A stretch of DNA of 64,000 nucleotides from assembly GCF_010983895.1 (NCBI RefSeq), contig NZ_CP048836.1, forward strand, positions 4,030,001 to 4,094,000, written 5' to 3'. Below, piece by piece: positions 1-64,000 of this stretch (positions within the stretch are counted from its first letter, which is position 1; every line of letters starts with the position of its first letter). The notes under the pieces are model-generated. The model was given only the letters and a program-made list of their open reading frames with translations, was not told where the DNA came from and did no database searches. The stretch is from Nitrogeniibacter mangrovi (GTDB taxonomy: Bacteria; Pseudomonadota; Gammaproteobacteria; Burkholderiales; Rhodocyclaceae). The position numbers were made by a program, and so were the translations under genes.

Positions 1-1153
1 CCGCCATGAGGCGGGCATCATGGGCCTCGGGGGTTTCCTTGCCCGCGCACACGCCGGCACAGCGCTTCATCTGGTGCGCCATGCAGGCGCCGGTGCGCCC
101 GGGCTCCAGCCCGAGCCGGCGCGGGCACAGCTTGTACAGGTGCGCCAGCTCGCGCAACAGGTTGTCCGCTTCCTTCTTCGTGCGGAAGGCACCGAACACA
201 TCGGCCCAGTCGCGCGGATCGGTGTCCGACAGCGGCACCCGCTCGAGCACCTGGGCCTTGCGCTTGTTGCTGGGCACCACGCGCAGGCCGAACACGTCGT
301 CGTTCTTGCGCAGCAGGCGATTGTGCAGGGGCCGGTGATGCTTGATGAGGCAGGCCTCGAGCAGCAGCGCGCCGAGCTCGCCGGCGGTCTGCTCCCATTC
401 GACCCGACGCACCTGGCGCGCCAGTTCGGCCTCCTTGCCGTTCATGCGGTCGGCGGCGAAATGGGACATCACCCGCGCGCGGATGCGCTTGCTCTTGCCG
501 ATGTACAGCGGCAGGTCGTTGTCGCCGTAGAAGAAATACACCCCGGGGCTGTCGGGCATGCCCTCGAGCACGCCCTCGGGCAGGCCGGGCGGGCGCGAGG
601 GACGCTTCATCGCCCGATCGATGGCGTTGCCCAGATTCGGCGCCGGGAAGGCATCGACGGCCTGCTGCAGGAACTGCCACAGCACGTCCGCATCGCCCAT
701 GGCCCGGTGGCGCGCTTCGCACGTCAGCCCGTGGCGTTCGATGATCGCGTCCAGCCCGTGGCGGTGATGCGCCGGATACAGCGCGCGCGAGAGCTTGACG
801 GTGCACAGCACCGGCGCGTCGAAGCTGCGCCCCAGGCGCTCGAAGGCGTTCTTGAGAAAGCCGTAGTCGAAGCGCGCGTTGTGCGCCACGAACACGGCGT
901 CGTCGAGCAGCGCCCAGACCGCGTCGGCGAGCGTCTCGAAGGGCGGCGCGTCGGCCACCATGGCATCGGTGATGCCGGTGAAATTCTGGATCGTCGCGGG
1001 GATGTGGACGCCGGGATTGGTGAGCGAGGACCAGCGCTCGACGACACGGCCGTCTTCCACGCGCAGGATGGCGATCTCGGTGATCCGGTCGCGCACCGGA
1101 TGGGCGCCCGTGGTCTCGAGATCGACGATCGCCAATCGTTGGGGAAGCGTCAC
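1..1153 (-). CDS. DnaQ-like 3'-5' exonuclease fused to GIY-YIG (UvrC/Cho-type) nuclease, 3' end cut by window
   Basis: The minus-strand frame opens with GTG at 1153 and stays open past base 1. The N-terminal ~170 residues are a DEDD exonuclease of the DNA polymerase III epsilon family: the early motif IVDLETTG holds the catalytic D and E, NPGVHIP and NFTGIT follow, then VFVAHNARFDYGF, and a late H-R-A-x-x-D-A-D motif. A GIY-YIG domain follows (PGVYFFYGDNDLPLYIGKSK), as in the N-terminus of UvrC and Cho, and a cysteine-containing tail (CAGVCAGKETPEAH) starts near the edge. The family acts in DNA processing or repair. The exact role of the fusion is not established from the sequence. A weak GGGGG lies upstream of the GTG, and an earlier start is possible. 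Confidence 0.85.
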   Translation of the reverse strand, partial: MTLPQRLAIVDLETTGAHPVRDRITEIAILRVEDGRVVERWSSLTNPGVHIPATIQNFTGITDAMVADAPPFETLADAVWALLDDAVFVAHNARFDYGFLKNAFERLGRSFDAPVLCTVKLSRALYPAHHRHGLDAIIERHGLTCEARHRAMGDADVLWQFLQQAVDAFPAPNLGNAIDRAMKRPSRPPGLPEGVLEGMPDSPGVYFFYGDNDLPLYIGKSKRIRARVMSHFAADRMNGKEAELARQVRRVEWEQTAGELGALLLEACLIKHHRPLHNRLLRKNDDVFGLRVVPSNKRKAQVLERVPLSDTDPRDWADVFGAFRTKKEADNLLRELAHLYKLCPRRLGLEPGRTGACMAHQMKRCAGVCAGKETPEAHDARLMA

Positions 1154-1213
1154 GCTAACGCCCCCGACGCTCGCTGAGGCTTGCGGGCCCCACCGGACAG
1201 TGACGGGGGGTGC

Positions 1214-1402
1214 TCAGTTGTCCGTCTGGTAGTAGTAGGGCTTGGGCGGCACCTTGGCGGCGTTCTGACGCGTGCGGGTCTCGGCATCCTGCGGCTTGTC
1301 CCACCACAGGGCGCGGCCCTGCTGCTGCTCGCCCTTCTGCTCCGGATGCTTTTCCATCCATTCGCGCATGAACTTCGTGTGTTCGGATTCGTACAACGCC
1401 AT
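1214..1402 (-). CDS. DUF3460 family small protein
   Basis: A 62-residue protein beginning MALYESEHTKFMREW and ending PKPYYYQTDN, with a central run of charged and Gln residues and a WW pair. This matches the small betaproteobacterial DUF3460 family, which has no known function. The ATG at 1402 is chosen because AGGAG lies seven bases upstream; an in-frame extension to 1465 lacks a ribosome site. It lies between the exonuclease gene and spoT on the same strand. Confidence 0.8.
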   Translation of the reverse strand: MALYESEHTKFMREWMEKHPEQKGEQQQGRALWWDKPQDAETRTRQNAAKVPPKPYYYQTDN

Positions 1403-1471
1403 GAGTGACTCCTGATTCAAGCCGGCCGATTGTAGGCAAACGGGCGCCGAAACGCCAGCCCCCAAGGCAAT

Positions 1472-3682
1472 TTACCGTTTGATTTCAGCCTTTTGACGCG
1501 ACACCCGGGTCACCGCGGGCTGAACCCGCACATGGCGGATGACGCGGGCCAGGTGCTTGCGGTCGGCCACCTCGATGTTGAAGGTGAGCACCGTGTAGGG
1601 CGCCTGCTCCGAATCCATGGTCACGTTGAGGATGTTGGCTTCGGCCTCGGAGATGGCCGAAGCCACCTTGGCGAGCACGCCGCGGTTGTCGATGGTCACC
1701 ACCCGGATCGCCACTTCGAACAGGCGGTCGTCCACCGGCTCCCAGCCCACGTCGATCCAGCGCCCGCGATCGCCGCGCAGGCGCGACACCGCCGGGCAGT
1801 CGTGCACATGCACCTCCAGGCCCTGGCCCTTGCGCACCGCGGCGATGATCTCGTCGCCGGGGATCGGGTGACAGCAGCGCGCCAGCTGCACCGCTGCGCC
1901 CTCGGAGCCGCGGATGAGCACCGCGCCGGCCGGCTTGGGCTTGATCACGTCGGGGCGCCCCGACTCCATGTCCTGGGCCTCGGCCAGCCGCCGCGCCACG
2001 ATCACCGGCAGGCGCTTGCCCAGGCCCAGGTCGGCGAAGACCTCGCGCCGGGCGCGCACCCCACGGTCGCGCAGGAAGCGGTCCCAGGCGAAGGTGGAGA
2101 TCTGCCCCAGGGTGAGTCCGTGCGGGCGCAGGGCCTGGTTGAGCAGGCGTTCGCCCAGGGTCACCGCCTCGTCCTGCTGCGCGGTCTTGAGGAAGTGACG
2201 GATCTGCGCACGCGCCTTGCCGGTGCGCACATAGCTGAGCCAGGCCGGATTCGGGCCGGCATGGGCGGCGGTGATGATCTCCACCTGATCGCCGTTGCGC
2301 AGTTCGCTGCGCAGGGGCACCAGCTCGCCATTGACGCGGCAGGCCACGCAGCGGTTGCCGATGTCGGTGTGCACCGCGTAGGCGAAATCCACCGGCGTCG
2401 AGCCGCGCTGCAGGGACAGGATGTGGCCCTGCGGTGTGAACACGTAGACCTCGCTCGGGAACAGGTCGATCTTCACGTGTTCGAGGAATTCGGTGGCCTC
2501 GGCGGAGGCCGACTGCAGCTCGATGAGCGACTGCAGCCAGGAATGGGTCTTCTGCGCCAGTTCGGACAGACTCGACTCGTCGTCCTTGTAGAGCCAGTGC
2601 GAGGCCACCCCCGACTCGGCCACGTGATGCATCTGGCGGGTGCGCACCTGCACCTCCACCGGCGTGCCGTAGGGGCCGATCAGGGTGGTGTGCAGCGACT
2701 GGTAGCCGTTCGCCTTGGGGATGGCGATGTAGTCCTTGAACTTGCCCGGCACCGGCTTGTACAGCGCGTGCAGCGCGCCGACGGTCAGATAGCAGGACGG
2801 CACGTCGGGCACGATGACCCGGAAGCCGTAGATGTCCAGCACCTGGGAGAAGGTCAGGTGCTTCTCCACCATCTTGCGGTAGATGCCGTAGATGTGTTTC
2901 TCGCGCCCCTGGATCTCCGCCGAGATGCCCCACTGGGGCAGGCGCCCCTCGAGCGCCGTGAGCACCTTGCCCACCAGCTCGCGGCGGTTGCCGCGCGCCG
3001 CCTTCACCGCCTTGGACAGCACCTGATAGCGCATCGGGTGCTTGTGCATGAAGGACAGCTCCTGCAGTTCGCGGTAGAGCTGGTTCAGGCCCAGGCGGTT
3101 GGCGATGGGCGCGTAGATCTCGAGGGTTTCGGTGGCGATGCGGCGGCGCTTGGCCGGGCGCACGTAGTCGAGCGTGCGCATGTTGTGCAGGCGGTCGGCC
3201 AGCTTGATGAGGATGACCCGCAGATCCGAGGCCATCGCCAGCAGCATCTTGCGGAAGTTCTCCGCCTGCGCCTCTTCCTGGGAGCGGAACTCGATCTTGT
3301 CGAGCTTGGAGAGCCCGTCGACCAGCTCGGCGGTCTGCTTGCCGAAGCGCTCGGTCAGCTCCTCCTTGGTCACCGAGGTGTCCTCCATCACGTCGTGGAG
3401 GAGCGCGGCCATCAGGGCCTGGGAGTCCAGGTGCCACTCGGCGACCAGTTCGGTCACCGCGACCGGGTGGGTGATGTAGGGCTCGCCGCTGGTGCGGTAC
3501 TGGCCCTGGTGCGCGTTACGCGAGAAGTAGTAGGCGTTCTCGATGCGGCCCACGTCTTCGGGCCGCAGATAGGTGGCGATCTTCTTGCGCAGCCGCTCGA
3601 AGTCCAGCGTCGGGACGCTGGAGGCGGGCGGTGCGAATGGTGCGGGGATGGGACGACCGATATCCACGGAAGGTGACCTCAT
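1472..3682 (-). CDS. spoT: Bifunctional (p)ppGpp synthetase/hydrolase SpoT (RelA/SpoT family)
   Basis: A 736-residue RelA/SpoT homologue, which makes and degrades the stringent-response alarmone (p)ppGpp. The HD hydrolase domain is intact, with HDVMEDT near residues 96-102, so hydrolysis is likely retained. The synthetase domain follows, with YRKMVEK, GFRVIVPD and the KANGYQSLHTT substrate motif. Next come a TGS domain (VYVFTPQGHILSL) and a C-terminal zinc-finger/ACT region (RCCHPIPGDEI; DNRGVLAKVASAIS). Length and order match bifunctional SpoT. It is the last gene of the conserved gmk-rpoZ-spoT operon, 37 bases after rpoZ. Confidence 0.97.
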   Translation of the reverse strand: MRSPSVDIGRPIPAPFAPPASSVPTLDFERLRKKIATYLRPEDVGRIENAYYFSRNAHQGQYRTSGEPYITHPVAVTELVAEWHLDSQALMAALLHDVMEDTSVTKEELTERFGKQTAELVDGLSKLDKIEFRSQEEAQAENFRKMLLAMASDLRVILIKLADRLHNMRTLDYVRPAKRRRIATETLEIYAPIANRLGLNQLYRELQELSFMHKHPMRYQVLSKAVKAARGNRRELVGKVLTALEGRLPQWGISAEIQGREKHIYGIYRKMVEKHLTFSQVLDIYGFRVIVPDVPSCYLTVGALHALYKPVPGKFKDYIAIPKANGYQSLHTTLIGPYGTPVEVQVRTRQMHHVAESGVASHWLYKDDESSLSELAQKTHSWLQSLIELQSASAEATEFLEHVKIDLFPSEVYVFTPQGHILSLQRGSTPVDFAYAVHTDIGNRCVACRVNGELVPLRSELRNGDQVEIITAAHAGPNPAWLSYVRTGKARAQIRHFLKTAQQDEAVTLGERLLNQALRPHGLTLGQISTFAWDRFLRDRGVRARREVFADLGLGKRLPVIVARRLAEAQDMESGRPDVIKPKPAGAVLIRGSEGAAVQLARCCHPIPGDEIIAAVRKGQGLEVHVHDCPAVSRLRGDRGRWIDVGWEPVDDRLFEVAIRVVTIDNRGVLAKVASAISEAEANILNVTMDSEQAPYTVLTFNIEVADRKHLARVIRHVRVQPAVTRVSRQKAEIKR

Positions 3683-3719
3683 TCACGATCGTCCCGGCCC
3701 CGATTCCCCGGACAGGGAA

Positions 3720-3935
3720 TCAGGCCTGCCCCCGGTTCAGGACTTCCAGCCCCACCTTGCCGGCCGCGATTTCGCGCAGGGCGATCACAGTGGGTTTGTC
3801 CTTGTCGGACTTGTCCAGTTCCACCTGCGGCTCATTGCCGACGGTGAGCTGGCGGGCGCGGTAGGTCGCCGCCAGGGTCAGCTGGAAGCGGTTCGGGATT
3901 CTCTTCAGACAATCTTCGACGGTAATACGGGCCAT
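3720..3935 (-). CDS. rpoZ: DNA-directed RNA polymerase omega subunit
   Basis: A 71-residue protein starting [19 protein letters not shown], the typical omega N-terminus, followed by ATYRARQL and the conserved helix [15 protein letters not shown]. Omega helps assemble RNA polymerase by chaperoning beta-prime and is part of the ppGpp-binding site. The gene sits six bases after gmk and just before spoT, the usual proteobacterial order. Confidence 0.97.
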
Positions 3936-3941
3936 GAACGG

Positions 3942-4556
3942 TCAGTCCTTTTCAAGGAAATCGAAATACGAGGGATGGCGCGCATGCTGGTTGGCGTAGC
4001 GAAGCCGGGCGGCACGCACGACAGCCACCAGATCCTCAAGCGCGTCAGGCAATTCGTTGTTAATTATAACGTAATCAAACTCCGACACGTGGCGCATCTC
4101 CCCGCGCGCGCCGAGCAAGCGGCGGATGATGACTTCCTCGCTGTCGGTGCCACGACCACGCAGGCGGCGCTCCAGTTCATCCATGGACGGGGGCAGGATG
4201 AAGATGCCCACCGACTCAGGGAACATCTTGCGCACCTGCTGCGCCCCCTGCCAGTCGATCTCCACCAGGGTGTCGCGCCCGGCGTCGAGCTCGCTGCGTA
4301 GCCAGGCCTTGGAGGTGCCGTAGTAGTTGCCGTGCACCTCGGCCCACTCGAGAAACTCGCCCGCGTCGCGCAGCTCGCGAAAGCGGTTGATGTCCACGAA
4401 ACGGTATTCGCGCCCGTCCGCCTCGCCCGGACGCGGCGCGCGCGTGGTGTAGGACACGGACAGCTGCACGCCGGTGTCGGCCTTGAGCAGCCCCTGGACG
4501 AGGGTGGTCTTGCCGGCGCCCGACGGCGCCGTGACGATGATGAGGGTCCCTGGCAT
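3942..4556 (-). CDS. gmk: Guanylate kinase
   Basis: A 204-residue guanylate kinase, which phosphorylates GMP to GDP with ATP. It begins MPGTLIIVTAPSGAGKTTL, with the P-loop at residues 11-18. The GMP-binding region follows (SVSYTTRAPRPGE, DGREYRFV), then NYYGTSK and DTLVEIDWQGAQQV, and IFILPPS. The start at 4556 gives the family length; the frame stays open upstream to 4775 but that stretch has no family similarity. It is the first gene of the gmk-rpoZ-spoT operon. Confidence 0.96.
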   Translation of the reverse strand: MPGTLIIVTAPSGAGKTTLVQGLLKADTGVQLSVSYTTRAPRPGEADGREYRFVDINRFRELRDAGEFLEWAEVHGNYYGTSKAWLRSELDAGRDTLVEIDWQGAQQVRKMFPESVGIFILPPSMDELERRLRGRGTDSEEVIIRRLLGARGEMRHVSEFDYVIINNELPDALEDLVAVVRAARLRYANQHARHPSYFDFLEKD

Positions 4557-5038
4557 GCGCGCTCGATTCCGCGTTGACGACAGAAACGCCAAGTCTAGCG
4601 GAATGCCCCGCCCGGAGACAGGGCGCGCCGGGCACGGCGCGGGCGTCGCGACGGACCGCGGCCCGCCACGCCCCCCGGCCGGCATGGCCACGAAAAAGCC
4701 GGTTTTATCGTCACAAATACCCGCAAACACACGCGAAACGATTACAATACGCGTTTCACTTGGCTGCGGCGCCATCGCCGTTCCGGGTGAATCGACGGCC
4801 GTGACGACACGCGCCCGCGTCGCCTTCGCGGCCCCCTCGCCGCCCCGGTCGACGGCGCCCCCGGCTGTCGAAAAAAATTACAACCCGAGCGCGAACTTCG
4901 TGAATGGCCACGAGTCACATCCGCGAACGATGCACGAATCGGGGGTTGCAATCGGAAGGATCACCCCCATCTTTCCGCCGTCTGTGTCTCGGGTCGCCAC
5001 ACGCCACCCCGGTGTGCGCGACCGAACTGGAGTGATCA
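4557..5038. other. Intergenic region between divergent gmk and an exported-protein gene
   Basis: About 480 bases without a convincing gene. It must hold the gmk operon promoter on the minus strand and the promoter of the gene at 5039 on the plus strand. The middle is richer in A/T (about 4700-4760 and 4868-4885) than the surroundings. No confident -35/-10 pair, repeat or RNA gene was recognised. Confidence 0.4.
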
Positions 5039-5473
5039 ATGAGCAGTAAATCGGACAAGAACGTTCGCAAGATTCTCGGCACCGCCGCCGTGGCTCTGGC
5101 CGTCCCGGCCGCCGCGAGCGCTGCCGCCGCCATCAACACCAGCATGATCGACAACGCCTCCATGAGCAGCCCCGCCGGCAAGCGTCAGGCACGCCTGCGC
5201 GAAGACGGTGGCGAGCCCGAACTGTTCCCCCTCAAGCTGCGCCCGTCCCTGACCGCCGCCAAGGAAGTGGGCGAGAAGCCCATCCAGGTGAAAGTGATGG
5301 ACAGCGAAGGCCGCCGCATCCTGCTCGCGCGCGCCCACGGCAACATCACCCTGGGCCCGCTGCCGGCCGGCGAATATCGCCTCCAGCTGCGCTCCGGCGC
5401 CAACACCGAAGAGCATGCGATGAAACTGGGTTCCGGCAAACGCGGCCTGCTGCGTTACGAACTGGGCGCCTGA
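5039..5473 (+). CDS. Small exported protein of unknown function
   Basis: A 144-residue protein with a charged N-terminus (MSSKSDKNVRK), a hydrophobic Ala-rich segment at about residues 13-32 ending AAASAAAA, and a mature part that reads as a small beta-rich domain (KPIQVKVMDSEGRRILLAR, LGPLPAGEYRLQLRSG). The LPAGEYRL stretch resembles carboxypeptidase-regulatory or SpaA-like beta-sandwich domains, but no family assignment is made. The ATG at 5039 follows CTGGAG at normal spacing. A strong terminator follows, so it is probably a single-gene transcript. Confidence 0.65.
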   Translation: MSSKSDKNVRKILGTAAVALAVPAAASAAAAINTSMIDNASMSSPAGKRQARLREDGGEPELFPLKLRPSLTAAKEVGEKPIQVKVMDSEGRRILLARAHGNITLGPLPAGEYRLQLRSGANTEEHAMKLGSGKRGLLRYELGA

Positions 5474-5488
5474 GGCGCCCCCCAGACG

Positions 5489-5516
5489 AAAAACCCCGGC
5501 ACGTGCCGGGGTTTTT
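5489..5516. terminator. Bidirectional intrinsic terminator
   Basis: A perfect palindrome: an A5 tract, CCCCGGCACGTGCCGGGG (5494-5511) and a T5 tract. It lies between the converging ends of the exported-protein gene (stop at 5473) and nifS (stop at 5535), with flanking A and T tracts that suit termination from both sides. Confidence 0.92.
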
Positions 5517-5534
5517 GCTTTTGGCGGTTCGAAC

Positions 5535-6743
5535 TCACGCGTAGGTGGGCGCGAACGCCGCCTCGGGCGACGCGGCCGGCGCGTCGCCGTTCCAGTACGG
5601 TGACAGCTTGCGCAGCTGATCGATGATCGGCGGCACCGAGGCGATCACCCGATCCACCTCCTCGGCGGTGTTCTCGCGCGACAGCGAGAAGCGGATGGTG
5701 CCGTGGGCCGCGGTGTAGGGAATGCCCATGGCGCGCATCACGTGCGAGGGCTCCAGCGACCCGGAGGTGCACGCCGACCCGGAACTGGCGGCGATGCCCA
5801 GCTTGTTGAGCAGCAGCAGGATGGCCTCGCCCTCGATGTATTCGAAGGCGATGTTGCTGGTGTTGGGCAGCCGGTTGCTCGTGTCGCCGGTGGCGAAACA
5901 GTGGCTGATCTGGCCCAGGATGCCCTGTTCGAGCCGGTCGCGCAGCGCACGCACCTGGGTGTTCTCCACCTCCAGATGCGCCTGCGCCAGCTCGCAGGCC
6001 TTGCCCAGCGCGACGATGCCAGCGGCGTTCTCGGTGCCGGCCCGGCGACCGCGTTCCTGGTGGCCGCCGCGCAGCAGCGGGCGGAAGCGACAACCACGCC
6101 GCAGGTAGAGCACACCGATGCCCTTGGGCGCATGCAGCTTGTGGCCCGACAACGACAGCATGTCGATCTTGGTGTTCTTCAGGTCGATGGGGATCTTGCC
6201 CACCGCCTGCACCGCATCGGTGTGGAACATGATGCCCTTGGCGTGGGCGATCTCGGCCATTTGCTCCACCGGGAAGAGGGTCCCGGTCTCGTTGTTGGCC
6301 CACATCGCGGAGACCACCGCCACCCGGTCGTGCAGCATCGACTTGTACTCGTCGATGTCGATGCGGCCCTTCTTGTCCACCCCGAGCTTGTGCACGACGA
6401 CGCCTTCCTTCTCCAGCCATTCGCCCAGGCTGAGGATGGCCGGATGCTCGACGGCGGTGATGATCACCGTGTTGCGCTCCGGCTGCGCCTTGAGGGCGGA
6501 GAGGATGGCGGTGGCGTCCGACTCGGTGCCGCAGGAAGTGAAGATGATCTCCGAGTCATGCTCGGCGCCGATCAGCGCTTGCACCTGGCCCCGCGCGGTC
6601 TTGAGCGCGCGGCCGACCTGCGAGCCGAAGGCGTGCATGGACGACGCGTTGCCGAAATGCTCGGTGAAGAAGGGGAGCATGGCCTCGACCACCGCCGGAT
6701 CGACCCGGGTGGTCGCGTTGTTGTCGAGGTAGATGGGTTTCAT
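5535..6743 (-). CDS. nifS: Cysteine desulfurase NifS
   Basis: A 402-residue class V aminotransferase-fold enzyme that takes sulfur from L-cysteine and passes it to NifU for Fe-S cluster assembly for nitrogenase. It begins MKPIYLDNNATTRVDP. The PLP lysine is K202 in LSLSGHK and the persulfide cysteine is C325 in SSGSACTSG, the same numbers known for Azotobacter NifS. WANNETGTLFP and RRAGTENA are also present. It is the last gene of iscA-nifU-nifS; the 229-base gap after nifU holds a tandem repeat. GGAGA precedes the ATG, and a bidirectional terminator follows the stop. Confidence 0.97.
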   Translation of the reverse strand: MKPIYLDNNATTRVDPAVVEAMLPFFTEHFGNASSMHAFGSQVGRALKTARGQVQALIGAEHDSEIIFTSCGTESDATAILSALKAQPERNTVIITAVEHPAILSLGEWLEKEGVVVHKLGVDKKGRIDIDEYKSMLHDRVAVVSAMWANNETGTLFPVEQMAEIAHAKGIMFHTDAVQAVGKIPIDLKNTKIDMLSLSGHKLHAPKGIGVLYLRRGCRFRPLLRGGHQERGRRAGTENAAGIVALGKACELAQAHLEVENTQVRALRDRLEQGILGQISHCFATGDTSNRLPNTSNIAFEYIEGEAILLLLNKLGIAASSGSACTSGSLEPSHVMRAMGIPYTAAHGTIRFSLSRENTAEEVDRVIASVPPIIDQLRKLSPYWNGDAPAASPEAAFAPTYA

Positions 6744-6788
6744 GATGTCTTTCTCCGACCGTCCTAAAAACCGCCCTGGATGGCGGCT

Positions 6789-6958
6789 GCGAGCGTAGGA
6801 ACCGACCGCGCCACCCGCCGGACCGCCCCAAGGGCAGCGCAGCCCCCTCGGGAGCCAGCGAGCATCGCGAGCGTGGGGGCCGACCGCGCCGACCGCCGGG
6901 CCGCCCCAAGGGCGGCGCAGCCCCCTCGGGGGGCAGCGAGCATCGCGAGCGTGGGGGC
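6789..6958. repeat. 78-bp GC-rich direct repeat (two copies plus a partial third) between nifU and nifS
   Basis: Two 78-base units start at 6789 and 6867, and the first ~14 bases recur at 6945. Each unit contains GCGAGCGT, then CCGCCCCAAGGGC, then a CCCCCTCGGG palindrome-like core and AGCGAGCATC. The second copy differs from the first at a modest number of positions. The element resembles dispersed GC-rich intergenic repeats of betaproteobacteria (from memory). The period is a multiple of three, so spurious frames cross it on both strands. No ribosome site or protein family supports coding. Confidence 0.85.
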
Positions 6959-6972
6959 CTTCTTCTCCATCT

Positions 6973-7866
6973 TCAGGCCTCGACCGGCATGTGCGACGAG
7001 GGCAGCACCTGCACCAGTTCGCCCAGCGCCTCGATCATCTTCTGCTGGATGCCGCCCAGCGTCGCCGCCTCCATCATGCAGCCCGAACAGGCGCCTTTGA
7101 GGTGGACGTAGATCATCTTGCCCTGCACGTCGGCCAGCTCGACGTCGCCATGGTCGCGTTGCAGCATCGGGCGCACTTCTTCGAGCACCTCCTCGATCTT
7201 CCTGATCTTCTGCACCAGGGTGAGTTTCTTCGCCGGTGCCGCGGCCGCCACCCCCGCTTCGGCTTCGGTCGGCGGCGACACTTCCGCGCCGCTGGCCGAC
7301 TCGGCCATGACCCTGGCGAGGATGTCCTCGATGCCTTCATGGCAGGCCGCGCAGCCGCCGCCCGCCTTGGTGTAGTGGGTCACGTCCTGCACCGTCTTGA
7401 GGTTGTTGGCGCGGATGGTGTCCTCGATCATCACCGCGTCGATGGCGAAGCACTTGCACACCAGCGCGCCTTCCTCGTGGTCGTCCTCCCACACCTCGCC
7501 CCGGTAGTTGGCCACCGCGGCCTGCAGGGCCTCGCGGCCCATCACCGAGCAGTGCATCTTCTCCGGCGGCAGGCCGTCGAGATAGTCGGCGATGTCCTGG
7601 TTCGACACCTTGAGCGCCTCGTCGAGGGTCATGCCCTTGATGATCTCGGTCAGCGCCGAGGACGAGGCGATGGCCGAACCGCAGCCGAAGGTCTGGAAGT
7701 GCGCGTCCTGGATGACCTCCGTCTCCGGATCGACCTGGAGCATCAGGCGCAGGGCGTCACCACACTGGATCGAGCCGACGTCGCCGATGCCGTTGGCCGC
7801 ATCGAGCGGTCCGGAGTTGCGCGGATTGAAGAAGTGCTCGCGCACCTTGTCCGAGTATTCCCACAT
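6973..7866 (-). CDS. nifU: Fe-S cluster scaffold protein NifU
   Basis: A 297-residue full-length NifU in three modules. The N-terminal IscU-like scaffold has C35, C62 and C106. The central [2Fe-2S] domain has C137, C139, C172 and C175. The C-terminal NFU domain has C261 and C264 (GACSGCMM). The first seven cysteines fall at the positions known for Azotobacter NifU. It receives sulfur from NifS and builds [2Fe-2S]/[4Fe-4S] clusters for nitrogenase and its maturases. A variable Ala/Pro/Glu-rich linker (about residues 190-213) separates the last two modules. GGGAGAG precedes the ATG. It follows iscA by 12 bases. Confidence 0.97.
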
Positions 7867-7878
7867 GATGCTCTCCCG

Positions 7879-8202
7879 TCAGACAGAGAAGGACTGGCCG
7901 CAGGCGCAGCTGCCGGCCGCGTTCGGGTTCTCGAACTTGAAGCCGGTGTGCGTCAGGGTGTCGATGAAATCGATGGTGACGTTGTCGACCATGGGCATGG
8001 TCATCGGGTCCACCAGCACCTTGATGCCCTCGACGTCCAGCTCCCAGTCGTCCTCGGCCTTTTCGGCCTCGAGTTTCATGCCGTACTGCAGGCCGGAACA
8101 GCCGCCCCCCGACACGACCAGGCGCAGGCCCGCCACGGGCGTTTCGGAACCACGGATGAAGCGTTCGACGGCCTTGATGGCCGCAGGTGTCAGGTTGATC
8201 AT
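7879..8202 (-). CDS. iscA: nif-specific IscA/HesB-type Fe-S carrier
   Basis: A 107-residue A-type carrier (HesB/IscA family) with the three ligand cysteines C35 (SGGGCSG), C99 and C101 (SCACG). These proteins bind and transfer Fe-S clusters, and nif clusters often carry a dedicated copy. The start MINLTPAAIK at 8202 follows CGGAG at good spacing; the frame continues to 8265, but that extension would run over the sigma-54 promoter. It is the first gene of iscA-nifU-nifS. Confidence 0.93.
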   Translation of the reverse strand: MINLTPAAIKAVERFIRGSETPVAGLRLVVSGGGCSGLQYGMKLEAEKAEDDWELDVEGIKVLVDPMTMPMVDNVTIDFIDTLTHTGFKFENPNAAGSCACGQSFSV

Positions 8203-8233
8203 GATCGGTCTCCGAGGGTTGATGCCGATCACC

Positions 8234-8249
8234 TGCAAGGGCTGTGCCT
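8234..8249 (-). promoter_or_regulatory. Sigma-54 -24/-12 promoter of iscA-nifU-nifS
   Basis: Read on the minus strand, AGGCACAGCCCTTGCA matches the sigma-54 consensus TGGCAC-N5-TTGC except at the first base, with GG and GC ten bases apart. It lies about 32 bases before the iscA start, so transcription would begin near 8223. Confidence 0.9.
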
Positions 8250-8317
8250 GATCGAATGAATCCAACTTTCCCCTTGTTTTTCAGGGCACTGGATCACATT
8301 CAAGCGCGCGGAAGGTG

Positions 8318-8333
8318 TGTCGTCTTTACGACA
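8318..8333 (-). promoter_or_regulatory. NifA upstream activator site for iscA-nifUS
   Basis: TGTCGTCTTTACGACA is a perfect TGT-N10-ACA site with the extended TGTCG/CGACA arms also seen in front of nifE and rnfA. It is about 70-85 bases upstream of the -24 element. A second, imperfect half-match with nine-base spacing lies at 8358-8372. Confidence 0.88.
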
Positions 8334-8394
8334 ATGGGGCGCTGCGTGCGGCCGCCTTGTCGCACCGCAACATCCCGACGGGCGCAGCGCGGGT

Positions 8395-9306
8395 TCAGGC
8401 GCCGGCGAGCACCGAGCGCAGGCGCGGCACCGCCCAATCGACGAAGGCACGCACCCGCGGTGACGTGAGCCGGGCGGAGGGCATGAGCAGATGCACCGGT
8501 TCCGGCGCGGGCGCCCAGTCGGCCAGCACCGGCTCCAGGGTGCCGGCGGCGATGGCGTCGGCCACCTGGTAGCCGAGAAAGCGGCCGATCCCCAGGCCCT
8601 TGGCGCAGGCGTCGAGCGCCGCCGGCACCTGGTTGGTGACGAAGCGCTCGCACACCCGCACCCGGTGGCGTTCGCCGTCGCGCACGAAGGTCCATTCGCC
8701 CACCGCGCCGAAGCCGGTGAAGCCCACCATCTGGTGGGTGCCCGCATCGGCGGCGAGCGCCTGCGGATGGGCCGGGCGGCCGTGCCGTGCCAGATACGCC
8801 GGGCTGGCGCACAGCGTCCGCGCCGTCTCGCCCACCGCGATGCCCACCAGCGAGGAATCGGGCAGCGGGCCGATGCGCAGCGCCAGATCGAAGCCCTCCT
8901 CCACCAGATCCACCACCCGGTCGAGCAGGATCAGCTCCGCGCGCATCTGCGGATGCGCCAGGAGGAAATCGCTGAGCACCGGCGCCACGTGCAGGCGCCC
9001 GAACAGGACCGGCGCGGTCATCACGATACGGCCGGTGGGCGCATGCACCCGGTCGGTCAGCGCGCGCTCGGCATCCTCCAGTTCGCCAAGCAGGCGGCGA
9101 CAGCGCTCCACGTACTCGCGGCCCTCGTCGGTCAGCGCCATGCGCCGGGTGGTGCGGTTGATGAGGCGTACCCCGAGCACAGCCTCGAGCGCGGCGAGCT
9201 GACGCACCACCGAGGCGAGCGAGGTCCCCAGGCGCGAGGCCGCCCCGGTGAGGCTGCCCGCCTCGACGATGTGCACGAAGACATCCATGGCCTTGAGCTT
9301 GTCCAT
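8395..9306 (-). CDS. LysR-family transcriptional regulator
   Basis: A 303-residue LysR regulator. The N-terminal winged helix-turn-helix (about residues 1-60) has FVHIVEAGSLTGAASRLG and LINRTTRRMALTDEG. The C-terminal effector-binding domain has TAPVLFGRLHVAPVL and VDLVEEGFDLALRIG. It is divergent from the PNPOx/GST pair at 9413-10545, with a LysR-type palindrome between them, so it probably controls that pair and itself. The effector is unknown. It interrupts the nif genes but shows no nif-specific feature. Confidence 0.92.
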   Translation of the reverse strand: MDKLKAMDVFVHIVEAGSLTGAASRLGTSLASVVRQLAALEAVLGVRLINRTTRRMALTDEGREYVERCRRLLGELEDAERALTDRVHAPTGRIVMTAPVLFGRLHVAPVLSDFLLAHPQMRAELILLDRVVDLVEEGFDLALRIGPLPDSSLVGIAVGETARTLCASPAYLARHGRPAHPQALAADAGTHQMVGFTGFGAVGEWTFVRDGERHRVRVCERFVTNQVPAALDACAKGLGIGRFLGYQVADAIAAGTLEPVLADWAPAPEPVHLLMPSARLTSPRVRAFVDWAVPRLRSVLAGA

Positions 9307-9314
9307 GGCGGCAT

Positions 9315-9337
9315 ATTAGTTCGTATAACGCACTAAT
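9315..9337. promoter_or_regulatory. LysR-type operator between divergent genes
   Basis: ATTAGT-N11-ACTAAT is an inverted repeat of the T-N11-A type bound by LysR regulators. It lies 8 bases before the LysR start codon and 76 bases before the PNPOx-like gene. An A/T-rich stretch follows it. Confidence 0.7.
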
Positions 9338-9412
9338 AAAATCCGAAACGGCGTATTTATTCATTCATCCGCATGGATGAAGATGATCGCCAGTCCATTC
9401 CCGGGAGTCGTC

Positions 9413-9955
9413 ATGAATCCGCATTTCGCCCGACTGGCCTTCACGCCGCAGGTGCGCGACACCCAGCAGGCGCTCAACGGCCAGCCCCTGAGCCCGCCAG
9501 CCGACCCGCTACCGCCCCTGGCGCTGGGCGAGCGCGAGCGCCGCTTCATCGCCGCGCGCGACAGCTTCTATCTGGCCACGGTCGGCGCCACCGGCTGGCC
9601 GCATGTGCAGCACCGCGGCGGCCACACCGGCTTCCTGCGCATCCTCGACGAGCACACCCTGGCCTTTGCCGACTATCCCGGCAACCGCCAGTACGTGAGC
9701 GTGGGCAACCTGGGCGACGAGCCCCGGGCCGCGCTGATCATGGTCGATTACAACGCCCGCCGGCGCCTCAAGCTGCTCGCGCAGATCCGCGTGGTGCCGC
9801 GCGAAGCGGCCGATTTCGACCTGCTCGACGCCCTCGCGGTGCCGCCGGATCAGCCCTTCGAGCGCGTGATGGTGCTCGACGTGAAGGCCTTCGACTGGAA
9901 CTGCAGCCAATACATTTCGCCCCGCACGGGGCCCACCCCTGAGGAGACCCCATGA
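9413..9955 (+). CDS. Pyridoxamine 5'-phosphate oxidase-family FMN-binding protein
   Basis: A 180-residue protein with the split-barrel flavin-binding fold: RRFIAARDSFYLATVGATGWPHVQHRGG, FADYPGNRQY and ALIMVDY. Proteins of this type are putative FMN or F420 oxidoreductases, and the substrate cannot be read from the sequence. The start MNPHFARL at 9413 follows GGGAG, with better spacing than the upstream ATG at 9377. Its stop overlaps the start of the GST gene by ATGA, so the two form an operon divergent from the LysR gene. Confidence 0.85.
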   Translation: MNPHFARLAFTPQVRDTQQALNGQPLSPPADPLPPLALGERERRFIAARDSFYLATVGATGWPHVQHRGGHTGFLRILDEHTLAFADYPGNRQYVSVGNLGDEPRAALIMVDYNARRRLKLLAQIRVVPREAADFDLLDALAVPPDQPFERVMVLDVKAFDWNCSQYISPRTGPTPEETP

Positions 9956-10545
9956 AACTCCATGATCTGGAACTGTCCGGCAACTGCTACAAGGTGCGCC
10001 TGTTCGCCGCCCTCACGAACATCCCCATCGAGGTCGTGCCGGTGGATTTCCTCGGTGGCGAGCACAAGCGCGCGCCGCTGATCACGCTCAATCCCTGGGG
10101 CCAGCTGCCCGTCCTCGAGGACGGCGAAGTGGTGCTGCGCGACTCGCAGGCGATCCTCGTCTATCTGGCGGGCAAGTACGGCAAGACCGACTGGTGGCCG
10201 ACCGAACCGACCGACCAGGCGCGCGTGGCGCAGTGGCTGTCCACCGCCGCCAACGAGATCCAGAACGGCCCCGGCGCGGCGCGCCTGGTGGACAAGTTCG
10301 GCATCGCGCTCGACAAGGCCGAGGCGGTGCGCCGCGCCGAGCACATCCTGGCGCTGATCGAGGGCCACCTGGCACACCACGACTGGCTCGCCCTCGACCG
10401 CCCCACCATCGCCGACTGCGCGGTCATGCCCTATGTGGCGCTGGCGCCCGAAGGCGGCGTGGCGCTGGCGCCCTATCCGCGCATCCGCGCCTGGATCGGG
10501 CGCATCAAGGCGCTACCGGGGTTCCGGCCGATGCCGGGGGTGTGA
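9952..10545 (+). CDS. Glutathione S-transferase family protein
   Basis: A 197-residue GST. The thioredoxin-fold N-domain has SGNCYKVRLFAALT, NPWGQLPVLEDGEVVLRDSQAI with the cis-Pro and the SQ/DS glutathione site. The all-helical C-domain ends YPRIRAWIGRIKALPGF. Such enzymes conjugate or reduce electrophiles with glutathione. It is translationally coupled to the PNPOx-like gene upstream. Confidence 0.9.
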   Translation: MKLHDLELSGNCYKVRLFAALTNIPIEVVPVDFLGGEHKRAPLITLNPWGQLPVLEDGEVVLRDSQAILVYLAGKYGKTDWWPTEPTDQARVAQWLSTAANEIQNGPGAARLVDKFGIALDKAEAVRRAEHILALIEGHLAHHDWLALDRPTIADCAVMPYVALAPEGGVALAPYPRIRAWIGRIKALPGFRPMPGV

Positions 10546-10546
10546 C

Positions 10547-10957
10547 TCAGCCGAGCACATGCTCGTAGGCGCGCCGGATCAGCTGCTGGTCGAGATGGCT
10601 GAGCGCGCGCGCCTCCATCATGGGAATGAAGCGGCCCCCGGCGCGCGCCACCGCCTCGACCGGCGGGTCGATGGCGGTGAACACCCCCATGAGCACCGGC
10701 ACGTCGCCTTCGGAGGTGTCGAGCCAGGCGCGAAACCCGCCTTCGGCCTCGATGGCCTCGGCCGGCAGGCCCAGGCGCTCGGCCGCCGCCGCCAGGTGCG
10801 GCGCCGGATGCACCGCCACCGCCGGCGCCCAGTCCGCCTCGCGCAGGCGGGCGCCGGCCGGCATCGGTGGGAATGCCAGCAGCCCTCCGGGCAGACACAG
10901 GAAGCGCACCATGGCGCTGGTCTTCTGCTTGTGCAGGAGGATCAGGCGTGCGCCCAC
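10547..10957 (-). CDS. Unknown protein at the 3' end of the nifENX operon
   Basis: A 136-residue protein that I do not recognise. It starts with GTG at 10957, preceded by GGAG that overlaps the end of the upstream gene, so coupling is likely. Visible features are a hydrophobic/Pro stretch (RFLCLPGGLLAFPPMPAG), an Ala-rich helix (LAAAAERLGLPAEAIEAEGGFRAWL is split by a short turn), and a C-terminal SHLDQQLIRRAYEHVLG. It carries no metal-binding cysteine pattern and no signal peptide. Its place in the operon suggests a nitrogenase-accessory role, which is inference. Confidence 0.7.
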   Translation of the reverse strand: MGARLILLHKQKTSAMVRFLCLPGGLLAFPPMPAGARLREADWAPAVAVHPAPHLAAAAERLGLPAEAIEAEGGFRAWLDTSEGDVPVLMGVFTAIDPPVEAVARAGGRFIPMMEARALSHLDQQLIRRAYEHVLG

Positions 10958-10960
10958 GGG

Positions 10961-11305
10961 CTACTCCGGCAGGGCGACCAGCACCGCGTCGCCGCACAGG
11001 GCGTCGGGCATCCCCCACACCTGCACCGCCTCGACGAACTGGCCGTCGCGGCGCGGATGCGGCAGCAACACCTGGTATTCGGCAAAGACCCGCCCGTCGG
11101 GAAAGAAGGTGGCGGTGCCGAAGCGCGCCCCACCGCGCCAGGTGGCCACCAGGCTCGACTCCTGCGAATACGGGTCGCGCGTCATGTCCACCGTGGCGGC
11201 CTGCCACACCGGCTCGTCGCCGATCGACAGCCCGACCCGGCGCACCTGCGCACGCAGCGCGGCGCACACCGCCTCGCCCACGTCCCGGTCGGCGGCGATG
11301 CCCAT
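10961..11305 (-). CDS. Unknown protein following fdxB in the nifENX operon
   Basis: A 114-residue protein with no recognised domain. It begins MGIAADRDVGEAVCAALRAQ and contains ATVDMTRDPYSQESSLVATW and a FFPDGRVFAEYQVLLPHPR segment that reads as beta-strands. The ATG at 11305 overlaps the fdxB stop by one base (TGATG), the usual mark of translational coupling. Function is unknown; co-expression with nifEN is expected from position. Confidence 0.75.
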   Translation of the reverse strand: MGIAADRDVGEAVCAALRAQVRRVGLSIGDEPVWQAATVDMTRDPYSQESSLVATWRGGARFGTATFFPDGRVFAEYQVLLPHPRRDGQFVEAVQVWGMPDALCGDAVLVALPE

Positions 11306-11574
11306 CAGGCCGCCGCGTAGGTGTAGCAGTTCTTCGGGCACACGCGGCCACAGGCGCCGCAACCGATGCAGTCCAGGCCGTTGGCGATGCTCATCACCAT
11401 CATGTTGTCGTCTTCGTCGTCGTCATCGTCGTCGAGCTCGCGCTCGACCAGATCGAGCACCGTGCGCGGGCAAACCTTGTAGCAACGGCCGCAGCCGATG
11501 CACTTTTCCTGGTCCAGGGCCTCGACGAAGTGCGGCGTCCATTCTTCGCCGCCGCGGGTCGTTCCGGTGATCAT
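11305..11574 (-). CDS. fdxB: nif-specific ferredoxin III (2[4Fe-4S] type)
   Basis: An 89-residue low-potential ferredoxin with two cluster motifs: C25-x2-C28-x2-C31-x3-C35, and C69-x2-C72-x2-C75-x3-C79 followed by C83. Between them is an acidic run of D and E (about residues 47-56). This layout matches the nif-associated FdxB/ferredoxin III family, proposed to supply electrons for cofactor maturation or nitrogenase. Its start overlaps the stop of the DUF683 gene. Confidence 0.92.
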   Translation of the reverse strand: MITGTTRGGEEWTPHFVEALDQEKCIGCGRCYKVCPRTVLDLVERELDDDDDDEDDNMMVMSIANGLDCIGCGACGRVCPKNCYTYAAA

Positions 11575-11795
11575 GATCTGCTCGTCGTCTCACTAAGCAC
11601 CGCCTGCAGGCGCGTGTTGGCATCGGCCCATGCCTTGCAGGCGTCGTAGGTGGACTGGGCGATGAGGGGGATGTCGTCATAGGCCGCCGGCAGGCGATCC
11701 TCGACCAGGTCGTGCAGCTCGGAGGCGCGCTCGGCGGCGATGCGCTTGAGCTTGCGCACCGCCTTCTCGAGTCCCTTGAGTTCTTCGTCCGTCAT
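11571..11795 (-). CDS. NifX-associated protein, DUF683 family
   Basis: A 74-residue helical protein starting MTDEELKGLEKAVRKLKRIA and continuing ASELHDLVEDRLPAAYDDIP. It matches the small DUF683 family encoded beside nifX and the DUF269 gene in most nif clusters (the orf6 of Azotobacter nifENX). The biochemical role is not settled. The ATG at 11795 follows AAGGAG. The stop overlaps the fdxB start. Confidence 0.9.
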   Translation of the reverse strand: MTDEELKGLEKAVRKLKRIAAERASELHDLVEDRLPAAYDDIPLIAQSTYDACKAWADANTRLQAVLSETTSRS

Positions 11796-11806
11796 CGGTG
11801 CGCTCC

Positions 11807-12268
11807 TTACATGCCGGCCACGTCGGGGTGCTTGCCGATGCGCTCGATGGCCACCGACAGCAGCTTGTCGGCCTCGTCCTTCATCTTCGACAGGCTGGCG
11901 AAGCCGAAGCGATGCACGTCGCGCAGGGTCTTGTCGATGGCCACCAGGTAGCCGACGGTGATCAGTGCGCGGCCGAAGCCCTCGTGGGTCAGGTGGATCA
12001 GGGGCACGGCCAGCTGGCCGCATTCCTTCTCGATGAGCACCGCGATGGCGTTGTAGAAGCACTTCACCCGCGCCAGGGTCAGCTCGTCCGGATCGCCGAC
12101 GATGGGGATCTCGGCCTTCTTCTCGCGGGTGAGCACGAAGGGGTCGAGCAGCTGCTCGACCGAGTAGCCGGCATAGGTGCCGTAGGTGTCCAGCGCGCGC
12201 ATCTGGCGCGTCATCTCCTTGATGAAATCCGTCTCCAGAATCGGATCGGCGGCAACAGCGTCAGTCAT
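11807..12268 (-). CDS. NifX-associated nitrogen fixation protein, DUF269 family
   Basis: A 153-residue protein with the DUF269 hallmarks FIKEMTRQMRALDTYG, LLDPFVLTREKK and DPDELTLARVKCFYNA. It is the usual partner gene of nifX (orf5 of Azotobacter) and is thought to help FeMo-cofactor biosynthesis, although the mechanism is unknown. The ATG at 12268 follows AAGGAG and overlaps the 3' end of the RseC-like gene by eight bases. Confidence 0.92.
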   Translation of the reverse strand: MTDAVAADPILETDFIKEMTRQMRALDTYGTYAGYSVEQLLDPFVLTREKKAEIPIVGDPDELTLARVKCFYNAIAVLIEKECGQLAVPLIHLTHEGFGRALITVGYLVAIDKTLRDVHRFGFASLSKMKDEADKLLSVAIERIGKHPDVAGM

Positions 12269-12719
12269 GGGAAAACTCCTTGGGAACAGGGGGGGCATGG
12301 GGGGATTCGAGGCGCGGGGTCACGCGCAGCGCGGGGAAGGCGGCCATCAGCGCGCGTCCGGCGGCCATGGCACCGAAGAAACCGGCCGCGGCGCCGAGCA
12401 CCGCCGCGCGGTCGGAGCCGGCGGCCTGGCCGAGCCCGGCGCCGACGAGCAGGGCCACGGCCGGCAGCACGTAGCCGAGCACCGCCGAGACGGTGAGCGC
12501 ATGGACCGGCACGCTCACCGTGACCCGCTCACCTGCGCGCAGTGGGCGCGTCGCAGGCACCCGGAGCACGGTGGCGGCACGGCCCGCAGCCATCTGGCCA
12601 ACGCCACAGTGGCTGCCGTGTCCGCAGGCGGCGCATCCGCCGGTGTCCATGACCACGAGCGCGTGGTCGCCGTCGACGGACTGGACCACACCGGCATGAG
12701 CGAGGCGTTCGACATTCAT
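12261..12719 (-). CDS. RseC/SoxR-reducing family membrane protein inside the nifENX operon
   Basis: A 152-residue protein of the RseC family. The cytoplasmic N-part has a Cys motif C29-x2-C32-x5-C38 (GGCAACGHGSHCG). Two membrane segments follow (about residues 74-95 and 104-122), with a short tail. E. coli RseC, together with the RsxABCDGE (Rnf-like) complex, is needed to keep SoxR reduced. Here the gene overlaps the nifX stop by ATGA and the DUF269 start, so it is an integral member of the nif operon, and a nif-type Rnf is encoded 4 kb away. A redox role alongside Rnf is inference. Confidence 0.85.
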   Translation of the reverse strand: MNVERLAHAGVVQSVDGDHALVVMDTGGCAACGHGSHCGVGQMAAGRAATVLRVPATRPLRAGERVTVSVPVHALTVSAVLGYVLPAVALLVGAGLGQAAGSDRAAVLGAAAGFFGAMAAGRALMAAFPALRVTPRLESPHAPPVPKEFSHD

Positions 12720-13189
12720 CCGTCCCATCCTTCGTCGGCCATGTCCGCGAAGCGGTCGTCGGAGCGCGTCCGGGCGGCGATCGCCTTGTCCACCCAGGCC
12801 ACGCCGCCGTCCCGCATGGCCGACGCCAGCTCTTCGAGCAGGGCCGGCACGGCGTCGACCTCGCCCACCCGGATGGGCTGGATGCCGCGGGTGAGCAGCT
12901 GCTTGATCGCCGAGGCGCCGACGGCCATCACGTACACCGCCTGGCAGCCGTCGAGGAAGGCCACCTTGGCGGCGAGCTTGTCCTCGTTGCCGTCCATGGC
13001 CTCGGTGGCGAACTCGCCGACACCGACCAGGTTCGCGCGCCCGGGCGCCACCTCGTAGATGGCGAAGGCCTCGGCGGCGCCGAAATGCTGGTCCACCCGC
13101 TGGCGGTCCGAGCTGGCGAAGGCGACCCGCAGCGTCACGGCCGGCTCCGCCTTAATGGACCAGGCCAGCTGCAGGCGCCGTGCCGTCAT
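12716..13189 (-). CDS. nifX: FeMo-cofactor precursor carrier NifX
   Basis: A 157-residue NifX with the dinitrogenase iron-molybdenum cofactor-binding fold: [27 protein letters not shown], and [25 protein letters not shown]. NifX binds NifB-co and the precursor moving between NifB and NifEN. The start MTARRLQL at 13189 has GGAG upstream and gives the usual length; an alternative ATG at 13246 would overlap nifN further. The start already lies 38 bases inside nifN. Confidence 0.94.
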
Positions 13190-14549
13190 GGGTTTCTCCG
13201 TGGCCTTCGGGCTCACGGTAGATGGATCGATAGGGTTCGATTTCATGGTGTGCTCCCAACACGAGATTGGCCAGGTCGAACAGGGCCTGCCGCGAGCCGC
13301 GGTAGCCCACCCAGGTGCGGGCGTAACCGCCCACCAGGTCGTACTGCGGAAAGCCCGCGCGCAACAACGGCAGGCCGAGCCGTCGCGCGCTCTCGGCCGC
13401 ATGGGAATTGGCGATGAGCAATTGCGCGCCACCGCTGTGGCACGCCTTTTCCAGGTCTTCCAGATCGCCCACGGTCACCTGGTCGATGGGCAGCGTGGTC
13501 AGCGCCGGGCCCTTGGCCGGACTCACCGCGCTGACGATCTGCGCGCCCATGCCGGTGAGGAAATGAGCCATCTGCCCGACCAGATCGGGGTCGGCGGCCA
13601 GCCCCACGCGCACGAAGCCGAGCATGAAGTGGGCATCGACCATGGCGTCCTGCAGCTGGGCGCGGTGGCGGTCGATGCGCTCGGGCACCGGCCGGCCGGC
13701 GATCTGCGCCAGCGCCTGGGTGAAGGCGTCGCAGGCATCCAGGCCCATGAGCTGGTCGAAGCGCCAGTCGGGCACGCCGGTGCGCGCCTTGAGCGCGTCG
13801 GCCGCCTTGTACAGCGAGGGGCCGATCACCAGGGTGGCGGCCGATTCGCCCATCACGCCGATCTCGGCACGCGGCGTGCCGCCCAGGGTCAGCGGCGAAT
13901 GGGCCTGCTCGGTGAGATGGCCGTCGAGGGAGTCGCCCACGTCGGGCAGCACCACGGCGCGCAGGCCGAAGGCCTCGATCCATTCGCGGATGGCCTCGAT
14001 GTCGCCCGGCGTGAGCATGGCCGAGGCGAGCACGTTGACCTGCCTGGGGCGCCGGCCCGCCAGTTGCGTCTCCGGCACCAGGGTGTCGATGATGGCCTCC
14101 ACCGCGAGCGCGAAGCCGGACTCGAAGCAGCCCACGTAGTCCGGCGTATTGACCGGCACCACGCTCACCGGCGCGTACTCGGGGTGCCGGGCGCGAAACT
14201 CGCGCACGCTGCGCTGGATGTCGGTGCCCTGGGTCTCCGACAGCCCGGTGGTGACCAGGCCGATCACGTCGGGGCGGCTCTTCTCGCACAGGGTGCGCAG
14301 CGCCTCGACCACGTTGTCGTCCGCGCCCAGGATGGTCGACACCTGGTCCATGGCCGTGGTCTGCAGCGGAATCGGCTCGCGGAAGTGGCGCACGAAGAAC
14401 ACCTTGCCGAAGGCGGTGCAGCCCTGCGAGCCGTGCATCAGCGGCACCGCCCGCGCCAGCCCGAGAAAGGCCAGCGAAGCGCCCACCGGCTGACTCACCT
14501 TGAGCGGATTGACCGCCAGCGCCTTCTTGGAGTGGAGGATTTCAGCCAT
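13152..14549 (-). CDS. nifN: Nitrogenase FeMo-cofactor scaffold subunit NifN
   Basis: A 465-residue NifN, beta-like half of the NifEN scaffold on which the FeMo-cofactor precursor matures. Family features include [18 protein letters not shown] near the N-terminus, [26 protein letters not shown] with the cluster-region cysteine, [15 protein letters not shown], and [14 protein letters not shown]. It lies downstream of nifE with a 119-base gap that contains an inverted-repeat element. Confidence 0.97.
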
Positions 14550-14573
14550 GGAAGGCCTCCATGTCGTGGATCC

Positions 14574-14637
14574 GTAGGGCCGGCTTCAGCCGGCCAACGG
14601 CGGTGGCACGGGTCTGGCGGGTTGAAACCCGCCCTAC
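14574..14637. repeat. Intergenic inverted-repeat element between nifE and nifN
   Basis: Outer arms GTAGGGC (14574-14580) and GCCCTAC (14631-14637) enclose two hairpins: GGCCGGCTTCAGCCGGCC (14578-14595) and GGCGGGTTGAAACCCGCC (14616-14633). The shape is that of REP-like dispersed palindromes. A related piece with GCCGCCCTACGCGG lies at 21268-21282, at the end of rnfE. It could act as an RNA-stability or processing element within the operon. Confidence 0.75.
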
Positions 14638-14668
14638 GCGGGTGACGTTCTCGCGCATGATCATGGCC

Positions 14669-16078
14669 TCACGCACTCATCAGCGCACCGCTGGTGCCCT
14701 GCGCCCAGGGCGCAGGGCGGCGCACCGCCTCCCACACCGGGCTGTTCATCGACAGGGCCAGCTGACGGGCCAGTTCGGCCATGCCGGCATAGCCCGCGTA
14801 GGCGAATTCGCGCTCCTGGTTGATGTCCAGGAAGGGGATGCGCGCCTTGAGCGCGGTGTAGAGGTTGCGCCCGCCGGCGATGAGGATGTCGGCCCGGTGG
14901 TCGTGATAGACCTGCAGCAGCGCCTTGGGGCTGCCGTCGTCGATCATTTGGGTGTCCTCGCCCATCAGCTCGCGGATGCGCGCCTTGTCTTCCTCGGTGG
15001 ACTTCTTGGTGCCGGTGGCCACCACCTTCATGCCCAGGTCCTGCAGGGCGGAGACGATGGACCAGCTCTTCACCCCGCCGGTGTAGAGCAGCACCCGCTT
15101 GTCCTTGAGCAGCGGCTTCCAGGCCTCCAGCGACGCCCTGGCCGCGGCCGTTTCGCGGGCGATGACGATCTCGGTGCGGGCGATCAGGTCCGCATCGCCG
15201 ATCATCTGCGCAAAGCCGCGCAGCGCCGCGTTCATGTCCTCGATGCCGTAGAAGCTGCCCTCGAAGAAGGGCACGCCGTGCTGCTCCTTGAGCTTGCGCG
15301 CCACGTTCAGCAGCGCCTTGGCGCACACCACCATGGTGGCGCGGGCGCGGTGCATGGTCTGCACCTCGTGGAAGCGGGCGTCCCCCGACAGGGTGCACAG
15401 GACGCGGTAGCCCAGCTCGTCGAACAGCGGCAGCACATGCCAGAACTCGCCGGCGATGTTGTATTCGCCGATGAGGTTGATGTCCCACGTGGGCCGCCCG
15501 TCGATGCGCGGCGGCGCCGGCGCCGGCTCGGCGGTGCCCACCACATGCTTGAACATGGCCTCGCCGGCGAGGCGGTTGCCCAGGTTCTTGGTGCCGTAGA
15601 AGCCGGCCGCGTCCACCGGCACCACCGGCACGCCCCAGCGCTCGGCCGCCGCCCGGCAGGCGGCGTCCACGTCATCGCCGATCAGCGCGGTGACGCAGGT
15701 GTTGTAGACGAACACCGCCGCCGGCGCATAGCTCTCGATGGCCTGGCGGATGGCATGAAACAGGCGCTTCTCGCCCCGCCCCATGACCACGTCGGTCTCC
15801 GACAGGTCGGTGGTCATGCCGATGCGGTACAGCGCCGGCCCCGACGAACGCGTGCCGCGGTTGTCCCAGCTCGACCCCGCGCAGGCGATCGGCCCGTGCA
15901 CGATGTGCGCCACGTCGGCGATGGGCAGCAGGGCGATCTGCGCACCATCGAAGGAGCAGCCGCCGGCCGCCGCGCCGGGCTTGGGGCGGGCACAGCCGGA
16001 CTTCTCCTTGGTGTTGTGGCTGCAGGCCGGCTCGTCGAGCAGGGCCTGGATCTCGCTGGCTTTCATGGCGTTCTCCAC
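14669..16078 (-). CDS. nifE: Nitrogenase FeMo-cofactor scaffold subunit NifE
   Basis: A 469-residue NifE, alpha-like half of NifEN. Family features are the [19 protein letters not shown] and [20 protein letters not shown] segments with cluster-region cysteines, the switch [25 protein letters not shown], and GGVKSWS. ATGs at 16078 and 16066 (MKASEIQ) are both possible. It is the first gene of the operon, behind a sigma-54 promoter and NifA site. Confidence 0.97.
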
Positions 16079-16096
16079 GGTGTCGGGAGACCTTGA

Positions 16097-16111
16097 GCAA
16101 GTTGAGTGCCA
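16097..16111 (-). promoter_or_regulatory. Sigma-54 promoter of the nifENX operon
   Basis: On the minus strand TGGCACTCAACTTGC matches the consensus TGGCAC-N5-TTGC exactly. It lies only about 19 bases before the nifE ATG at 16078 and 31 before that at 16066, so the expected start of transcription (near 16086) leaves a short leader and slightly favours the second ATG. Confidence 0.93.
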
Positions 16112-16155
16112 ACGCCATGTGACTGATTTTTCGATGTTTACCGCGCCGGGCGCGG

Positions 16156-16171
16156 TGTCGCAAACACGACA
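16156..16171 (-). promoter_or_regulatory. NifA upstream activator site for nifE
   Basis: TGTCGCAAACACGACA is a perfect TGT-N10-ACA site about 45-60 bases upstream of the -24 element. It sits 36 bases from the FNR box of the divergent ompW gene. Confidence 0.9.
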
Positions 16172-16206
16172 AAGCGCACAAACCCCATCGCATCGCCCGA
16201 GCCAGA

Positions 16207-16220
16207 TTGATCCGGATCAA
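16207..16220 (+). promoter_or_regulatory. FNR/ANR box upstream of ompW
   Basis: TTGATCCGGATCAA is a perfect TTGAT-N4-ATCAA palindrome. A possible -10 (TTAAAGT, 16241-16247) lies where a class II FNR promoter would have it, giving a start near 16255. This implies oxygen-limited expression of ompW; FNR control of OmpW is known in other bacteria. Confidence 0.85.
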
Positions 16221-16287
16221 TAACCATCGTTACAAAAGGGTTAAAGTCGCCGCCATTCCGTTTTCCCTGATGCACACGAGGTCAATC

Positions 16288-16893
16288 ATGAAGAAGCAAC
16301 TCCTTGTCGCCCTGATCGCCGCCGGCCTGGCCGTGCCCGCCCTGGCCCAGTCCGAAGGCAACTGGATGGTCCGTGCCCGCGCCGTCAACATCAACACCGC
16401 CAACAAGTCGGACGCCATCCCCGGCCTGGCCGGCAAGGACGACATCCATGTCAGCGACAAGCTGATCCCGGAAGTGGACATCAGCTACTTCTTCACCCCC
16501 AACATCGCCGCCGAGCTGGTGCTCACCTACCCGCAGGAACACAACGTGTCCCTCAACGGCACCAAGCTGGGCACCGTCGAACAACTGCCGCCGACCCTGC
16601 TGGTGCAGTACCACTTCATGCCCGAAGCCAAGTTCCGCCCCTACGTCGGCATCGGCGTGAACTACACCCTGTTCACCAATGACGACCTGGTCATGGGCCT
16701 GAAGACCGAAAACGACAGCGTCGGCCTCGCCCTGCAAGTGGGCATGGACGTCAAACTCGCGGACCAGTGGTACCTCAACGTGGACGTGAAGAAGATCAAG
16801 ATGGGCACCGACGTGGAACTGAACGGCTCCAAGCTGACCCACCTGGACATCGACCCGTGGCTCGTGGGCGTCGGCGTCGGCTACCGCTTCTGA
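16288..16893 (+). CDS. ompW: OmpW-family outer-membrane beta-barrel protein
   Basis: A 201-residue protein with a signal peptide (MKKQLLVALIAAGLAVPALAQ, cleavage near residue 21) and an eight-stranded-barrel pattern ending in the outer-membrane C-terminus GVGVGYRF. OmpW features are NWMVRARAVNI, PEVDISYFFTPNIAAELVL, PPTLLVQYHF and RPYVGIGVNYTLF. OmpW forms a narrow hydrophobic channel. The ATG at 16288 starts the signal peptide; the open frame upstream runs across the FNR box. It is followed by a terminator. Confidence 0.94.
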   Translation: MKKQLLVALIAAGLAVPALAQSEGNWMVRARAVNINTANKSDAIPGLAGKDDIHVSDKLIPEVDISYFFTPNIAAELVLTYPQEHNVSLNGTKLGTVEQLPPTLLVQYHFMPEAKFRPYVGIGVNYTLFTNDDLVMGLKTENDSVGLALQVGMDVKLADQWYLNVDVKKIKMGTDVELNGSKLTHLDIDPWLVGVGVGYRF

Positions 16894-16962
16894 CACCACC
16901 GTTCTCTCCGCCAACCGGCTCGGGTCGTCCCCTCCCTCCACCCGCCACCCGGTTGACACTTC

Positions 16963-16988
16963 GGGGCGCCTCGGCGCCCCGCTTTTGT
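16963..16988 (+). terminator. Intrinsic terminator after ompW
   Basis: GGGGCGCC-TC-GGCGCCCC (16963-16980) forms an eight-base-pair stem followed by GCTTTTGT. Confidence 0.85.
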
Positions 16989-17052
16989 TGACGGTTGGGA
17001 GTGTTTTTCGGAAGGTGTCAGGCGACGGGAAAGGCGATCTGGAATGCCATCC

Positions 17053-17079
17053 GGCGCAATGCCCTAAGGTTATTGCGCC
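17053..17079. repeat. Palindrome at the left edge of the AT-rich island
   Basis: GGCGCAAT (17053-17060) and ATTGCGCC (17072-17079) enclose an 11-base loop, followed by CTACCCGGG. It lies 27 bases past the stop of the ATPase gene and may be a dispersed palindromic element or the gene's terminator. The GC content changes sharply here. Confidence 0.5.
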
Positions 17080-17105
17080 CTACCCGGGCTTTCTTACAGA
17101 ATCCG

Positions 17106-18785
17106 TCAATCTCCAAAATCCATTGATATTTGATCGTCAAATTCCTTAGTTTTAGTTTCTTCAACAACCTTCTTCCTGTCTGCTTTTGCGGAAATTTGAA
17201 TTTCCTCCAATGTTTGATTTGGATCAAAAATATATTTTGCTTTCCGCAAAATTTCCTTGTTATCTGGCCTCCAAAATTCAATCATTTCAATATCTCTCCT
17301 CATCCGCTCTCCTGTGTATTGACTAATATCCAGCAGAAGAGCTCTGAACACCTTTCCGGTGCGAGTTTTCTCAGTGACCCTCGAGCGAATTTGATGAATC
17401 AACCGCAAGTCGACCAACTCCTGAATAGTGTCGTGCATCTCATCAGTCGCCTCTTGGTCAACTAGGAAGACATTTGCTTTATTCTTTTCCAGGCAAAAAG
17501 CTTTGATTTTTTCAAACATCTGCTCTAGCCGCGCCCTATCTTCCAACGTATCACGCTCAAATTCCTCGCGTTTTGTTTCTCCATAGCTTCCAGCTGCAAC
17601 ATTCACATCCTCAGCCCCCATCTTTGGTCCACGAGCGTGATCTGGAGTCTGAGTTAAGCGCTCCCTGGCTTCATCAATGGAACGGCGAAAAAGGCCTAAA
17701 AAATCCCTAGTAACACCACCAGAAGCAATAACAAGCCTATCTACGCCGCCATCAGCCACGAAGTCTCTGACCTTCGGAGCTTCCGCATCGTTGGCATATG
17801 AGTTCAAAATTTTAAGAAGAAATCCACGGGCTGACGAAAATTTCTCTAGCGTCAGATCAAGATTAATGTCATCTGCATCATCTCCAATCTTTAGACCTAG
17901 CGGTTGAGGGTCGTGCCGGTACCAATTTGATCTATTTTTTATAGTTCCGATTTTGAGCCAAAGGTTGTTATTTTTCGCAATCCTGTGAAAGTAATCAAGA
18001 ATACTGGCTTGATCCTCTCTCTTTAAATGGTATAGATCATCTAAGAACAAGTAACTCGAGTATCCGGAGACACGAGATAACTCTCGAAAGATTCGCTGAT
18101 AGTCGATAATGTGCCTGAGAAGATAATCACTTTTTGATCGCTTCGATTCCTCGACCACCTCCATTGTGGAATTTGCAGCAACCCGTGCTGCAATTTCTTG
18201 CTCAATTTCAGCGGCAACCAAGTCATCACTGACTCCAGCTTTGCCCCTAGATCTTCTCTCCCAATCTTCATTGCGAGCGTGTGCGGTTGTCGTGCGCAGT
18301 CCCGCATCGTCTGCCAAATGAAGCTGCTCCCTAAGTGCTGAAATTTCCTTTGAAATTTCTTGATGCAAAGTCGCAACAGTTACGGGGTCTTTCCTTTTCC
18401 AAAATTGCAGCCGCTTAGCAAGCTCTCTAAATCTATTTCCTCTTTTGTGGTCGATTAGCCAGAGTTCGTATTTGAGGAGCGTTGCAATCAATACGGAAAG
18501 AAGTACATCCGGATAATGGTGCCCCTTGAATGGCTCAAGATCAACGATAGCAATCGGGTGGTTTGCCTTCTCTAGCTCATCTCCTGCTTTAAGGAGCAGG
18601 CTGCTCTTTCCGGAGCCACGACGGCCAAAGATCAGATGGTGCCGTTTTGATTTTGCCCGTCTTAGTGTCCCAGGAGCTGGTTCAATAAATCTCGCGACGT
18701 TTTGAGCAGTTGCTCTAGCACCCTCTTCAACAAGGGTTGAAAGGGTGTCGATTTGCTGACCAAATATCAAAGGTTCGTTCGCCAT
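17106..18785 (-). CDS. Orphan P-loop ATPase on an AT-rich island
   Basis: A 559-residue protein with Walker A GRRGSGKSS (residues 54-62) and a hydrophobic-then-acidic Walker B candidate YLFLDD (245-250). About 110 residues between them are charged and partly helical. The C-terminal half looks like a winged-helix/helical module (EMHDTIQELVDLRLIHQIRSR, TGKVFRALLLDISQYTGERM). It resembles AAA+/STAND-like ATPases of the type often labelled orphan P-loop ATPase or found in defence loci. Base composition and codon use are clearly more A/T-rich than all neighbours, which indicates recent acquisition. The ATG at 18785 follows AGGAAA. No integrase, transposase or partner gene is visible. Function is unknown. 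Confidence 0.85.
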   Translation of the reverse strand: MANEPLIFGQQIDTLSTLVEEGARATAQNVARFIEPAPGTLRRAKSKRHHLIFGRRGSGKSSLLLKAGDELEKANHPIAIVDLEPFKGHHYPDVLLSVLIATLLKYELWLIDHKRGNRFRELAKRLQFWKRKDPVTVATLHQEISKEISALREQLHLADDAGLRTTTAHARNEDWERRSRGKAGVSDDLVAAEIEQEIAARVAANSTMEVVEESKRSKSDYLLRHIIDYQRIFRELSRVSGYSSYLFLDDLYHLKREDQASILDYFHRIAKNNNLWLKIGTIKNRSNWYRHDPQPLGLKIGDDADDINLDLTLEKFSSARGFLLKILNSYANDAEAPKVRDFVADGGVDRLVIASGGVTRDFLGLFRRSIDEARERLTQTPDHARGPKMGAEDVNVAAGSYGETKREEFERDTLEDRARLEQMFEKIKAFCLEKNKANVFLVDQEATDEMHDTIQELVDLRLIHQIRSRVTEKTRTGKVFRALLLDISQYTGERMRRDIEMIEFWRPDNKEILRKAKYIFDPNQTLEEIQISAKADRKKVVEETKTKEFDDQISMDFGD

Positions 18786-19198
18786 TTGGTTTCCTATGTC
18801 CGCGAACAAAAAACATTTCTCCGCCGACTTCTTAAGCCCATGTCCGGCGGCTGCGACATTGCGGAAATAAAGACCGCGCTGAGCATGGCCACCGGTACAA
18901 CCGATAGATACGACGATTGTAAGCACAACGCGGGGCCATGCAAGCGCTTTGCATATGTTAATGGGGTGAAAATTTCTCCGACGGCGACTTGGTTGGCCGT
19001 TCCGCCGCTCGATGCTCCGGTTCCTGTTCCGTCCGTTTCGGCCGCTGCGCCACCCTACGATGGAATGCGTTCAACCTCACCAAACCATTTCCCCCCACAC
19101 CACAAATCCGCCCCGGACGGACTAGACTGGAGGCAGAAGGGGCGGGTGTCGGCGAGTGCCGGTGGTCGCCCCGGCGAACGATCGACAGGAGGTATCCC
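18786..19198. other. Intergenic region with the compositional boundary of the AT-rich island
   Basis: About 410 bases between the divergent ATPase gene and the DUF2789 gene. The first ~200 bases keep the A/T-rich composition and must contain the ATPase promoter; from about 18985 the sequence returns to the high GC of the host. No gene, tRNA, direct repeat or attachment site was recognised. Confidence 0.4.
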
Positions 19199-19429
19199 AT
19201 GGAAAAACCGGTTCACAGCATGAGCAGCCTGTTCGCGCAGCTGGGTCTGCCCAGCGACGCGATTTCGATCGGCCAGTTCATCGAGACCCATCGGCCTCTG
19301 CCGGACGGCATGCGTCTGGCCGAGGCGCCGTTCTGGACGCCTTCGCAGGCCAGTTTCCTGCGCGAGGAGTGGGTGGAGGATGCGGACTGGGCGATGGTGA
19401 TCGACGAGCTCAACGCCGAGCTGCACTGA
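19199..19429 (+). CDS. DUF2789 family protein
   Basis: A 76-residue protein with the family pattern SLFAQLGLP, IGQFIETHRPLP, APFWTPSQASFL and a C-terminal DADWAMVIDELNAEL. The family is small, acidic and of unknown function. The ATG at 19199 follows AGGAGG. It lies beside, but is not part of, the rnf gene set. Confidence 0.88.
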   Translation: MEKPVHSMSSLFAQLGLPSDAISIGQFIETHRPLPDGMRLAEAPFWTPSQASFLREEWVEDADWAMVIDELNAELH

Positions 19430-19458
19430 GCCGCGCCGTTCGGGCCGCGCCGGCCCGT

Positions 19459-20400
19459 TCAGAAGTACATGGCGGCCACGGCGGTGAGCCGGCCGCCATG
19501 CAGGACGGGCACGGCCACCACCGCGTCCAGCGTGGCCCGCTGTGCCGAACGGGCGATGGGGTCGCTGCCTTCGCCCACGTGATGGCCGATCTGCGGCCGG
19601 CCGGTGCGCAGCACGTTGCCCAGCGCGCCCTGGCCGGACTCGATGCGCACGAAGTAGTGGTCGTGGTCGAAGCCGGGGCTGCGGTCGCAGTCGCCGCCTT
19701 CGAACACCAGGGTCTTGTGGGCGGCGTCGGGCACCCACACCTCGAAGCGGTGGGCGATGGGCGTGCCCAGCGCGGACAGGAAGGTGATCACGTAGTGCTG
19801 GCCGTCCAGGTAGGGCGAGGGCAGGCCGATGCCCTTGTTGATGCCGACCGAGAGCGCCTCTTCGGCGCGCAGGAAGCGGGTGGAGTAGCCCAGGTCGCCC
19901 ATCACGATGGGCAGCTGCTGCTTCCACACCAGGCCGGGCAGGCCGAAGCCGGGGCGGAAGCTGATGTGGCGGGAGATCCACTCGAAGCCCTCCGCGTGAC
20001 CGAAGTAGCCATCCACCAGCGACATTTCGAGCGACACCTCGGGGGCGTTGTGCCACAGCTCGATGGCGCCCACGTGGGCGGCGTCATCGCCACAGAAGAA
20101 CACCACCACCGCCGCCAGCAGGTCGCCGGCGAAGATCGGCAGCGCCACCGCGCAGGTGAGCCCCGCGTTGGCAGCCGCCTCGCTGCGGACGAAGTAGGAT
20201 TCGTGCAGATCGCGCAGGACGATGGGGTGGCGCTGCGCCCAGGCCTTGCCGGGCAGCCCCTCGTCATAGCCGAAGCAGGCTTTCTCGCTCACCAGGCGGA
20301 AGTGCTCGAGGCCGCCGTAGAGCCCGTCCTGGAATTCGAGCACGGTGCCGTCGCGCGATGGCGTCCAGATCTCGACCACGCGAATGAAGGTCCGCATCAT
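19459..20400 (-). CDS. Two-GAF-domain protein at the end of the rnf region
   Basis: A 313-residue protein made of two GAF-like modules. The first contains LVSEKACFGYDEGLPGKAWAQ, LPIFAGDLLAAVVVFFCGDD. The second contains FRPGFGLPGLVWKQQLPIVM and AVPVLHGGRLTAVAAMYF. GAF domains bind small molecules or act as dimerisation/sensor modules. No output domain or HTH is present, so it would act through a partner. It follows the unknown gene at 20608 by ~200 bases, downstream of rnf on the same strand. GGGAGAGGACC precedes the start. Confidence 0.8.
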   Translation of the reverse strand: MMRTFIRVVEIWTPSRDGTVLEFQDGLYGGLEHFRLVSEKACFGYDEGLPGKAWAQRHPIVLRDLHESYFVRSEAAANAGLTCAVALPIFAGDLLAAVVVFFCGDDAAHVGAIELWHNAPEVSLEMSLVDGYFGHAEGFEWISRHISFRPGFGLPGLVWKQQLPIVMGDLGYSTRFLRAEEALSVGINKGIGLPSPYLDGQHYVITFLSALGTPIAHRFEVWVPDAAHKTLVFEGGDCDRSPGFDHDHYFVRIESGQGALGNVLRTGRPQIGHHVGEGSDPIARSAQRATLDAVVAVPVLHGGRLTAVAAMYF

Positions 20401-20607
20401 GGTCCTCTCCCTTCGTCGATCCCGGGGATTCCGAAGCGAGATCCATGCCGATCGTCATATGACGAAATCACGCCAAAATGCAGCCAATGTCATGCAATGG
20501 CCGCCAATTGACGGGATCGAGCAGACCGAACGCGGGCTTCGACGCACCAGCGCGGTGCGCGCAGGCGCACCGAACGCCCGTCCACCGCCGTTCGCACAGG
20601 CCGAGCC

Positions 20608-20979
20608 TCATGCGGCCACCGGCAGATCGAACAGCCCCTCGCGCCGGATCCGTGCCTTGAAGGCCTTCATCACCGGCCGCGAGAGCATGGATTCGGCCAG
20701 CACCCGGCGCTCGTAGATCATCAGCCGGAAGGCCTCGTCCTCGCGTTCGCACCCTTCGGCGATCAGGGCATGCGCCGCGGCGCCGAAGCGCTGCGCGGGC
20801 AGGGCGCGCGTGGCCGCGTAGAGCAGCGCCATCACCCGCTTCTCTTCCGGCGCCATCCTGCATTTGCCGTCGAGGATCTTGAGCATCACGGTGATGGCGC
20901 AGTCCACCTCGCCCGGGGCGAAGGCCCGCGCCGCGACCCAGCGCGCCACCGCGCCGCCGTCGTCCTCAATCGTCGTCAC
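20608..20979 (-). CDS. Unknown protein coupled to rnfH
   Basis: A 123-residue, largely helical protein that I do not recognise. It starts with GTG inside the rnfH coding sequence (14-base overlap), so the two are translationally coupled. Segments include CAITVMLKILDGKCRM, KRVMALLYAATRALP and EAFRLMIYERRVLAESMLSRP. No membrane segment or metal-binding motif is seen. As the last gene of the rnf run it may be involved in Rnf assembly, which is inference from position. Confidence 0.72.
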   Translation of the reverse strand: MTTIEDDGGAVARWVAARAFAPGEVDCAITVMLKILDGKCRMAPEEKRVMALLYAATRALPAQRFGAAAHALIAEGCEREDEAFRLMIYERRVLAESMLSRPVMKAFKARIRREGLFDLPVAA

Positions 20980-21241
20980 CGTCCTGGTCCTTGCGCGGCA
21001 CGGTGGCGGGGTCGCAGATGATGGCGCGGTAGATCTCGACCCGGTCGCCCGGCTTGAGCGCGGCGTCGAGCTTCACCAGGCGGCCGAACACGCCCACCTT
21101 CTGCGCCGACAGGTCGATGTGCGGGAACTGCTGGAGGACGCCGGAGCGCTCGATGGCCTCGGCCACGGTGCTCTCGTCGGGCACCTCGAGGGTCATCCAC
21201 ACCTGCTGGCCGGGCTCGGAATAGGCCACACCGATCTGCAT
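20966..21241 (-). CDS. rnfH: RnfH-family ubiquitin-like protein
   Basis: A 91-residue RnfH/UPF0125 protein with the beta-grasp fold: MQIGVAYSEPGQQVWMTLEV, STVAEAIERSGV, QKVGVFGRLVKLDAALKPGDRVEIYRA. RnfH is often encoded with nif-type rnf genes, but its function is undefined. The C-terminus is acidic (DQDGDDD). It follows rnfE by 36 bases. Confidence 0.92.
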   Translation of the reverse strand: MQIGVAYSEPGQQVWMTLEVPDESTVAEAIERSGVLQQFPHIDLSAQKVGVFGRLVKLDAALKPGDRVEIYRAIICDPATVPRKDQDGDDD

Positions 21242-21277
21242 GTCGTGTTCCTCATCTGGGGCGGGATCGAAGCCGCC

Positions 21278-21964
21278 CTACGCGGTGGCGGCATCCGCCG
21301 GCTCGGCTGGCGCGACACGCGCGGCGCGCGCGTCGAGCCGGGCGTCGATCAGGCGCTTGCCCGCGAGCATGAAGCCGAGCACCGCGAAGGCCCCCGGCGG
21401 CAAAATCATGAGCAGGGCGCCGCCGTAGCCGGGCACCTTCACCTCGAGAAAGCCGAAGGCCGGCCCGAGCAGGTTGGAGGCCTGGGCGAACAGGGTGCCG
21501 GCGCCGAGAAACTCGCGCACCAGGCCGATGGCGGTCATCGCGCCGGTCATGCCCAGGCCGATGGCCAGCCCGTCCACCAGCGAGGGCAGCACGCCGGCGC
21601 GCGCGGCGAAGGCCTCGGCGCGGCCGAGGATGGCGCAGTTGACCACGATGAGCGCGATGAACAGCCCCAGCACCTTGTACAGGTCGTGCAGCCAGGCGTT
21701 CATGACCATGTCCACCAGGGTGACCAGGGTGGCGATGAGGACGATGAACACCGGAATGCGCACTTCGGTGCTGACGAAGTTGCGGATCATCGACACCAGC
21801 ACGTTGGAGACCACCAGCACCGCCGTACTCGCCAAGCCCATGCCCAGCCCGTTGGTGCCGCTGGTGGTCACCGCCATGGTGGGGCACAGCGCCAGCATCT
21901 GCGCCATGACCACGTTGTTGTCCCACACGCCCTCGCGGAGGATACGCGAATAACCGGTGCTCAT
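21278..21964 (-). CDS. rnfE: Electron transport complex subunit RnfE
   Basis: A 228-residue integral membrane protein with about six helices, homologous to NqrD. Motifs: REGVWDNNVVMAQMLALCPTMAVTTS, RIPVFIVLIATLVTLVDMVMNA, VVNCAILGRAEAFAA. RnfA and RnfE together hold a membrane Fe-S cluster, and the conserved LALCPTMA and NCAILGRAEAFA cysteines are present. The start overlaps the rnfG stop by ATGA. The stop codon lies within a short repeat-like sequence. Confidence 0.95.
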   Translation of the reverse strand: MSTGYSRILREGVWDNNVVMAQMLALCPTMAVTTSGTNGLGMGLASTAVLVVSNVLVSMIRNFVSTEVRIPVFIVLIATLVTLVDMVMNAWLHDLYKVLGLFIALIVVNCAILGRAEAFAARAGVLPSLVDGLAIGLGMTGAMTAIGLVREFLGAGTLFAQASNLLGPAFGFLEVKVPGYGGALLMILPPGAFAVLGFMLAGKRLIDARLDARAARVAPAEPADAATA

Positions 21965-22608
21965 CGGGGGTCTCCCAGAATCTGCTGGCGGTGCGCCTCG
22001 AAGAACAGCAGCCCGCCCTTGACCGCCTTGACTACCGCCCGCGGGGTGATGGTGGCGCCGGTGAGCTGGTCGAACGCGCCGCCGTCCTTCTTCACCGCCC
22101 AGCGGGCAGGCTTGGGGTCGTCCAGCGAGTGGCCGTCGAAGCCGAGAATCCACGTCGACTTGGCGATCTCGATGCGGTCGCCCAGGCCCGGCGTCTCCGC
22201 ATGCTTGAGCACGCGCACGCCGAGGATGCGGCCGCTCAGGTCCACCGCCATCATCAGCTGCACGTCGGACGAATAGCCGTAGCCGGACACCTGGAACATG
22301 GCGCCGTCCACCGCGCCGCCCTTGCGGGCGCGATACACGGTCACCGCCCCGCCCTCGCCGGTCACGCGCACGGTGTCGTGGAGAAAGTCGTTGTCGGCAA
22401 AGCCGGCGGGCAGCACCTCGATGAGCGACTGGCGCAGGTCGTTGGCTTCCGCGGCCGCGATCGGCCCGGTGGTGAGCCGGGAGGCGAGCGCCAGCGCACC
22501 GCTGGCCAGCAGCGCGACGATGCCGAGCATGACGCCCGGCACCAGCGCCTCGCGGGCGGCGAGCGCGGGGGCCACGGGTTCGACCGGGGATTGGACAGGA
22601 TCGTGCAT
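21961..22608 (-). CDS. rnfG: Electron transport complex subunit RnfG
   Basis: A 215-residue subunit with one N-terminal membrane anchor (about residues 25-46) and a periplasmic FMN-binding domain. The covalent-flavin motif TGATIT (within QLTGATITPRAVV) is intact, so FMN would attach to its last threonine. Other motifs are GYGYSSDVQLMMAVD and HAETPGLGDRIE. It follows rnfD by two bases. Confidence 0.95.
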   Translation of the reverse strand: MHDPVQSPVEPVAPALAAREALVPGVMLGIVALLASGALALASRLTTGPIAAAEANDLRQSLIEVLPAGFADNDFLHDTVRVTGEGGAVTVYRARKGGAVDGAMFQVSGYGYSSDVQLMMAVDLSGRILGVRVLKHAETPGLGDRIEIAKSTWILGFDGHSLDDPKPARWAVKKDGGAFDQLTGATITPRAVVKAVKGGLLFFEAHRQQILGDPR

Positions 22609-22610
22609 GC

Positions 22611-23705
22611 TCAGCTCGCCTCCCGCGCCGGGATGTCGAGGGGCCGGCCACGCCGGTCGCGCCCGAGGATGCGCGGCTTCACGTAGCGGTCGATGATCGG
22701 CGTCATCGCGTTCATGAGCAGCACCGAAAAGCCCACCCCTTCCGGGTAGCCGCCGAAGCTGCGGATGATCCACGCCAGCACGCCGATGGCGAAACCGAAG
22801 ATCAGCTGCCCGGCGCGGGTGTTCGGCGAGCTCACATAGTCGGTGGCGATGAAGAAGGCGCCGAGCATGGCCGCGCCGGAGAGCAGATGCACCTCGGGCG
22901 CCAGGTAGTGCCCCGGATCGATGGCGTGGGCGATGCCCGCCGGCACCGCCAGCCCCGCCAGCACCGCCACCGGCACCTGCCAGGAGATCAGCCCGCCGAG
23001 CAGCAGGAACAGGCCGCCGCCGGCCAGCAGCAGGGTGGACGATTCGCCCAGGCTGCCCGGACGCAGCCCGGTCCAGCTCACCAGGTCGCCCCCCTGGCCC
23101 ATGACCGCGAACAGATCGACCCCGCGCGCCAGCTCGGTCTTGGCATGGCCGAGCAGGGTGGCGCTGGTGATCGCGTCGGGCACCGGATGGAGGCCGAGGA
23201 AGATGCGCAGGCCCTCGAGCAGATCGGGCGCGGCGGCGTGCATGACCGACAGCGGCTGCACCCAGGTGGTCATCGGCACCGGGAAGGACACCAGCAGCGC
23301 CACCCGCGCCACCATGGCGGGGTTGAACACGTTCTGCCCCAGACCGCCGAACACCTGCTTGCCGATGACGATGGCGACGAAGCCGCCGACCACCGCGATC
23401 CACCACGGCGCCCAGGGCGGCAGCGTCATCGCCAGCAGCCAGCCGGTGAGCGCGGCGGAGCCGTCCCACAGGGTGGCGCGCACGGCGCGCGCGCCGGCCA
23501 GGCGCAGGCACAGGGCCTCCCAGCCGAGGCAGGCGGCGATGGTGGCGCTCCACAGGAAGAAGGCCGGCCAGCCGTAGAGCCAGAAGCCGAACAGGGTGGC
23601 CGGCACCAGCGCCAGCTGCACCCGCCGCATGGTGCGCCCGACCGAGCCGCCCCCGTGGGCGTGCGGCGAGGCGACCGGGGTGTCGGTGAGGGCGAGCGGG
23701 TTCAT
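22611..23705 (-). CDS. rnfD: Electron transport complex subunit RnfD
   Basis: A 364-residue polytopic membrane protein, homologue of NqrB. It has the flavinylation site TSATLL (in VPDAITSATLLGHAK) and GGLGQNVFNPAMVARVALLVSFP, plus FFIATDYVSSPNTRAGQLIFG and IIRSFGGYPEGVGFSVLLMN. It forms the membrane electron path with RnfG and RnfE. The start overlaps the rnfC stop by ATGA. Confidence 0.95.
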   Translation of the reverse strand: MNPLALTDTPVASPHAHGGGSVGRTMRRVQLALVPATLFGFWLYGWPAFFLWSATIAACLGWEALCLRLAGARAVRATLWDGSAALTGWLLAMTLPPWAPWWIAVVGGFVAIVIGKQVFGGLGQNVFNPAMVARVALLVSFPVPMTTWVQPLSVMHAAAPDLLEGLRIFLGLHPVPDAITSATLLGHAKTELARGVDLFAVMGQGGDLVSWTGLRPGSLGESSTLLLAGGGLFLLLGGLISWQVPVAVLAGLAVPAGIAHAIDPGHYLAPEVHLLSGAAMLGAFFIATDYVSSPNTRAGQLIFGFAIGVLAWIIRSFGGYPEGVGFSVLLMNAMTPIIDRYVKPRILGRDRRGRPLDIPAREAS

Positions 23706-25218
23706 GCCGACACCCCCTCGGCGGGGGTGGCGGCCGGTCGGGCGGCGGCCTCCCGGGCCTCGCGCTCGGCCTTGCGCCGCGCCGCGGCCTCGGCCTTCTC
23801 GCGCTTGTCGCGCTCGACGCGCTCGCGCTTCTGTTCGGCCAGTTTCCGGGTGGCGTCGGTGCGCAGCCGGGCGCGCTCCTGCGCGGCCAGCTCGCCCTTG
23901 GCATGGACGAAGTACTGCACCAGCGGAATCCGCGAGGGGCACACGAAGGCGCAGCAACCGCAGGCGATGCAGTCCTTGAGGCCGATGTCCACCGCCTCGG
24001 CGAGGGCGTCGTTGCGGATGCGCGCGCTCATCTCCAGCGGCAGCAGGCCGGCCGGGCAGGCCTGCACGCAGCTGCCGCAGCGGATGCACGGGTCGGGCGC
24101 CTGGGCGGCCACCTCGTCGGCGTCCAGCGCCAGGATGCCGCTCGTGCCCTTGACCACCGGCACCCGCCAGTGGGGCATCTGCTGGCCCATCATGGGGCCG
24201 CCGAGCACCCGGCGCGCCAGGCCCACGCCTTCGCCCTTGAGGCCGCCGGCGAAGGCGATCACCGCCTCGGCCAGGGTGCCCAGGCGCACCTCGATGTTGC
24301 CCGGCGCCTTCATGCAGTTGCCGTTGAGGGTGACCAGGCGGGCGATCAGCGGCTTGCCCTCGACCACCGCGGCGCGCACCGCGCGGGCCGTGCCCACGTT
24401 GTGCACCACCACGCCGATGTCGGCGGGGCGGCCGTCGGCCGGCATCTCGATGCCGGTGAGCACGCCGATGAGCTGCTTCTCCGAGCCCATGGGATAGCGC
24501 GCCGGCACCGGGCACACCTGCACCGCCGGCTGCACCGCGGCCGCCGCGCGCATGGCGGCGATGGCCTCGGGCTTGTTGTCCTCGATGCCCACCCGCGCGG
24601 TGCCGGCGCCGGTGGCACGCAGCATGAGCACGATGCCGTCGACGATCTGCGCCGCGTCGTCGCGCATCTGGCGATCGTCGCAGGACAGGTAGGGCTCGCA
24701 TTCGCCGCCGTTGATGATGAGGGTGTGCACCCCGGCCTTGCGCGCGCCGCCGAGCTTGACCGCCGAGGGAAAGGCGGCGCCGCCCAGGCCGACGATGCCG
24801 GCGTCGAGCACGCGCCGGGCGATCTCGTCCGGGTCGAGCGCGAAGGGATCGTCGCAGGGCGTGAGCGGCCCCCAGGCGTCCTCGCCGTCGGCGCTGAGCA
24901 CGATCGCCGGCAGGGTGAGGCCCGACGGATGGGGCGCGGTGATCTCGGTGATGGCGGTGACGGTGCCGGAGGTGGGCGCATGGAGGGGGCCGAGATCATG
25001 CCGGCCGGGTCGGCCAGGCGCTCGCCCTTCTTCACCGCCTGACCGACCCTCACGATCGGCCGCGCCGGCGCGCCCAGGTGCTGCTGCAGGGGCAGGTAGA
25101 GCACCTCGGGCACCGGCATCACCCGGGTCGGCGCATCGGCGGCGGGGCGCTTGCGGTCGTCGGGGTGCACGCCCCAGTCCGGTCCGCGAAAGGCCTTGAA
25201 GCGGTTCATGAATCCCAT
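23702..25218 (-). pseudogene. rnfC: rnfC, interrupted by a one-base deletion (frameshift near 24985)
   Basis: RnfC is the NADH/FMN-binding, 2[4Fe-4S] peripheral subunit. The N-terminal part is in one frame from ATG 25218 (GAGGAG upstream): MGFMNRFKAFRG, PLQQHLGAPARPIVRVGQ, DPAGMISAP. The rest is in another frame: GTVTAITEI, LGGAAFPSAVKL, NGGECEPYLSCDDRQM, then two CxxCxxCxxxC motifs (PCIRCGSCVQACP; DCIACGCCAFVCP). At 24981-24992 the expected ISAP-x-HAPTSGT reads ISAPSMRP because one base is missing. The span of 1517 bases is one short of 506 codons. No other stop interrupts it. A sequencing error in the G-rich run is as likely as a real mutation. Confidence 0.85.
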
Positions 25219-25229
25219 GGTCGCGCTCC

Positions 25230-25757
25230 TCAGGCCAGCGCCGGCTTGGGCATGACCCAGTGCTGCAGGGTCACCGGCACCGGGCGCATGGCCAGCGCCT
25301 CGGTGGGGCATTTGGCCACGCAGGCCTCGCAGCCGGTGCACGCGTCGCGCATCACGTTGTGGATCTGCTTGGCGGCGCCGACGATGGCATCGGTGGGGCA
25401 CACCTTGCTGCAGCGGCAGCAGCCGATGCACAGCTCTTCGGCCACGGCGGCGATCTTCGGGCCGTCGTCCGCCAGGCCGCTCAGGTCGACGCTGAGCCCG
25501 AGCTTGGCGGCGATGGCGGCGGCCAGCGCCTTGCCGCCGGGCGGGCAGCAGGTGGCCGGAGCAGCGCCGTCCACGATCGCCTCGGCCGCGCCGGTGCAGC
25601 CGGGAAAGCCGCACTGGCCGCAGTTGGAGCCGGGCATCATGTCCACCAGCTCCTCGACGATCGGGTTGCCCTCGACACGGAGCAGGCGGTTGGCCAGACC
25701 GAGCAGGACGCCCAGGGCGGCACCGAGAAGGGTCAGGCTGGCGACGGCGGCAAACAT
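25230..25757 (-). CDS. rnfB: Electron transport complex subunit RnfB
   Basis: A 175-residue subunit with an N-terminal membrane anchor (about residues 2-24). A four-Cys cluster motif follows ([19 protein letters not shown], with a further Cys in TCCPPGG). Two [4Fe-4S] motifs come next ([36 protein letters not shown]). It is the ferredoxin-facing subunit of the complex. TAGGAGG precedes the start. It lies 11 bases after rnfA. Confidence 0.95.
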
Positions 25758-25768
25758 GTCCGGTCCTC

Positions 25769-26347
25769 CTACACTTTCATGCCCGAAAAGCCCATGAAGG
25801 CCAGGGCCAGGAGACTGATGGTGACGAAGGCGATGGGCGCGCCGGCGAAGGCGGCGGGCACCCGCGCCAGGGCGATGCGCTCGCGCAGGCCGGCGAAAAT
25901 CGCCAGCACCAGCGAGAAGCCCACCGCGGAACCGAAGCCGTAGAGCAGGCTGCGGAAGAAGCCGGCGTGCTCGGCGACATTGAGCAGGGCCACCCCCAGC
26001 ACCGCGCAGTTGGTCGTGATGAGCGGCAGGTAGATGCCCAGCGACTGGTACAGCGCCGGGCTGGTCTTCTTGACGAACATCTCGGTGAACTGCACCACCG
26101 AGGCGATCACGAGGATGAAGGTGAGGATGCGCAGGTAGCCCAGGCCGAAGGGCTTCAGCAGCCAGTTCTCGAGCATCCACGAGGCCGCCGCCGCGAGCGT
26201 GAGCACGAAGGTGGTGGCCATGCCCATGCCCAGCGCGCTGTCCATCTTGCGCGACACGCCCATGGTCGGGCACAGGCCGAGGAACTTGACCAGCACGACG
26301 TTGTTGACCAGGGCGGTCGAGAGGATGAATAGCAGGATGTCATTCAT
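25769..26347 (-). CDS. rnfA: Electron transport complex subunit RnfA
   Basis: A 192-residue membrane protein with about six helices, homologue of NqrE. Motifs: [49 protein letters not shown]. It is the first gene of the rnfABCDGE-H operon, behind a sigma-54 promoter, which marks this Rnf as nitrogen-fixation specific. Rnf uses the ion-motive force and NADH to reduce ferredoxin/flavodoxin for nitrogenase. The start MNDILLF at 26347 gives family length. Confidence 0.95.
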
Positions 26348-26378
26348 GGCGATGGCTCCGGGTGTCGCCCTCGACGTT

Positions 26379-26393
26379 GCATGAGCTGTGCCA
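26379..26393 (-). promoter_or_regulatory. Sigma-54 promoter of the rnf operon
   Basis: On the minus strand TGGCACAGCTCATGC has the invariant GG and GC ten bases apart; the -12 box reads ATGC rather than TTGC. It lies about 32 bases before the rnfA start. Confidence 0.85.
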
Positions 26394-26477
26394 AGCGACA
26401 TGCACCACAAAAACCATCTCGTTAACAGGGCTTTATGCCGCGGCGCACCACGACAGTGCCGGGCGCGCTTGCCACAA

Positions 26478-26493
26478 TGTCGCAAACCCGACA
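26478..26493 (-). promoter_or_regulatory. NifA upstream activator site between rnfA and nifL
   Basis: TGTCGCAAACCCGACA is a perfect TGT-N10-ACA site about 85-100 bases upstream of the rnf -24 element. It also lies about 117 bases before nifL, but no sigma-54 element was found on that side. Confidence 0.9.
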
Positions 26494-26609
26494 CGGCACC
26501 CGTGGGTTTTGCGTCGCAACATCGCCGCTCGGCCCGGATCCCGCGCGGGGCATGGCGCGGCATGCTTTCTGCTAACCGGATGCATGTCACTCCAGTGAGG
26601 ACATGAACC

Positions 26610-28139
26610 ATGACCGCCCTGACCCGCGGCACGTCGAGAAAAACCCGCGTCCATCCGGCAGACGACCTGCCCCCCGAGGTCTACCGCCAGGCGGTGGACC
26701 AGGCGGACATCGCCATCTCCATCACCGATCCGCGCGCCAACATCCTGTACGCCAACGCGGCCTTCACCGCGATCACCGGCTACAGCGCCGAGGAGATCGT
26801 CGGGCGCAACGAGTCGGTGCTGTCCAACCACACCACGCCGGCCCGGCTCTACCAGGAGATGTGGACCCATCTGGCCGAGCAGCGCCCCTGGAGCGGCCGG
26901 GTGCTCAACCGCCGCAAGGATGGCCAGCTCTACCTGGCCGACCTGACGATTTCGCCGGTGGTGGGTCATGACGGCACCACCACCCATTTCCTCGGCATCC
27001 ATCGCGACGTCACCGAGCTGAACCGGCTCGAGCGCGTGGTGCGCAACCAGAAGCTGCTCATCGAGACCTCCCTGGACGCCGCGCCGGTGGCCCTGGTGGT
27101 GCTCGACACCCACGGCCGGGTGATCCTGGACAACCAGGCGAGCAAGAAGCTGGTGTCCGATGTGAGTGCCAAGGAGCCGGCCTATTTCGTGCTCGACATG
27201 GTGCTGCCCGAGTGGCGCGAGACCCTGGCGGACGACCCCGCCCGCTGCGCCTTCGTGAACCGCGAGGTGCGCATCGACCGGCGCGCCGGCCAGCCGCACT
27301 GGCTGTCGGTGACCGCCTCGGTGGTGGACATGCACAGCGACTGCGCCGACAGCTACTTCTGCGGCACCCGCCAGCCGGCGCTGATGCTGGTCATCAACGA
27401 CGTGACCGACCTGCATGAAGAGCAGGAACGTGCCCGCGCCGCCGCCCTCAAGCTCGCCCTCATCGACGAGGAGCGCAACGCCGCCATCCGCGAGGGCCTG
27501 TCGGCGGCGCTGTACCGCCTCGACGAACCGCTCAACATGATGACCTCGGCGGTGCACGTGCTGCAGCGGCGCGAACCGGGCACCGCCACCGTGCTGGACG
27601 AAGCGGTACGCGCCAGCCGTGCCCACCTGGAGCAGCTGCGCCAGGTGATTCCGCCGGCCCCGCCGGAGAGCCCGGCGAGCGTGAACCTCAACGAGATCCT
27701 GCGCGACGTGCTCGAGATCTGCGTGCCGCGCATGCTCGCCGCGGGCATCACCGTGGACTGGAAGCCCACCCCCCTGCTGCCGCACATGAACGGCCGCCCG
27801 CTGCAGCTGCGCATGCTCTTCAAGGCCCTGGTGGACAACGCCATCGAGGCCATGAACACCCGGGGCTGGTCGCGCCGCGAACTGTCGGTGACCAGCAGCG
27901 TGACCGACGAGCGCGTGGTGGTCTGCGTGCTCGACACCGGCCCGGGGCTGGACGAGGACACCCGCCTGCGCGCCTTCGAACCCTTCTTCTCGGCCAAGCC
28001 GGGGCGCCACCTGGGCACCGGCCTGTCGCGGGCCCAGCACATCGTCGCCGACCACGGCGGCCTCATCGACCTCAATCCGCGCCCCGGCGGCGGCTGTGCC
28101 GCCATCGTCGAGCTGCGGATCGACGGCGATCCGATCTGA
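26610..28139 (+). CDS. nifL: Redox/nitrogen sensor and anti-activator NifL
   Basis: A 509-residue NifL, the flavoprotein that inhibits NifA under oxygen or excess fixed nitrogen. PAS1 (about residues 24-140; [37 protein letters not shown]) should hold FAD. A second PAS (about 150-270) follows, then a helical linker and a C-terminal histidine-kinase-like ATP domain with N-box [11 protein letters not shown] and G-box DTGPGLDED. The kinase His region lacks a clear phospho-acceptor, in keeping with NifL acting by protein contact. The ATG at 26610 follows GAGG; nifA starts 21 bases after its stop. Confidence 0.95.
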
Positions 28140-28160
28140 TCCGACGGCAATGGACGCACC

Positions 28161-29777
<1,617 letters not shown>

Positions 29778-29836
29778 GCGGACGCGGCCGGAGTGCCCGG
29801 CGGCCAGCCGCCCATGTGGCACGGGCCGGATTTTTG

Positions 29837-29857
29837 CTATCCTCCCCCCCTGGATAG
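29837..29857. promoter_or_regulatory. CsoR/RcnR-type operator upstream of the metal sensor
   Basis: Inverted repeat CTATCC-N9-GGATAG with a C-rich centre (seven consecutive C), the form recognised by CsoR/RcnR/InrS regulators. It lies about 20 bases before the sensor start, so it would overlap the core promoter and allow autorepression. Confidence 0.75.
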
Positions 29858-29876
29858 TACTGCGCTAGGGGACAGG

Positions 29877-30152
29877 ATGACGGTTCATGCCTCCCACCCG
29901 GACATCATCAATCGGCTCAAGCGGGCCGCGGGCCATCTTCACAGCATTGTCGCCATGCTGGAGGCGGGGCGGCCGTGTGTGGACATCGCGCAGCAGCTTC
30001 AGGCGGTCGAGAGCGCGATCGGCAACGCCAAGCGGACGCTGATCCACGATCACATCGACCACTGCCTCGAACAGGTGGTTGGCGAGGGCGCACAGCCTGC
30101 CGCCACCAGCTTGCTCGAGTTCAAGGCCATCACCAAATACCTGTCGCGATGA
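29877..30152 (+). CDS. CsoR/RcnR-family metal-sensing repressor (InrS-like ligand set)
   Basis: A 91-residue all-helical repressor. The ligand pattern is C34-x24-H59-x3-C63, as in CsoR and InrS, plus an N-terminal H4 near the position used by nickel sensors RcnR and InrS. This points to nickel or copper, with nickel favoured by the downstream genes. Metal binding would release the operator at 29837-29857. The ATG at 29877 is preceded by AGGGGACAGG. The stop overlaps the next gene by ATGA. Confidence 0.88.
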   Translation: MTVHASHPDIINRLKRAAGHLHSIVAMLEAGRPCVDIAQQLQAVESAIGNAKRTLIHDHIDHCLEQVVGEGAQPAATSLLEFKAITKYLSR

Positions 30153-31204
30153 GCGTTGCGCGCATGCCCGGTGCCGTCGCGATGGCCCTTGGCGCCGCAC
30201 TCCTGTTCGGCGCCAGCACCCCGTTCGTGAAGCTGTTCGTCGGCGATGTGCCGGCCGTGGCCCTGGCCGGACTGCTGTATCTGGGCAGCGGAGTCGGCCT
30301 GACGGTGATCCGCCTGCTGCGCGACCGGCGCTGGCGGCCGAGCGGCCTGACGCGACCGGAATGGCCGTGGCTGGCACTGGCCATCCTGTTCGGCGGCATC
30401 CTCGGCCCGGTGCTGCTGGTCCTCGGCCTGGCCCGCACCGGGGCGGGCACGGCTTCGCTGCTGCTGAACCTGGAGGCGGTGCTGACCGCGCTACTGGCGT
30501 GGGGGGTGTTCAAGGAGCACGCCGCGGGTCGCATCGTCGCCGGCATGGGGCTCATCGTCGCCGGCGGGCTCGCCCTGTCGTGGTCGTCGTCGGCCGCGGG
30601 CGGCGGGGGCTGGGCCGGCCCCCTCGCGGTGGCCGGGGCCTGTCTGTGCTGGGCCCTGGACAACAACCTGACCCGCAAGGTGTCGGCCTCCGACGCCCTG
30701 TTCATCGCCGCCATCAAGGGGCTGGTGGCCGGCGGGGTGAACCTGGCCCTGGCGCTGGCCCTCGGCGCGACGCTCCCGGGCGCATCGCGTGTCGGCGCCG
30801 TCATGGTGGTCGGCCTGCTCGGCTACGGGGTGAGCCTGGTGCTCTTCGTCCGTGCCCTGCGCGATCTGGGCACCGCGCGGACCGGCGCCTATTTTTCCAC
30901 CGCGCCCTTCATCGGTGCTGCGCTCAGCATCATGCTCCTGGGCGAATCGGCGCCGCCGGCGTTCTGGACCGCCGCCGCGCTCATGGGCATCGGCGTGTGG
31001 TTGCACCTGACCGAGCGTCACGATCACGAACACCAGCACGAGGCGCTCGTGCACGATCACCTGCATGTGCACGACGCGCACCACCGGCACGTCCATGACT
31101 TTCCGTGGGACGGGCAGGAGCCCCACCGCCATGTCCACGCGCACCCGCCCCTGCGCCATGCCCATCCGCACTTTCCGGACATTCATCACCGCCATCCTCA
31201 CTGA
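30149..31204 (+). CDS. EamA-family transporter with a His-rich C-terminal tail
   Basis: A 351-residue membrane protein with about ten helices in two EamA repeats (ALGAALLFGASTPFVKLFVG; LCWALDNNLTRKVSASDALF). The last ~65 residues contain more than 20 histidines, mostly as H-x-H (HDHEHQHEALVHDHLHVHD). Such tails bind Ni, Co or Zn. Coupling to a metal-sensing repressor suggests metal export or buffering. EamA proteins are more often metabolite exporters, so the substrate is uncertain. Confidence 0.85.
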   Translation: MSVARMPGAVAMALGAALLFGASTPFVKLFVGDVPAVALAGLLYLGSGVGLTVIRLLRDRRWRPSGLTRPEWPWLALAILFGGILGPVLLVLGLARTGAGTASLLLNLEAVLTALLAWGVFKEHAAGRIVAGMGLIVAGGLALSWSSSAAGGGGWAGPLAVAGACLCWALDNNLTRKVSASDALFIAAIKGLVAGGVNLALALALGATLPGASRVGAVMVVGLLGYGVSLVLFVRALRDLGTARTGAYFSTAPFIGAALSIMLLGESAPPAFWTAAALMGIGVWLHLTERHDHEHQHEALVHDHLHVHDAHHRHVHDFPWDGQEPHRHVHAHPPLRHAHPHFPDIHHRHPH

Positions 31205-31244
31205 GGCCGGCCACTCGATCCACGTCGACAGGAGACCCCAGCCC

Positions 31245-31964
31245 TTGCTCGCGCCCACACCGACCGCCCACCTGCATCGCCCCCCGTGGGGCCGCATCGT
31301 TCTTGCCCTGATCGTCCTCGGCGTCGCCGCACCGGTGTTCGCGCACGGGGTGGCCGCCGGCGACGCCCGCTTCATGGCGCAGACGAGCGGCACCCAGCTG
31401 CTTCCGTTCGTGTATCTGGGCGCCAAGCACATGGCCACCGGTTACGACCATCTGCTGTTCCTGGTGGGGGTGATCTTCTTTCTCTACCGGCTCAAGGACG
31501 TCGGCATCTACGTCACCCTGTTCGCCATCGGCCACAGCACCACGCTGCTGTTCGGCGTGCTCAGTGGCACGCATGTCAATCCGTACCTGGTCGATGCGAT
31601 CATCGGACTGTCGGTGGTCTACAAGGCGCTGGACAACCTGGGCGCCTACAAGGCGTGGTTCGGCTTTCAGCCCAACACCAAGGCCGCGGTGCTGATCTTC
31701 GGCTTTTTCCACGGTTTCGGCCTGGCCACCAAGCTGCAGGACTTCGCCCTGCCCCAGGACGGTCTGGTGGCCAACATCCTCGCCTTCAATGTCGGCGTGG
31801 AGATCGGTCAGATCCTGGCGCTGAGCGCGATCCTGATCCTCATGGATTTCTGGCGCCTGCACCACGCCTTCGCGCGCCAGGCGTTCGCCTCCAACGTCCT
31901 GCTGATGGCGGCAGGCCTCACGCTCACCGGCTATCAACTGACCGGTTATGCCATTAATTCCTGA
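31245..31964 (+). CDS. HupE/UreJ-like metal-associated membrane protein
   Basis: A 239-residue protein with an N-terminal signal or anchor (GRIVLALIVLGVAAPVFAHG), then about six helices. It has the HupE signature H-x5-D-H in KHMATGYDHLLFL, plus FAIGHSTTLL and GFFHGFGLATKLQ. HupE/UreJ proteins move nickel or cobalt. The TTG at 31245 is chosen as start because AGGAG lies nine bases upstream and no ATG gives a sensible N-terminus. It follows the His-tailed transporter by 40 bases. Confidence 0.8.
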   Translation: MLAPTPTAHLHRPPWGRIVLALIVLGVAAPVFAHGVAAGDARFMAQTSGTQLLPFVYLGAKHMATGYDHLLFLVGVIFFLYRLKDVGIYVTLFAIGHSTTLLFGVLSGTHVNPYLVDAIIGLSVVYKALDNLGAYKAWFGFQPNTKAAVLIFGFFHGFGLATKLQDFALPQDGLVANILAFNVGVEIGQILALSAILILMDFWRLHHAFARQAFASNVLLMAAGLTLTGYQLTGYAINS

Positions 31965-31974
31965 GAGATCCGAC

Positions 31975-32571
31975 ATGCCAACACCCCATCCCCATCACGA
32001 ACTGCACGACATTTCCGACCTGGATCCGGATGGCCTGCCCTCCAACCGGCGCCTGGTGAAGGCCACCCTGGTCGCCCTGGCGATCGCGGGCGCCCTCCTG
32101 GTCACCACCATCCTGCCCGCCGAGTACGGCATCGACCCGACCGGGGTCGGCAAGGCGACGGGACTGACCGCCCTGCACGCGAGCGGCGTCGAGGCGGCCG
32201 CGGGCGAACCGACGGCACGCGGCCCGCTGCGCGAGATCGGCACGCCGTATCGCAGCAACACGCTCACGGTGCCACTGGCGCCCCACCAGGGCGCGGAAAT
32301 CAAGGCCGTCATGGACCAGGGTCAGGGCTTCGTGTTCCAGTGGAAAGCCGAAGGCGGTCCGGTCTATGTCGACATGCACGGGGAGCCGCCCGACGCCCCC
32401 CAGGACGTGTTCACCAGCTTCCGGGTCGCCGAATCCCTGGCTGGCGCCAGCGGCAGCTTTACCGCGCCGTTCAAGGGCGTGCATGGCTGGTACTGGGAAA
32501 ATCGCGGCGATACCCCGGTCACCATCCACCTGCAGACGAGCGGCTTCTATGAAACGCTCTACATGCCCTGA
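31975..32571 (+). CDS. Membrane-anchored protein with a single N-terminal helix
   Basis: A 198-residue protein with a His-containing cytosolic start (MPTPHPHHELHDISDLDPDG), one membrane helix at about residues 30-47, and an extracytoplasmic domain (IKAVMDQGQGFVFQWKAEGGP, YVDMHGEPPDAPQD, GVHGWYWENRGDTPVTIHL). The same type, often labelled transmembrane anchor protein, occurs next to HupE-like genes. Function is unknown. Same direction as the metal genes, 10 bases after the HupE-like gene. Confidence 0.78.
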   Translation: MPTPHPHHELHDISDLDPDGLPSNRRLVKATLVALAIAGALLVTTILPAEYGIDPTGVGKATGLTALHASGVEAAAGEPTARGPLREIGTPYRSNTLTVPLAPHQGAEIKAVMDQGQGFVFQWKAEGGPVYVDMHGEPPDAPQDVFTSFRVAESLAGASGSFTAPFKGVHGWYWENRGDTPVTIHLQTSGFYETLYMP

Positions 32572-32648
32572 GCGGCGGCGCCGCGGTACGGACGCCGTCA
32601 CCCATCTGTGCTAAACAGAGACTCCCCACCCATCCCCCGGAGCCGGCC

Positions 32649-33275
32649 ATGCCCCCCATCACCTTCTACACAAACCCCATGTCGCGCGGGCAGATCGTCC
32701 GCTGGGCCCTGCACGAGGTGGGGGCGCCGTACGAGGCGCACATCGTCGAGTACGGCGAGGCCATGCACGGTGCCGAGTATCGGCGGATCAACCCGCTGGG
32801 CAAGGTGCCGGCCATCGTGCACGAGGGCCGGGTGGTGACCGAATGTGCGGCGATCTGCGCCTATCTGGCGGAGATCTTTCCCGAAGCGGATCTGCTGCCG
32901 CGGCCGGAGGAGCGGGCGGACTATTACCGCTGGCTGTTCTTCGCCGCCGGGCCCGTCGAGCAGGCCAATGCGCTCAAGGCGATGGGGGTGACGCCCACGG
33001 TGGAGCAGCGGCGCATGGTGGGCTGCGGCGATCCGGAGGCGGTGATGGACGCGCTGAGCGCGAAGTTCGACACCGACGCCTATGTGTGCGGCGATCGCTT
33101 CACCATGGCGGACGTGTATGTGGGCAGCCATGTGGACTGGGGCCTGGCCTTCGGCCTGATGCCCAAGCGCAACGCGCTGGAGGCCTACGCGCAGCGGGTG
33201 AGCCGGCGCTCGGCGTATCAGGCCGCCAAGGCGATCGACAACGCGCTGATCGCCGAGCGCGGTCAGCCGGGCTGA
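32649..33275 (+). CDS. Glutathione S-transferase family protein
   Basis: A 208-residue GST: MPPITFYTNPMSRGQIVRW with a Ser in the active-site region, NPLGKVPAIVHEGRVVTECAAI, and a C-domain with FTMADVYVGSHVDWGL. The substrate cannot be predicted. Its last 13 bases overlap the convergent PEP-CTERM gene. Confidence 0.9.
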   Translation: MPPITFYTNPMSRGQIVRWALHEVGAPYEAHIVEYGEAMHGAEYRRINPLGKVPAIVHEGRVVTECAAICAYLAEIFPEADLLPRPEERADYYRWLFFAAGPVEQANALKAMGVTPTVEQRRMVGCGDPEAVMDALSAKFDTDAYVCGDRFTMADVYVGSHVDWGLAFGLMPKRNALEAYAQRVSRRSAYQAAKAIDNALIAERGQPG

Positions 33276-34318
33276 GGCATGCGGCGCCGTGCGAGCAGCC
33301 CCAGCAGCATGAGGCCTCCGAGCATCAGTGCCGCCCGGTTCGGCTCCGGCACGGCGGTGACGGGGTAGTCGCCGAGCGCCTGGCCATCGAGGAAGAACTG
33401 GACGCCCAGCGGGCTGAAGGCGCCGCCGAGGTCGTCACCCGGATCGCCGGGGGTGCCGAGCGCGAACGGGTCGGTGATGCCCGCCAGGGCGCCGGTGGAG
33501 CCGCTGGAGCCGCCGGCCATGGCGACCACGGCGGACATGTCGTAGCCGAAGCGGACCCCCTGGAGGGAGCTGAAATCGGCGCCGTCGATCAGCACGCTGC
33601 CGCGGATTTCGGGGATGTCGACGATGACATCGGCACCGGCGAAATAGGGGGTCAGCGTGGGGAAGTTGTTGAGCCCGAGCGCGTCGCCGCTGAATGGCAG
33701 GCCGACGAAATCGTCGGTGACCACCGGCTGCCCGGTGGCGGCATCGCGCGTCAGGTGGGCGACGAAGGTCCACGAACCCAGCGGGCCGATGTCGATGGCG
33801 GCGGACACCGCGGCGCCGTTGAACTCGGGCTGGAACGGCGTGTACTGGGCGAAGTCGTCGATGCGCAGCTGGCCGCCGTTGATGACGAACTCGAAGGGAA
33901 TCATCTGCCCGCTCAGATCGGCCGCGCTCTTGAAGACGACGTCGTAGCGGGTGTTCGCCTCCACGGTGTACTGCATGTTGAGTTCCTGCGGAAAGCCGGT
34001 GACCTCGGCAAAGGCGGCGTTGATGCCGCCGGCGTTCTGGAAACCGGCGGCGCGCGCGTCGAAGACGGCGAACAGCGAGCGCTGGTTGCGCGCGAAGGCG
34101 AGCGGATCGTTGGGCAGGCTGAGGGCGTCGACCGCGTCCGGCGGCGGCGGGTTGCCCGGGAAGATGTCCGGGTACTGAATGATGGCCTCGGCACTGCCAC
34201 GGGCGGCGGTGAGCTCGATGGCGCCGGCATGCAACGGCACGGCGGCCAACAGGCAGGCGGCGACGGCCACGACGGCGGCATGGGGGTGCGCGGTCGGACG
34301 GATCAGGGCGTGGGGCAT
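33263..34318 (-). CDS. PEP-CTERM sorting-domain exported protein
   Basis: A 351-residue protein with a signal peptide (hydrophobic stretch AAVVAVAACLLAAVPLHAGA) and a C-terminal sorting signal: VPEP, a hydrophobic helix and RRR. This directs processing by exosortase and exposure at the cell surface or in the matrix. The body is rich in small and beta-forming residues, and no enzyme domain is recognised. The ATG at 34318 follows GGAG. First of three adjacent PEP-CTERM genes as listed, though each seems to have its own signals. Confidence 0.88.
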   Translation of the reverse strand: MPHALIRPTAHPHAAVVAVAACLLAAVPLHAGAIELTAARGSAEAIIQYPDIFPGNPPPPDAVDALSLPNDPLAFARNQRSLFAVFDARAAGFQNAGGINAAFAEVTGFPQELNMQYTVEANTRYDVVFKSAADLSGQMIPFEFVINGGQLRIDDFAQYTPFQPEFNGAAVSAAIDIGPLGSWTFVAHLTRDAATGQPVVTDDFVGLPFSGDALGLNNFPTLTPYFAGADVIVDIPEIRGSVLIDGADFSSLQGVRFGYDMSAVVAMAGGSSGSTGALAGITDPFALGTPGDPGDDLGGAFSPLGVQFFLDGQALGDYPVTAVPEPNRAALMLGGLMLLGLLARRRMPQPG

Positions 34319-34494
34319 GGTCGACTCCGGCAATGGCATGGGCGGGCCGGCACGGCTGCGCTACAGCGAGCCAGCGCTTCTTAACCCTATGAAGCGTGGG
34401 TCGATCTGTCAAAGAAAAATTCCAGGGTCATTGTCCCTGGCGGGGCCGGCCCTCCCCCACGCGTTCGTGACGCCGACGGCCGGGGCGGATGCAT

Positions 34495-34540
34495 GAAGCC
34501 CAACGGGCAACCGTCCGGGGACGGCCGCGCGTTGGGCTTC
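34495..34540. terminator. Long inverted repeat between two PEP-CTERM genes
   Basis: GAAGCCCAAC (34495-34504) pairs with GTTGGGCTTC (34531-34540); inside is CCGTCC-GG-GGACGG (34511-34524). It can form a cruciform or a stem downstream of the gene ending at 34591 on the minus strand. No clear T tract, so termination is likely but not certain. Confidence 0.6.
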
Positions 34541-34590
34541 GAGGCGCACCGACCGGCCTCAGGACCGGGCGGTGCGACCGCTTTCGCGGA

Positions 34591-35622
34591 TCAGCGGCGC
34601 GAACGACGGCGCGCCACCGCGCCCACCAGGCCGAGGCCGGCCAGCATCATGGCGTAGGTCTCGGGTTCCGGCACCGGGGCGGTCAGGACGATGAGCTGGG
34701 ACTTGGCGTCGAGCGGCGCGCCCGCGCCCTGCAGCTGCTCGGCGACCAGATAGAGGGTGCCCGAGGCATCGACCGACACGCCCTCGATGGCGTTGAAGTC
34801 CCCGGTCGCGGTGTTGTTCAACAGGGACGACAGGTCGAAGCTGCTGAGCACGTCGCCGCTGCGGTTCACTTCCACCAGGGTGCGCGAGCCGAGGCTGAGC
34901 ACCAGCAGGTTGTCGGCCGCATCGGTGCCGGCCAGGGCCGTCACCGGCGCGAGCGTCTGCACGTCGGAGAGCGTGGCCAGCCCCATCAGGGTGGGGTCGA
35001 ACAGGTGGCTCATGGTCGAGGTGCCGCCGAGGGCGGCGGCGAAGCTCAGGGTGCCGGCAAGCATGTCTTCGGGCGAATCCTGCTTGATCGCCACGAAGCT
35101 GCCGTCGCGCGGATCGTAGGAGAGCCCTTCCATGCCGTGGTTGCCCACGTTGGCGTCGCTGATCGACACCGAGGCGTTGGCGAGCGTCGCGGTGCCGTTG
35201 GCGACGTAGTCGAAGCGGTAGGCATCGAACAGGCGTTCCTCGCCGACCACCAGGGTGCCGTTGCCCAGGTAGGTGAGCGCCTCGGTGTCGTGCTTGGTGC
35301 TGCCGGTGCCGGTCCAGTCGAAGTTCATGTAACCCAGGGTCTGGCCGGTGCGCGAGACTTCCACCACGCCCGTGCCTTCGTCACCGACGAAGAACAGGGT
35401 GCCGAGGGTGTGGGTGGTGGGGTCGAGGCGGTCGCCGGCGTAGGCGACGGCCGACGCTTCCAGGCCCGAGATGCCGCCGCGGGTGCCGTTGAGGATGTCG
35501 AGCGAGTAGGTGCCGGCGACGCGGTAGTTGCCCAGGTGGATGGAGGGGGTGATCGCGGCCGCCGCATGGGCGGCGACGCTGCCGGCCGCCAGCACGGCGG
35601 CGCACAGGTGGCGCAGTGTCAT
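34591..35622 (-). CDS. PEP-CTERM exported protein, SdiA-regulated/phytase-like beta-propeller
   Basis: A 343-residue protein with a signal peptide (LCAAVLAAGSVAAHAAA) and a PEP-CTERM tail (VPEPETYAMMLAGLGLVGAVARRR). The body has repeated short beta segments such as DTEALTYLGNGTLVVGEER, GMEGLSYDPRDGSFVAIKQ and AIEGVSVDASGTLYLVAEQ. These are typical of the SdiA-regulated/YjiK and phytase-like six-bladed propellers. The role is unknown, probably extracellular. Confidence 0.87.
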   Translation of the reverse strand: MTLRHLCAAVLAAGSVAAHAAAAITPSIHLGNYRVAGTYSLDILNGTRGGISGLEASAVAYAGDRLDPTTHTLGTLFFVGDEGTGVVEVSRTGQTLGYMNFDWTGTGSTKHDTEALTYLGNGTLVVGEERLFDAYRFDYVANGTATLANASVSISDANVGNHGMEGLSYDPRDGSFVAIKQDSPEDMLAGTLSFAAALGGTSTMSHLFDPTLMGLATLSDVQTLAPVTALAGTDAADNLLVLSLGSRTLVEVNRSGDVLSSFDLSSLLNNTATGDFNAIEGVSVDASGTLYLVAEQLQGAGAPLDAKSQLIVLTAPVPEPETYAMMLAGLGLVGAVARRRSRR

Positions 35623-35638
35623 GATGATCTCTCCCCGC

Positions 35639-36313
35639 TCAGGCGCGACGCTTGCGCGCCATGGCGCCGATCATGCCCAGCCCGGCGAGCAGCATCGCGT
35701 AGGACTCGGGCTCGGGCACCGCGGCGACCGCGCCGGGGGAGCCGATTTCGTTGATGTCGTTGGCGGCGATGAAGGCGCCGTTGACGCTCACGGCGCTCAG
35801 CTGCGACACGCTCGTGCCGTCCAGGCCGGCGGCGTTGTCGAAGGTGGCGTAGGGGCCGGTGGGCGATGCGCCGAAGTTCAGGCTCGCCTGCAGCACGTTG
35901 CTCGCGTCATACACATTCACCTCGTCCCCGCCGGTGCTCAGGCCCGGGCCGTCGTAGTAGCCGATCACGAAGTTGGCCGGGGCGGCGCCGCCGAACCACA
36001 GATTGACGAAGTCGGCCGGCACGCTCGCGCCGCCGTCGACGAACACCACCGACTGGCCGGCGCCGAGAGAGGTCACGCCTTCCAGCAATGCCGTCCCCGG
36101 GTTCTGCGAGTCGTCGTCCCAGGACCAGTGGGTGATGTCCACCGCCGAGGCACCGGTGTTGGTGAGCTCGAACCAGTCCTGACCCAGCGACGAGTTGCCG
36201 CTGCTCCAGGGGGCGATCTCGGTGATGCGCACGTCCGCGTGCGCCGCGCTGGCGCCCACGGCGAGCAGGGTGACGGCCGCGGCGGCCACGGCCTTGGTGA
36301 GGATCTTGTGCAT
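35639..36313 (-). CDS. PEP-CTERM exported protein with lamin-tail-like domain
   Basis: A 224-residue protein with a signal peptide (MHKILTKAVAAAAVTLLAVGASAAHA), a lamin-tail-type immunoglobulin fold (DVRITEIAPWSSGNSS, QDWFELTNTGASAVDITHW, FVNLWFG) and a PEP-CTERM tail (VPEPESYAMLLAGLGMIG, then KRR). Probably surface or matrix located. GGAGCGAAC precedes the ATG. Its promoter must lie in 36314-36464, beside the nif promoter of the divergent ferredoxin gene. Confidence 0.87.
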   Translation of the reverse strand: MHKILTKAVAAAAVTLLAVGASAAHADVRITEIAPWSSGNSSLGQDWFELTNTGASAVDITHWSWDDDSQNPGTALLEGVTSLGAGQSVVFVDGGASVPADFVNLWFGGAAPANFVIGYYDGPGLSTGGDEVNVYDASNVLQASLNFGASPTGPYATFDNAAGLDGTSVSQLSAVSVNGAFIAANDINEIGSPGAVAAVPEPESYAMLLAGLGMIGAMARKRRA

Positions 36314-36464
36314 TGTTCGCTCCAATCGGTTGACCTGCCCGCGCCCCCTTCGGCGCGCGGTTCCGTGGTGCAGGCTAGGCGACCGAGGTGTCGACGCGAT
36401 GACAGCGCTCTGGCGCGCACGGCGCCGGCCGTGGATGCCGCGACGGATGTTGCGGCGCACCCAA

Positions 36465-36480
36465 TGTCGCAAACCCGACA
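36465..36480 (+). promoter_or_regulatory. NifA upstream activator site for the fdx-nifZ-nifF unit
   Basis: TGTCGCAAACCCGACA, identical to the site upstream of rnfA. It lies about 45-60 bases before the -24 element. Confidence 0.9.
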
Positions 36481-36522
36481 CGACGGATCGAACCAAGCGA
36501 CTGTTTTAATGAAGAAATATTC

Positions 36523-36538
36523 GGGCACGGCGCTTGCA
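36523..36538 (+). promoter_or_regulatory. Sigma-54 promoter of the fdx-nifZ-nifF unit
   Basis: GGGCACGGCGCTTGCA matches TGGCAC-N5-TTGC apart from the first base, with correct GG/GC spacing. It ends 30 bases before the ferredoxin start. Confidence 0.9.
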
Positions 36539-36567
36539 ACACGATCGCCAAACCACAGGAGAGCGTC

Positions 36568-36894
36568 ATGCCCAAACCGAAGAAACATGTACTCGTCTGC
36601 GCCCAGGGCCGCCCCGAGGGACATCCGCGCGGATCCTGTCAGGCCAAGGGCTGCGGCCCGGTGTGGCAGAAGTTTTCCGACGAATTCGCCGCCCGCAGGC
36701 TGTGGGAATCGGGCCTGCAGCTGACCAACACCGGCTGCCTGGGCCCCTGCCACCTGGGGCCGAGCGTGCTCGTGTATCCGGACGGGGTGATGTACACGGG
36801 GGTGACGAGCGCCGATGTCGAGGACATCATCGACACCCATCTGCTGTTCGACGAGCCGGTCGAGCGCCTGCGGGCGCCCGCGGACGTGTGGTAG
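36568..36894 (+). CDS. Thioredoxin-like [2Fe-2S] ferredoxin
   Basis: A 108-residue ferredoxin of the thioredoxin-fold type with C11-x12-C24 and C57-x3-C61 (NTGCLGPCHLGPSVLVYPDG). This family includes nif-linked [2Fe-2S] ferredoxins of diazotrophs. As first gene of the unit with nifZ and nifF, it probably serves nitrogenase electron transfer or maturation. The ATG at 36568 follows AGGAGAG. Confidence 0.92.
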   Translation: MPKPKKHVLVCAQGRPEGHPRGSCQAKGCGPVWQKFSDEFAARRLWESGLQLTNTGCLGPCHLGPSVLVYPDGVMYTGVTSADVEDIIDTHLLFDEPVERLRAPADVW

Positions 36895-36906
36895 GCGGAG
36901 GCACCG

Positions 36907-37173
36907 ATGCGCAGCGTTCAATACGACGTCGGTGACCTGGTGTTCGCCGCCAGCGACATTCTCAACGATGGCGGCCTGCCCGGGGTGGACGAGGCGGGGC
37001 TCATTGCCGCGGCCGGCACCCGGGGCGTGGTGGTGCAGTTCGGTCATGCCGAGCTGGACCCGAGCCGGGAGATCTACCTGGTGCGCTTCGAGACCGGCCC
37101 CGACGACACCCTGGGCCACCCGGTGGGCGTGCTGCCCGAAGAGCTCACCCAAGCGGTCCCGGGCGGGCACTGA
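36907..37173 (+). CDS. nifZ: Nitrogen fixation protein NifZ
   Basis: An 88-residue NifZ-domain protein: YDVGDLVFAASDILNDGG, AGTRGVVVQFGHAELDP, EIYLVRFE. NifZ helps form the second P-cluster of the MoFe protein. It is shorter than the ~150-residue NifZ of Azotobacter and consists of the core domain only. It lies between the ferredoxin and nifF with short gaps. Confidence 0.9.
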   Translation: MRSVQYDVGDLVFAASDILNDGGLPGVDEAGLIAAAGTRGVVVQFGHAELDPSREIYLVRFETGPDDTLGHPVGVLPEELTQAVPGGH

Positions 37174-37176
37174 GCC

Positions 37177-37737
37177 ATGACCAGGCTCGGCATCTTCTTC
37201 GGCACCGAGACCGGGCGCACCCGGCGGCTCGCCAAGCAGATCGCGCAGCGACTGGCCGACGATCACGGCGTGCCGGTCGACACGCCCGCCAACATCGGCC
37301 GCACCTCGGTGGACGACTTCCTTGCCTGCGACGCCTTCATCCTCGGCACGCCGACCCTCGGCGAAGGGGAACTGCCGGGGCTGGACACCGGGCTGGCGCA
37401 ACCGAGCTGGGCGGAGTTTCTGCCCGGGCTGCCGGCCGGCGCGCTGACGGGCAAGACGGTGGCCATTTTCGGCCTGGGCGATCAGGAGAAGTATCCGGAG
37501 CACTTCGTGGACGCCATCGGCCTGCTGTACGACGCACTCACCGCCCTGGGTGCCCGCGCGGTGGGCCGCTGGCCGACGGCCGGCTACACCTTCACCGGAT
37601 CGGTCGCGGTGGACGGCGACGACTTCCTCGGCCTGGCCATCGACCCGCATGCCCAGGCCGGCCAGACCGACGCGCGCGTCGACGCGTGGCTGGCCCGGGT
37701 GGTCCCCGAACTGGTCAACGTGAAGGAGGGGGTATGA
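37177..37737 (+). CDS. nifF: Nitrogenase-reducing flavodoxin NifF
   Basis: A 186-residue long-chain flavodoxin. FMN-phosphate loop FFGTETGRTRRLAK (about residues 7-20), first aromatic loop GTPTLGEGELPG, and FGLGDQEKYPEHFVDAIG. The extra C-terminal loop (GYTFTGSVAVDGDDFLGLAID) marks the NifF type. It donates electrons to NifH. It starts three bases after the nifZ stop. Confidence 0.95.
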   Translation: MTRLGIFFGTETGRTRRLAKQIAQRLADDHGVPVDTPANIGRTSVDDFLACDAFILGTPTLGEGELPGLDTGLAQPSWAEFLPGLPAGALTGKTVAIFGLGDQEKYPEHFVDAIGLLYDALTALGARAVGRWPTAGYTFTGSVAVDGDDFLGLAIDPHAQAGQTDARVDAWLARVVPELVNVKEGV

Positions 37738-38033
37738 ACGCGAATCCGTGGTCGCTGAAGAAGCACAACCAGCTGCGCCGCCTGCTGGTCAGCCTGAACG
37801 AACGCGCCGGCGATGTGTGCGAGGTGGTCTCGGACGACGATCCGCACACCGTGACCCTGCGCCATGCCGACCTGCGCCGGCTGCGCGCCCGCGTGTATCT
37901 GCACGCCCAGCCGCGCGGCACCTACGGCATCGCCTTCGAGTTCCCCTCGCCGGTCCCCCAGGTGCTGGCGCGCCAGGAATTCCTCAGCCTGCCGGCGGCG
38001 GTGCGCTGCCTGAGCGCGCACTTCGCCGCGTGA
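37734..38033 (+). CDS. Unknown small protein coupled to nifF
   Basis: A 99-residue basic protein that I do not recognise. It overlaps the nifF stop by ATGA and has AAGGAGG upstream, so it belongs to the nif transcript. Segments: PWSLKKHNQLRRLLVSLNERAG, HTVTLRHADLRRLRARVYL, GTYGIAFEFPSP. No cysteine cluster or membrane segment. Its stop directly abuts the convergent molbindin gene. Confidence 0.75.
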   Translation: MNANPWSLKKHNQLRRLLVSLNERAGDVCEVVSDDDPHTVTLRHADLRRLRARVYLHAQPRGTYGIAFEFPSPVPQVLARQEFLSLPAAVRCLSAHFAA

Positions 38034-38489
38034 TCAGCCCTCGAGGCGGGCGAGCAGCACATGGCTGGCCTTGATCAGCGCGCAGGCCGGCATCCCGGGC
38101 GTCAGGCCCAGCGCGAGCGCCGCCTCGCGCGAGACCACCGCGCACACCTGCGTGCCGCCCGGCAGCGCGAGCACCACCTCGGTGTTCACCCGCCCGGCCT
38201 CGATCTGCTCGACGACGCCGTAGAGCCGGTTGCGGGCGGAAAAGCCGGTGGCCAGGCCGGGGCCGTCGGGCAGCGCTGCGTCGTCGCGCGCCAGCACCAC
38301 CCAGGGCGCCTTGACGATGGCCAGCACCGGCGTGCCATCGCCCAGCCCGAGCGCATCGACGCTGGCGGTGGTCACCACCGCGACGAGGCGATCGCCCTCC
38401 CGGGTGTCGACCACCACCTCGGTATTGACCGGGCCGCGGGTGAGCGCCTGGACATGGCCATCGAACTGGTTGCGCGCGCTGATCTTCAT
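38034..38489 (-). CDS. modG: Tandem Mop-domain molybdate-binding protein (ModG-like molbindin)
   Basis: A 151-residue cytosolic protein with two Mop/TOBE domains. Each begins SARNQFDGHV or SARNRLYGVV, and each ends with a helix-strand segment (LAIVKAPWVVLAR; ALIKASHVLLARL). Molbindins store or buffer molybdate/tungstate. The gene is divergent from modE and has a ModE-like palindrome 38 bases before its start. Confidence 0.92.
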   Translation of the reverse strand: MKISARNQFDGHVQALTRGPVNTEVVVDTREGDRLVAVVTTASVDALGLGDGTPVLAIVKAPWVVLARDDAALPDGPGLATGFSARNRLYGVVEQIEAGRVNTEVVLALPGGTQVCAVVSREAALALGLTPGMPACALIKASHVLLARLEG

Positions 38490-38526
38490 GACGTCTCCGG
38501 CCTCCTCCCGAGCCTGGCCCGTTTTT

Positions 38527-38550
38527 CGCTATATGCTATACCACACAGCG
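38527..38550 (-). promoter_or_regulatory. Putative ModE operator upstream of modG
   Basis: A 24-base imperfect palindrome with arms CGCTATATG and ACACAGCG, the same length and outer bases as the clearer site near modE. Likely a weaker or degenerate ModE site. Confidence 0.55.
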
Positions 38551-38646
38551 ATTCCGTGCCGACGACCGGAACCTCGGCCTGGACTATGCCCAATATATTC
38601 AGGCATTCATGGCATTCCAAGGCAATCCGGGCAACACCATCGCATT

Positions 38647-38670
38647 CGTTATATAGTCGACACCATAACG
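38647..38670 (+). promoter_or_regulatory. ModE operator upstream of modE
   Basis: CGTTATATA (38647-38655) and CATAACG (38664-38670) match the known ModE palindrome CGTTATATA-N-TATAACG. The position just before the gene suggests autoregulation and molybdate-dependent control of modA-modC. Confidence 0.8.
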
Positions 38671-38686
38671 TATGAGAGCCGACAAA

Positions 38687-39505
38687 ATGGATCAACACCG
38701 ACATGCCCTGCGCGGCCGCCTGGAACTGGATACCGGCGTCGGCCAGTTTCTCGGCGACACCCGCATCCGCCTGCTCGAGGCCATCGAGGCCCATGGCTCG
38801 ATCTCGCAGGCCGCCAAGGCGGTGCCCATGTCCTACAAGGCGGCGTGGGATGCGATCGACGCCATGAACAATCTCGCCGAGGCGCCCCTGGTGGTGCGCG
38901 CCACCGGCGGGCGCAACGGCGGCGGTACCCGACTGACCGATCACGGCCGCCGCACCGTGGCGCTCTACCGCGCCCTCGACGACGAGTACCAGGCGGCGCT
39001 CGCCCGCCTGACCGAACGGCTCGGCGAGGCCGAGGCCCAGGACGTGGACCAGTTCCGCCTGCTGCTGCGTCGCCTGAGCATGAAGACCAGCGCGCGCAAC
39101 CAGTTCGCCGGCACCGTGGTCGGGCTGGTGGAAGGCGAGGTGGACTTCGAGGTGCAGATCCGCCTCGACGCGCACACCGAGGTGGTTGCGGTGATCACCG
39201 GCGAGTCGGCCGAAGCGCTGGGCCTGCACATCGGCGGCGACATCACCGCACTGGTCAAGTCGTCCTCGGTGCTGCTGCTCACCGACCGGCGCCTGCGCAC
39301 CAGTGCCCGCAATCATCTCTGGGGTGAGGTGACGCGCATCCACGCCGGGCCGGTCAACGCCGAAGTGACCCTCGCCCTGCCCGGCGGGCGCAGCGTGTGC
39401 GCGGTGATCACCCACGACAGCGTCGCCAAACTCGGCCTCCAGGTCGGCCAGCCGGCCTGCGCGGTGTTCAAGGCCTCGGCCGTCATCCTCTGCCAGAACC
39501 ACTGA
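38687..39505 (+). CDS. modE: Molybdate-responsive regulator ModE
   Basis: A 272-residue ModE. Winged HTH in the first ~110 residues (LLEAIEAHGSISQAAKAVPMSYKAAWDAID; GGRNGGGTRLTDHGR). Then two Mop domains, starting TSARNQFAGTVVGLVEGEV and TSARNHLWGEVTRI, that bind molybdate. It represses high-affinity uptake when molybdate is sufficient. The ATG at 38687 is preferred over 38672 because GAGAG lies eight bases upstream and the operator abuts the earlier ATG. Confidence 0.95.
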   Translation: MDQHRHALRGRLELDTGVGQFLGDTRIRLLEAIEAHGSISQAAKAVPMSYKAAWDAIDAMNNLAEAPLVVRATGGRNGGGTRLTDHGRRTVALYRALDDEYQAALARLTERLGEAEAQDVDQFRLLLRRLSMKTSARNQFAGTVVGLVEGEVDFEVQIRLDAHTEVVAVITGESAEALGLHIGGDITALVKSSSVLLLTDRRLRTSARNHLWGEVTRIHAGPVNAEVTLALPGGRSVCAVITHDSVAKLGLQVGQPACAVFKASAVILCQNH

Positions 39506-40276
<771 letters not shown>

Positions 40277-40300
40277 CGCCCCCCCACCCGGCGCCCGACC

Positions 40301-41161
40301 ATGAACCCCTACACCCTGCCCGACACCGAACTGGAACGCCTGCTCCACGAGGACACCCCCCAGGGCGACGCGACCACCTTCGCCCTGGGCATCGGCGCGC
40401 GGCCGGCGCGCATGGTGTTCCGCGCCCGCGACCCCATGACGGTGTGCGGCAGCGAAGAGGCCGCCGCCATGGGGCGGCTGCGCGGTCTGCGCGTGGACCT
40501 GCACGCGCCGAGCGGCACCCGCGCCGCGCCGCGCGAGCCGCTGGTGAGCTTCACCGGGCCGGCGGCCGGCATCCATGCGGTGTGGAAGAGCGCGCAGACG
40601 CTCATGGAATACCTCTCCGGCATCGCCACCGGTGCCGCCGAGCTGGTGGCCGCCGCCCGCGCGGGGCACCCGGACTGCGCGGTGGTGTGCACCCGCAAGA
40701 GCTTTCCCGGCACCAAGGCGGCAAGCGTCAAGGCGGTGCTGGCCGGCGGCGCGGGCGCCCACCGGCTGAGCCTGTCGGAGACGCTGCTGGTGTTCGAGGA
40801 ACATCGCCGGCTCGTGGACGCGGCGCCGGCCGACTGCGTGGCGCGCCTGCGCCGGCGCTGGCCCGAGCGACCCGTGGTGGTGGAGGTGGCCGACCATGCC
40901 GAGGCGCTGCGGTGGATCGCCGCCGGCGCCGACGTGATCCAGCTGGAGAAGTGGTCGGTCGCCGCCGTGGCCGGCCTGCGCGCCGCGCTGCGCGAGCACC
41001 CGCACCCGCCGCGGCTCGCTGCCGCCGGCGGCATCCACGCCGGCAACGCCGCCGACTATGCCCGCGCCGGCGCCGACCTCCTGGTCACCAGCGCCCCCTA
41101 TTTCGCCCCGCCGCGCGACGTGGCGGTCTCCATCACCCGCGACAGCGGAGCCGACCCATGA
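40301..41161 (+). CDS. modD: Molybdenum transport protein ModD (nicotinate-nucleotide pyrophosphorylase-like)
   Basis: A 286-residue protein of the NadC-like fold: EDTPQGDATTFALGIG, TLMEYLSGIATGAAELV, VVCTRKSFPGTKAASVKAV and ADVIQLEKWSVAAV. It is related to quinolinate phosphoribosyltransferase but found in mod operons as ModD. Its exact role in Mo uptake or cofactor use is not known. The stop overlaps the next gene by ATGA. Confidence 0.92.
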   Translation: MNPYTLPDTELERLLHEDTPQGDATTFALGIGARPARMVFRARDPMTVCGSEEAAAMGRLRGLRVDLHAPSGTRAAPREPLVSFTGPAAGIHAVWKSAQTLMEYLSGIATGAAELVAAARAGHPDCAVVCTRKSFPGTKAASVKAVLAGGAGAHRLSLSETLLVFEEHRRLVDAAPADCVARLRRRWPERPVVVEVADHAEALRWIAAGADVIQLEKWSVAAVAGLRAALREHPHPPRLAAAGGIHAGNAADYARAGADLLVTSAPYFAPPRDVAVSITRDSGADP

Positions 41162-41550
41162 AAATCGCCATCGCCACCCAGCGCTTCGAGGCCGTGCGCG
41201 GCCACATCGGCAAGGCCACCGACTGGCTGCTGTACGACCTGAGCGACCACCACAGCAGCCGGCTGCTGCCCGCGCCCACCCGCGTCACCCTGGCACGCGA
41301 CCAGATCTTCCACGTGTTCGAGGACGACCGCCCCCATCCGCTCGACGGCGTCGACCTCATCGTCGGCGCCAGCGCCGGGGATAGCTTCATCCGCCACATG
41401 CGGCGGCGCGGCGCCCAGGTGCTGCTCACCGCCGAGGCCGACCCGACCCTGGCGCTCACCCGCATCCTCGCCGGCGAGGCACTGCCCGGCCCGGGCTTCG
41501 ACATCACCACCACGCTGTGTAAAGTACGGGACCTGTTCTCCAGACACTGA
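41158..41550 (+). CDS. NifX/NifB-type Fe-Mo cofactor-binding domain protein in the mod operon
   Basis: A 130-residue protein of the dinitrogenase iron-molybdenum cofactor-binding fold: [53 protein letters not shown]. It is coupled to modD (ATGA). Such proteins bind Fe-S or Mo-containing cofactors; placed between modD and modB, it may link molybdate import to cofactor assembly. That link is inference. Confidence 0.87.
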
Positions 41551-41567
41551 CCCCGCCCCCATCGACC

Positions 41568-42236
41568 GTGCACGCCGACGATCTCGCCGCCATCTGGCTG
41601 ACCCTGAAACTGGCCACCGTGGTCACGGTGCTGCTGCTCATCGTCGGCACCCCCATCGCCTGGTGGCTGGCACGCACCCGGTCGATCTTCAAGGGCGCCA
41701 TCGGCGCCGTGGTGGCGCTGCCGCTGGTGCTGCCGCCCACGGTGCTGGGCTTCTACCTGCTCATCACCCTCGGGCCCCACGGCCCCGTCGGCCGACTCAC
41801 CGAGTCGCTCGGCCTCGGGGTGCTGCCGTTCACCTTTCCCGGGCTGGTGGTCGCCTCGGTCATCTACTCGCTGCCCTTCGTGGTGCAGCCGATCCAGAAC
41901 GCCTTCGAGGCCATCGGCGAGCGCCCGCTGGAGGCGGCGGCCACCCTGCGCGCCGGCCCGTGGGATGCGTTCTGGTCGGTGGCCGTGCCGCTCGCCCGCC
42001 CCGGCTTCATCACCGGCGCCATCCTCGGCTTCGCCCACACCGTGGGCGAATTCGGCGTGGTGCTGATGATCGGCGGCAACATTCCGGAGAAGACCCGGGT
42101 GGTGTCGGTGCAGATCTACGATCATGTGGAAGCGCTGGAGTACGCCCAGGCCCACTGGCTGGCCGGCGCCATGGTGGTGTTCAGCTTCCTGGTGCTGATG
42201 GCGCTGTACACCCTCAACCGGGGCCGGCCACGATGA
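41568..42236 (+). CDS. modB: Molybdate ABC transporter permease ModB
   Basis: A 222-residue permease with about five helices. The EAA loop ([23 protein letters not shown]) contacts ModC. Other motifs are [17 protein letters not shown] and [20 protein letters not shown]. Starts with GTG at 41568; the stop overlaps modC by ATGA. Confidence 0.95.
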
Positions 42237-43306
42237 GCGCCGGCATCCAGGCGCGATTCCGCATCGATCGTGGCGCGTTCTGCCTCGACGTCGATCTGGC
42301 GCTGCCCGATCGCGGCGTGAGCGTGCTGTTCGGCCACTCCGGCTCGGGCAAGACCACCATTCTGCGCGCCATGGCCGGGCTGGAGCGGGCACCCGGCGGC
42401 CACTTCGCCATCGGCGAGACGGTGTGGCAGGACGCCGACCGGTTCACCCCCGTGCATGAACGCGAGATCGGCGTGGTGTTCCAGGAGGCGACGCTGTTCC
42501 CCCACCTGAACGTGCGCCGCAATCTCGAGTTCGGCCTGCGCCGCGTACCGGCGGGCACCCGCTGCCACCGGCTCAAGGACGTGGCCGAGATGCTCGGCAT
42601 CGCGCACCTGCTCGATCGCCCCCCGGGGCAGCTGTCCGGCGGCGAACGCCAGCGCGCGGCCATCGCCCGGGCGCTGCTCAACACGCCGCGCATCCTGCTC
42701 ATGGACGAACCGCTGGCGGCGCTCGATCTCAAGCGCAAGCGCGAGATCCTGCCCTATCTGGAACGCATGCACCGGGAGCTGTCGATTCCGGTCATCTACG
42801 TGAGCCACTCCCCCGAGGAGGTGGCCCGTCTGGCCGATCACCTGGTGCTGCTCGACGAAGGCCGCGCGATCGCCAGCGGCACGCTCAACACGGTGCTCTC
42901 GCGCATCGACCTGCCGGCGGCCTTCGCCGGCGACGCGGGGGTGGTGCTCGACACCGTCATCGACGGCCAGGAGGAAGACCACATCACCCGCCTGCGCTTC
43001 CCCGGCGGCGTCATCCGCGTGGCCCAGCGCGCCGAGCCGGTCGGCACCCCCTTGCGTTGCCGGGTGCATGCCCGCAACGTGAGCCTGGCGCTGGTCCCCC
43101 AGCCGCAGACCTCGATCCTCAACTGCGTGAGCGCGCTGGTGGTGGACCTCGCCCCCACCGACACGCCGGGGCAGATGCTGGTGCGCCTCGACTGCGCCGG
43201 CGAGCCTCTGCTGGCGCGCATCACCGAACGCTCGGTGCGCAAGCTCGAGATCCGCCCCGGCCTGGCCGTGCGCGCGCAGATCAAGTCGGTGGCGCTGCTC
43301 GACTGA
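42233..43306 (+). CDS. modC: Molybdate ABC transporter ATP-binding protein ModC
   Basis: A 357-residue ABC ATPase: Walker [10 protein letters not shown] (34-42), Q-loop [11 protein letters not shown], signature [16 protein letters not shown], Walker [13 protein letters not shown] and H-loop YVSHS. The C-terminal ~70 residues are a Mop/TOBE domain ([17 protein letters not shown]) for molybdate-dependent inhibition. Last gene of the mod operon. Confidence 0.96.
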
Positions 43307-43347
43307 GCGCCCCGGTCAGCGGCCCTTCACCACGGTCACGCGGCGGC

Positions 43348-43947
43348 CTACGGCGCGGTGGCGCGGTAGCTGGGCCGCGCCTTCATGCGCGCGAACCAGT
43401 CCTGCAGATTGACGAACCGGTCCGGGATGGCGACGCCGTAGGCCTCGGCCAGTCCGAAGCGGGCGGTCAGGGCGCATTCGGGGAAGGAATAGCGATCCGC
43501 GAAGAAGTCCCGATCACCGAGTTGCTCCGACAGATAGCGCAGCGCCTTTTCGAACGCCAGGGTCCCGGCCTGGATCCGCGCCGGGTCCCACTCGGCTTCC
43601 GGCTTGTCGCGCTTCTCGAAGATCACCTCGCGCAGGGCCGGGCCGATCACGCCGTCGACGTAGACATTGAGCTGGCGCGGCTGGATCCGGTCGGCAGGGT
43701 TCGCGGGCAGCAGCCGGCCGCTGATGTCGGCGAGGTATTCCAGGATCACGTTGGATTCGTGGATGACATGGTCGCCGGCCAGCAGCACCGGGACCGTCTT
43801 GCGGGGGGTCAGCGCCTGCCAGAGTGGGCGATGCACGGGCGAGCGCGAGTCGATCCGCTCGGCCGCCATGCCGCATTCGTGCAGCGCGAGGCGGACCTTC
43901 CAGCAGAAGGGGCATTCGGGTTTGTCGTAGAGCTTCAGCAAAGACAT
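43348..43947 (-). CDS. Glutathione S-transferase/glutaredoxin-like protein
   Basis: A 199-residue GST with a glutaredoxin-type active site CPFC (DKPECPFCWKVRLALHE), TPRKTVPVLLAGDHVIHESNVI and a helical C-domain. The CPFC pair suggests thiol-transferase activity. It may form a unit with the isomerase-like gene at 44003 on the same strand. Confidence 0.88.
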   Translation of the reverse strand: MSLLKLYDKPECPFCWKVRLALHECGMAAERIDSRSPVHRPLWQALTPRKTVPVLLAGDHVIHESNVILEYLADISGRLLPANPADRIQPRQLNVYVDGVIGPALREVIFEKRDKPEAEWDPARIQAGTLAFEKALRYLSEQLGDRDFFADRYSFPECALTARFGLAEAYGVAIPDRFVNLQDWFARMKARPSYRATAP

Positions 43948-44002
43948 GACGGCTCCCCGCGCGGCCGGGTGGCCGACGCTTGTCCACGTTCCAAAGGTGG
44001 GC

Positions 44003-44596
44003 TCAGAGACGCGCGGCGCGCCGCTCGCGCAGTGCGTCGAGGACGAAATCGATGCGGTCCTGCCCCCAGAAGATCTCCTCGTCGATCACGAAGGTGGGCA
44101 CGCCTATCACGCTCAGCTCGGCGGCTTCGGCGGCGTTGCGTTCGAGCTGCGCCAGCAGGGCATCGTCGCGGATCGCGGCGGCCAGCGCCTCGCGCGCCAG
44201 GCCGATGCGCTCGCCCACCTCGAGCAGCACCTCGGTATCGCCGATGTCCCGGCCATGCGCCCACTCGGCGCGCATCACCTCGACGATGTAGGGGCGCAGC
44301 AGCCCCTCGCGCTCGGCCAGCAGGGAGCCGGCGCCGGCCCGCGTCGGATCGGTGGTGACCGGCGGCGGGTTGACCGGAATCCCCATGCGGCGGGCGAAGC
44401 GGGCCACATCCTGGCGCGCCAGCGGCATCTTGCTCTTGGCCCGGTCCGGGGAAGAGCGCAGGTGCCATCCCCCCACGGGCCGCCACAGCAGGCGCACGTC
44501 GTAGTCGTCGACGATGGGCCAGAGCTTCTTGCTGGCGAGGTAACAGTAGGGGCTGCGGAAGTTGAAGAACAGCTTCACTTCAACGGGATCGGGCAT
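44003..44596 (-). CDS. 2-hydroxychromene-2-carboxylate isomerase family (DsbA-like) protein
   Basis: A 197-residue thioredoxin-fold protein of the HCCA isomerase/kappa-GST family: LFFNFRSPYCYLASKKL with the catalytic Ser, LLWRPVGGWHL, and VIGVPTFVIDEEIFWGQDRIDFV. These glutathione-dependent isomerases act in aromatic breakdown. Divergent from the LysR gene at 44711, with a palindrome between, so likely its target. Confidence 0.9.
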   Translation of the reverse strand: MPDPVEVKLFFNFRSPYCYLASKKLWPIVDDYDVRLLWRPVGGWHLRSSPDRAKSKMPLARQDVARFARRMGIPVNPPPVTTDPTRAGAGSLLAEREGLLRPYIVEVMRAEWAHGRDIGDTEVLLEVGERIGLAREALAAAIRDDALLAQLERNAAEAAELSVIGVPTFVIDEEIFWGQDRIDFVLDALRERRAARL

Positions 44597-44676
44597 GGCG
44601 TGCTCCCAGCGGATCGATTGCCTGTCAGCCTACCCCCTGTGCTACTTTGGAATAAACAACCAAACAGGCAAAGGAT

Positions 44677-44695
44677 CTGTGAATACAATTCACAG
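44677..44695. promoter_or_regulatory. Palindromic operator between LysR gene and HCCA isomerase gene
   Basis: CTGTGAAT-ACA-ATTCACAG, a perfect 19-base palindrome 15 bases before the LysR start. It fits a LysR T-N11-A site and lies in the divergent promoter region. Confidence 0.7.
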
Positions 44696-44710
44696 AATGG
44701 GAGGGGCGAG

Positions 44711-45610
44711 GTGGACAAGTGGACCGAGATGCAGGTGTTCGTGGAGTCCGTCCGCCAGGGCAGCTTTTCCGCCGCCGGACGTCACCTGGATCTGTCACCC
44801 TCGGCGATCAGCAAGCTGCTGTCGCGGCTCGAATCCAGACTGGGCGTGCGCCTGATCAACCGCACCACGCGCGCGCTGCACCTGACCGAGGCCGGCGAGC
44901 GCTACTACCCGCGCTGCCTCGAGATCCTGGCCGACATCGAGGACGCCGAGAACGCCCTGACCGGCTTCGTGCAGGCGCCGGCCGGCACCCTGCGGATCAA
45001 CAGCACCCCCGGGTTCGCCAAGCACCAGCTGCTGCCGCTGATGCCGGCGTTCCAGGCCCGCTATCCGCGCGTGACCCTGGAGTTCCAGCTCACCGGGCAG
45101 GCGGTGGACCTGGTGGCCGAAGGCGTGGACCTGGCGATCCGGCTGGGGGAGCTCCAGGACACCAGCCTGGTCGGCCGCAAGCTGGGGCAGAGCCGGCGCG
45201 TGGTCTGCGCCAGCCCGGGCTACCTGGCGACCCACGGGCGACCGCTGACACCGTCCGACCTGTTGCAGCACGAGTGCCTGCGCCTGTCCACCAGCGAGGT
45301 CTTCAACCGGTGGCAGTTCACCAGCGCCGCGGGGACCGAAACCGTCGAGGCCCAAGGCACCTTCGTGACCGACAACGTGGACGCATTGCATGAATACGCC
45401 CTGCTCGGCGGCGGCATCGCGCGGCTGTCGATGTTCATGGTGGCGCGGGACATCGAGGCCGGCCGTCTGGTGCCGCTGCTGACCGACTACGGCATCGAGA
45501 AGCAGCTGATCCACGCGGTGTATCCCCACCGCAAGCACCTGCCGGCCAAGGTCCGGGCGCTGCTGGACTACCTGACCGGGCAGTTCTCGGCGCAGCCGCG
45601 CTGGGGCTAG
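44711..45610 (+). CDS. LysR-family transcriptional regulator
   Basis: A 299-residue LysR regulator: MQVFVESVRQGSFSAAGRHLDLSPSA is its HTH region, LINRTTRALHLTEAGERYY completes the winged domain, and VDLVAEGVDLAIRLGEL lies in the effector domain. It starts with GTG at 44711, preceded by GGGAGGGG. It probably controls the divergent isomerase/GST genes. Confidence 0.92.
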   Translation: MDKWTEMQVFVESVRQGSFSAAGRHLDLSPSAISKLLSRLESRLGVRLINRTTRALHLTEAGERYYPRCLEILADIEDAENALTGFVQAPAGTLRINSTPGFAKHQLLPLMPAFQARYPRVTLEFQLTGQAVDLVAEGVDLAIRLGELQDTSLVGRKLGQSRRVVCASPGYLATHGRPLTPSDLLQHECLRLSTSEVFNRWQFTSAAGTETVEAQGTFVTDNVDALHEYALLGGGIARLSMFMVARDIEAGRLVPLLTDYGIEKQLIHAVYPHRKHLPAKVRALLDYLTGQFSAQPRWG

Positions 45611-45729
45611 GGCTGTGTTCTCAATGCGCCTGTGGATCGCACCGCCGCCAACACCCGGCAACAAATCGGAGCGAACGCCGCCACGTCGTCCCCGCTCCAA
45701 TGCACAAGGTCTGACGAAGGAGTCGCGCC

Positions 45730-46365
45730 ATGCTGCACATCGCCATCGTCGACGATCATGAGATCGTGCGGACGGGGATTCGCGAGATGCTCGCGGACGA
45801 ACTGGACATCCGGGTGGCGTTCGAGGCCGACTCGGGCGAGGCGGCGCTCGACCAGCTGCGCGACACCCCCTGCGACGTGTTGCTGCTCGATCTCGCCCTG
45901 TCCGGCTGCAGTGGCGGCGAGGTGTTGCGCGTGGTGCGCCAGCGCTTCGACACGGTGCGCGTGCTGGTGTTGAGCACCTTTCCGGAAGAACGCTATGCCC
46001 CGGCGATGATTCGCCATGGTGCCGACGGCTATCTGTGCAAGGAGTGCGACCGCGACGAGCTGATCGGGGCGATCCGGACCATTGCCCAGGGGCGCCGTTA
46101 TATCTCGCCGCGCACCGCGGAACTGCTCGCCGGCGAGTTGGCCGGCGATGCGCCGCGGCTGCGCCACAGCCAGCTCTCGGAGCGCGAGCTGGAGGTGTTT
46201 CTGCGCCTGGCGCGCGGCGAATCGGTCTCGGACATCGGCGAGGCGCTGAACCTGAGCATCAAGACCGTCAGCACCTACCGCACCCGCGTGCTCGACAAGC
46301 TGGCGGTATCGAGCAACGCGGAACTGGCCACCTACGCCATCCACCATGGCCTGATCATCGGTTGA
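45730..46365 (+). CDS. NarL/LuxR-type response regulator
   Basis: A 211-residue response regulator. Receiver with acidic pocket D8/D9 and phospho-acceptor D54 (VLLLDLALSG), and the conserved Lys in GYLCKE. LuxR-type HTH at about residues 145-208 (LSERELEVFLRLARGESVSDIGEAL, SIKTVSTYRTRVLDKL). Convergent with the sensor kinase at 46401-47771, which is its probable partner. Confidence 0.93.
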   Translation: MLHIAIVDDHEIVRTGIREMLADELDIRVAFEADSGEAALDQLRDTPCDVLLLDLALSGCSGGEVLRVVRQRFDTVRVLVLSTFPEERYAPAMIRHGADGYLCKECDRDELIGAIRTIAQGRRYISPRTAELLAGELAGDAPRLRHSQLSERELEVFLRLARGESVSDIGEALNLSIKTVSTYRTRVLDKLAVSSNAELATYAIHHGLIIG

Positions 46366-46400
46366 ATGCAGCCCCCGCGGCGTGTTCCGGGGGGCACCGA

Positions 46401-47771
46401 TCACGGCCCCGGCGGCATGCACGCATGGATGCGGGTGCCCGCCCCCGGTGCGCTGGCAATGTCGCAGCGGCCGGCGAACATCTGCATGCGATGGCGCATG
46501 CCCGCCAGCCCGTGGTGGTGCGCACCGGCGGACGGCGTGAAGCCGACGCCGTCGTCCTCGACCGTCAGCTCGATCCCCGTCGCCGTGCACGCCAGGCGCA
46601 GCGACACCTGGGTGGCGCGGGCATGGCGGCGCACATTGGTGAGCGCCTCCTGGGCGATGCGATAGAGCGCCAGCGCGCGATCCGGGGGCAACTCGATCGG
46701 CGCCTCCGGCAGGCTCAGCGCGACGGCCACGCCGTCGCGGCGGGCGAAGTCCTCGGCCAGTTCCTGCAGGGCGGCCGACAGGCCGAGCTCCTCGAGCAGC
46801 GGGGGGCGCAGGCCGTCGGTAATGCGACGCTTGAGGGCGATGCCTTCGTCGAGCATGCCCTTGAGCCGTTCGATCCGCTCGCGCAGGCCGTCCGCGTCGG
46901 CCCCGTCGAGCTTGCGGCCGATCCAGCCCGCGTCCATCTTCGCCGCGGTCAGCAAGGCCCCCAGTTCATCATGCAGCTCACGTGCGAGGCGCGCCTGCTC
47001 GGCTTCACGGGTGTCGGTCAGATAGCTGGCCAGATCGGAGAGCTCCGCCGTGCGGGCGCGCACCTGCGCCTCGAGGTGGTCGTTCTCGGTGCGCAGCAGG
47101 GCGTCGATGCGCGCGCCGAGCCGGGCCTGGCGTTGCTGCAGCACGTATAGCCAGACCAGCAGGAGCACGGCCACCACCGAAAGCACCGCCACCACCCAGC
47201 GCGTACTGCGGATGTGGACGATCGAGCGGTCGAGCGACTGCTGGGCGCGCGTGGCCATGCGGTACTTGAGCGCGGCCACGCGCATGCGGATCTTTTCCAT
47301 GTAGCGCAGCCCTTCCGGTTCGGCCCGGCCCGGCGGCGCCTCGGTGCCGGCGTTGCCCTGGGAGACCGCACTGGCGAGGATGCGCAGCTTCAGCGTCACC
47401 AGCCCGGTGAGCTGGGCCAGATCCTCCTGGTCCTGGGCGCCGGGCCCCACGTCGTGGCGGATCTGCTCCAGGGTGTACTCGATGGCCGTCAGGTTGTCGA
47501 AGTAGGGTGTCAGATAGCCCTTCTTGCGGCTGAGCAGATAGCCGCGTACCCCGCTTTCGGCCTCCACCATCCGGATCAGCAGGCTATCGAGGCGGCCCAG
47601 GCGCTCGGCCTGCAGGTCGAGCTCGGCAAGCGCCCGTTCGCTGGACATGGCCTGCCAGACACTCAGCGCCGACACGACCAGCACCACGACGCCACCCAGG
47701 ATCATCAACAGATCGCGCCAACGCCGGACGGTCCGGCCCACCTCGGCGACGGGTGGCAGGGCGTGCTTCAT
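46401..47771 (-). CDS. CHASE3-type sensor histidine kinase (HisKA_3)
   Basis: A 456-residue membrane sensor. TM1 at about residues 20-40, a periplasmic four-helix CHASE3 domain (RMVEAESGVRGYLLSRKKGYL), and TM2 at about 192-212. The dimerisation domain carries phospho-acceptor H267 in RELHDELGALLTAAKMD. The ATPase domain ends with IAQEALTNVRRHA and DDGVGF. Pairs with the NarL-type regulator next to it. Start 47771 is chosen because GGAG lies upstream; 47789 is possible. Confidence 0.9.
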   Translation of the reverse strand: MKHALPPVAEVGRTVRRWRDLLMILGGVVVLVVSALSVWQAMSSERALAELDLQAERLGRLDSLLIRMVEAESGVRGYLLSRKKGYLTPYFDNLTAIEYTLEQIRHDVGPGAQDQEDLAQLTGLVTLKLRILASAVSQGNAGTEAPPGRAEPEGLRYMEKIRMRVAALKYRMATRAQQSLDRSIVHIRSTRWVVAVLSVVAVLLLVWLYVLQQRQARLGARIDALLRTENDHLEAQVRARTAELSDLASYLTDTREAEQARLARELHDELGALLTAAKMDAGWIGRKLDGADADGLRERIERLKGMLDEGIALKRRITDGLRPPLLEELGLSAALQELAEDFARRDGVAVALSLPEAPIELPPDRALALYRIAQEALTNVRRHARATQVSLRLACTATGIELTVEDDGVGFTPSAGAHHHGLAGMRHRMQMFAGRCDIASAPGAGTRIHACMPPGP

Positions 47772-47944
47772 GGTCTCGGTTCTCCACATCGGGTCGGACG
47801 GCCGGCGCGCGATGCAGGACTGGTCCTACAGGCAAATCCGCCTCGTCCTACAGAAGGCACCGGCTCCGGCTTCTAGCATGAAATTGTCCAACGCGCAGCA
47901 AGGGCTGCGGCACGGACAACCGGACATTCTCAAGGAGCACAGTG

Positions 47945-48214
47945 ATGAAACGCATCATCAGTCTAGTCGCCCTGTTGGCCATCGGCACCATGCCGCTGGC
48001 TTCGCCGGCGGCGCAGACACCGGCGCACCCCGACGCGGACGCGCCGGCCATGTTCAAGCAGCTCGACCAGAACCGGGACGGACAGGTCTCGAAACAGGAG
48101 GCCCGGCGCTCGGCCGAAACCCAGGCGACCTTCGATCGCCTCGACCGCAACCATGACGGCGCCATCTCCCTCGCCGAGTGGACCCGCGGGACCCGACCGC
48201 ACGAGCGGATGTAA
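47945..48214 (+). CDS. Exported EF-hand protein
   Basis: An 89-residue protein with a signal peptide (MKRIISLVALLAIGTMPLASPAAQ) and two EF-hand calcium loops, DQNRDGQVSKQE and DRNHDGAISLAE. Small periplasmic calcium-binding protein of unknown partner. AGGAG precedes the start. First of a run of envelope genes opposite the sensor kinase. Confidence 0.87.
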   Translation: MKRIISLVALLAIGTMPLASPAAQTPAHPDADAPAMFKQLDQNRDGQVSKQEARRSAETQATFDRLDRNHDGAISLAEWTRGTRPHERM

Positions 48215-48255
48215 GGCGAGGCCGCGCGCGCACCGTCACGCATGGAGGAACGACC

Positions 48256-48885
48256 ATGATTCGCCCGATTGCGATTTTCCTGCAGGCCGTGTGCCTGCTG
48301 CTGGTGCCCCTGCACGCCGGTGCCGTGGGCAGCCCCGACGCGCTGGTCCAGAACGTCACCAACGACGTCCTGGCCGTCCTGCGCGAGGACCGCGGCCTGA
48401 AGACCGACGGGCACCGCAAGGCGATCCGGATCATCGAACAGAAGATCGCCCCGCATTTCGATTTTCAGCGCATGACGCGCCTGGCCGTCGGCCGCGGTTG
48501 GCGTGATGCGAGCCCGACGCAACGCAAACAGCTCACCCAGGCCTTCCGGACGCTGCTGGTGCGCACTTACGCCAACGCGCTGACCCGCTATCGCGACCAG
48601 ACCGTGCATTTCGATCCGCCCGCGGCACCGCGCCAGGGCGACGAGGTGGTCGTGCGCAGCGAGATCCGTCAGCCCGGCGCCCAGCCGATCGACCTGGACT
48701 ACCGCCTGGCCGAGAACGGCGGGCAATGGAAGGTGTTCGACGTCAGCGTCGCCGGCGTGAGTCTGGTCACCACCTATCGCAGCAGCTTCGCCAGCGAACT
48801 GGCGCGCGGTGGTACCGACGGCTTGATCCAGGCGCTGCGCAAACGCAACGACCGCCTGGCCAACGGGGGCGCGGCAGGGTCCTGA
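48256..48885 (+). CDS. MlaC/Ttg2D-type phospholipid-binding periplasmic protein
   Basis: A 209-residue exported protein with a signal peptide (IAIFLQAVCLLLVPLHAGAVG) and the MlaC fold: FDFQRMTRLAVGRGWRDASPTQRKQLTQAFRTLLVRTYANAL and VFDVSVAGVSLVTTYRSSFASEL. MlaC shuttles phospholipids across the periplasm, but no mlaEFD genes lie nearby, so this is a stand-alone paralogue. ATG at 48256 follows GGAGG. Confidence 0.9.
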   Translation: MIRPIAIFLQAVCLLLVPLHAGAVGSPDALVQNVTNDVLAVLREDRGLKTDGHRKAIRIIEQKIAPHFDFQRMTRLAVGRGWRDASPTQRKQLTQAFRTLLVRTYANALTRYRDQTVHFDPPAAPRQGDEVVVRSEIRQPGAQPIDLDYRLAENGGQWKVFDVSVAGVSLVTTYRSSFASELARGGTDGLIQALRKRNDRLANGGAAGS

Positions 48886-48935
48886 CGGCGACGACCGTCG
48901 GGGCGCTCGTGCCCGCAACGACAAGGAGAACCCGG

Positions 48936-49250
48936 ATGATAGATCGCAGACGCGCCGTAGCGGCGCTGGCCCTGACGGCCGTGCTCGCCGCCTGCAGCGC
49001 AACCCCGACCCGTGAGAGCACGGGCGAGTACATCGACGACAGCGTGATCACCACACGCGTCAAGAGCGCCTTCGTCAGCGACAAGGCGGTGGACGCGCTG
49101 GACATCACCGTGGAGACCTTCCGGGGCCGGGTGCAGCTTTCCGGCTACGCCGACACCCCGGAGCAGATCGACCGTGCGGTCGAGCTCGCCCGAAACGTCA
49201 AAGGCGTCAAGTCGGTCACCAACGACATGCGTCTGAAATCAACCCAGTGA
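48936..49250 (+). CDS. BON-domain lipoprotein
   Basis: A 104-residue protein with a lipoprotein signal (LAACS, lipid Cys near residue 20) and one BON domain: DDSVITTRVKSAFVSDKAVDALDITVETFRGRVQLSGYADT. BON proteins are periplasmic or outer-membrane linked, often stress related. AAGGAG precedes the ATG. Confidence 0.9.
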   Translation: MIDRRRAVAALALTAVLAACSATPTRESTGEYIDDSVITTRVKSAFVSDKAVDALDITVETFRGRVQLSGYADTPEQIDRAVELARNVKGVKSVTNDMRLKSTQ

Positions 49251-49274
49251 CACAACCCACATGGAGGACATGTC

Positions 49275-49565
49275 ATGAGAACGAAGTTCATCCTGCTGAC
49301 CTTGCTTGCCGTACCCCTAATTTCGGCGTGCGACAAGCCGCAGACCACCTCCACCTCGTCGGCCTCCGCGGACACCCCGTCGGCGGCGGCCCCATCCCCG
49401 GGGAACCCGTCCGACAAAGCGTCGGGCATGGGCGGTCCCGAATACCCGCCCCTGCCGGAATCCGACACCCAGAAAGCCGATCAACCGGCTTCGGACATGC
49501 CGAACTCGGGTGACGGCACCTCGTCCATGGACACCCCGGCCAGCGGCGACAACACCCGCCAATGA
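49275..49565 (+). CDS. Small Ser/Pro-rich lipoprotein
   Basis: A 96-residue protein with a lipoprotein signal (LTLLAVPLISAC, lipid Cys at residue 19). The rest is low-complexity Ser/Thr/Pro/Asp with no fold recognised. It lies between two other small lipoproteins, 24 bases after the BON gene; GGAGG precedes it. Confidence 0.78.
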   Translation: MRTKFILLTLLAVPLISACDKPQTTSTSSASADTPSAAAPSPGNPSDKASGMGGPEYPPLPESDTQKADQPASDMPNSGDGTSSMDTPASGDNTRQ

Positions 49566-49594
49566 CCGGACATCGACCGCATGAGGAGGACATC

Positions 49595-49789
49595 ATGAAA
49601 CGCACCCTGACCACACTTTGCGTCGTGGCAACGGCGCTCATCGTGTCCGGATGCAGTGCCCTCGGCGGCACCCTCATCGGTGCTGCCGCGGGTGCCGGCG
49701 TCGGCAGTGCGGTGACCAGCGGCTCGACCGCCGGTGCCGTCGGCGGTGCCGCGGTGGGCGGCGTCATCGGCCACGAAATCGGCGAATGA
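49595..49789 (+). CDS. Glycine-zipper lipoprotein
   Basis: A 64-residue protein with a lipoprotein signal (ALIVSGCS, lipid Cys near residue 20) and a Gly-zipper hairpin (GGTLIGAAAGAGVGSAV, AGAVGGAAVGGVIGHEIG). Resembles OsmB/Rick17kDa-type small envelope lipoproteins. AGGAGG precedes the ATG. A hairpin follows the stop. Confidence 0.85.
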   Translation: MKRTLTTLCVVATALIVSGCSALGGTLIGAAAGAGVGSAVTSGSTAGAVGGAAVGGVIGHEIGE

Positions 49790-49835
49790 CCGCGCCGCCC
49801 GCGCGGCACGCCAACATCCTTTGATTCCCCATCCA

Positions 49836-49864
49836 GCGGCGACCCGTCACCGGCGGGTCGCCGC
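49836..49864. terminator. Hairpin between convergent genes
   Basis: GCGGCGACCCG and CGGGTCGCCGC form a perfect 11-base-pair stem with a seven-base loop, between the lipoprotein stop (49789) and the HAD gene stop (49868). No T tract, so its strength as a terminator is uncertain. Confidence 0.65.
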
Positions 49865-49867
49865 GTG

Positions 49868-50665
49868 TCATGGCCGGGGCTCCGCCGCCAGGGCGAGCAG
49901 GTGGGCCACGGCGGCGGCGAAGTCGTCCACCACCCGCGCCGGCCGCACCTCTTCGTCGTGTTCGTCCTCGGGCCGGTACTTGCCGGTACGCACGAGGATG
50001 CCGGCGATGCCGCAGTCCTGCGCCGCGCCCACGTCATCATGGAGATCATCGCCGATGAGCACCGCCTCGCCCGCCGGCACGCCCACGGCGTCCAGCGCCG
50101 CCTGGAAGAAACCGGCCGCCGGCTTGCCGACGATCTCGGCGCCCACGCCGCTGGAGAACTCCAGCCCGGTCACGAAGGCGCCCATGTCCAGCGACAGGCC
50201 ATCCTCTTCCTGGAAGTAGCGGTTGCGGGCCATGGCGATGAAGGCGGCGCCGTCCATGAGCAGGCGGAAGGCACGGTTCAGATGGGCGTAGGTCAGGTGC
50301 GGGCCCATGTCGCCCATGACCACGGCGTCGGGGTGCTCGGCGCCCGGGCCCATTTCCGCTGCCAGATCGGGGTGGACGAGGTAGAAGGGCGCGAGGCCGC
50401 GCGCATCGACCACCTGCCGCGCCGCGGCCGCCGCGGTCTGGATCTCGTCTCCACGCACCTCGAAGCCCAGGCCGGTGAGCATGCGCGCGATCCGCGCCCG
50501 CGGCGAGCGGGTGGTGTTGGTCAGGAAGCGCAGCCGCAACCCCGCCTGGCGCAGGCGGGCGAGGGCATCGACGGCACCCGGAACGGCGGCGTCCCCCACG
50601 TGAAGCACCCCGGCCAGATCGATGAGTACGGCGGCGGGGCGCTGTTCCAGCGCCGGTACGGACAT
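49868..50665 (-). CDS. HAD-superfamily phosphatase, LHPP/HDHD2-like (class IIA)
   Basis: A 265-residue HAD hydrolase: motif I AVLIDLAGVLH (first Asp present, second position Gly-flanked as in the LHPP/HDHD2 group), motif II FLTNTTRSP, Lys of motif III in EIVGKPAAGFF, motif IV LIGDDLHDDVGAAQDCG. Substrate unknown. ATG at 50665 gives family length. Confidence 0.88.
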   Translation of the reverse strand: MSVPALEQRPAAVLIDLAGVLHVGDAAVPGAVDALARLRQAGLRLRFLTNTTRSPRARIARMLTGLGFEVRGDEIQTAAAAARQVVDARGLAPFYLVHPDLAAEMGPGAEHPDAVVMGDMGPHLTYAHLNRAFRLLMDGAAFIAMARNRYFQEEDGLSLDMGAFVTGLEFSSGVGAEIVGKPAAGFFQAALDAVGVPAGEAVLIGDDLHDDVGAAQDCGIAGILVRTGKYRPEDEHDEEVRPARVVDDFAAAVAHLLALAAEPRP

Positions 50666-50901
50666 GGCTGAGACTCCTTGCCCGACGCGCCGACCGGCGC
50701 TCAGGCCAATGCGCGGACCCGCCCCATGGCCACATGCCTGGGCCGGCGGCCGCTGCCTTCCACGATCGGGTGACGGCAGGAAACGCCGTCGACGACCTCC
50801 CGGTATCTTCGTCCGCCTGCCGCACCGCTGGCAAGCGCGCCCGCGCCGCCAGCTGCCGCGAGGCCCGGGCATGTCGAGCGTCCGCCCGACCGGTCAGGCA
50901 C

Positions 50902-52074
50902 TCAGGGCGTCTCGCCCGACTCGGCGGCGACGATGGTCGGCATGGCGACGGCCCGGGGGTGCAGATCGTCCACAATGCGGTTGCGCCCGGCGCGCTTGGC
51001 TTCGTACATGAGCGCATCGGCGCGGCGCACGATCTCGTCCGCCGAATCGCCCGGCCGGGCGCGCGTCAGGCCAAAACTCATGGTCACCCCGGGGAGGCCC
51101 TCACCGAAGGACGTGTGGACCAGCGTACGGCGCAAGGTGTCCATGCGCTCGCGAATGCCGTGGTGCGGAAAGCCCGAAAACACCATCAGGAACTCTTCGC
51201 CGCCCCAGCGGCACAGCATGTCGTCGCTGCGCAGGCCGCAGGCGAGCGTCGCGGCCACCTGGGCGAGCACCCCGTCACCGACGTGATGGCCGAAGGTGTC
51301 ATTGATCGACTTGAAATGATCGACGTCGCCGAGCATGACGAACAGGGTGTCGCCGTCCCGCCCGGCCGTCTCCAGCGCCCGGTTCAGGACACGCATGCCG
51401 TGGCGCCGGTTGAACACGCCGGTCACCTCGTCGCGGGCCGCCACCTCCCGCAGGGCCGTCTCCTGATGCCTGGACACCTGCCGCACCATGATGACGACGA
51501 ACACGATGGGCAGCGGCGCACACAGGGCATTGACGTAGTTGAGGATGCCCTGCACCTCGCGCAGCGGCGCGGCGATCGCGCCGATCGGGAAGATCAGGTG
51601 CAACGAGGCAAACACCAGCGATACGCACACCCCGGCGACCAGCGCGATGTCGGAGCGCATGTGCGGGTTGAGCACCAGCAGGCAGGCCGCCGACCACAGG
51701 TAGTACTGAAAACCCGCACCCAGGCCCACCTGCCACACCGCGAGGCAGGCATGCACGACCAGTTCGACGCAGGCGATGGCGATCGCGGCGCCATGATGGC
51801 CACGCAGGGCCACCCGGCCGGCCGCGAGCCACAACAGCACGCTGCCGACATTGACGGCGGCCATGAAGGCGAGGCCGTAAGCCACGAACAGCACCAGGAA
51901 GCCGACATGACCCAGCAGGCCGATCACGCTGCCGACGAGCATGACCAGCGTGCCGCGCTGCCCCCCCGGCGCCAGCCACGGGGGGCGGGCATGCCGGCGG
52001 GCGGCGGACGGCGGCGAGGCACCGTCGAATTCGGGCGGCTCCAAGGGCGGTGGCGTCATGAGATCAAGCGGCAT
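50902..52074 (-). CDS. Membrane-bound diguanylate cyclase (GGDEF)
   Basis: A 390-residue protein with about six membrane helices in the first ~210 residues (MASE-like sensor) and a C-terminal GGDEF domain: DEVTGVFNRRHG, GDVDHFKSINDTFGHHVGD and the active-site loop GGEEF. It should make cyclic di-GMP. The expected inhibitory RxxD five residues before the loop is not evident (LRSDDMLCRWGGEEF has RSDD), so feedback control is unclear. It is divergent from nifB. Confidence 0.9.
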   Translation of the reverse strand: MPLDLMTPPPLEPPEFDGASPPSAARRHARPPWLAPGGQRGTLVMLVGSVIGLLGHVGFLVLFVAYGLAFMAAVNVGSVLLWLAAGRVALRGHHGAAIAIACVELVVHACLAVWQVGLGAGFQYYLWSAACLLVLNPHMRSDIALVAGVCVSLVFASLHLIFPIGAIAAPLREVQGILNYVNALCAPLPIVFVVIMVRQVSRHQETALREVAARDEVTGVFNRRHGMRVLNRALETAGRDGDTLFVMLGDVDHFKSINDTFGHHVGDGVLAQVAATLACGLRSDDMLCRWGGEEFLMVFSGFPHHGIRERMDTLRRTLVHTSFGEGLPGVTMSFGLTRARPGDSADEIVRRADALMYEAKRAGRNRIVDDLHPRAVAMPTIVAAESGETP

Positions 52075-52126
52075 CGATAAGACACCAACGGACCGGAACG
52101 CACCGGGCTTGAGCCACCGGCGTCGC

Positions 52127-52142
52127 TGTCACCTTTGCGACA
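52127..52142 (+). promoter_or_regulatory. NifA upstream activator site for nifB
   Basis: TGTCACCTTTGCGACA is a perfect TGT-N10-ACA site about 65-80 bases upstream of the -24 element. Confidence 0.88.
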
Positions 52143-52205
52143 AAGGCCCGACATGCCACATCGGTCACCATGCACAACTCCTTGTTTTTTATTATCTTTG
52201 TTGCT

Positions 52206-52220
52206 TGGCACGACGGTTGC
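52206..52220 (+). promoter_or_regulatory. Sigma-54 promoter of the nifB operon
   Basis: TGGCACGACGGTTGC is an exact match to TGGCAC-N5-TTGC. It ends 40 bases before the GTG start of nifB. Confidence 0.94.
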
Positions 52221-52260
52221 TGCGGTGCAGCCACACCCCTTCGCACAGAGGAGCGGCAAC

Positions 52261-53772
52261 GTGGAACTCCCCGTCATCAGCAATACCCCGACCGACGCCG
52301 GGGGCGGCGGCTGCGCCTCCAGCGGCTGCGGTACCGCCCCGGACGCCCTGTCTCACCTGCCGGACCACATCCGCGCCAAGGTACAGGACCACCCCTGCTA
52401 TTCCGAGGAAGCACATCACTATTTCGCCCGCATGCACGTGGCGGTGGCGCCGGCCTGCAACATCCAGTGCAACTACTGCAATCGCAAGTACGACTGCTCG
52501 AACGAGTCGCGCCCGGGCGTGGTCTCCGAGCTGCTGAGCCCCGACCAGGCGATCCGCAAGATCAAGGCCGTGGCGGCGGAGATTCCGCAGATGACGGTGC
52601 TGGGCATCGCCGGCCCCGGCGACCCCCTCGCCAACCCGGAGCGCACCTTCGAGACCTTCCGCATGCTCTCGGAGCAGACCCCGGACATCAAGCTGTGCGT
52701 GTCCACCAACGGGCTCAACCTGCCCCAGTACGCCGACGAGATCGCCAAGCACAACATCGATCACGTGACGATCACGATCAACTGCGTCGATCCGGAGATC
52801 GGCGCGCAGATCTACCCCTGGATCTACTGGGACAACAAGCGCATCCGTGGTGTCGAGGGCGCGAAGATTCTCATCGAACAACAGCAGAAGGGCCTCGAGG
52901 CGCTGACCTCGCGCGGCATCCTGGTGAAGGTCAACTCGGTGATGATCCCCGGCGTGAACGACGAGCACCTGAAGGAAGTGTCGAAGATCGTCAAGGCCAA
53001 GGGCGCCTTCCTGCACAACGTGATGCCGCTCATCGCCGAGGCCGAGCACGGCACCTACTACGGCATCATGGAACAGCGCGGCCCCACCGACGACGAGCTC
53101 CAGGCACTGCAGGACGAGTGCGCCGGCGACATGGCCATGATGCGTCACTGCCGCCAGTGCCGCGCCGATGCGGTCGGCCTGCTGGGCGAAGACCGTGGCA
53201 ACGAGTTCACCCTCGACAAGATCGACGTCATGGACGTGGATTACGAGGCCGCCATGGCGCGTCGCAAACAGGTGCACGACGACATCCTCGGCAAGCTCGA
53301 AGCCGAGCGTGCGGCCAAGGCCGCGCAGGTCCCCGTCCATCTGTCCATCGCCTCGGACGCCCGTCCGGTGCTGATGGCCGTGGCCGGCAAGGGCGGCGTG
53401 GTGGCGGAACACTTCGGCCATGCCCGGGAGTTCCTCATCTACGAGGCCTCGCCGGAGGGCGTGCGCTTCATCAGCCATCGCAAGACCGAGCTGTACTGCG
53501 CCGGGCTGGACACCTGCGGCGAGGGCGGCGTGGCCACCGGGGACGAACCCGAATCCGTGCTCGAACGCAACATCCGCACCCTGGAAGGCTGCGAGGTGGT
53601 GCTCTGTTCGAAAATCGGCTTCGAGCCCTGGAGCCAGCTCGAAAGTGCCGGCATCCAGCCCAACGGCGAGCACGCCATGGAGCCGATCGAGGACGCCGTC
53701 ATGGCGGTGTACAAGGAGATGTTCGACGCCGGCAAGCTGGCCGTCCCCGCATCCACCCAGCAGGTCGCCTGA
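52261..53772 (+). CDS. nifB: FeMo-cofactor biosynthesis radical SAM protein NifB
   Basis: A 503-residue NifB that makes NifB-co (the Fe8S9C core). The radical-SAM cluster motif is C66-x3-C70-x2-C73 (ACNIQCNYCNRKYDC), followed by GIAGPGDPLANPE. Cys for the auxiliary clusters include HCRQCRADAVGLLGED. The C-terminal ~110 residues are a NifX-like domain (PVLMAVAGKGGVVAEHFGHA), so this is the long two-domain NifB. The GTG at 52261 follows GAGGAG; the open frame before it overlaps the promoter. Confidence 0.97.
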   Translation: MELPVISNTPTDAGGGGCASSGCGTAPDALSHLPDHIRAKVQDHPCYSEEAHHYFARMHVAVAPACNIQCNYCNRKYDCSNESRPGVVSELLSPDQAIRKIKAVAAEIPQMTVLGIAGPGDPLANPERTFETFRMLSEQTPDIKLCVSTNGLNLPQYADEIAKHNIDHVTITINCVDPEIGAQIYPWIYWDNKRIRGVEGAKILIEQQQKGLEALTSRGILVKVNSVMIPGVNDEHLKEVSKIVKAKGAFLHNVMPLIAEAEHGTYYGIMEQRGPTDDELQALQDECAGDMAMMRHCRQCRADAVGLLGEDRGNEFTLDKIDVMDVDYEAAMARRKQVHDDILGKLEAERAAKAAQVPVHLSIASDARPVLMAVAGKGGVVAEHFGHAREFLIYEASPEGVRFISHRKTELYCAGLDTCGEGGVATGDEPESVLERNIRTLEGCEVVLCSKIGFEPWSQLESAGIQPNGEHAMEPIEDAVMAVYKEMFDAGKLAVPASTQQVA

Positions 53773-53835
53773 CCGGAAAACGCGCCCGTGGCCGGCCACG
53801 CCGGCCACGCCATTGAAGCCATCGAGGAGCCGAAC

Positions 53836-54117
53836 ATGGCACTGCAAATCACCGCCCAATGCGTCAACTGCTGGGCCTGCCACGACGTGTGCCCCAACGA
53901 CGCCATCTACCAGGACACGCCGCACTTCCTCATCGACGACGACAAGTGCACCGAATGCCTGGGCGACCACCCCGACCCCCAGTGCGCGGCCATCTGCCCG
54001 ATCGAGTGCGCCATCGTCGACGAACTCGGCGACGCCCTGAACCCGCCCGGCTCGCTCACCCACATCCCGATCGAGAAGATCGTCGAGATGGCCTTGCTGC
54101 CCGCCGAATACCTGTAA
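53836..54117 (+). CDS. fdxN: nif-associated 2[4Fe-4S] ferredoxin FdxN
   Basis: A 93-residue bacterial-type ferredoxin with C9-x2-C12-x2-C15-x3-C19 and C38-x2-C41-x8-C50-x3-C54. FdxN usually follows nifB and supplies electrons for NifB-co synthesis or nitrogenase. ATG at 53836 follows GAGGAG; 63 bases after nifB. Confidence 0.94.
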   Translation: MALQITAQCVNCWACHDVCPNDAIYQDTPHFLIDDDKCTECLGDHPDPQCAAICPIECAIVDELGDALNPPGSLTHIPIEKIVEMALLPAEYL

Positions 54118-54157
54118 GCGCACCGGCGGGGACGCCCGCCCGTGTCGAGGAGCCGCC

Positions 54158-54601
54158 ATGGCGACCGTCACCTTCTACGAAAAGCCCGGCTGTGCCGGCA
54201 ACCGGCAACAGAAGGCCCTGCTCGAGGCCGCCGGCCACCGGCTGGTGGTACGCAGCCTGCTGGCCGAACCGTGGACCGCCGAGCGGCTGTTGGCCTTCCT
54301 GGCGCCGCTGCCGGTGAGCGAGTGGTTCAACCCGAGCGCGCCGGCCGTGCGCGACGGTCACATCGTGCCCGAGCGGCTCGATGCGCCTGCCGCCATGGCC
54401 CTGCTGCTGGCCGATCCGCTGCTGATCCGGCGCCCGCTCATGGCCGTGGACGGCACCCACATGGTCGGCTTCGACAGCTTCGCCGTGGACGCCTGGATCG
54501 GGCTCGAACCGGCGGCGGCCACCCGCGGCAATCTGGAAGGCTGCGCCCGGGGCCGCGGCGCGCATGCGCCGTGCCCGGCGCCCACCGCCGGGGAGCACTG
54601 A
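54158..54601 (+). CDS. Nitrogenase-associated ArsC-family protein (NifO-like)
   Basis: A 147-residue thioredoxin-fold protein of the ArsC/Spx family: TFYEKPGCAGNRQQKALLEAAGH with a single Cys, PVSEWFNPSAPAVRDG, RRPLMAVDGTHMVGFD. It matches the nitrogenase-associated branch that includes NifO, described as affecting nitrate repression of nitrogenase or Mo allocation. The biochemical activity is unknown. It lies in the nifB operon. Confidence 0.88.
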   Translation: MATVTFYEKPGCAGNRQQKALLEAAGHRLVVRSLLAEPWTAERLLAFLAPLPVSEWFNPSAPAVRDGHIVPERLDAPAAMALLLADPLLIRRPLMAVDGTHMVGFDSFAVDAWIGLEPAAATRGNLEGCARGRGAHAPCPAPTAGEH

Positions 54602-54602
54602 G

Positions 54603-55877
54603 ATGCGCCCGGCCGGTCTGTCCGACGCGGCGGTCGAACTGGCCCCGGGGGTCCACTGGGTGGGCGCCCTCGATCCGCATCTGCGCAGCTTCGACATCAT
54701 CCTCAAGACCGCCAACGGCACCAGCTACAACAGCTACGTGGTGCGCGGCGAGACGGGCGTGGCCGTCATCGACACGGTCAAGGAGAACTACGCCGACGTG
54801 TTCTTCCGCCGGCTCGAATCCGTCGCCCGCTACGACGAGATCACCACCATCGTGCTCAACCACCTGGAGCCCGACCACAGCGGCGCCCTGCCCGAGCTGC
54901 TGCGCCGCGCGCCGCTGGCCAAGGTGTATCTGTCCACCCGCGCGCAGATGATGCTCAAGGCGCTGCTCAAGCCGCCCATGAGCGAGTTGCCCGACTACAC
55001 GCCGGTGACCACCGGTGACGAAGTCGACCTCGGCGGCCGCACGCTGCGCTTTCTGCACACGCCCTACCTGCACTGGCCCGACACCCAGTGCACCTACCTG
55101 GTCGAGGACGGCGTGCTGTTCTCCGGCGACGTGTTCGGCTGCCACTTCTGCGATGCGCGCCTGTTCAACGACCTGGCCGGCGACTTCCGCTTCTCCTTCG
55201 AGTACTACTACCAGCACATCATGCGCCCCTTCCGCGAGCATGTGCTCGACGCCCTGGCACTGATCGAGCCGCTGCGCCTCGAGCTCATCGCCCCCGCCCA
55301 CGGCCCCCTCCTGCGCCACGGGCCGCGCGACTACGTGCTGCGCTACCGCGAGCTGGCCACGCCGCGCCTGTGCAACGAGGCGCGCCGCGAGAAGACCCTG
55401 GTGATCTTCTACCTGTCCGCCTACGGCAACACCCGGCGCATGGCCGAAGCGATCGCCGCCGGCGCCGAGCGCCTGGCCGGGGTGCGCGTCTCGCTCTACG
55501 ACCTGGAAGGCGGCGAGGCGGACGGCTTCACCGATCTCGTCGAGGAGGCCGACGGTCTGGCCATCGGCAGCCCCACCATCAACGCCGACGCGGTCAAACC
55601 CGTCTGGGACCTGCTCTCCTCGCTCACCAGCGTGAGCATCAAGGGCAAGCTCGGCGTCGCCTTCGGCTCCTACGGCTGGAGCGGCGAGGCGGTGCGCCTG
55701 ATCGAGGACCGCCTGCGCGGACTCAAGCTGCGGGTGCCGGTGGACGGCCTGCGCGTCAAGCTGGTGCCCGACGACCACGAGCTCGATGCCTGCCGCGCAC
55801 TCGGTCAGGACGTCGCCCGCCATCTCACCGGCACGGTCGAGCACCGCGCCATCGACCTGTCGGAGCTCGTTGGATGA
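54603..55877 (+). CDS. FprA-family A-type flavoprotein (flavodiiron)
   Basis: A 424-residue flavodiiron-type protein. Metallo-beta-lactamase-like domain with LNHLEPDHSGALPELL (H-x-E-x-D diiron motif), FLHTPYLHWPDTQCTY, FSGDVFGCHF and APAHGPLLR. Then a flavodoxin domain (LVIFYLSAYGNTRRMAEAI, GSPTINADAVKPVWDLLSS). These enzymes reduce O2 to water or NO. In the nifB operon it may protect nitrogenase from oxygen. It starts one base after the preceding stop. Confidence 0.92.
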   Translation: MRPAGLSDAAVELAPGVHWVGALDPHLRSFDIILKTANGTSYNSYVVRGETGVAVIDTVKENYADVFFRRLESVARYDEITTIVLNHLEPDHSGALPELLRRAPLAKVYLSTRAQMMLKALLKPPMSELPDYTPVTTGDEVDLGGRTLRFLHTPYLHWPDTQCTYLVEDGVLFSGDVFGCHFCDARLFNDLAGDFRFSFEYYYQHIMRPFREHVLDALALIEPLRLELIAPAHGPLLRHGPRDYVLRYRELATPRLCNEARREKTLVIFYLSAYGNTRRMAEAIAAGAERLAGVRVSLYDLEGGEADGFTDLVEEADGLAIGSPTINADAVKPVWDLLSSLTSVSIKGKLGVAFGSYGWSGEAVRLIEDRLRGLKLRVPVDGLRVKLVPDDHELDACRALGQDVARHLTGTVEHRAIDLSELVG

Positions 55878-55900
55878 GCACCCACGATCGTTGCAAGCAT

Positions 55901-55983
55901 GTAGGCCGGAAAAGCGAAGCGCCTTCCGACACGGCAGCCTCACGACGATCCCAAACGTCGGATGGCGCTTCGCATATCCGACC
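55901..55983. repeat. Intergenic inverted-repeat element within the nifB operon
   Basis: Outer arms GTAGGCCGGA and TATCCGACC, with inner arms GCGAAGCGCC (55914-55923) and GGCGCTTCGC (55964-55973). The pattern is that of a dispersed palindromic element whose transcript would fold into a long stem. It lies between the flavoprotein and ferredoxin genes. Confidence 0.75.
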
Positions 55984-56024
55984 GACGCCCCCATTCCCTT
56001 CCCCGCGAACCTGAGGATTCCCCC

Positions 56025-56312
56025 ATGCCCAAGGCCAAAGTCACCTTCGAAGACATCGGCGTCACCGTCACCGTGCCGGCCGGCACCCGCCTGATCGAGG
56101 TCTCGGAAAAGGTCGGCGCCGGCATCACCTACGGCTGTCGCGAGGGCGAGTGCTGCACCTGCCTGACCCGCGTCGTGTCCGGCACCGACAACCTCGCCAC
56201 CCCCTCCGTGCTCGAAGACCAGGTCCTCAAGGACAACCTGGCGCCCCGGGGGCACCGGCTGGCGTGCCAGGCGCAGATCCTCGGCGGCGAGATCACCGTC
56301 CGCCCGGGCTGA
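56025..56312 (+). CDS. Plant-type [2Fe-2S] ferredoxin
   Basis: A 95-residue ferredoxin with C38-x4-C43-x2-C46 and C81 (YGCREGECCTCL; RLACQ), the plant/vertebrate beta-grasp type. Probable electron carrier in the nifB operon, partner unknown. ATG at 56025 follows a modest ribosome site (CTGAGGATTC). Confidence 0.92.
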   Translation: MPKAKVTFEDIGVTVTVPAGTRLIEVSEKVGAGITYGCREGECCTCLTRVVSGTDNLATPSVLEDQVLKDNLAPRGHRLACQAQILGGEITVRPG

Positions 56313-56375
56313 GCCCGTCGCCCCCCGACAGCGAGAACCCTTCGATTCCATCCACTTTTTTTTGGAGAACGCACC

Positions 56376-56741
56376 ATGTCGCTCGTCACATTCACCAGCA
56401 CCCTGCACAAGGACAAGACGGTCTATGCCGTGGCCGGCAGCCACACCCAGACCATCCTCTCCCTGGCCAAGGAACACCACATTCCCATCGACTTCGGCTG
56501 CGGCGAAGGCGACTGCGGCACCTGTCTGGTGAAGGTCTCGTCCCTGGACGGCAAGCGCCGCCCCATGGGCGGGCCGCTCAACGCCCGCGAAGTCGCCGTG
56601 CTCAAGGAGATGGGCCGCGTCAGCCAGGCAGAGATCGACCAGATGTACGTGGACGACATCCCGCCCAACCACTGGCGTCTGGCCTGCCAGATGATCGTGC
56701 GTGGCGGCGAGGACCTGCTGGTGGAGTACCCCAGCAAGTGA
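56376..56741 (+). CDS. [2Fe-2S] ferredoxin, Shethna protein I-like
   Basis: A 121-residue beta-grasp ferredoxin with C42-x4-C47-x2-C50 and C104 (FGCGEGDCGTCLVKV; RLACQMIV). The insert after the cluster loop (PMGGPLNAREVAVLKEMGRVS) resembles the Azotobacter FeSI (Shethna I) protein encoded near nif genes. TTGGAG precedes the start. Confidence 0.9.
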   Translation: MSLVTFTSTLHKDKTVYAVAGSHTQTILSLAKEHHIPIDFGCGEGDCGTCLVKVSSLDGKRRPMGGPLNAREVAVLKEMGRVSQAEIDQMYVDDIPPNHWRLACQMIVRGGEDLLVEYPSK

Positions 56742-56793
56742 GCCCGCACGGCCCCGGCGCCGCCGGGGCCGCGACCCCATGGAGGACATTGCC

Positions 56794-57366
56794 ATGAATG
56801 CCACCGACGCCGTCGTCATGCGCACCCACCTGCAGGCCGATCTGTTGCGCCGCCGGGTCGAGCCGGCCGTTGCCGCCGACCCCAACCGCGCCCTGTTCGC
56901 CAGCCTCGTCGCCGGCCAGGGCACCGGCTTCGGCTGCCTGGGCGCCGACCTGGGCCTGGGGACCGTCGCCTTCGTGCGCATGCTCAATCACTTCTTTCCC
57001 GGCCCGGTGCCGCGCACCCGCGCCCGCGAGCTCGAGGCCATCCCCGAGTGGGACGACCTGCGCAAGCTGATGCTCGATCACCGCGCCGGGCGCCATCGCG
57101 CCGAGACCTGGATGGCCGACATCGTCGCCACCGCCTGCGCCGGCCGCGACCACCTGTGGCAGGACCTCGGGCTGGCCGACCGCGCCGAGCTGTCCACCCT
57201 GCTGCATCACAACTTCCCGGCGCTGGCCGGGCGGAACACCGGCGACATGAAGTGGAAGAAGTTCCTCTACAAGCAGTTCTGTGCCGCCGAGGGGATCTAC
57301 GTGTGCCCGGCGCCGTCATGCAGCGAGTGTGCGGATCATGCCAAGTGTTTCGCCCCGGAAACGTGA
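56794..57366 (+). CDS. nifQ: Molybdenum donor protein NifQ
   Basis: A 190-residue NifQ with the signature C171-x4-C176-x2-C179-x5-C185 at the C-terminus (VCPAPSCSECADHAKC). It also has the KWKKFLYKQFCAAEG segment before it. NifQ carries an Mo-Fe-S cluster and delivers Mo for FeMo-cofactor assembly on NifEN. ATG at 56794 follows GGAGGA. Confidence 0.95.
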   Translation: MNATDAVVMRTHLQADLLRRRVEPAVAADPNRALFASLVAGQGTGFGCLGADLGLGTVAFVRMLNHFFPGPVPRTRARELEAIPEWDDLRKLMLDHRAGRHRAETWMADIVATACAGRDHLWQDLGLADRAELSTLLHHNFPALAGRNTGDMKWKKFLYKQFCAAEGIYVCPAPSCSECADHAKCFAPET

Positions 57367-57449
57367 GGATGCGCGCGCTGCGGCGCCGACGCGGCGCACC
57401 GGCGTGCGGTGTCGGGACGCCACGACCACGGACATGAACGGCCGACACG

Positions 57450-58373
57450 GTGCGCCCTTCCAGTAACGCCCCCCTGCGATGGCCCGATGCCGACACCCTG
57501 CGCGAGCGGGCCGTCGGCGCCTATCTGGGGCTGGCCATCGGCGATGCGCTGGGCGCCACCGTCGAGTTCATGACGCCGCGCGAGATCCAGGCGCGGCACG
57601 GCGTGCACAAGGAGCTCACCGGCGGCGGCTGGCTCAGGCTCAAGCCCGGGCAGGTGACCGACGACACCACCATGTCGCTCGCCCTGGGCGCGGCCATCCT
57701 CGAGCACGACGGCCGCGTCGTCCCGGACGCCTGCGCCCGCGCCTTCGACGCCTGGATGCGCGCCAAGCCGGTGGACATCGGCAACACGGTGCGCCGCAAC
57801 CTCGTCACCTGGCGCCGCACCGGTGATCCGCAGGCCCCGGCATCGGAGCACGACGCCGGCAACGGCGCCGCCATGCGCGTGCTGCCGGTGGCGCTGGCCA
57901 CCCTGGGCCGGCCGCGCGAGGCGATCGCCGCGGCCAGCCGCGCCCAGGCCCATGTCACCCACCACAACGCCCTGTCCGACGCCGCCTGCGAATGCCTCAT
58001 CGCCCTGGTGCATGCCGGCCTGCGCGATCGACCCCAGGCGGGTCAGGCCGCAATCGCCCGCCTGCTGGCGACCCAGCCCGTGTTCACGCCGCCCGCGCGG
58101 CGGGTCGACAATCCCAGCGGCTACGTCGTCCACACCCTGCAGGCGGTGCTGCAGGCGCTCGCCGCCCATGCCGACGCCGAGTCGGTGCTCCTGGATGTGG
58201 TCAATCGCGGTGGCGACGCCGACACCACCGGCGCCATCGCGGGCATGGTCGTGGGCGCCCGTCACGGCGCCAAAGCCCTGCCACGCCGGTGGTACGAACG
58301 CCTCGACCCACAAATCCGGGAGGCGTGCTGCACCCAGGCGGTCGGATTGCTGGCACATGTGACCACCGCCTGA
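57450..58373 (+). CDS. draG: ADP-ribosyl-[dinitrogenase reductase] hydrolase DraG
   Basis: A 307-residue DraG/ADP-ribosylglycohydrolase: GAYLGLAIGDALGATVEFM, GQVTDDTTMSLAL with the dinuclear Mn site T-D-D, GNGAAMRVLPVAL, and NRGGDADTTGAIAGMVVGA with the second D-x-D-T site. It removes ADP-ribose from NifH and so reactivates nitrogenase. GTG start at 57450. The transferase gene draT is not in the window. Confidence 0.95.
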   Translation: MRPSSNAPLRWPDADTLRERAVGAYLGLAIGDALGATVEFMTPREIQARHGVHKELTGGGWLRLKPGQVTDDTTMSLALGAAILEHDGRVVPDACARAFDAWMRAKPVDIGNTVRRNLVTWRRTGDPQAPASEHDAGNGAAMRVLPVALATLGRPREAIAAASRAQAHVTHHNALSDAACECLIALVHAGLRDRPQAGQAAIARLLATQPVFTPPARRVDNPSGYVVHTLQAVLQALAAHADAESVLLDVVNRGGDADTTGAIAGMVVGARHGAKALPRRWYERLDPQIREACCTQAVGLLAHVTTA

Positions 58374-58509
58374 ACGCAAGGCAGGCGGCGCGGCACCCTG
58401 GTACACACGAAGGTGGTCGTGTTTATTTTCGGAGTCGACGGTTTTCACACGCCGATCAGCCTATAGTGGTGCGGTAACCACACCTTGGTTGCACATCTGG
58501 AGCATGGCC

Positions 58510-58635
58510 ATGAGCAAAGCTCAACACGGCAACAAGGAAGCACGCAAGCAACCCCGTCTGACCCCCAAGGAAAAGAAGGCCGCCAAGCGGCTCAAGAAGC
58601 AGGAAGGGGAGTCCACTCCGCTCCTTCGCGGATGA
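58510..58635 (+). CDS. Small basic protein, 41 residues
   Basis: A short frame beginning MSKAQHGNKEARKQPRLTP and ending in a Lys-rich helix (KEKKAAKRLKKQEGES). The MSKAQHGNKEA start is a pattern I recall from short conserved proteins of betaproteobacteria. GGAG lies seven bases before the ATG at 58510; an ATG at 58504 is too close to it. TATAGT at 58462-58467 could be a -10. Function unknown. Confidence 0.65.
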   Translation: MSKAQHGNKEARKQPRLTPKEKKAAKRLKKQEGESTPLLRG

Positions 58636-58687
58636 CCGCCACGATGGCGGAGGCGCGGATTTCGCCCCAGTCTGGCCGGCCCGCCGC

Positions 58688-59488
58688 ATGACCCACACCC
58701 CGTCACGCGGCAACACCCAGGCCCACCACACCATGGGGTTAGTCGTCAGTTGCGAGCACGGTGGCAACCGCATTCCCGTCCCGTGTCGCAAGTATTTCTC
58801 CGGCCGCTTCGATCTGGTTCGCACCCATCGCGGATTCGATCCGGGGGCACTGGAGATGGCCCGGGCGGTAGCCAGCGCTCTGGGCGCTCCTTTGCTGGCA
58901 TCCACGATTTCCCGCCTGGTGGTTGACCTCACCCGCTCCGTCGGTCATCGGCAGCTGCATTACGACACCGTGCGCGAAGCACCACTCACCGTACGCAGGC
59001 ACATCGTGGACACCTACTACCGGCCTTACCGGGACTATGCCGAAACCCTCACCACCGAGGCCATTGCCCATCATGGCCGGGTGCTCCACCTTTCGTGCCA
59101 CAGCTTCACCCCCGAACTGGACGGTGTGGTCCGAAACGCGGACATCGGCCTGCTGTACGATCCCAAGCGCCCGGCCGAAAAGTCGCTCTGTCTGCAGTGG
59201 CAAGAGGCCATGGCACAGCGCGACCTGCGTCTAGCCATTCGCCGTAACCATCCGTACCGTGGTGATGCCGATGGCCAGCTCACGACGCTGCGGCGCCGGT
59301 ATTCACCCGACACTTACCTGGGCGTCGAACTCGAGATCAATCAACGTCATGTCTTCACGGGCGGCCATCACTGGTCGTCACTCCGCGCCCTGATCATCGA
59401 AACCCTAGGCGAGATCCTGGAACGCCCGATTCGCCCTGACCCGTGCACGCCGCTGTCCCGCTCGCCACACGCCCGTCACGCGGCATGA
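58688..59488 (+). CDS. N-formylglutamate amidohydrolase family protein
   Basis: A 266-residue protein of the N-formylglutamate amidohydrolase family: VSCEHGGNRIPVP, THRGFDPGALEMARAVA, RLVVDLTRSVGH, LHLSCHSFTPELDG and GVELEINQR. Members hydrolyse N-formyl or related amides, but many are uncharacterised. Its codon use looks slightly less GC-biased than the nif genes. Confidence 0.87.
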   Translation: MTHTPSRGNTQAHHTMGLVVSCEHGGNRIPVPCRKYFSGRFDLVRTHRGFDPGALEMARAVASALGAPLLASTISRLVVDLTRSVGHRQLHYDTVREAPLTVRRHIVDTYYRPYRDYAETLTTEAIAHHGRVLHLSCHSFTPELDGVVRNADIGLLYDPKRPAEKSLCLQWQEAMAQRDLRLAIRRNHPYRGDADGQLTTLRRRYSPDTYLGVELEINQRHVFTGGHHWSSLRALIIETLGEILERPIRPDPCTPLSRSPHARHAA

Positions 59489-59501
59489 CCTGCGTTGAGC
59501 A

Positions 59502-59624
59502 ATGAAGATCGCCATCGTCTACGAGTGCCCCGAACCGCCCCCTCTCAGACAGCGCCTGGCGCCTGTTCGCACACACACACCGCCGACGTGGCGCTCAGCA
59601 ACGCTTTCGGTCCAAATGTCCTGA
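59502..59624 (+). pseudogene. Possible 5' remnant of an ATP-grasp-type gene
   Basis: A 40-codon frame starts MKIAIVYECPEP right after the amidohydrolase gene and then loses any protein-like pattern. MKIAIVYE is a common start of ATP-grasp ligases, which often follow this type of amidohydrolase. The body of such a gene is absent. Weak evidence. Confidence 0.25.
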
Positions 59625-59744
59625 CCCGAGTCGAAGTACGCACCGGCGCGCTTCCGGACCTTTGACCCTGCGCCCTCGCCGGACTTGCCACACCACCACC
59701 TATACTGGTACCGGGATCTCCCAAAATCCTTGGAGACATGGGCC

Positions 59745-59951
59745 ATGAGCGACCACGTATACAAGATCATCGAGCTGGCCGGCTCGTCCGCCGTCGGATC
59801 GGACGACGCCATCCGCAACGCCATCAAGCGCGCCGCGCTGACCGTCGACCACCTGGACTGGTACGAGGTGATCGAGTCGCGCGGCCACATCGTCAACGGC
59901 GAGATCGCCCACTACCAGGTGAAGCTGAAGGTCGGCTTCCGGCTGGAGTAG
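59745..59951 (+). CDS. Dodecin
   Basis: A 68-residue dodecin: HVYKIIELAGSS, IRNAIKRAALTVDHLDWYEVIESRGHIVNG, YQVKLKVGFRLE. The Trp in DHLDWYEV stacks on flavin in the dodecamer. It stores or buffers FMN/riboflavin. ATG at 59745 follows TTGGAG. Confidence 0.94.
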   Translation: MSDHVYKIIELAGSSAVGSDDAIRNAIKRAALTVDHLDWYEVIESRGHIVNGEIAHYQVKLKVGFRLE

Positions 59952-60047
59952 GGCGGGCGCGTCGCGCCATATGCGCGAGCGTTCTATACACCTAACGTCG
60001 GCGGTTTCTAATTTAGCGTTCCCTAATGCGACAATCGGACCCCTCAC

Positions 60048-60533
60048 GTGTCCGTTGTCGCCAACATGTTCAACCTTCTGTTTCCCCACGGCGTCGCCCC
60101 GTATCTGGTCGGCGGCCTGCTGATCGGCCTGGGCGTGGCCGTGCTGTATGTGGTCACCGGCCGTCAGGGCGGGGCGAGCACGGTGTTCAGCTCGACCTGG
60201 TCCTGGTTCGTCGCCACGCCCTTCTTCCGCCAGGCCGCGCTGCTCGATTCACGCCGCTGGCGTCTGGTGTACGCCGCCGGCTTCGTGCTCGGCGGCGCGC
60301 TCTATCTGGCCCTCGGCCTGCCCCAGGAAGCCAGCCACCTGCCGGCCTGGAAGCTGGCCCTCGGCGGCGTGCTGATCGGCTATGGCGCCCGCCTCGGCGG
60401 CGGTTGCACCTCGGGCCATGGCATCTGCGGCATGGCCTCGCTCAACCGGGGCTCCATGCTGATCGTCGCCACCTTCATGGCAACCGCGATCGCCACCGCC
60501 TGGATCATGAAAGGACTGGGGGTGGGCGCATGA
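60048..60533 (+). CDS. YeeE/YedE (DUF395) family membrane protein
   Basis: A 161-residue membrane protein with about four helices and the family motifs GGLLIGLGVAVLYVVTGRQGGAS and RLGGGCTSGHGICGMASLNRGS. These half-size YeeE proteins act in pairs and are linked to uptake of sulfur compounds such as thiosulfate. GTG start at 60048; the next gene overlaps by ATGA. Confidence 0.88.
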   Translation: MSVVANMFNLLFPHGVAPYLVGGLLIGLGVAVLYVVTGRQGGASTVFSSTWSWFVATPFFRQAALLDSRRWRLVYAAGFVLGGALYLALGLPQEASHLPAWKLALGGVLIGYGARLGGGCTSGHGICGMASLNRGSMLIVATFMATAIATAWIMKGLGVGA

Positions 60534-60988
60534 ACACGTCCATCGATCGGCTCGTCACCCTCGTCGCCGGCACCCTGTTCGGCTTCGGCCTGTCGTGGGC
60601 GACCATGATCCGGCCCGAGGTGGTGCTCTCCTTCCTCACCTTCGACGATCTGGGCCTGCTGTTCGTGCTCGGCGCGGCCACCGGCCTGAACCTGATCGTG
60701 TTCCAGCTCGTCCCGCGCCTGCGCCGTCGGGCGCTGCTCGGTGGCGCCTTCGAACCACGCCCGTTCCAGGTGGATCGGCGCAGCCTCGCCGGCGGCGCCC
60801 TGTTCGGCGTCGGCTGGGGCATCTGCGGGGTGTGCCCGGGACCGGCGCTGGCCGGGCTGGGTGCGGGCAACCCCGACCTGCTCATCGCCCTCGGCGGCAT
60901 CTTCGCCGGTGCGCTGCTGCACGGCCTGACCGTCGGCCGACGCGAGTGCCCGGCCCCCGCGCCGGTCGCGGCCGCCACGGCCGACTGA
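60530..60988 (+). CDS. YeeE/YedE (DUF6691-type) family membrane protein, partner half
   Basis: A 152-residue membrane protein with about four helices, GTLFGFGLSWATMIRPEVVLSFLTF and GVGWGICGVCPGPALAGLGAG. The paired Cys (WGICGVCPGP) correspond to the conserved cysteines of YeeE-type transporters. Coupled to the gene upstream; together they make one full transporter. Confidence 0.88.
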   Translation: MNTSIDRLVTLVAGTLFGFGLSWATMIRPEVVLSFLTFDDLGLLFVLGAATGLNLIVFQLVPRLRRRALLGGAFEPRPFQVDRRSLAGGALFGVGWGICGVCPGPALAGLGAGNPDLLIALGGIFAGALLHGLTVGRRECPAPAPVAAATAD

Positions 60989-60994
60989 GGGACC

Positions 60995-61387
60995 TCAGGC
61001 GCTGGCGAGCGCCGCGGCCTTGAGGCGCGCCGCGAGGGCGGAATCCAGGGTCGCCAGGTGCTGGGCGAACCAGTCGGGCAACGCGTTGACGTAAGCTCGC
61101 GCCATGGTGCAGTTGCCCTGCTGCACCCGGATCGACAGGTGACTCAGATCCGCCAGCACGCGGGCGTGCTCGGCCTCGTGCTCGGCGGTGGCGGCAAAGC
61201 GGCAGGCCTGCATGAGCCGATACTCGCCCTCGAAATGCCGGCGGGTGTGGGCGCGCAACTGCTCGAACAGGGCCGGAAATTCCACCTCCGGCGCAGCGCT
61301 CAGGGCGCTCACGTAGCTTGCGAATTCACGGTGCGTAGCATCCATGTCGGCCACGCCCAGCGCGTGATGGGCGGTGTCCCACTGCAT
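60995..61387 (-). CDS. Bacteriohemerythrin
   Basis: A 130-residue four-helix hemerythrin with diiron ligand pattern H19 (DATHREF), H51-x3-E55 (HTRRHFEGEY), H70/H74 region (EHEAEHARV) and C-terminal H-x4-D (QHLATLD). Binds O2 reversibly. Its start overlaps the stop of the upstream gene by one base, so it belongs to the NifA-controlled SIR2-like unit. It may buffer or deliver O2 in fixing cells. Confidence 0.9.
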   Translation of the reverse strand: MQWDTAHHALGVADMDATHREFASYVSALSAAPEVEFPALFEQLRAHTRRHFEGEYRLMQACRFAATAEHEAEHARVLADLSHLSIRVQQGNCTMARAYVNALPDWFAQHLATLDSALAARLKAAALASA

Positions 61388-61952
61388 CAGATGGCTCCGT
61401 GGTTTTCCCGCTTGTTGGCGTTGGTCGCCACCGAGGAGAAGGCCAGTTCCGGGTACTTGAAGCGGGTGTTGCTGAGGGCGTCGAACAGGGTCACGACCTT
61501 GTCGGCCGCGCTCTGGCCCTTGAAGTCCCCCTTTTCGAGCGCGGCCAGGTCGGCCAGCTCGGTCCACACCATGCCTTGCACCAGGGGGATGAACACCACC
61601 CGGGCGCCATGACGGTGTCGATGAACGGATCGTCGATGTTCACGGTGAACAGCACCACCCGCGACTCGGCGTCCAGGGCCTCGCCGAATTTTTCCACCAC
61701 CAGGGGAAAGTCCTGCAGCGCGTCGAGGGAGCCGGACAGCAACCTGAGCTTGTCCGCTGCGGTCAGCAGCACGACCTGCTTGAGCACGCGTTCCGGCGGC
61801 TTGCGCCGGCCCTGGGCGTCGGCGATCTCGCCTTCCTTGAGGGTGAATTCGCCGCGATAGGCCGTGAGCCCGGTCGTCGAGGCCGCCTCGCAGAAATTCT
61901 CGTTGAAGAACAGCGCCTGGTACTTTTCCATCAGGGGGGTGTCGACCTGCAT
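61387..61952 (-). pseudogene. Unknown gene of the NifA-controlled SIR2-like unit, one-base frameshift near 61602
   Basis: The coding pattern runs from ATG 61952 (GGAG upstream; MQVDTPLMEKYQALFFNENF) through VNIDDPFIDTVMAP. It then continues in another frame with VVFIPLVQGMVWTELADLAAL to the stop at 61387. One base is missing in the CCCGGG run at 61598-61606. The span is 566 bases, one short of 189 codons, giving a ~188-residue protein if repaired. No known domain: the N-half has TGLTAYRGEFTLKEGE and VLKQVVLLTAADKLRLL. No other stop interrupts it. Confidence 0.72.
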
Positions 61953-61978
61953 GGTGTCTTGCTCCAATCGATAGGGAA

Positions 61979-62815
61979 TCAGGCCGGCTGGGCGGCGCCG
62001 ATGAATTCGAATACGTCTTCTTCGATGATCTCGAGGCCGACCTTCCGGCAGAACCGGCGTTCCTTGGCGGTGGGGTCGGGCAGCAGGATCCAGCCCGCGG
62101 GCTGGGCGGCGCTGTAGACGATGTCGGCCATCACCATGCGCTCGGTGTCGCGGTTGAGGCGCAGCCCCATGAGCAGGTAGCGCTTGCCCTGGCGATAGGC
62201 CTTGAGTTCCGGCGGAATGGCGAAGCCGCCCATCAGCTCGGTGATGTAGTCCACATAGTCGGCGTCGGAGGCCACGTAGGTGGCTTCGGGGCGCGGCGTG
62301 CCCATGGGCTTGAACAGCAGCGGCAGGGCCATGTCGAGCTGCTCGACCTCGCGGTAGGCCTCGCCGGTCCAGGTGTAGAGCTTGTAGCGGAAGGGCGTGC
62401 CGCCGATGCGGGCGACGCCGACGATGAGGTTGTGGGGGCGGCTGGCGGCGCTGTCCTGAAGCTGGGTGTCGCGGTTGATGTCGACCACGTACCGGGGCGC
62501 GAGCGCCTGCAGCCAGTCATGCACGGCACCGCGGGTGTATTCGGTCTCGCCGTAGGTGCGGGTGAGGAAGCGGGTCACCGCGCTGCGCCCGCGCTTGAGC
62601 TCGACGTTCATCGCCGCGCGGGGGAACTCGTACATGAGCTTGGGCGCCATCGGGCGGCCGTCGTTCATGGCGAGGATGAGGGCGTCGCTGGTGGCGGGAA
62701 TCACGGCGCCGGTCGCCACGCTGCGGACGTCGGCGAGCACGCCCGGGCCGAGATAGGGCACGATGGTGCCGTTGCTCAGGCCGGTGACGAGCAGGTCGCG
62801 CTGATCGGGGGTCAT
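61979..62815 (-). CDS. SIR2-like protein under NifA/sigma-54 control
   Basis: A 278-residue protein with features of the SIR2_2-like fold: GTIVPYLGPGV (residues 16-26, cf. the GxGxS loop), DINRDTQLQ (112-120, cf. TTNYD), KPMGTPRPEATYVASDADY (169-187, cf. the KLHG and DY motifs) and YLLMGLRLNRDTERMV (cf. the GYSLxD helix). Several NAD-site residues differ from canonical sirtuins, so catalysis is uncertain. First gene of a three-gene unit with a sigma-54 promoter and NifA site; GGAG precedes the ATG at 62815. Role in nitrogen fixation unknown. Confidence 0.82.
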   Translation of the reverse strand: MTPDQRDLLVTGLSNGTIVPYLGPGVLADVRSVATGAVIPATSDALILAMNDGRPMAPKLMYEFPRAAMNVELKRGRSAVTRFLTRTYGETEYTRGAVHDWLQALAPRYVVDINRDTQLQDSAASRPHNLIVGVARIGGTPFRYKLYTWTGEAYREVEQLDMALPLLFKPMGTPRPEATYVASDADYVDYITELMGGFAIPPELKAYRQGKRYLLMGLRLNRDTERMVMADIVYSAAQPAGWILLPDPTAKERRFCRKVGLEIIEEDVFEFIGAAQPA

Positions 62816-62856
62816 GGTCTTGCTCCATCTTCCAATGCGGTCATGCCGTATCGGGT

Positions 62857-62870
62857 GCAAGAAGCGGGCC
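62857..62870 (-). promoter_or_regulatory. Sigma-54 promoter of the SIR2-like unit
   Basis: On the minus strand GGCCCGCTTCTTGC has GG and GC ten bases apart and a full TTGC -12 box; the -24 box reads GGCCC rather than GGCAC. It ends about 41 bases before the gene start. Confidence 0.78.
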
Positions 62871-62922
62871 CGTCAGGAAACCCCGTCGATTCAATGGCTT
62901 GTCATGGTGCATCGCACCGTGT

Positions 62923-62938
62923 TGTGGACTTTGCGACA
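62923..62938 (-). promoter_or_regulatory. NifA upstream activator site of the SIR2-like unit
   Basis: TGTGGACTTTGCGACA fits TGT-N10-ACA, with one arm identical to the other NifA sites in the window (GCGACA). It lies about 55-70 bases upstream of the -24 element. Confidence 0.8.
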
Positions 62939-63243
62939 GCGATTGGACGGGCTGCGACAGCCGCACGAAGGCGGCCGGTCACGCGCGCCGGCGAAGTGAC
63001 TTATGACATTGGCAATGACGCAAGGGTCTGTGAGAATGGCCGCTCGCCCGCCCGGCAGCCACCGCGGGACTGTCTTGGGGTCAATGCGGTCGCGCGCGCT
63101 GCCTGCGGCGGGCGACACCCGCCGCCGGACGCAGGCGCGAATGCCGGTCGGCGATTGCCTGATGCCGTCTCCCTGAAGCCGGCGGGACGGATGTCCCGCG
63201 GCGACGTCGCGGAGTGTCACCCGCGTGCACGGGCGGTGTCCGC

Positions 63244-63519
63244 TCAGGAGCCGGTGACGAGCCGATGCATCAGGAGCTTGAGGGCCAGGGCATCGCCGGC
63301 GGATTTGCTGGCGCCCTGCGCTACCTGTCGAGGCGCAACCCGGGGAGCCGACGCAGGTGTCACGAGCGCCTTCAGCTCGGTCGCGCCGGCCTTGCCCGGC
63401 GTCGACGATTCGGCCGGAACCCCCTTGGCCAGGGCGAGCGCCGGGGTGCAGAACACGGCGACGAGGCACAGGGTGCGCAGACGACAGGGCAGGGCGGTAT
63501 GGCTGGGCTCTTGGTTCAT
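63244..63519 (-). CDS. Small exported protein of unknown function
   Basis: A 91-residue protein with a signal peptide (LRTLCLVAVFCTPALALAKG) and a short Ala/Ser/Pro-rich mature part (VTPASAPRVAPRQVAQGASKSAGDALALKLL). No domain recognised. ATG at 63519 follows GAGGTG. Confidence 0.6.
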   Translation of the reverse strand: MNQEPSHTALPCRLRTLCLVAVFCTPALALAKGVPAESSTPGKAGATELKALVTPASAPRVAPRQVAQGASKSAGDALALKLLMHRLVTGS

Positions 63520-63584
63520 GACAGCACCTCGAAAACACGTGGGCTTGCCCTGCCACTGTGGACTATTGCGCCGCAACAATCCAG

Positions 63585-64000
63585 TCACAAATCGTCTCCG
63601 CAGCCCGCCTCCCCGGCCCGGCTGGCCGCCCATTGCGCCTCCAGGCGCTCGAGCAGGGCAGGCGGGTCGATGGGCAGCAACCCGGTGATGTCGAGGGCGC
63701 GATCCTCGAACACCTCGGTGTCCGGATGCGCCGCCTGCCAGGCCGCCACCACCGCGTCGCGGTGATGGAGCAGCGCCTCGATCCACGGCCGATAGAGGCG
63801 CAGCAGCGCGCCGATCCAGCGATTCACCGGCCAGGACGGATACGCGTGGTCGATCTCGAATTCGTCGAGCATGGCGATCACCGCCGGTGCCGGATACCAG
63901 GTCTCGCCGGTGACCCAGCGGTTGGTGGCGAACAGGGCGACCGGATCGCCCCAGGCGTCCATGGAGATCGCGATCAGATGACTGAGGGCGTCCTCGTCCT
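63585..64000 (-). CDS. Unknown protein, 5' end outside the window
   Basis: The frame stays open to the last base, so at least 138 residues are seen and the start lies beyond 64000. Trp-rich pattern: ISMDAWGDPVALFATNRW, ETWYPAPAVIAMLDEFEIDH, PVNRWIGALLRLYRPWIEAL. An internal ATG at 63962 is possible, but the protein-like pattern continues upstream of it. Not recognised. Confidence 0.7.
   Translation of the reverse strand, partial: DEDALSHLIAISMDAWGDPVALFATNRWVTGETWYPAPAVIAMLDEFEIDHAYPSWPVNRWIGALLRLYRPWIEALLHHRDAVVAAWQAAHPDTEVFEDRALDITGLLPIDPPALLERLEAQWAASRAGEAGCGDDL

Follow-up and report, generated by a model that had tools for sequence, protein, structure and literature searches.

A probable pnfA operon with NifA- and sigma-54-type promoter elements in Nitrogeniibacter mangrovi encodes a predicted SIR2-fold protein whose sirtuin active site appears degenerate

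The locus lies within the window, i.e., the whole 64,000-nt stretch of DNA analysed here, which is part of the 4.24-Mb single-contig genome of N. mangrovi. It consists of three genes on the minus strand, with a promoter-like region upstream and nitrogen fixation genes in the surroundings. The features are as follows (positions beyond the end of the window are given on the same scale).

62938..62923, minus strand: NifA UAS TGTCGCAAAGTCCACA (TGT-N10-ACA), beginning 123 nt before the ATG of the SIR2-like gene
62871..62856, minus strand: sigma-54 -24/-12 element GGGCCCGCTTCTTGCA (GG-N10-GC), score 11.7, beginning 56 nt before the same ATG
62815..61979, minus strand: SIR2-like gene, probable pnfA ortholog, 278 aa, with a predicted SIR2 fold and an apparently degenerate active site
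61952..61387, minus strand: middle gene (MID), unknown family, reading frame disrupted near 61600
61387..60995, minus strand: single-domain bacteriohemerythrin, 130 aa, with the seven presumed diiron ligands present
60048-60988: Sulf_transp/DUF6691 (YeeE-type) gene pair identified by Pfam, flanking the operon
from 63585: DUF6969 gene, flanking the operon on the other side
28161-29777: nifA, by family search
57450-58373: draG, by family search
68.4-69.1 kb on the window scale: draT, just outside the window
69.4 kb on the window scale: nifH, just outside the window

Only 26 nt separate the SIR2-like gene from the middle gene, and the ATG of the hemerythrin gene overlaps the TGA of the middle gene by one base, an arrangement that fits a single operon. 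The first-pass annotation had placed SIR2-like, unknown and hemerythrin genes on the minus strand at this locus, as indeed they are. The middle gene is not intact in the window, however: codons 1 to 117 share a frame that differs from that of the last 70, with the break near 61600. This could be either a sequencing error or a real disruption or recent loss. Family searches also identified nifB, a TIGR01616 nitrogenase-associated gene and a flavorubredoxin-like gene in the window, while nifE, nifN, nifU, nifS and iscA were named from their translations only. In the N. mangrovi genome draT and draG lie on opposite sides of the SIR2-like operon. As read from translations, a second transporter pair and rhodanese-like and sulfide:quinone reductase-like genes occupy window-scale positions 64354-68196 (L109, 1355-5197); sulfur-type genes hence surround the operon and part it from draT, unlike in those relatives that have draT directly upstream. 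Judged by the gene, the closest relatives have titles mostly of Rhodocyclales type, the best match to the SIR2-like protein by identity (78%) being from Denitromonas.

The UAS and the sigma-54 element before the SIR2-like gene, both of which the first-pass annotation had pointed out, are spaced 67 nt apart. Taken singly, neither motif is informative, with 10 UAS-type sites in the window versus 4.45 expected and 13 sigma-54-like sites scoring at least 11 versus 10.4 expected (the scoring matrix uses consensus frequencies), both about what chance would give. The oriented combination of the two, 25 to 160 nt apart, was in contrast found seven times, versus a mean of 0.08 (maximum, 1) in 60 random first-order Markov sequences. 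Since one sigma-54 site is common to two pairs, the seven pairs correspond to six promoters. One precedes the SIR2-like operon and three precede genes read as iscA/nifU, nifE and nifB (the last named by family search, the others from translations only), while the remaining two, at 26.4 and 36.5 kb, precede genes with no family-search identity. The region at 36389-36538 contains two NifA-type sites and a sigma-54 element with a score of 15.2; the small plus-strand genes downstream, at 36568-38033, have translations that suggest ferredoxin-like and flavodoxin-like proteins among their products.

The same promoter footprint recurs upstream of the SIR2-like gene in other genomes. Sufficient upstream DNA was available for 104 related loci, from which 2080 control windows were also drawn. 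A UAS was present within 350 nt of the gene in 89 (8.6% of controls), a sigma-54 element scoring at least 11 in 38 (4.2% of controls), and both together in 37 (1.7% of controls). In most of the near-clade loci listed a sigma-54-like element precedes the start codon by about 45 to 60 nt. As for the UAS, most Rhodocyclales-type loci have it near -116, and those Methylobacter-type loci that have one carry it between about -134 and -166. No UAS was found upstream of the gene in six near-clade loci, and neither a UAS nor a sigma-54 score of 11 in any of the nine distant-clade loci L020 to L028.

Published work agrees with NifA control of the SIR2-like gene. According to the accessible parts of the reports, the Pseudomonas stutzeri A1501 gene PST1325 was assayed for expression in nifA and rpoN mutants and described as depending on NifA and sigma-54 (PMC2820453), and the SIR2 family protein Rcc03262 was never detected in a nifA1-A2 mutant of Rhodobacter capsulatus (PMC6925177). 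Together with the window statistics and the footprints, these reports argue for the NifA/sigma-54 control proposed by the first-pass annotation, which in N. mangrovi would be exerted through the two sites described here.

PST1325 is pnfA, and the SIR2-like gene of the window is most likely its ortholog, as judged by position, size, listed homologs and annotation rather than by an alignment to PST1325. The idea of an uncharted accessory function for this locus therefore finds no support, as pnfA was described in 2010 (PMC2820453). As far as the accessible text of that report goes, PnfA resembles the window protein in its size (31.7 kDa), its nif linkage and its NifA/sigma-54 promoter with a UAS, and homologs were reported in Azoarcus BH72, D. 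aromatica, A. vinelandii and H. halophila. PST_1325 adjoins nifH and is annotated as a SIR2 family protein (PMC11332353, in the part accessible), and it was induced with other nif genes in engineered Escherichia coli (PMC6053447, likewise). The two loci differ in that pnfA of P. stutzeri is divergent from nifHDK, whereas the window gene has draT and a number of further genes between it and nifH and, unlike its P. stutzeri counterpart, is followed by the unknown-family gene and the hemerythrin gene.

The phenotype of the P. stutzeri mutant, as given in the accessible text of the 2010 report (PMC2820453), bears directly on function. The mutant retained 23% of nitrogenase activity and transcribed nifH at an unchanged level, behaved like the wild type under argon, lost nitrate-supported fixation, and could be complemented. 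Without the gene, microaerobic cells did not reach full nitrogenase activity, and the phenotype was oxygen dependent.

Other nif-linked SIR2 proteins have been described, again as far as the accessible portions of the sources tell: a SIR2-like gene in the nif operons of Rhodovulum (PMC9412634), ZMO1821 in the nif cluster of Zymomonas mobilis (PMC8600466, PMC8594446), and the sirtuin-like msi351 of Mesorhizobium loti within a NifA-RpoN operon (PMC3538637). Rcc03262, msi351 and ZMO1821 are likened here to the window protein by these published descriptions, not by sequence. The msi351 mutant was fully effective, and NGR234 and Sinorhizobium meliloti 1021 have no msi351 (PMC3538637, in the part accessible), which speaks against a general requirement for the gene.

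To place the gene among diazotrophs, we surveyed two genome samples, one from the class, which we take to be Gammaproteobacteria in GTDB, and one from the phylum. In the class sample (369 genomes) the gene was found in 28 genomes and nifH over the cut-off in 31, with both in 26 (Fisher p=1e-32). The two remaining gene-bearing genomes, counted as negatives in this test, have partial nifH matches, in G079 with NifB and in G268 as a nifH fragment only, no NifB match being found there at E<=1e-20. The SIR2-like gene was on the same contig as a nifH match in 22 of the 28 genomes, in all cases within 44 kb, and was absent from five of the 31 nifH genomes (G057, G068, G177, G194 and G322). In the phylum sample (398 genomes) 17 had the gene, 38 had nifH over the cut-off and 14 had both; the other three gene-bearing genomes (G402, G425 and G603) had NifB over the cut-off, and 24 of the 38 nifH genomes had no SIR2-like gene. 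G603, G402 and G551 have a further, incomplete copy of the nif SIR2 gene (L142, L143 and L144). Plasmid records with a relative numbered 72, all below 60% identity and 55 of them from Rhizobium; the plasmid-borne rhizobial members listed have 25 to 29% identity to the window protein. In R. etli p42d the SIR2 gene is the last of nifB-fdxN-nifZ-nifT-SIR2, and its product aligns with the family at 28% identity, with Trp for Asn and Tyr for His at the two positions discussed below.

These surveys bear out the co-occurrence with nif genes that the first-pass annotation had expected. The gene trio, which it had suggested searching for beside nif genes, is complete only in a subset of loci, the SIR2-like gene being the widespread part. 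Downstream sequence of at least 1.3 kb was available for 91 near-clade loci, several of them short enough for neighbours to have escaped notice; 39 of the 91 have the middle gene together with the hemerythrin gene, 16 the hemerythrin gene alone, four the middle gene alone and 32 neither. The Denitromonas locus with the best SIR2-like match (L033) has the hemerythrin gene, with no copy of the middle gene detected.

Several lines of evidence indicate that the lead protein has a Rossmann-type SIR2 fold, as the first-pass annotation had supposed. Pfam SIR2_2 matched all but one of the 66 members of the family (65); taken by itself, the window protein scored just under the cut-off (22 versus 24.5 bits). 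The AlphaFold model, built from 66 sequences, had a pLDDT of 91.2 and a pTM of 0.91, and its best solved matches in Foldseek were DSR2, KomC and ThsA (E 3e-10 to 3e-8; TM to query about 0.6). In hhalign against eight generic SIR2_2 proteins the family reached 96.4% probability, the profile alignment pairing LGPGVL with AGAGLS, DINRD with TTNYD and KPMG with KMHG (lead family and generic SIR2_2, respectively). A phmmer search with the window protein and a profile search of solved-structure sequences returned nothing relevant.

The fold bears on two other readings of the gene. The discoverers of PnfA, whose text in the part accessible (PMC2820453) has no SIR2-fold assignment, considered an electron-transfer or UspA/ETF-type protein, on about 31% identity of residues 176-240 to UspA/ETF-alpha-like regions and in line with the nitrate-dependent phenotype. 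We regard this as quite unlikely, because the family-wide SIR2_2 matches were accompanied by no UspA/ETF match at E<=0.1 (weak FGase matches in five members and YdaS_toxin in three) and the 50 best fold matches shown were all DSR2, KomC, ThsA and AVAST5 entries. That the closest solved structures are defence SIR2 proteins would in turn suit an anti-phage NADase lying beside nif genes by chance. DSR2, KomC and ThsA, phage-defence SIR2 NADases, do share the fold, but the DSR2 and ThsA chains are much longer than the single-domain, nif-linked window protein. A defence role is extremely improbable given that PADLOC returned weak matches only (Cas12a in 2/66, best E 0.012; DpdD in 1/66, E 0.04), that the protein has no catalytic pair, and that the gene has a NifA-type promoter and co-occurs with nif genes. 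The N. mangrovi genome encodes a separate generic SIR2_2 protein (L120, G000:C1:3256672-3257112) with GAGxS, TTNxD and HG in a long ORF, perhaps involved in defence.

Catalysis by sirtuin/SIR2 proteins requires an Asn and a His. In the window protein GPGVL, DINRD and KPMG replace the motifs GAGxS, TTNxD and HG. We aligned 128 rows (133 profile hits less five weak or partial ones), among which there are repeats, G013 appearing as L028, L122 and L134 and the genes of G402 and G603 twice each. At position 171, His in generic SIR2 proteins, these rows have Met in 102, Leu in 12, His in six, Tyr in five, Trp in two and Thr in one; at position 114 Asn is present in 104 and Trp in 24; and at the Ser position of GAGxS Leu is present in 122 and Ser in one. 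No row has the catalytic Asn and His together. The six that retain His are all distant and have Asn replaced by Trp; their His falling in column 171 supports the alignment, and they may have residual or different chemistry. All 128 rows share G23, E72, R77, H99, P170, G172 and D184, pointing to a protein under constraint although its sirtuin motifs are gone. For comparison we took SIR2_2 proteins from 56 genomes of the class, which gave 10 matches, one of them (L122) dropped as the nif gene of G013. HG was present in all nine and TTNxD and GA/SGxS in eight; the ninth, L121, keeps HG but has SPNYD and GAGAP at the other two motifs. His171 of DSR2, which we take to be catalytic, is retained there, in contrast to the window protein; the titles of DSR2 H171A structures with NAD+ fit the need for this residue.

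The sirtuin active site of the lead protein hence looks broken, and deacylase or NADase activity is disfavoured, since no row combines Asn and His whereas eight of nine generic SIR2 proteins do. The NAD-linked catalysis that the first-pass annotation had read into the fold does not fit with the loss of the pair in all 128 rows. This also makes it improbable that PnfA is a working NAD+-dependent deacylase regulating nitrogenase or NifA, an idea raised for ZMO1821. The SIR2 fold and family name would suit such an enzyme, as would the upregulation of ZMO1821 under N2 fixation and the acetylation of NifA and nitrogenase reported in the accessible text of PMC8600466, but 122 rows have Met, Leu, Tyr, Trp or Thr for His and the six others Trp for Asn. 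While the gene and its NifA control are already known, the degenerate active site of the pnfA-type protein is the apparently unreported part, no statement of it having been found in the open-licence literature.

The middle gene represents a family with no convincing relative in Pfam or among solved structures. Intact homologs of 183 to 190 aa were found in 46 of 80 genome-contig loci. In Pfam the family gave nothing of weight (DUF7684 in 2/30 members, best E 0.0084), and the model, with a pLDDT of 90.5, had a best solved match of E 0.008 and a TM of at most 0.31 among the 50 shown.

The hemerythrin exceeds the TIGR02481 cut-off (65.1 versus 51.75 bits) and falls below that of NF033749 (64.7 versus 84 bits). 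It has H19, H51, E55, H70, H74, H110 and D115, presumably the diiron ligands, which are kept in 57 or 58 of 58 rows, making O2 binding plausible. It is like single-domain bacteriohemerythrins in its TIGR02481 membership and ligands, and differs in its NifA-type promoter and in scoring below NF033749.

Gene order raises the question of a link with reversible ADP-ribosylation. Across related loci the SIR2-like gene is near nifH and often divergent from it; draT-SIR2-...-draG is a common order in Rhodocyclales-type loci, and in N. mangrovi both genes lie to the sides of the operon. PnfA might on this basis be a partner of DraT/DraG, e.g., by holding NAD+ or reading the ADP-ribosylated Fe protein. 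DraT was however found in only 13 of the 28 gene-bearing genomes, and yet in four of the five nifH genomes that do not have the gene, implying that the frequent draT-SIR2-draG order reflects no functional requirement. In several Methylococcaceae/Methylobacter loci nifH and SIR2 diverge with no draT between them, and Z. mobilis was reported to have neither draT nor draG (PMC8594446, in the part accessible). Even with draT immediately before it, the SIR2 gene has a UAS of its own (18/18 loci) and often a sigma-54 element scoring at least 11 (10/18). We consider a DraT/DraG partnership unlikely, and an obligate DraT partnership is at odds with the 13/28 count. For hemerythrin in combination with draT and draG, nothing was found in the open-licence literature. 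In L077 the draT tblastn matches come in three pieces and in L089 those of draG in four, which suggests duplicated or broken copies.

The reading that we favour, with a probability of about 0.6, is that the locus holds a pnfA operon belonging to the NifA/sigma-54 regulon and that its lead product is a binding accessory preserving nitrogenase in respiring cells, with no sirtuin catalysis. What doubt there is about the whole picture lies mostly in the mechanism, not in the identity. Three elements lead to a binding protein that preserves nitrogenase, i.e., a respiration-dependent, post-transcriptional phenotype, a lost active site and an accompanying hemerythrin. PnfA would be a SIR2-fold protein dedicated to nitrogenase in which the scaffold has been kept and the sirtuin catalytic pair lost, presumably binding NAD(H), ADP-ribose, a related nucleotide or a protein partner (e.g., the Fe protein) with no deacylation or NAD+ hydrolysis. 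It would probably act after nif transcription and would keep nitrogenase active in the respiring cell, whether microaerobic or anaerobic with nitrate. The hemerythrin of many Rhodocyclales-type operons probably buffers or senses O2 to the same purpose, and the middle protein may be a partner encoded in the same operon.

A wider version of this reading can be put forward tentatively, as a possibility well short of even odds. PnfA would then exemplify a class of inactive sirtuins serving as nucleotide-sensing or -binding subunits for nitrogenase, in which the near clade has lost the His and the distant clade, including the rhizobial members, the Asn, both with a remodelled pocket. Together with the middle partner and the hemerythrin, such a protein might couple nitrogenase activity, at a post-transcriptional level, to O2 or to the redox state of respiration.

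For the biology of nitrogen fixation, the finding concerns a protein that is present in 26 of the 31 nifH genomes of the class sample and that in one organism is needed for about three quarters of nitrogenase activity. A SIR2 fold that appears to have no sirtuin active site makes deacetylation, the obvious hypothesis, less likely and directs attention to binding instead. By the same token, transfer of nif clusters to new hosts without pnfA may entail a loss of activity under respiring conditions.
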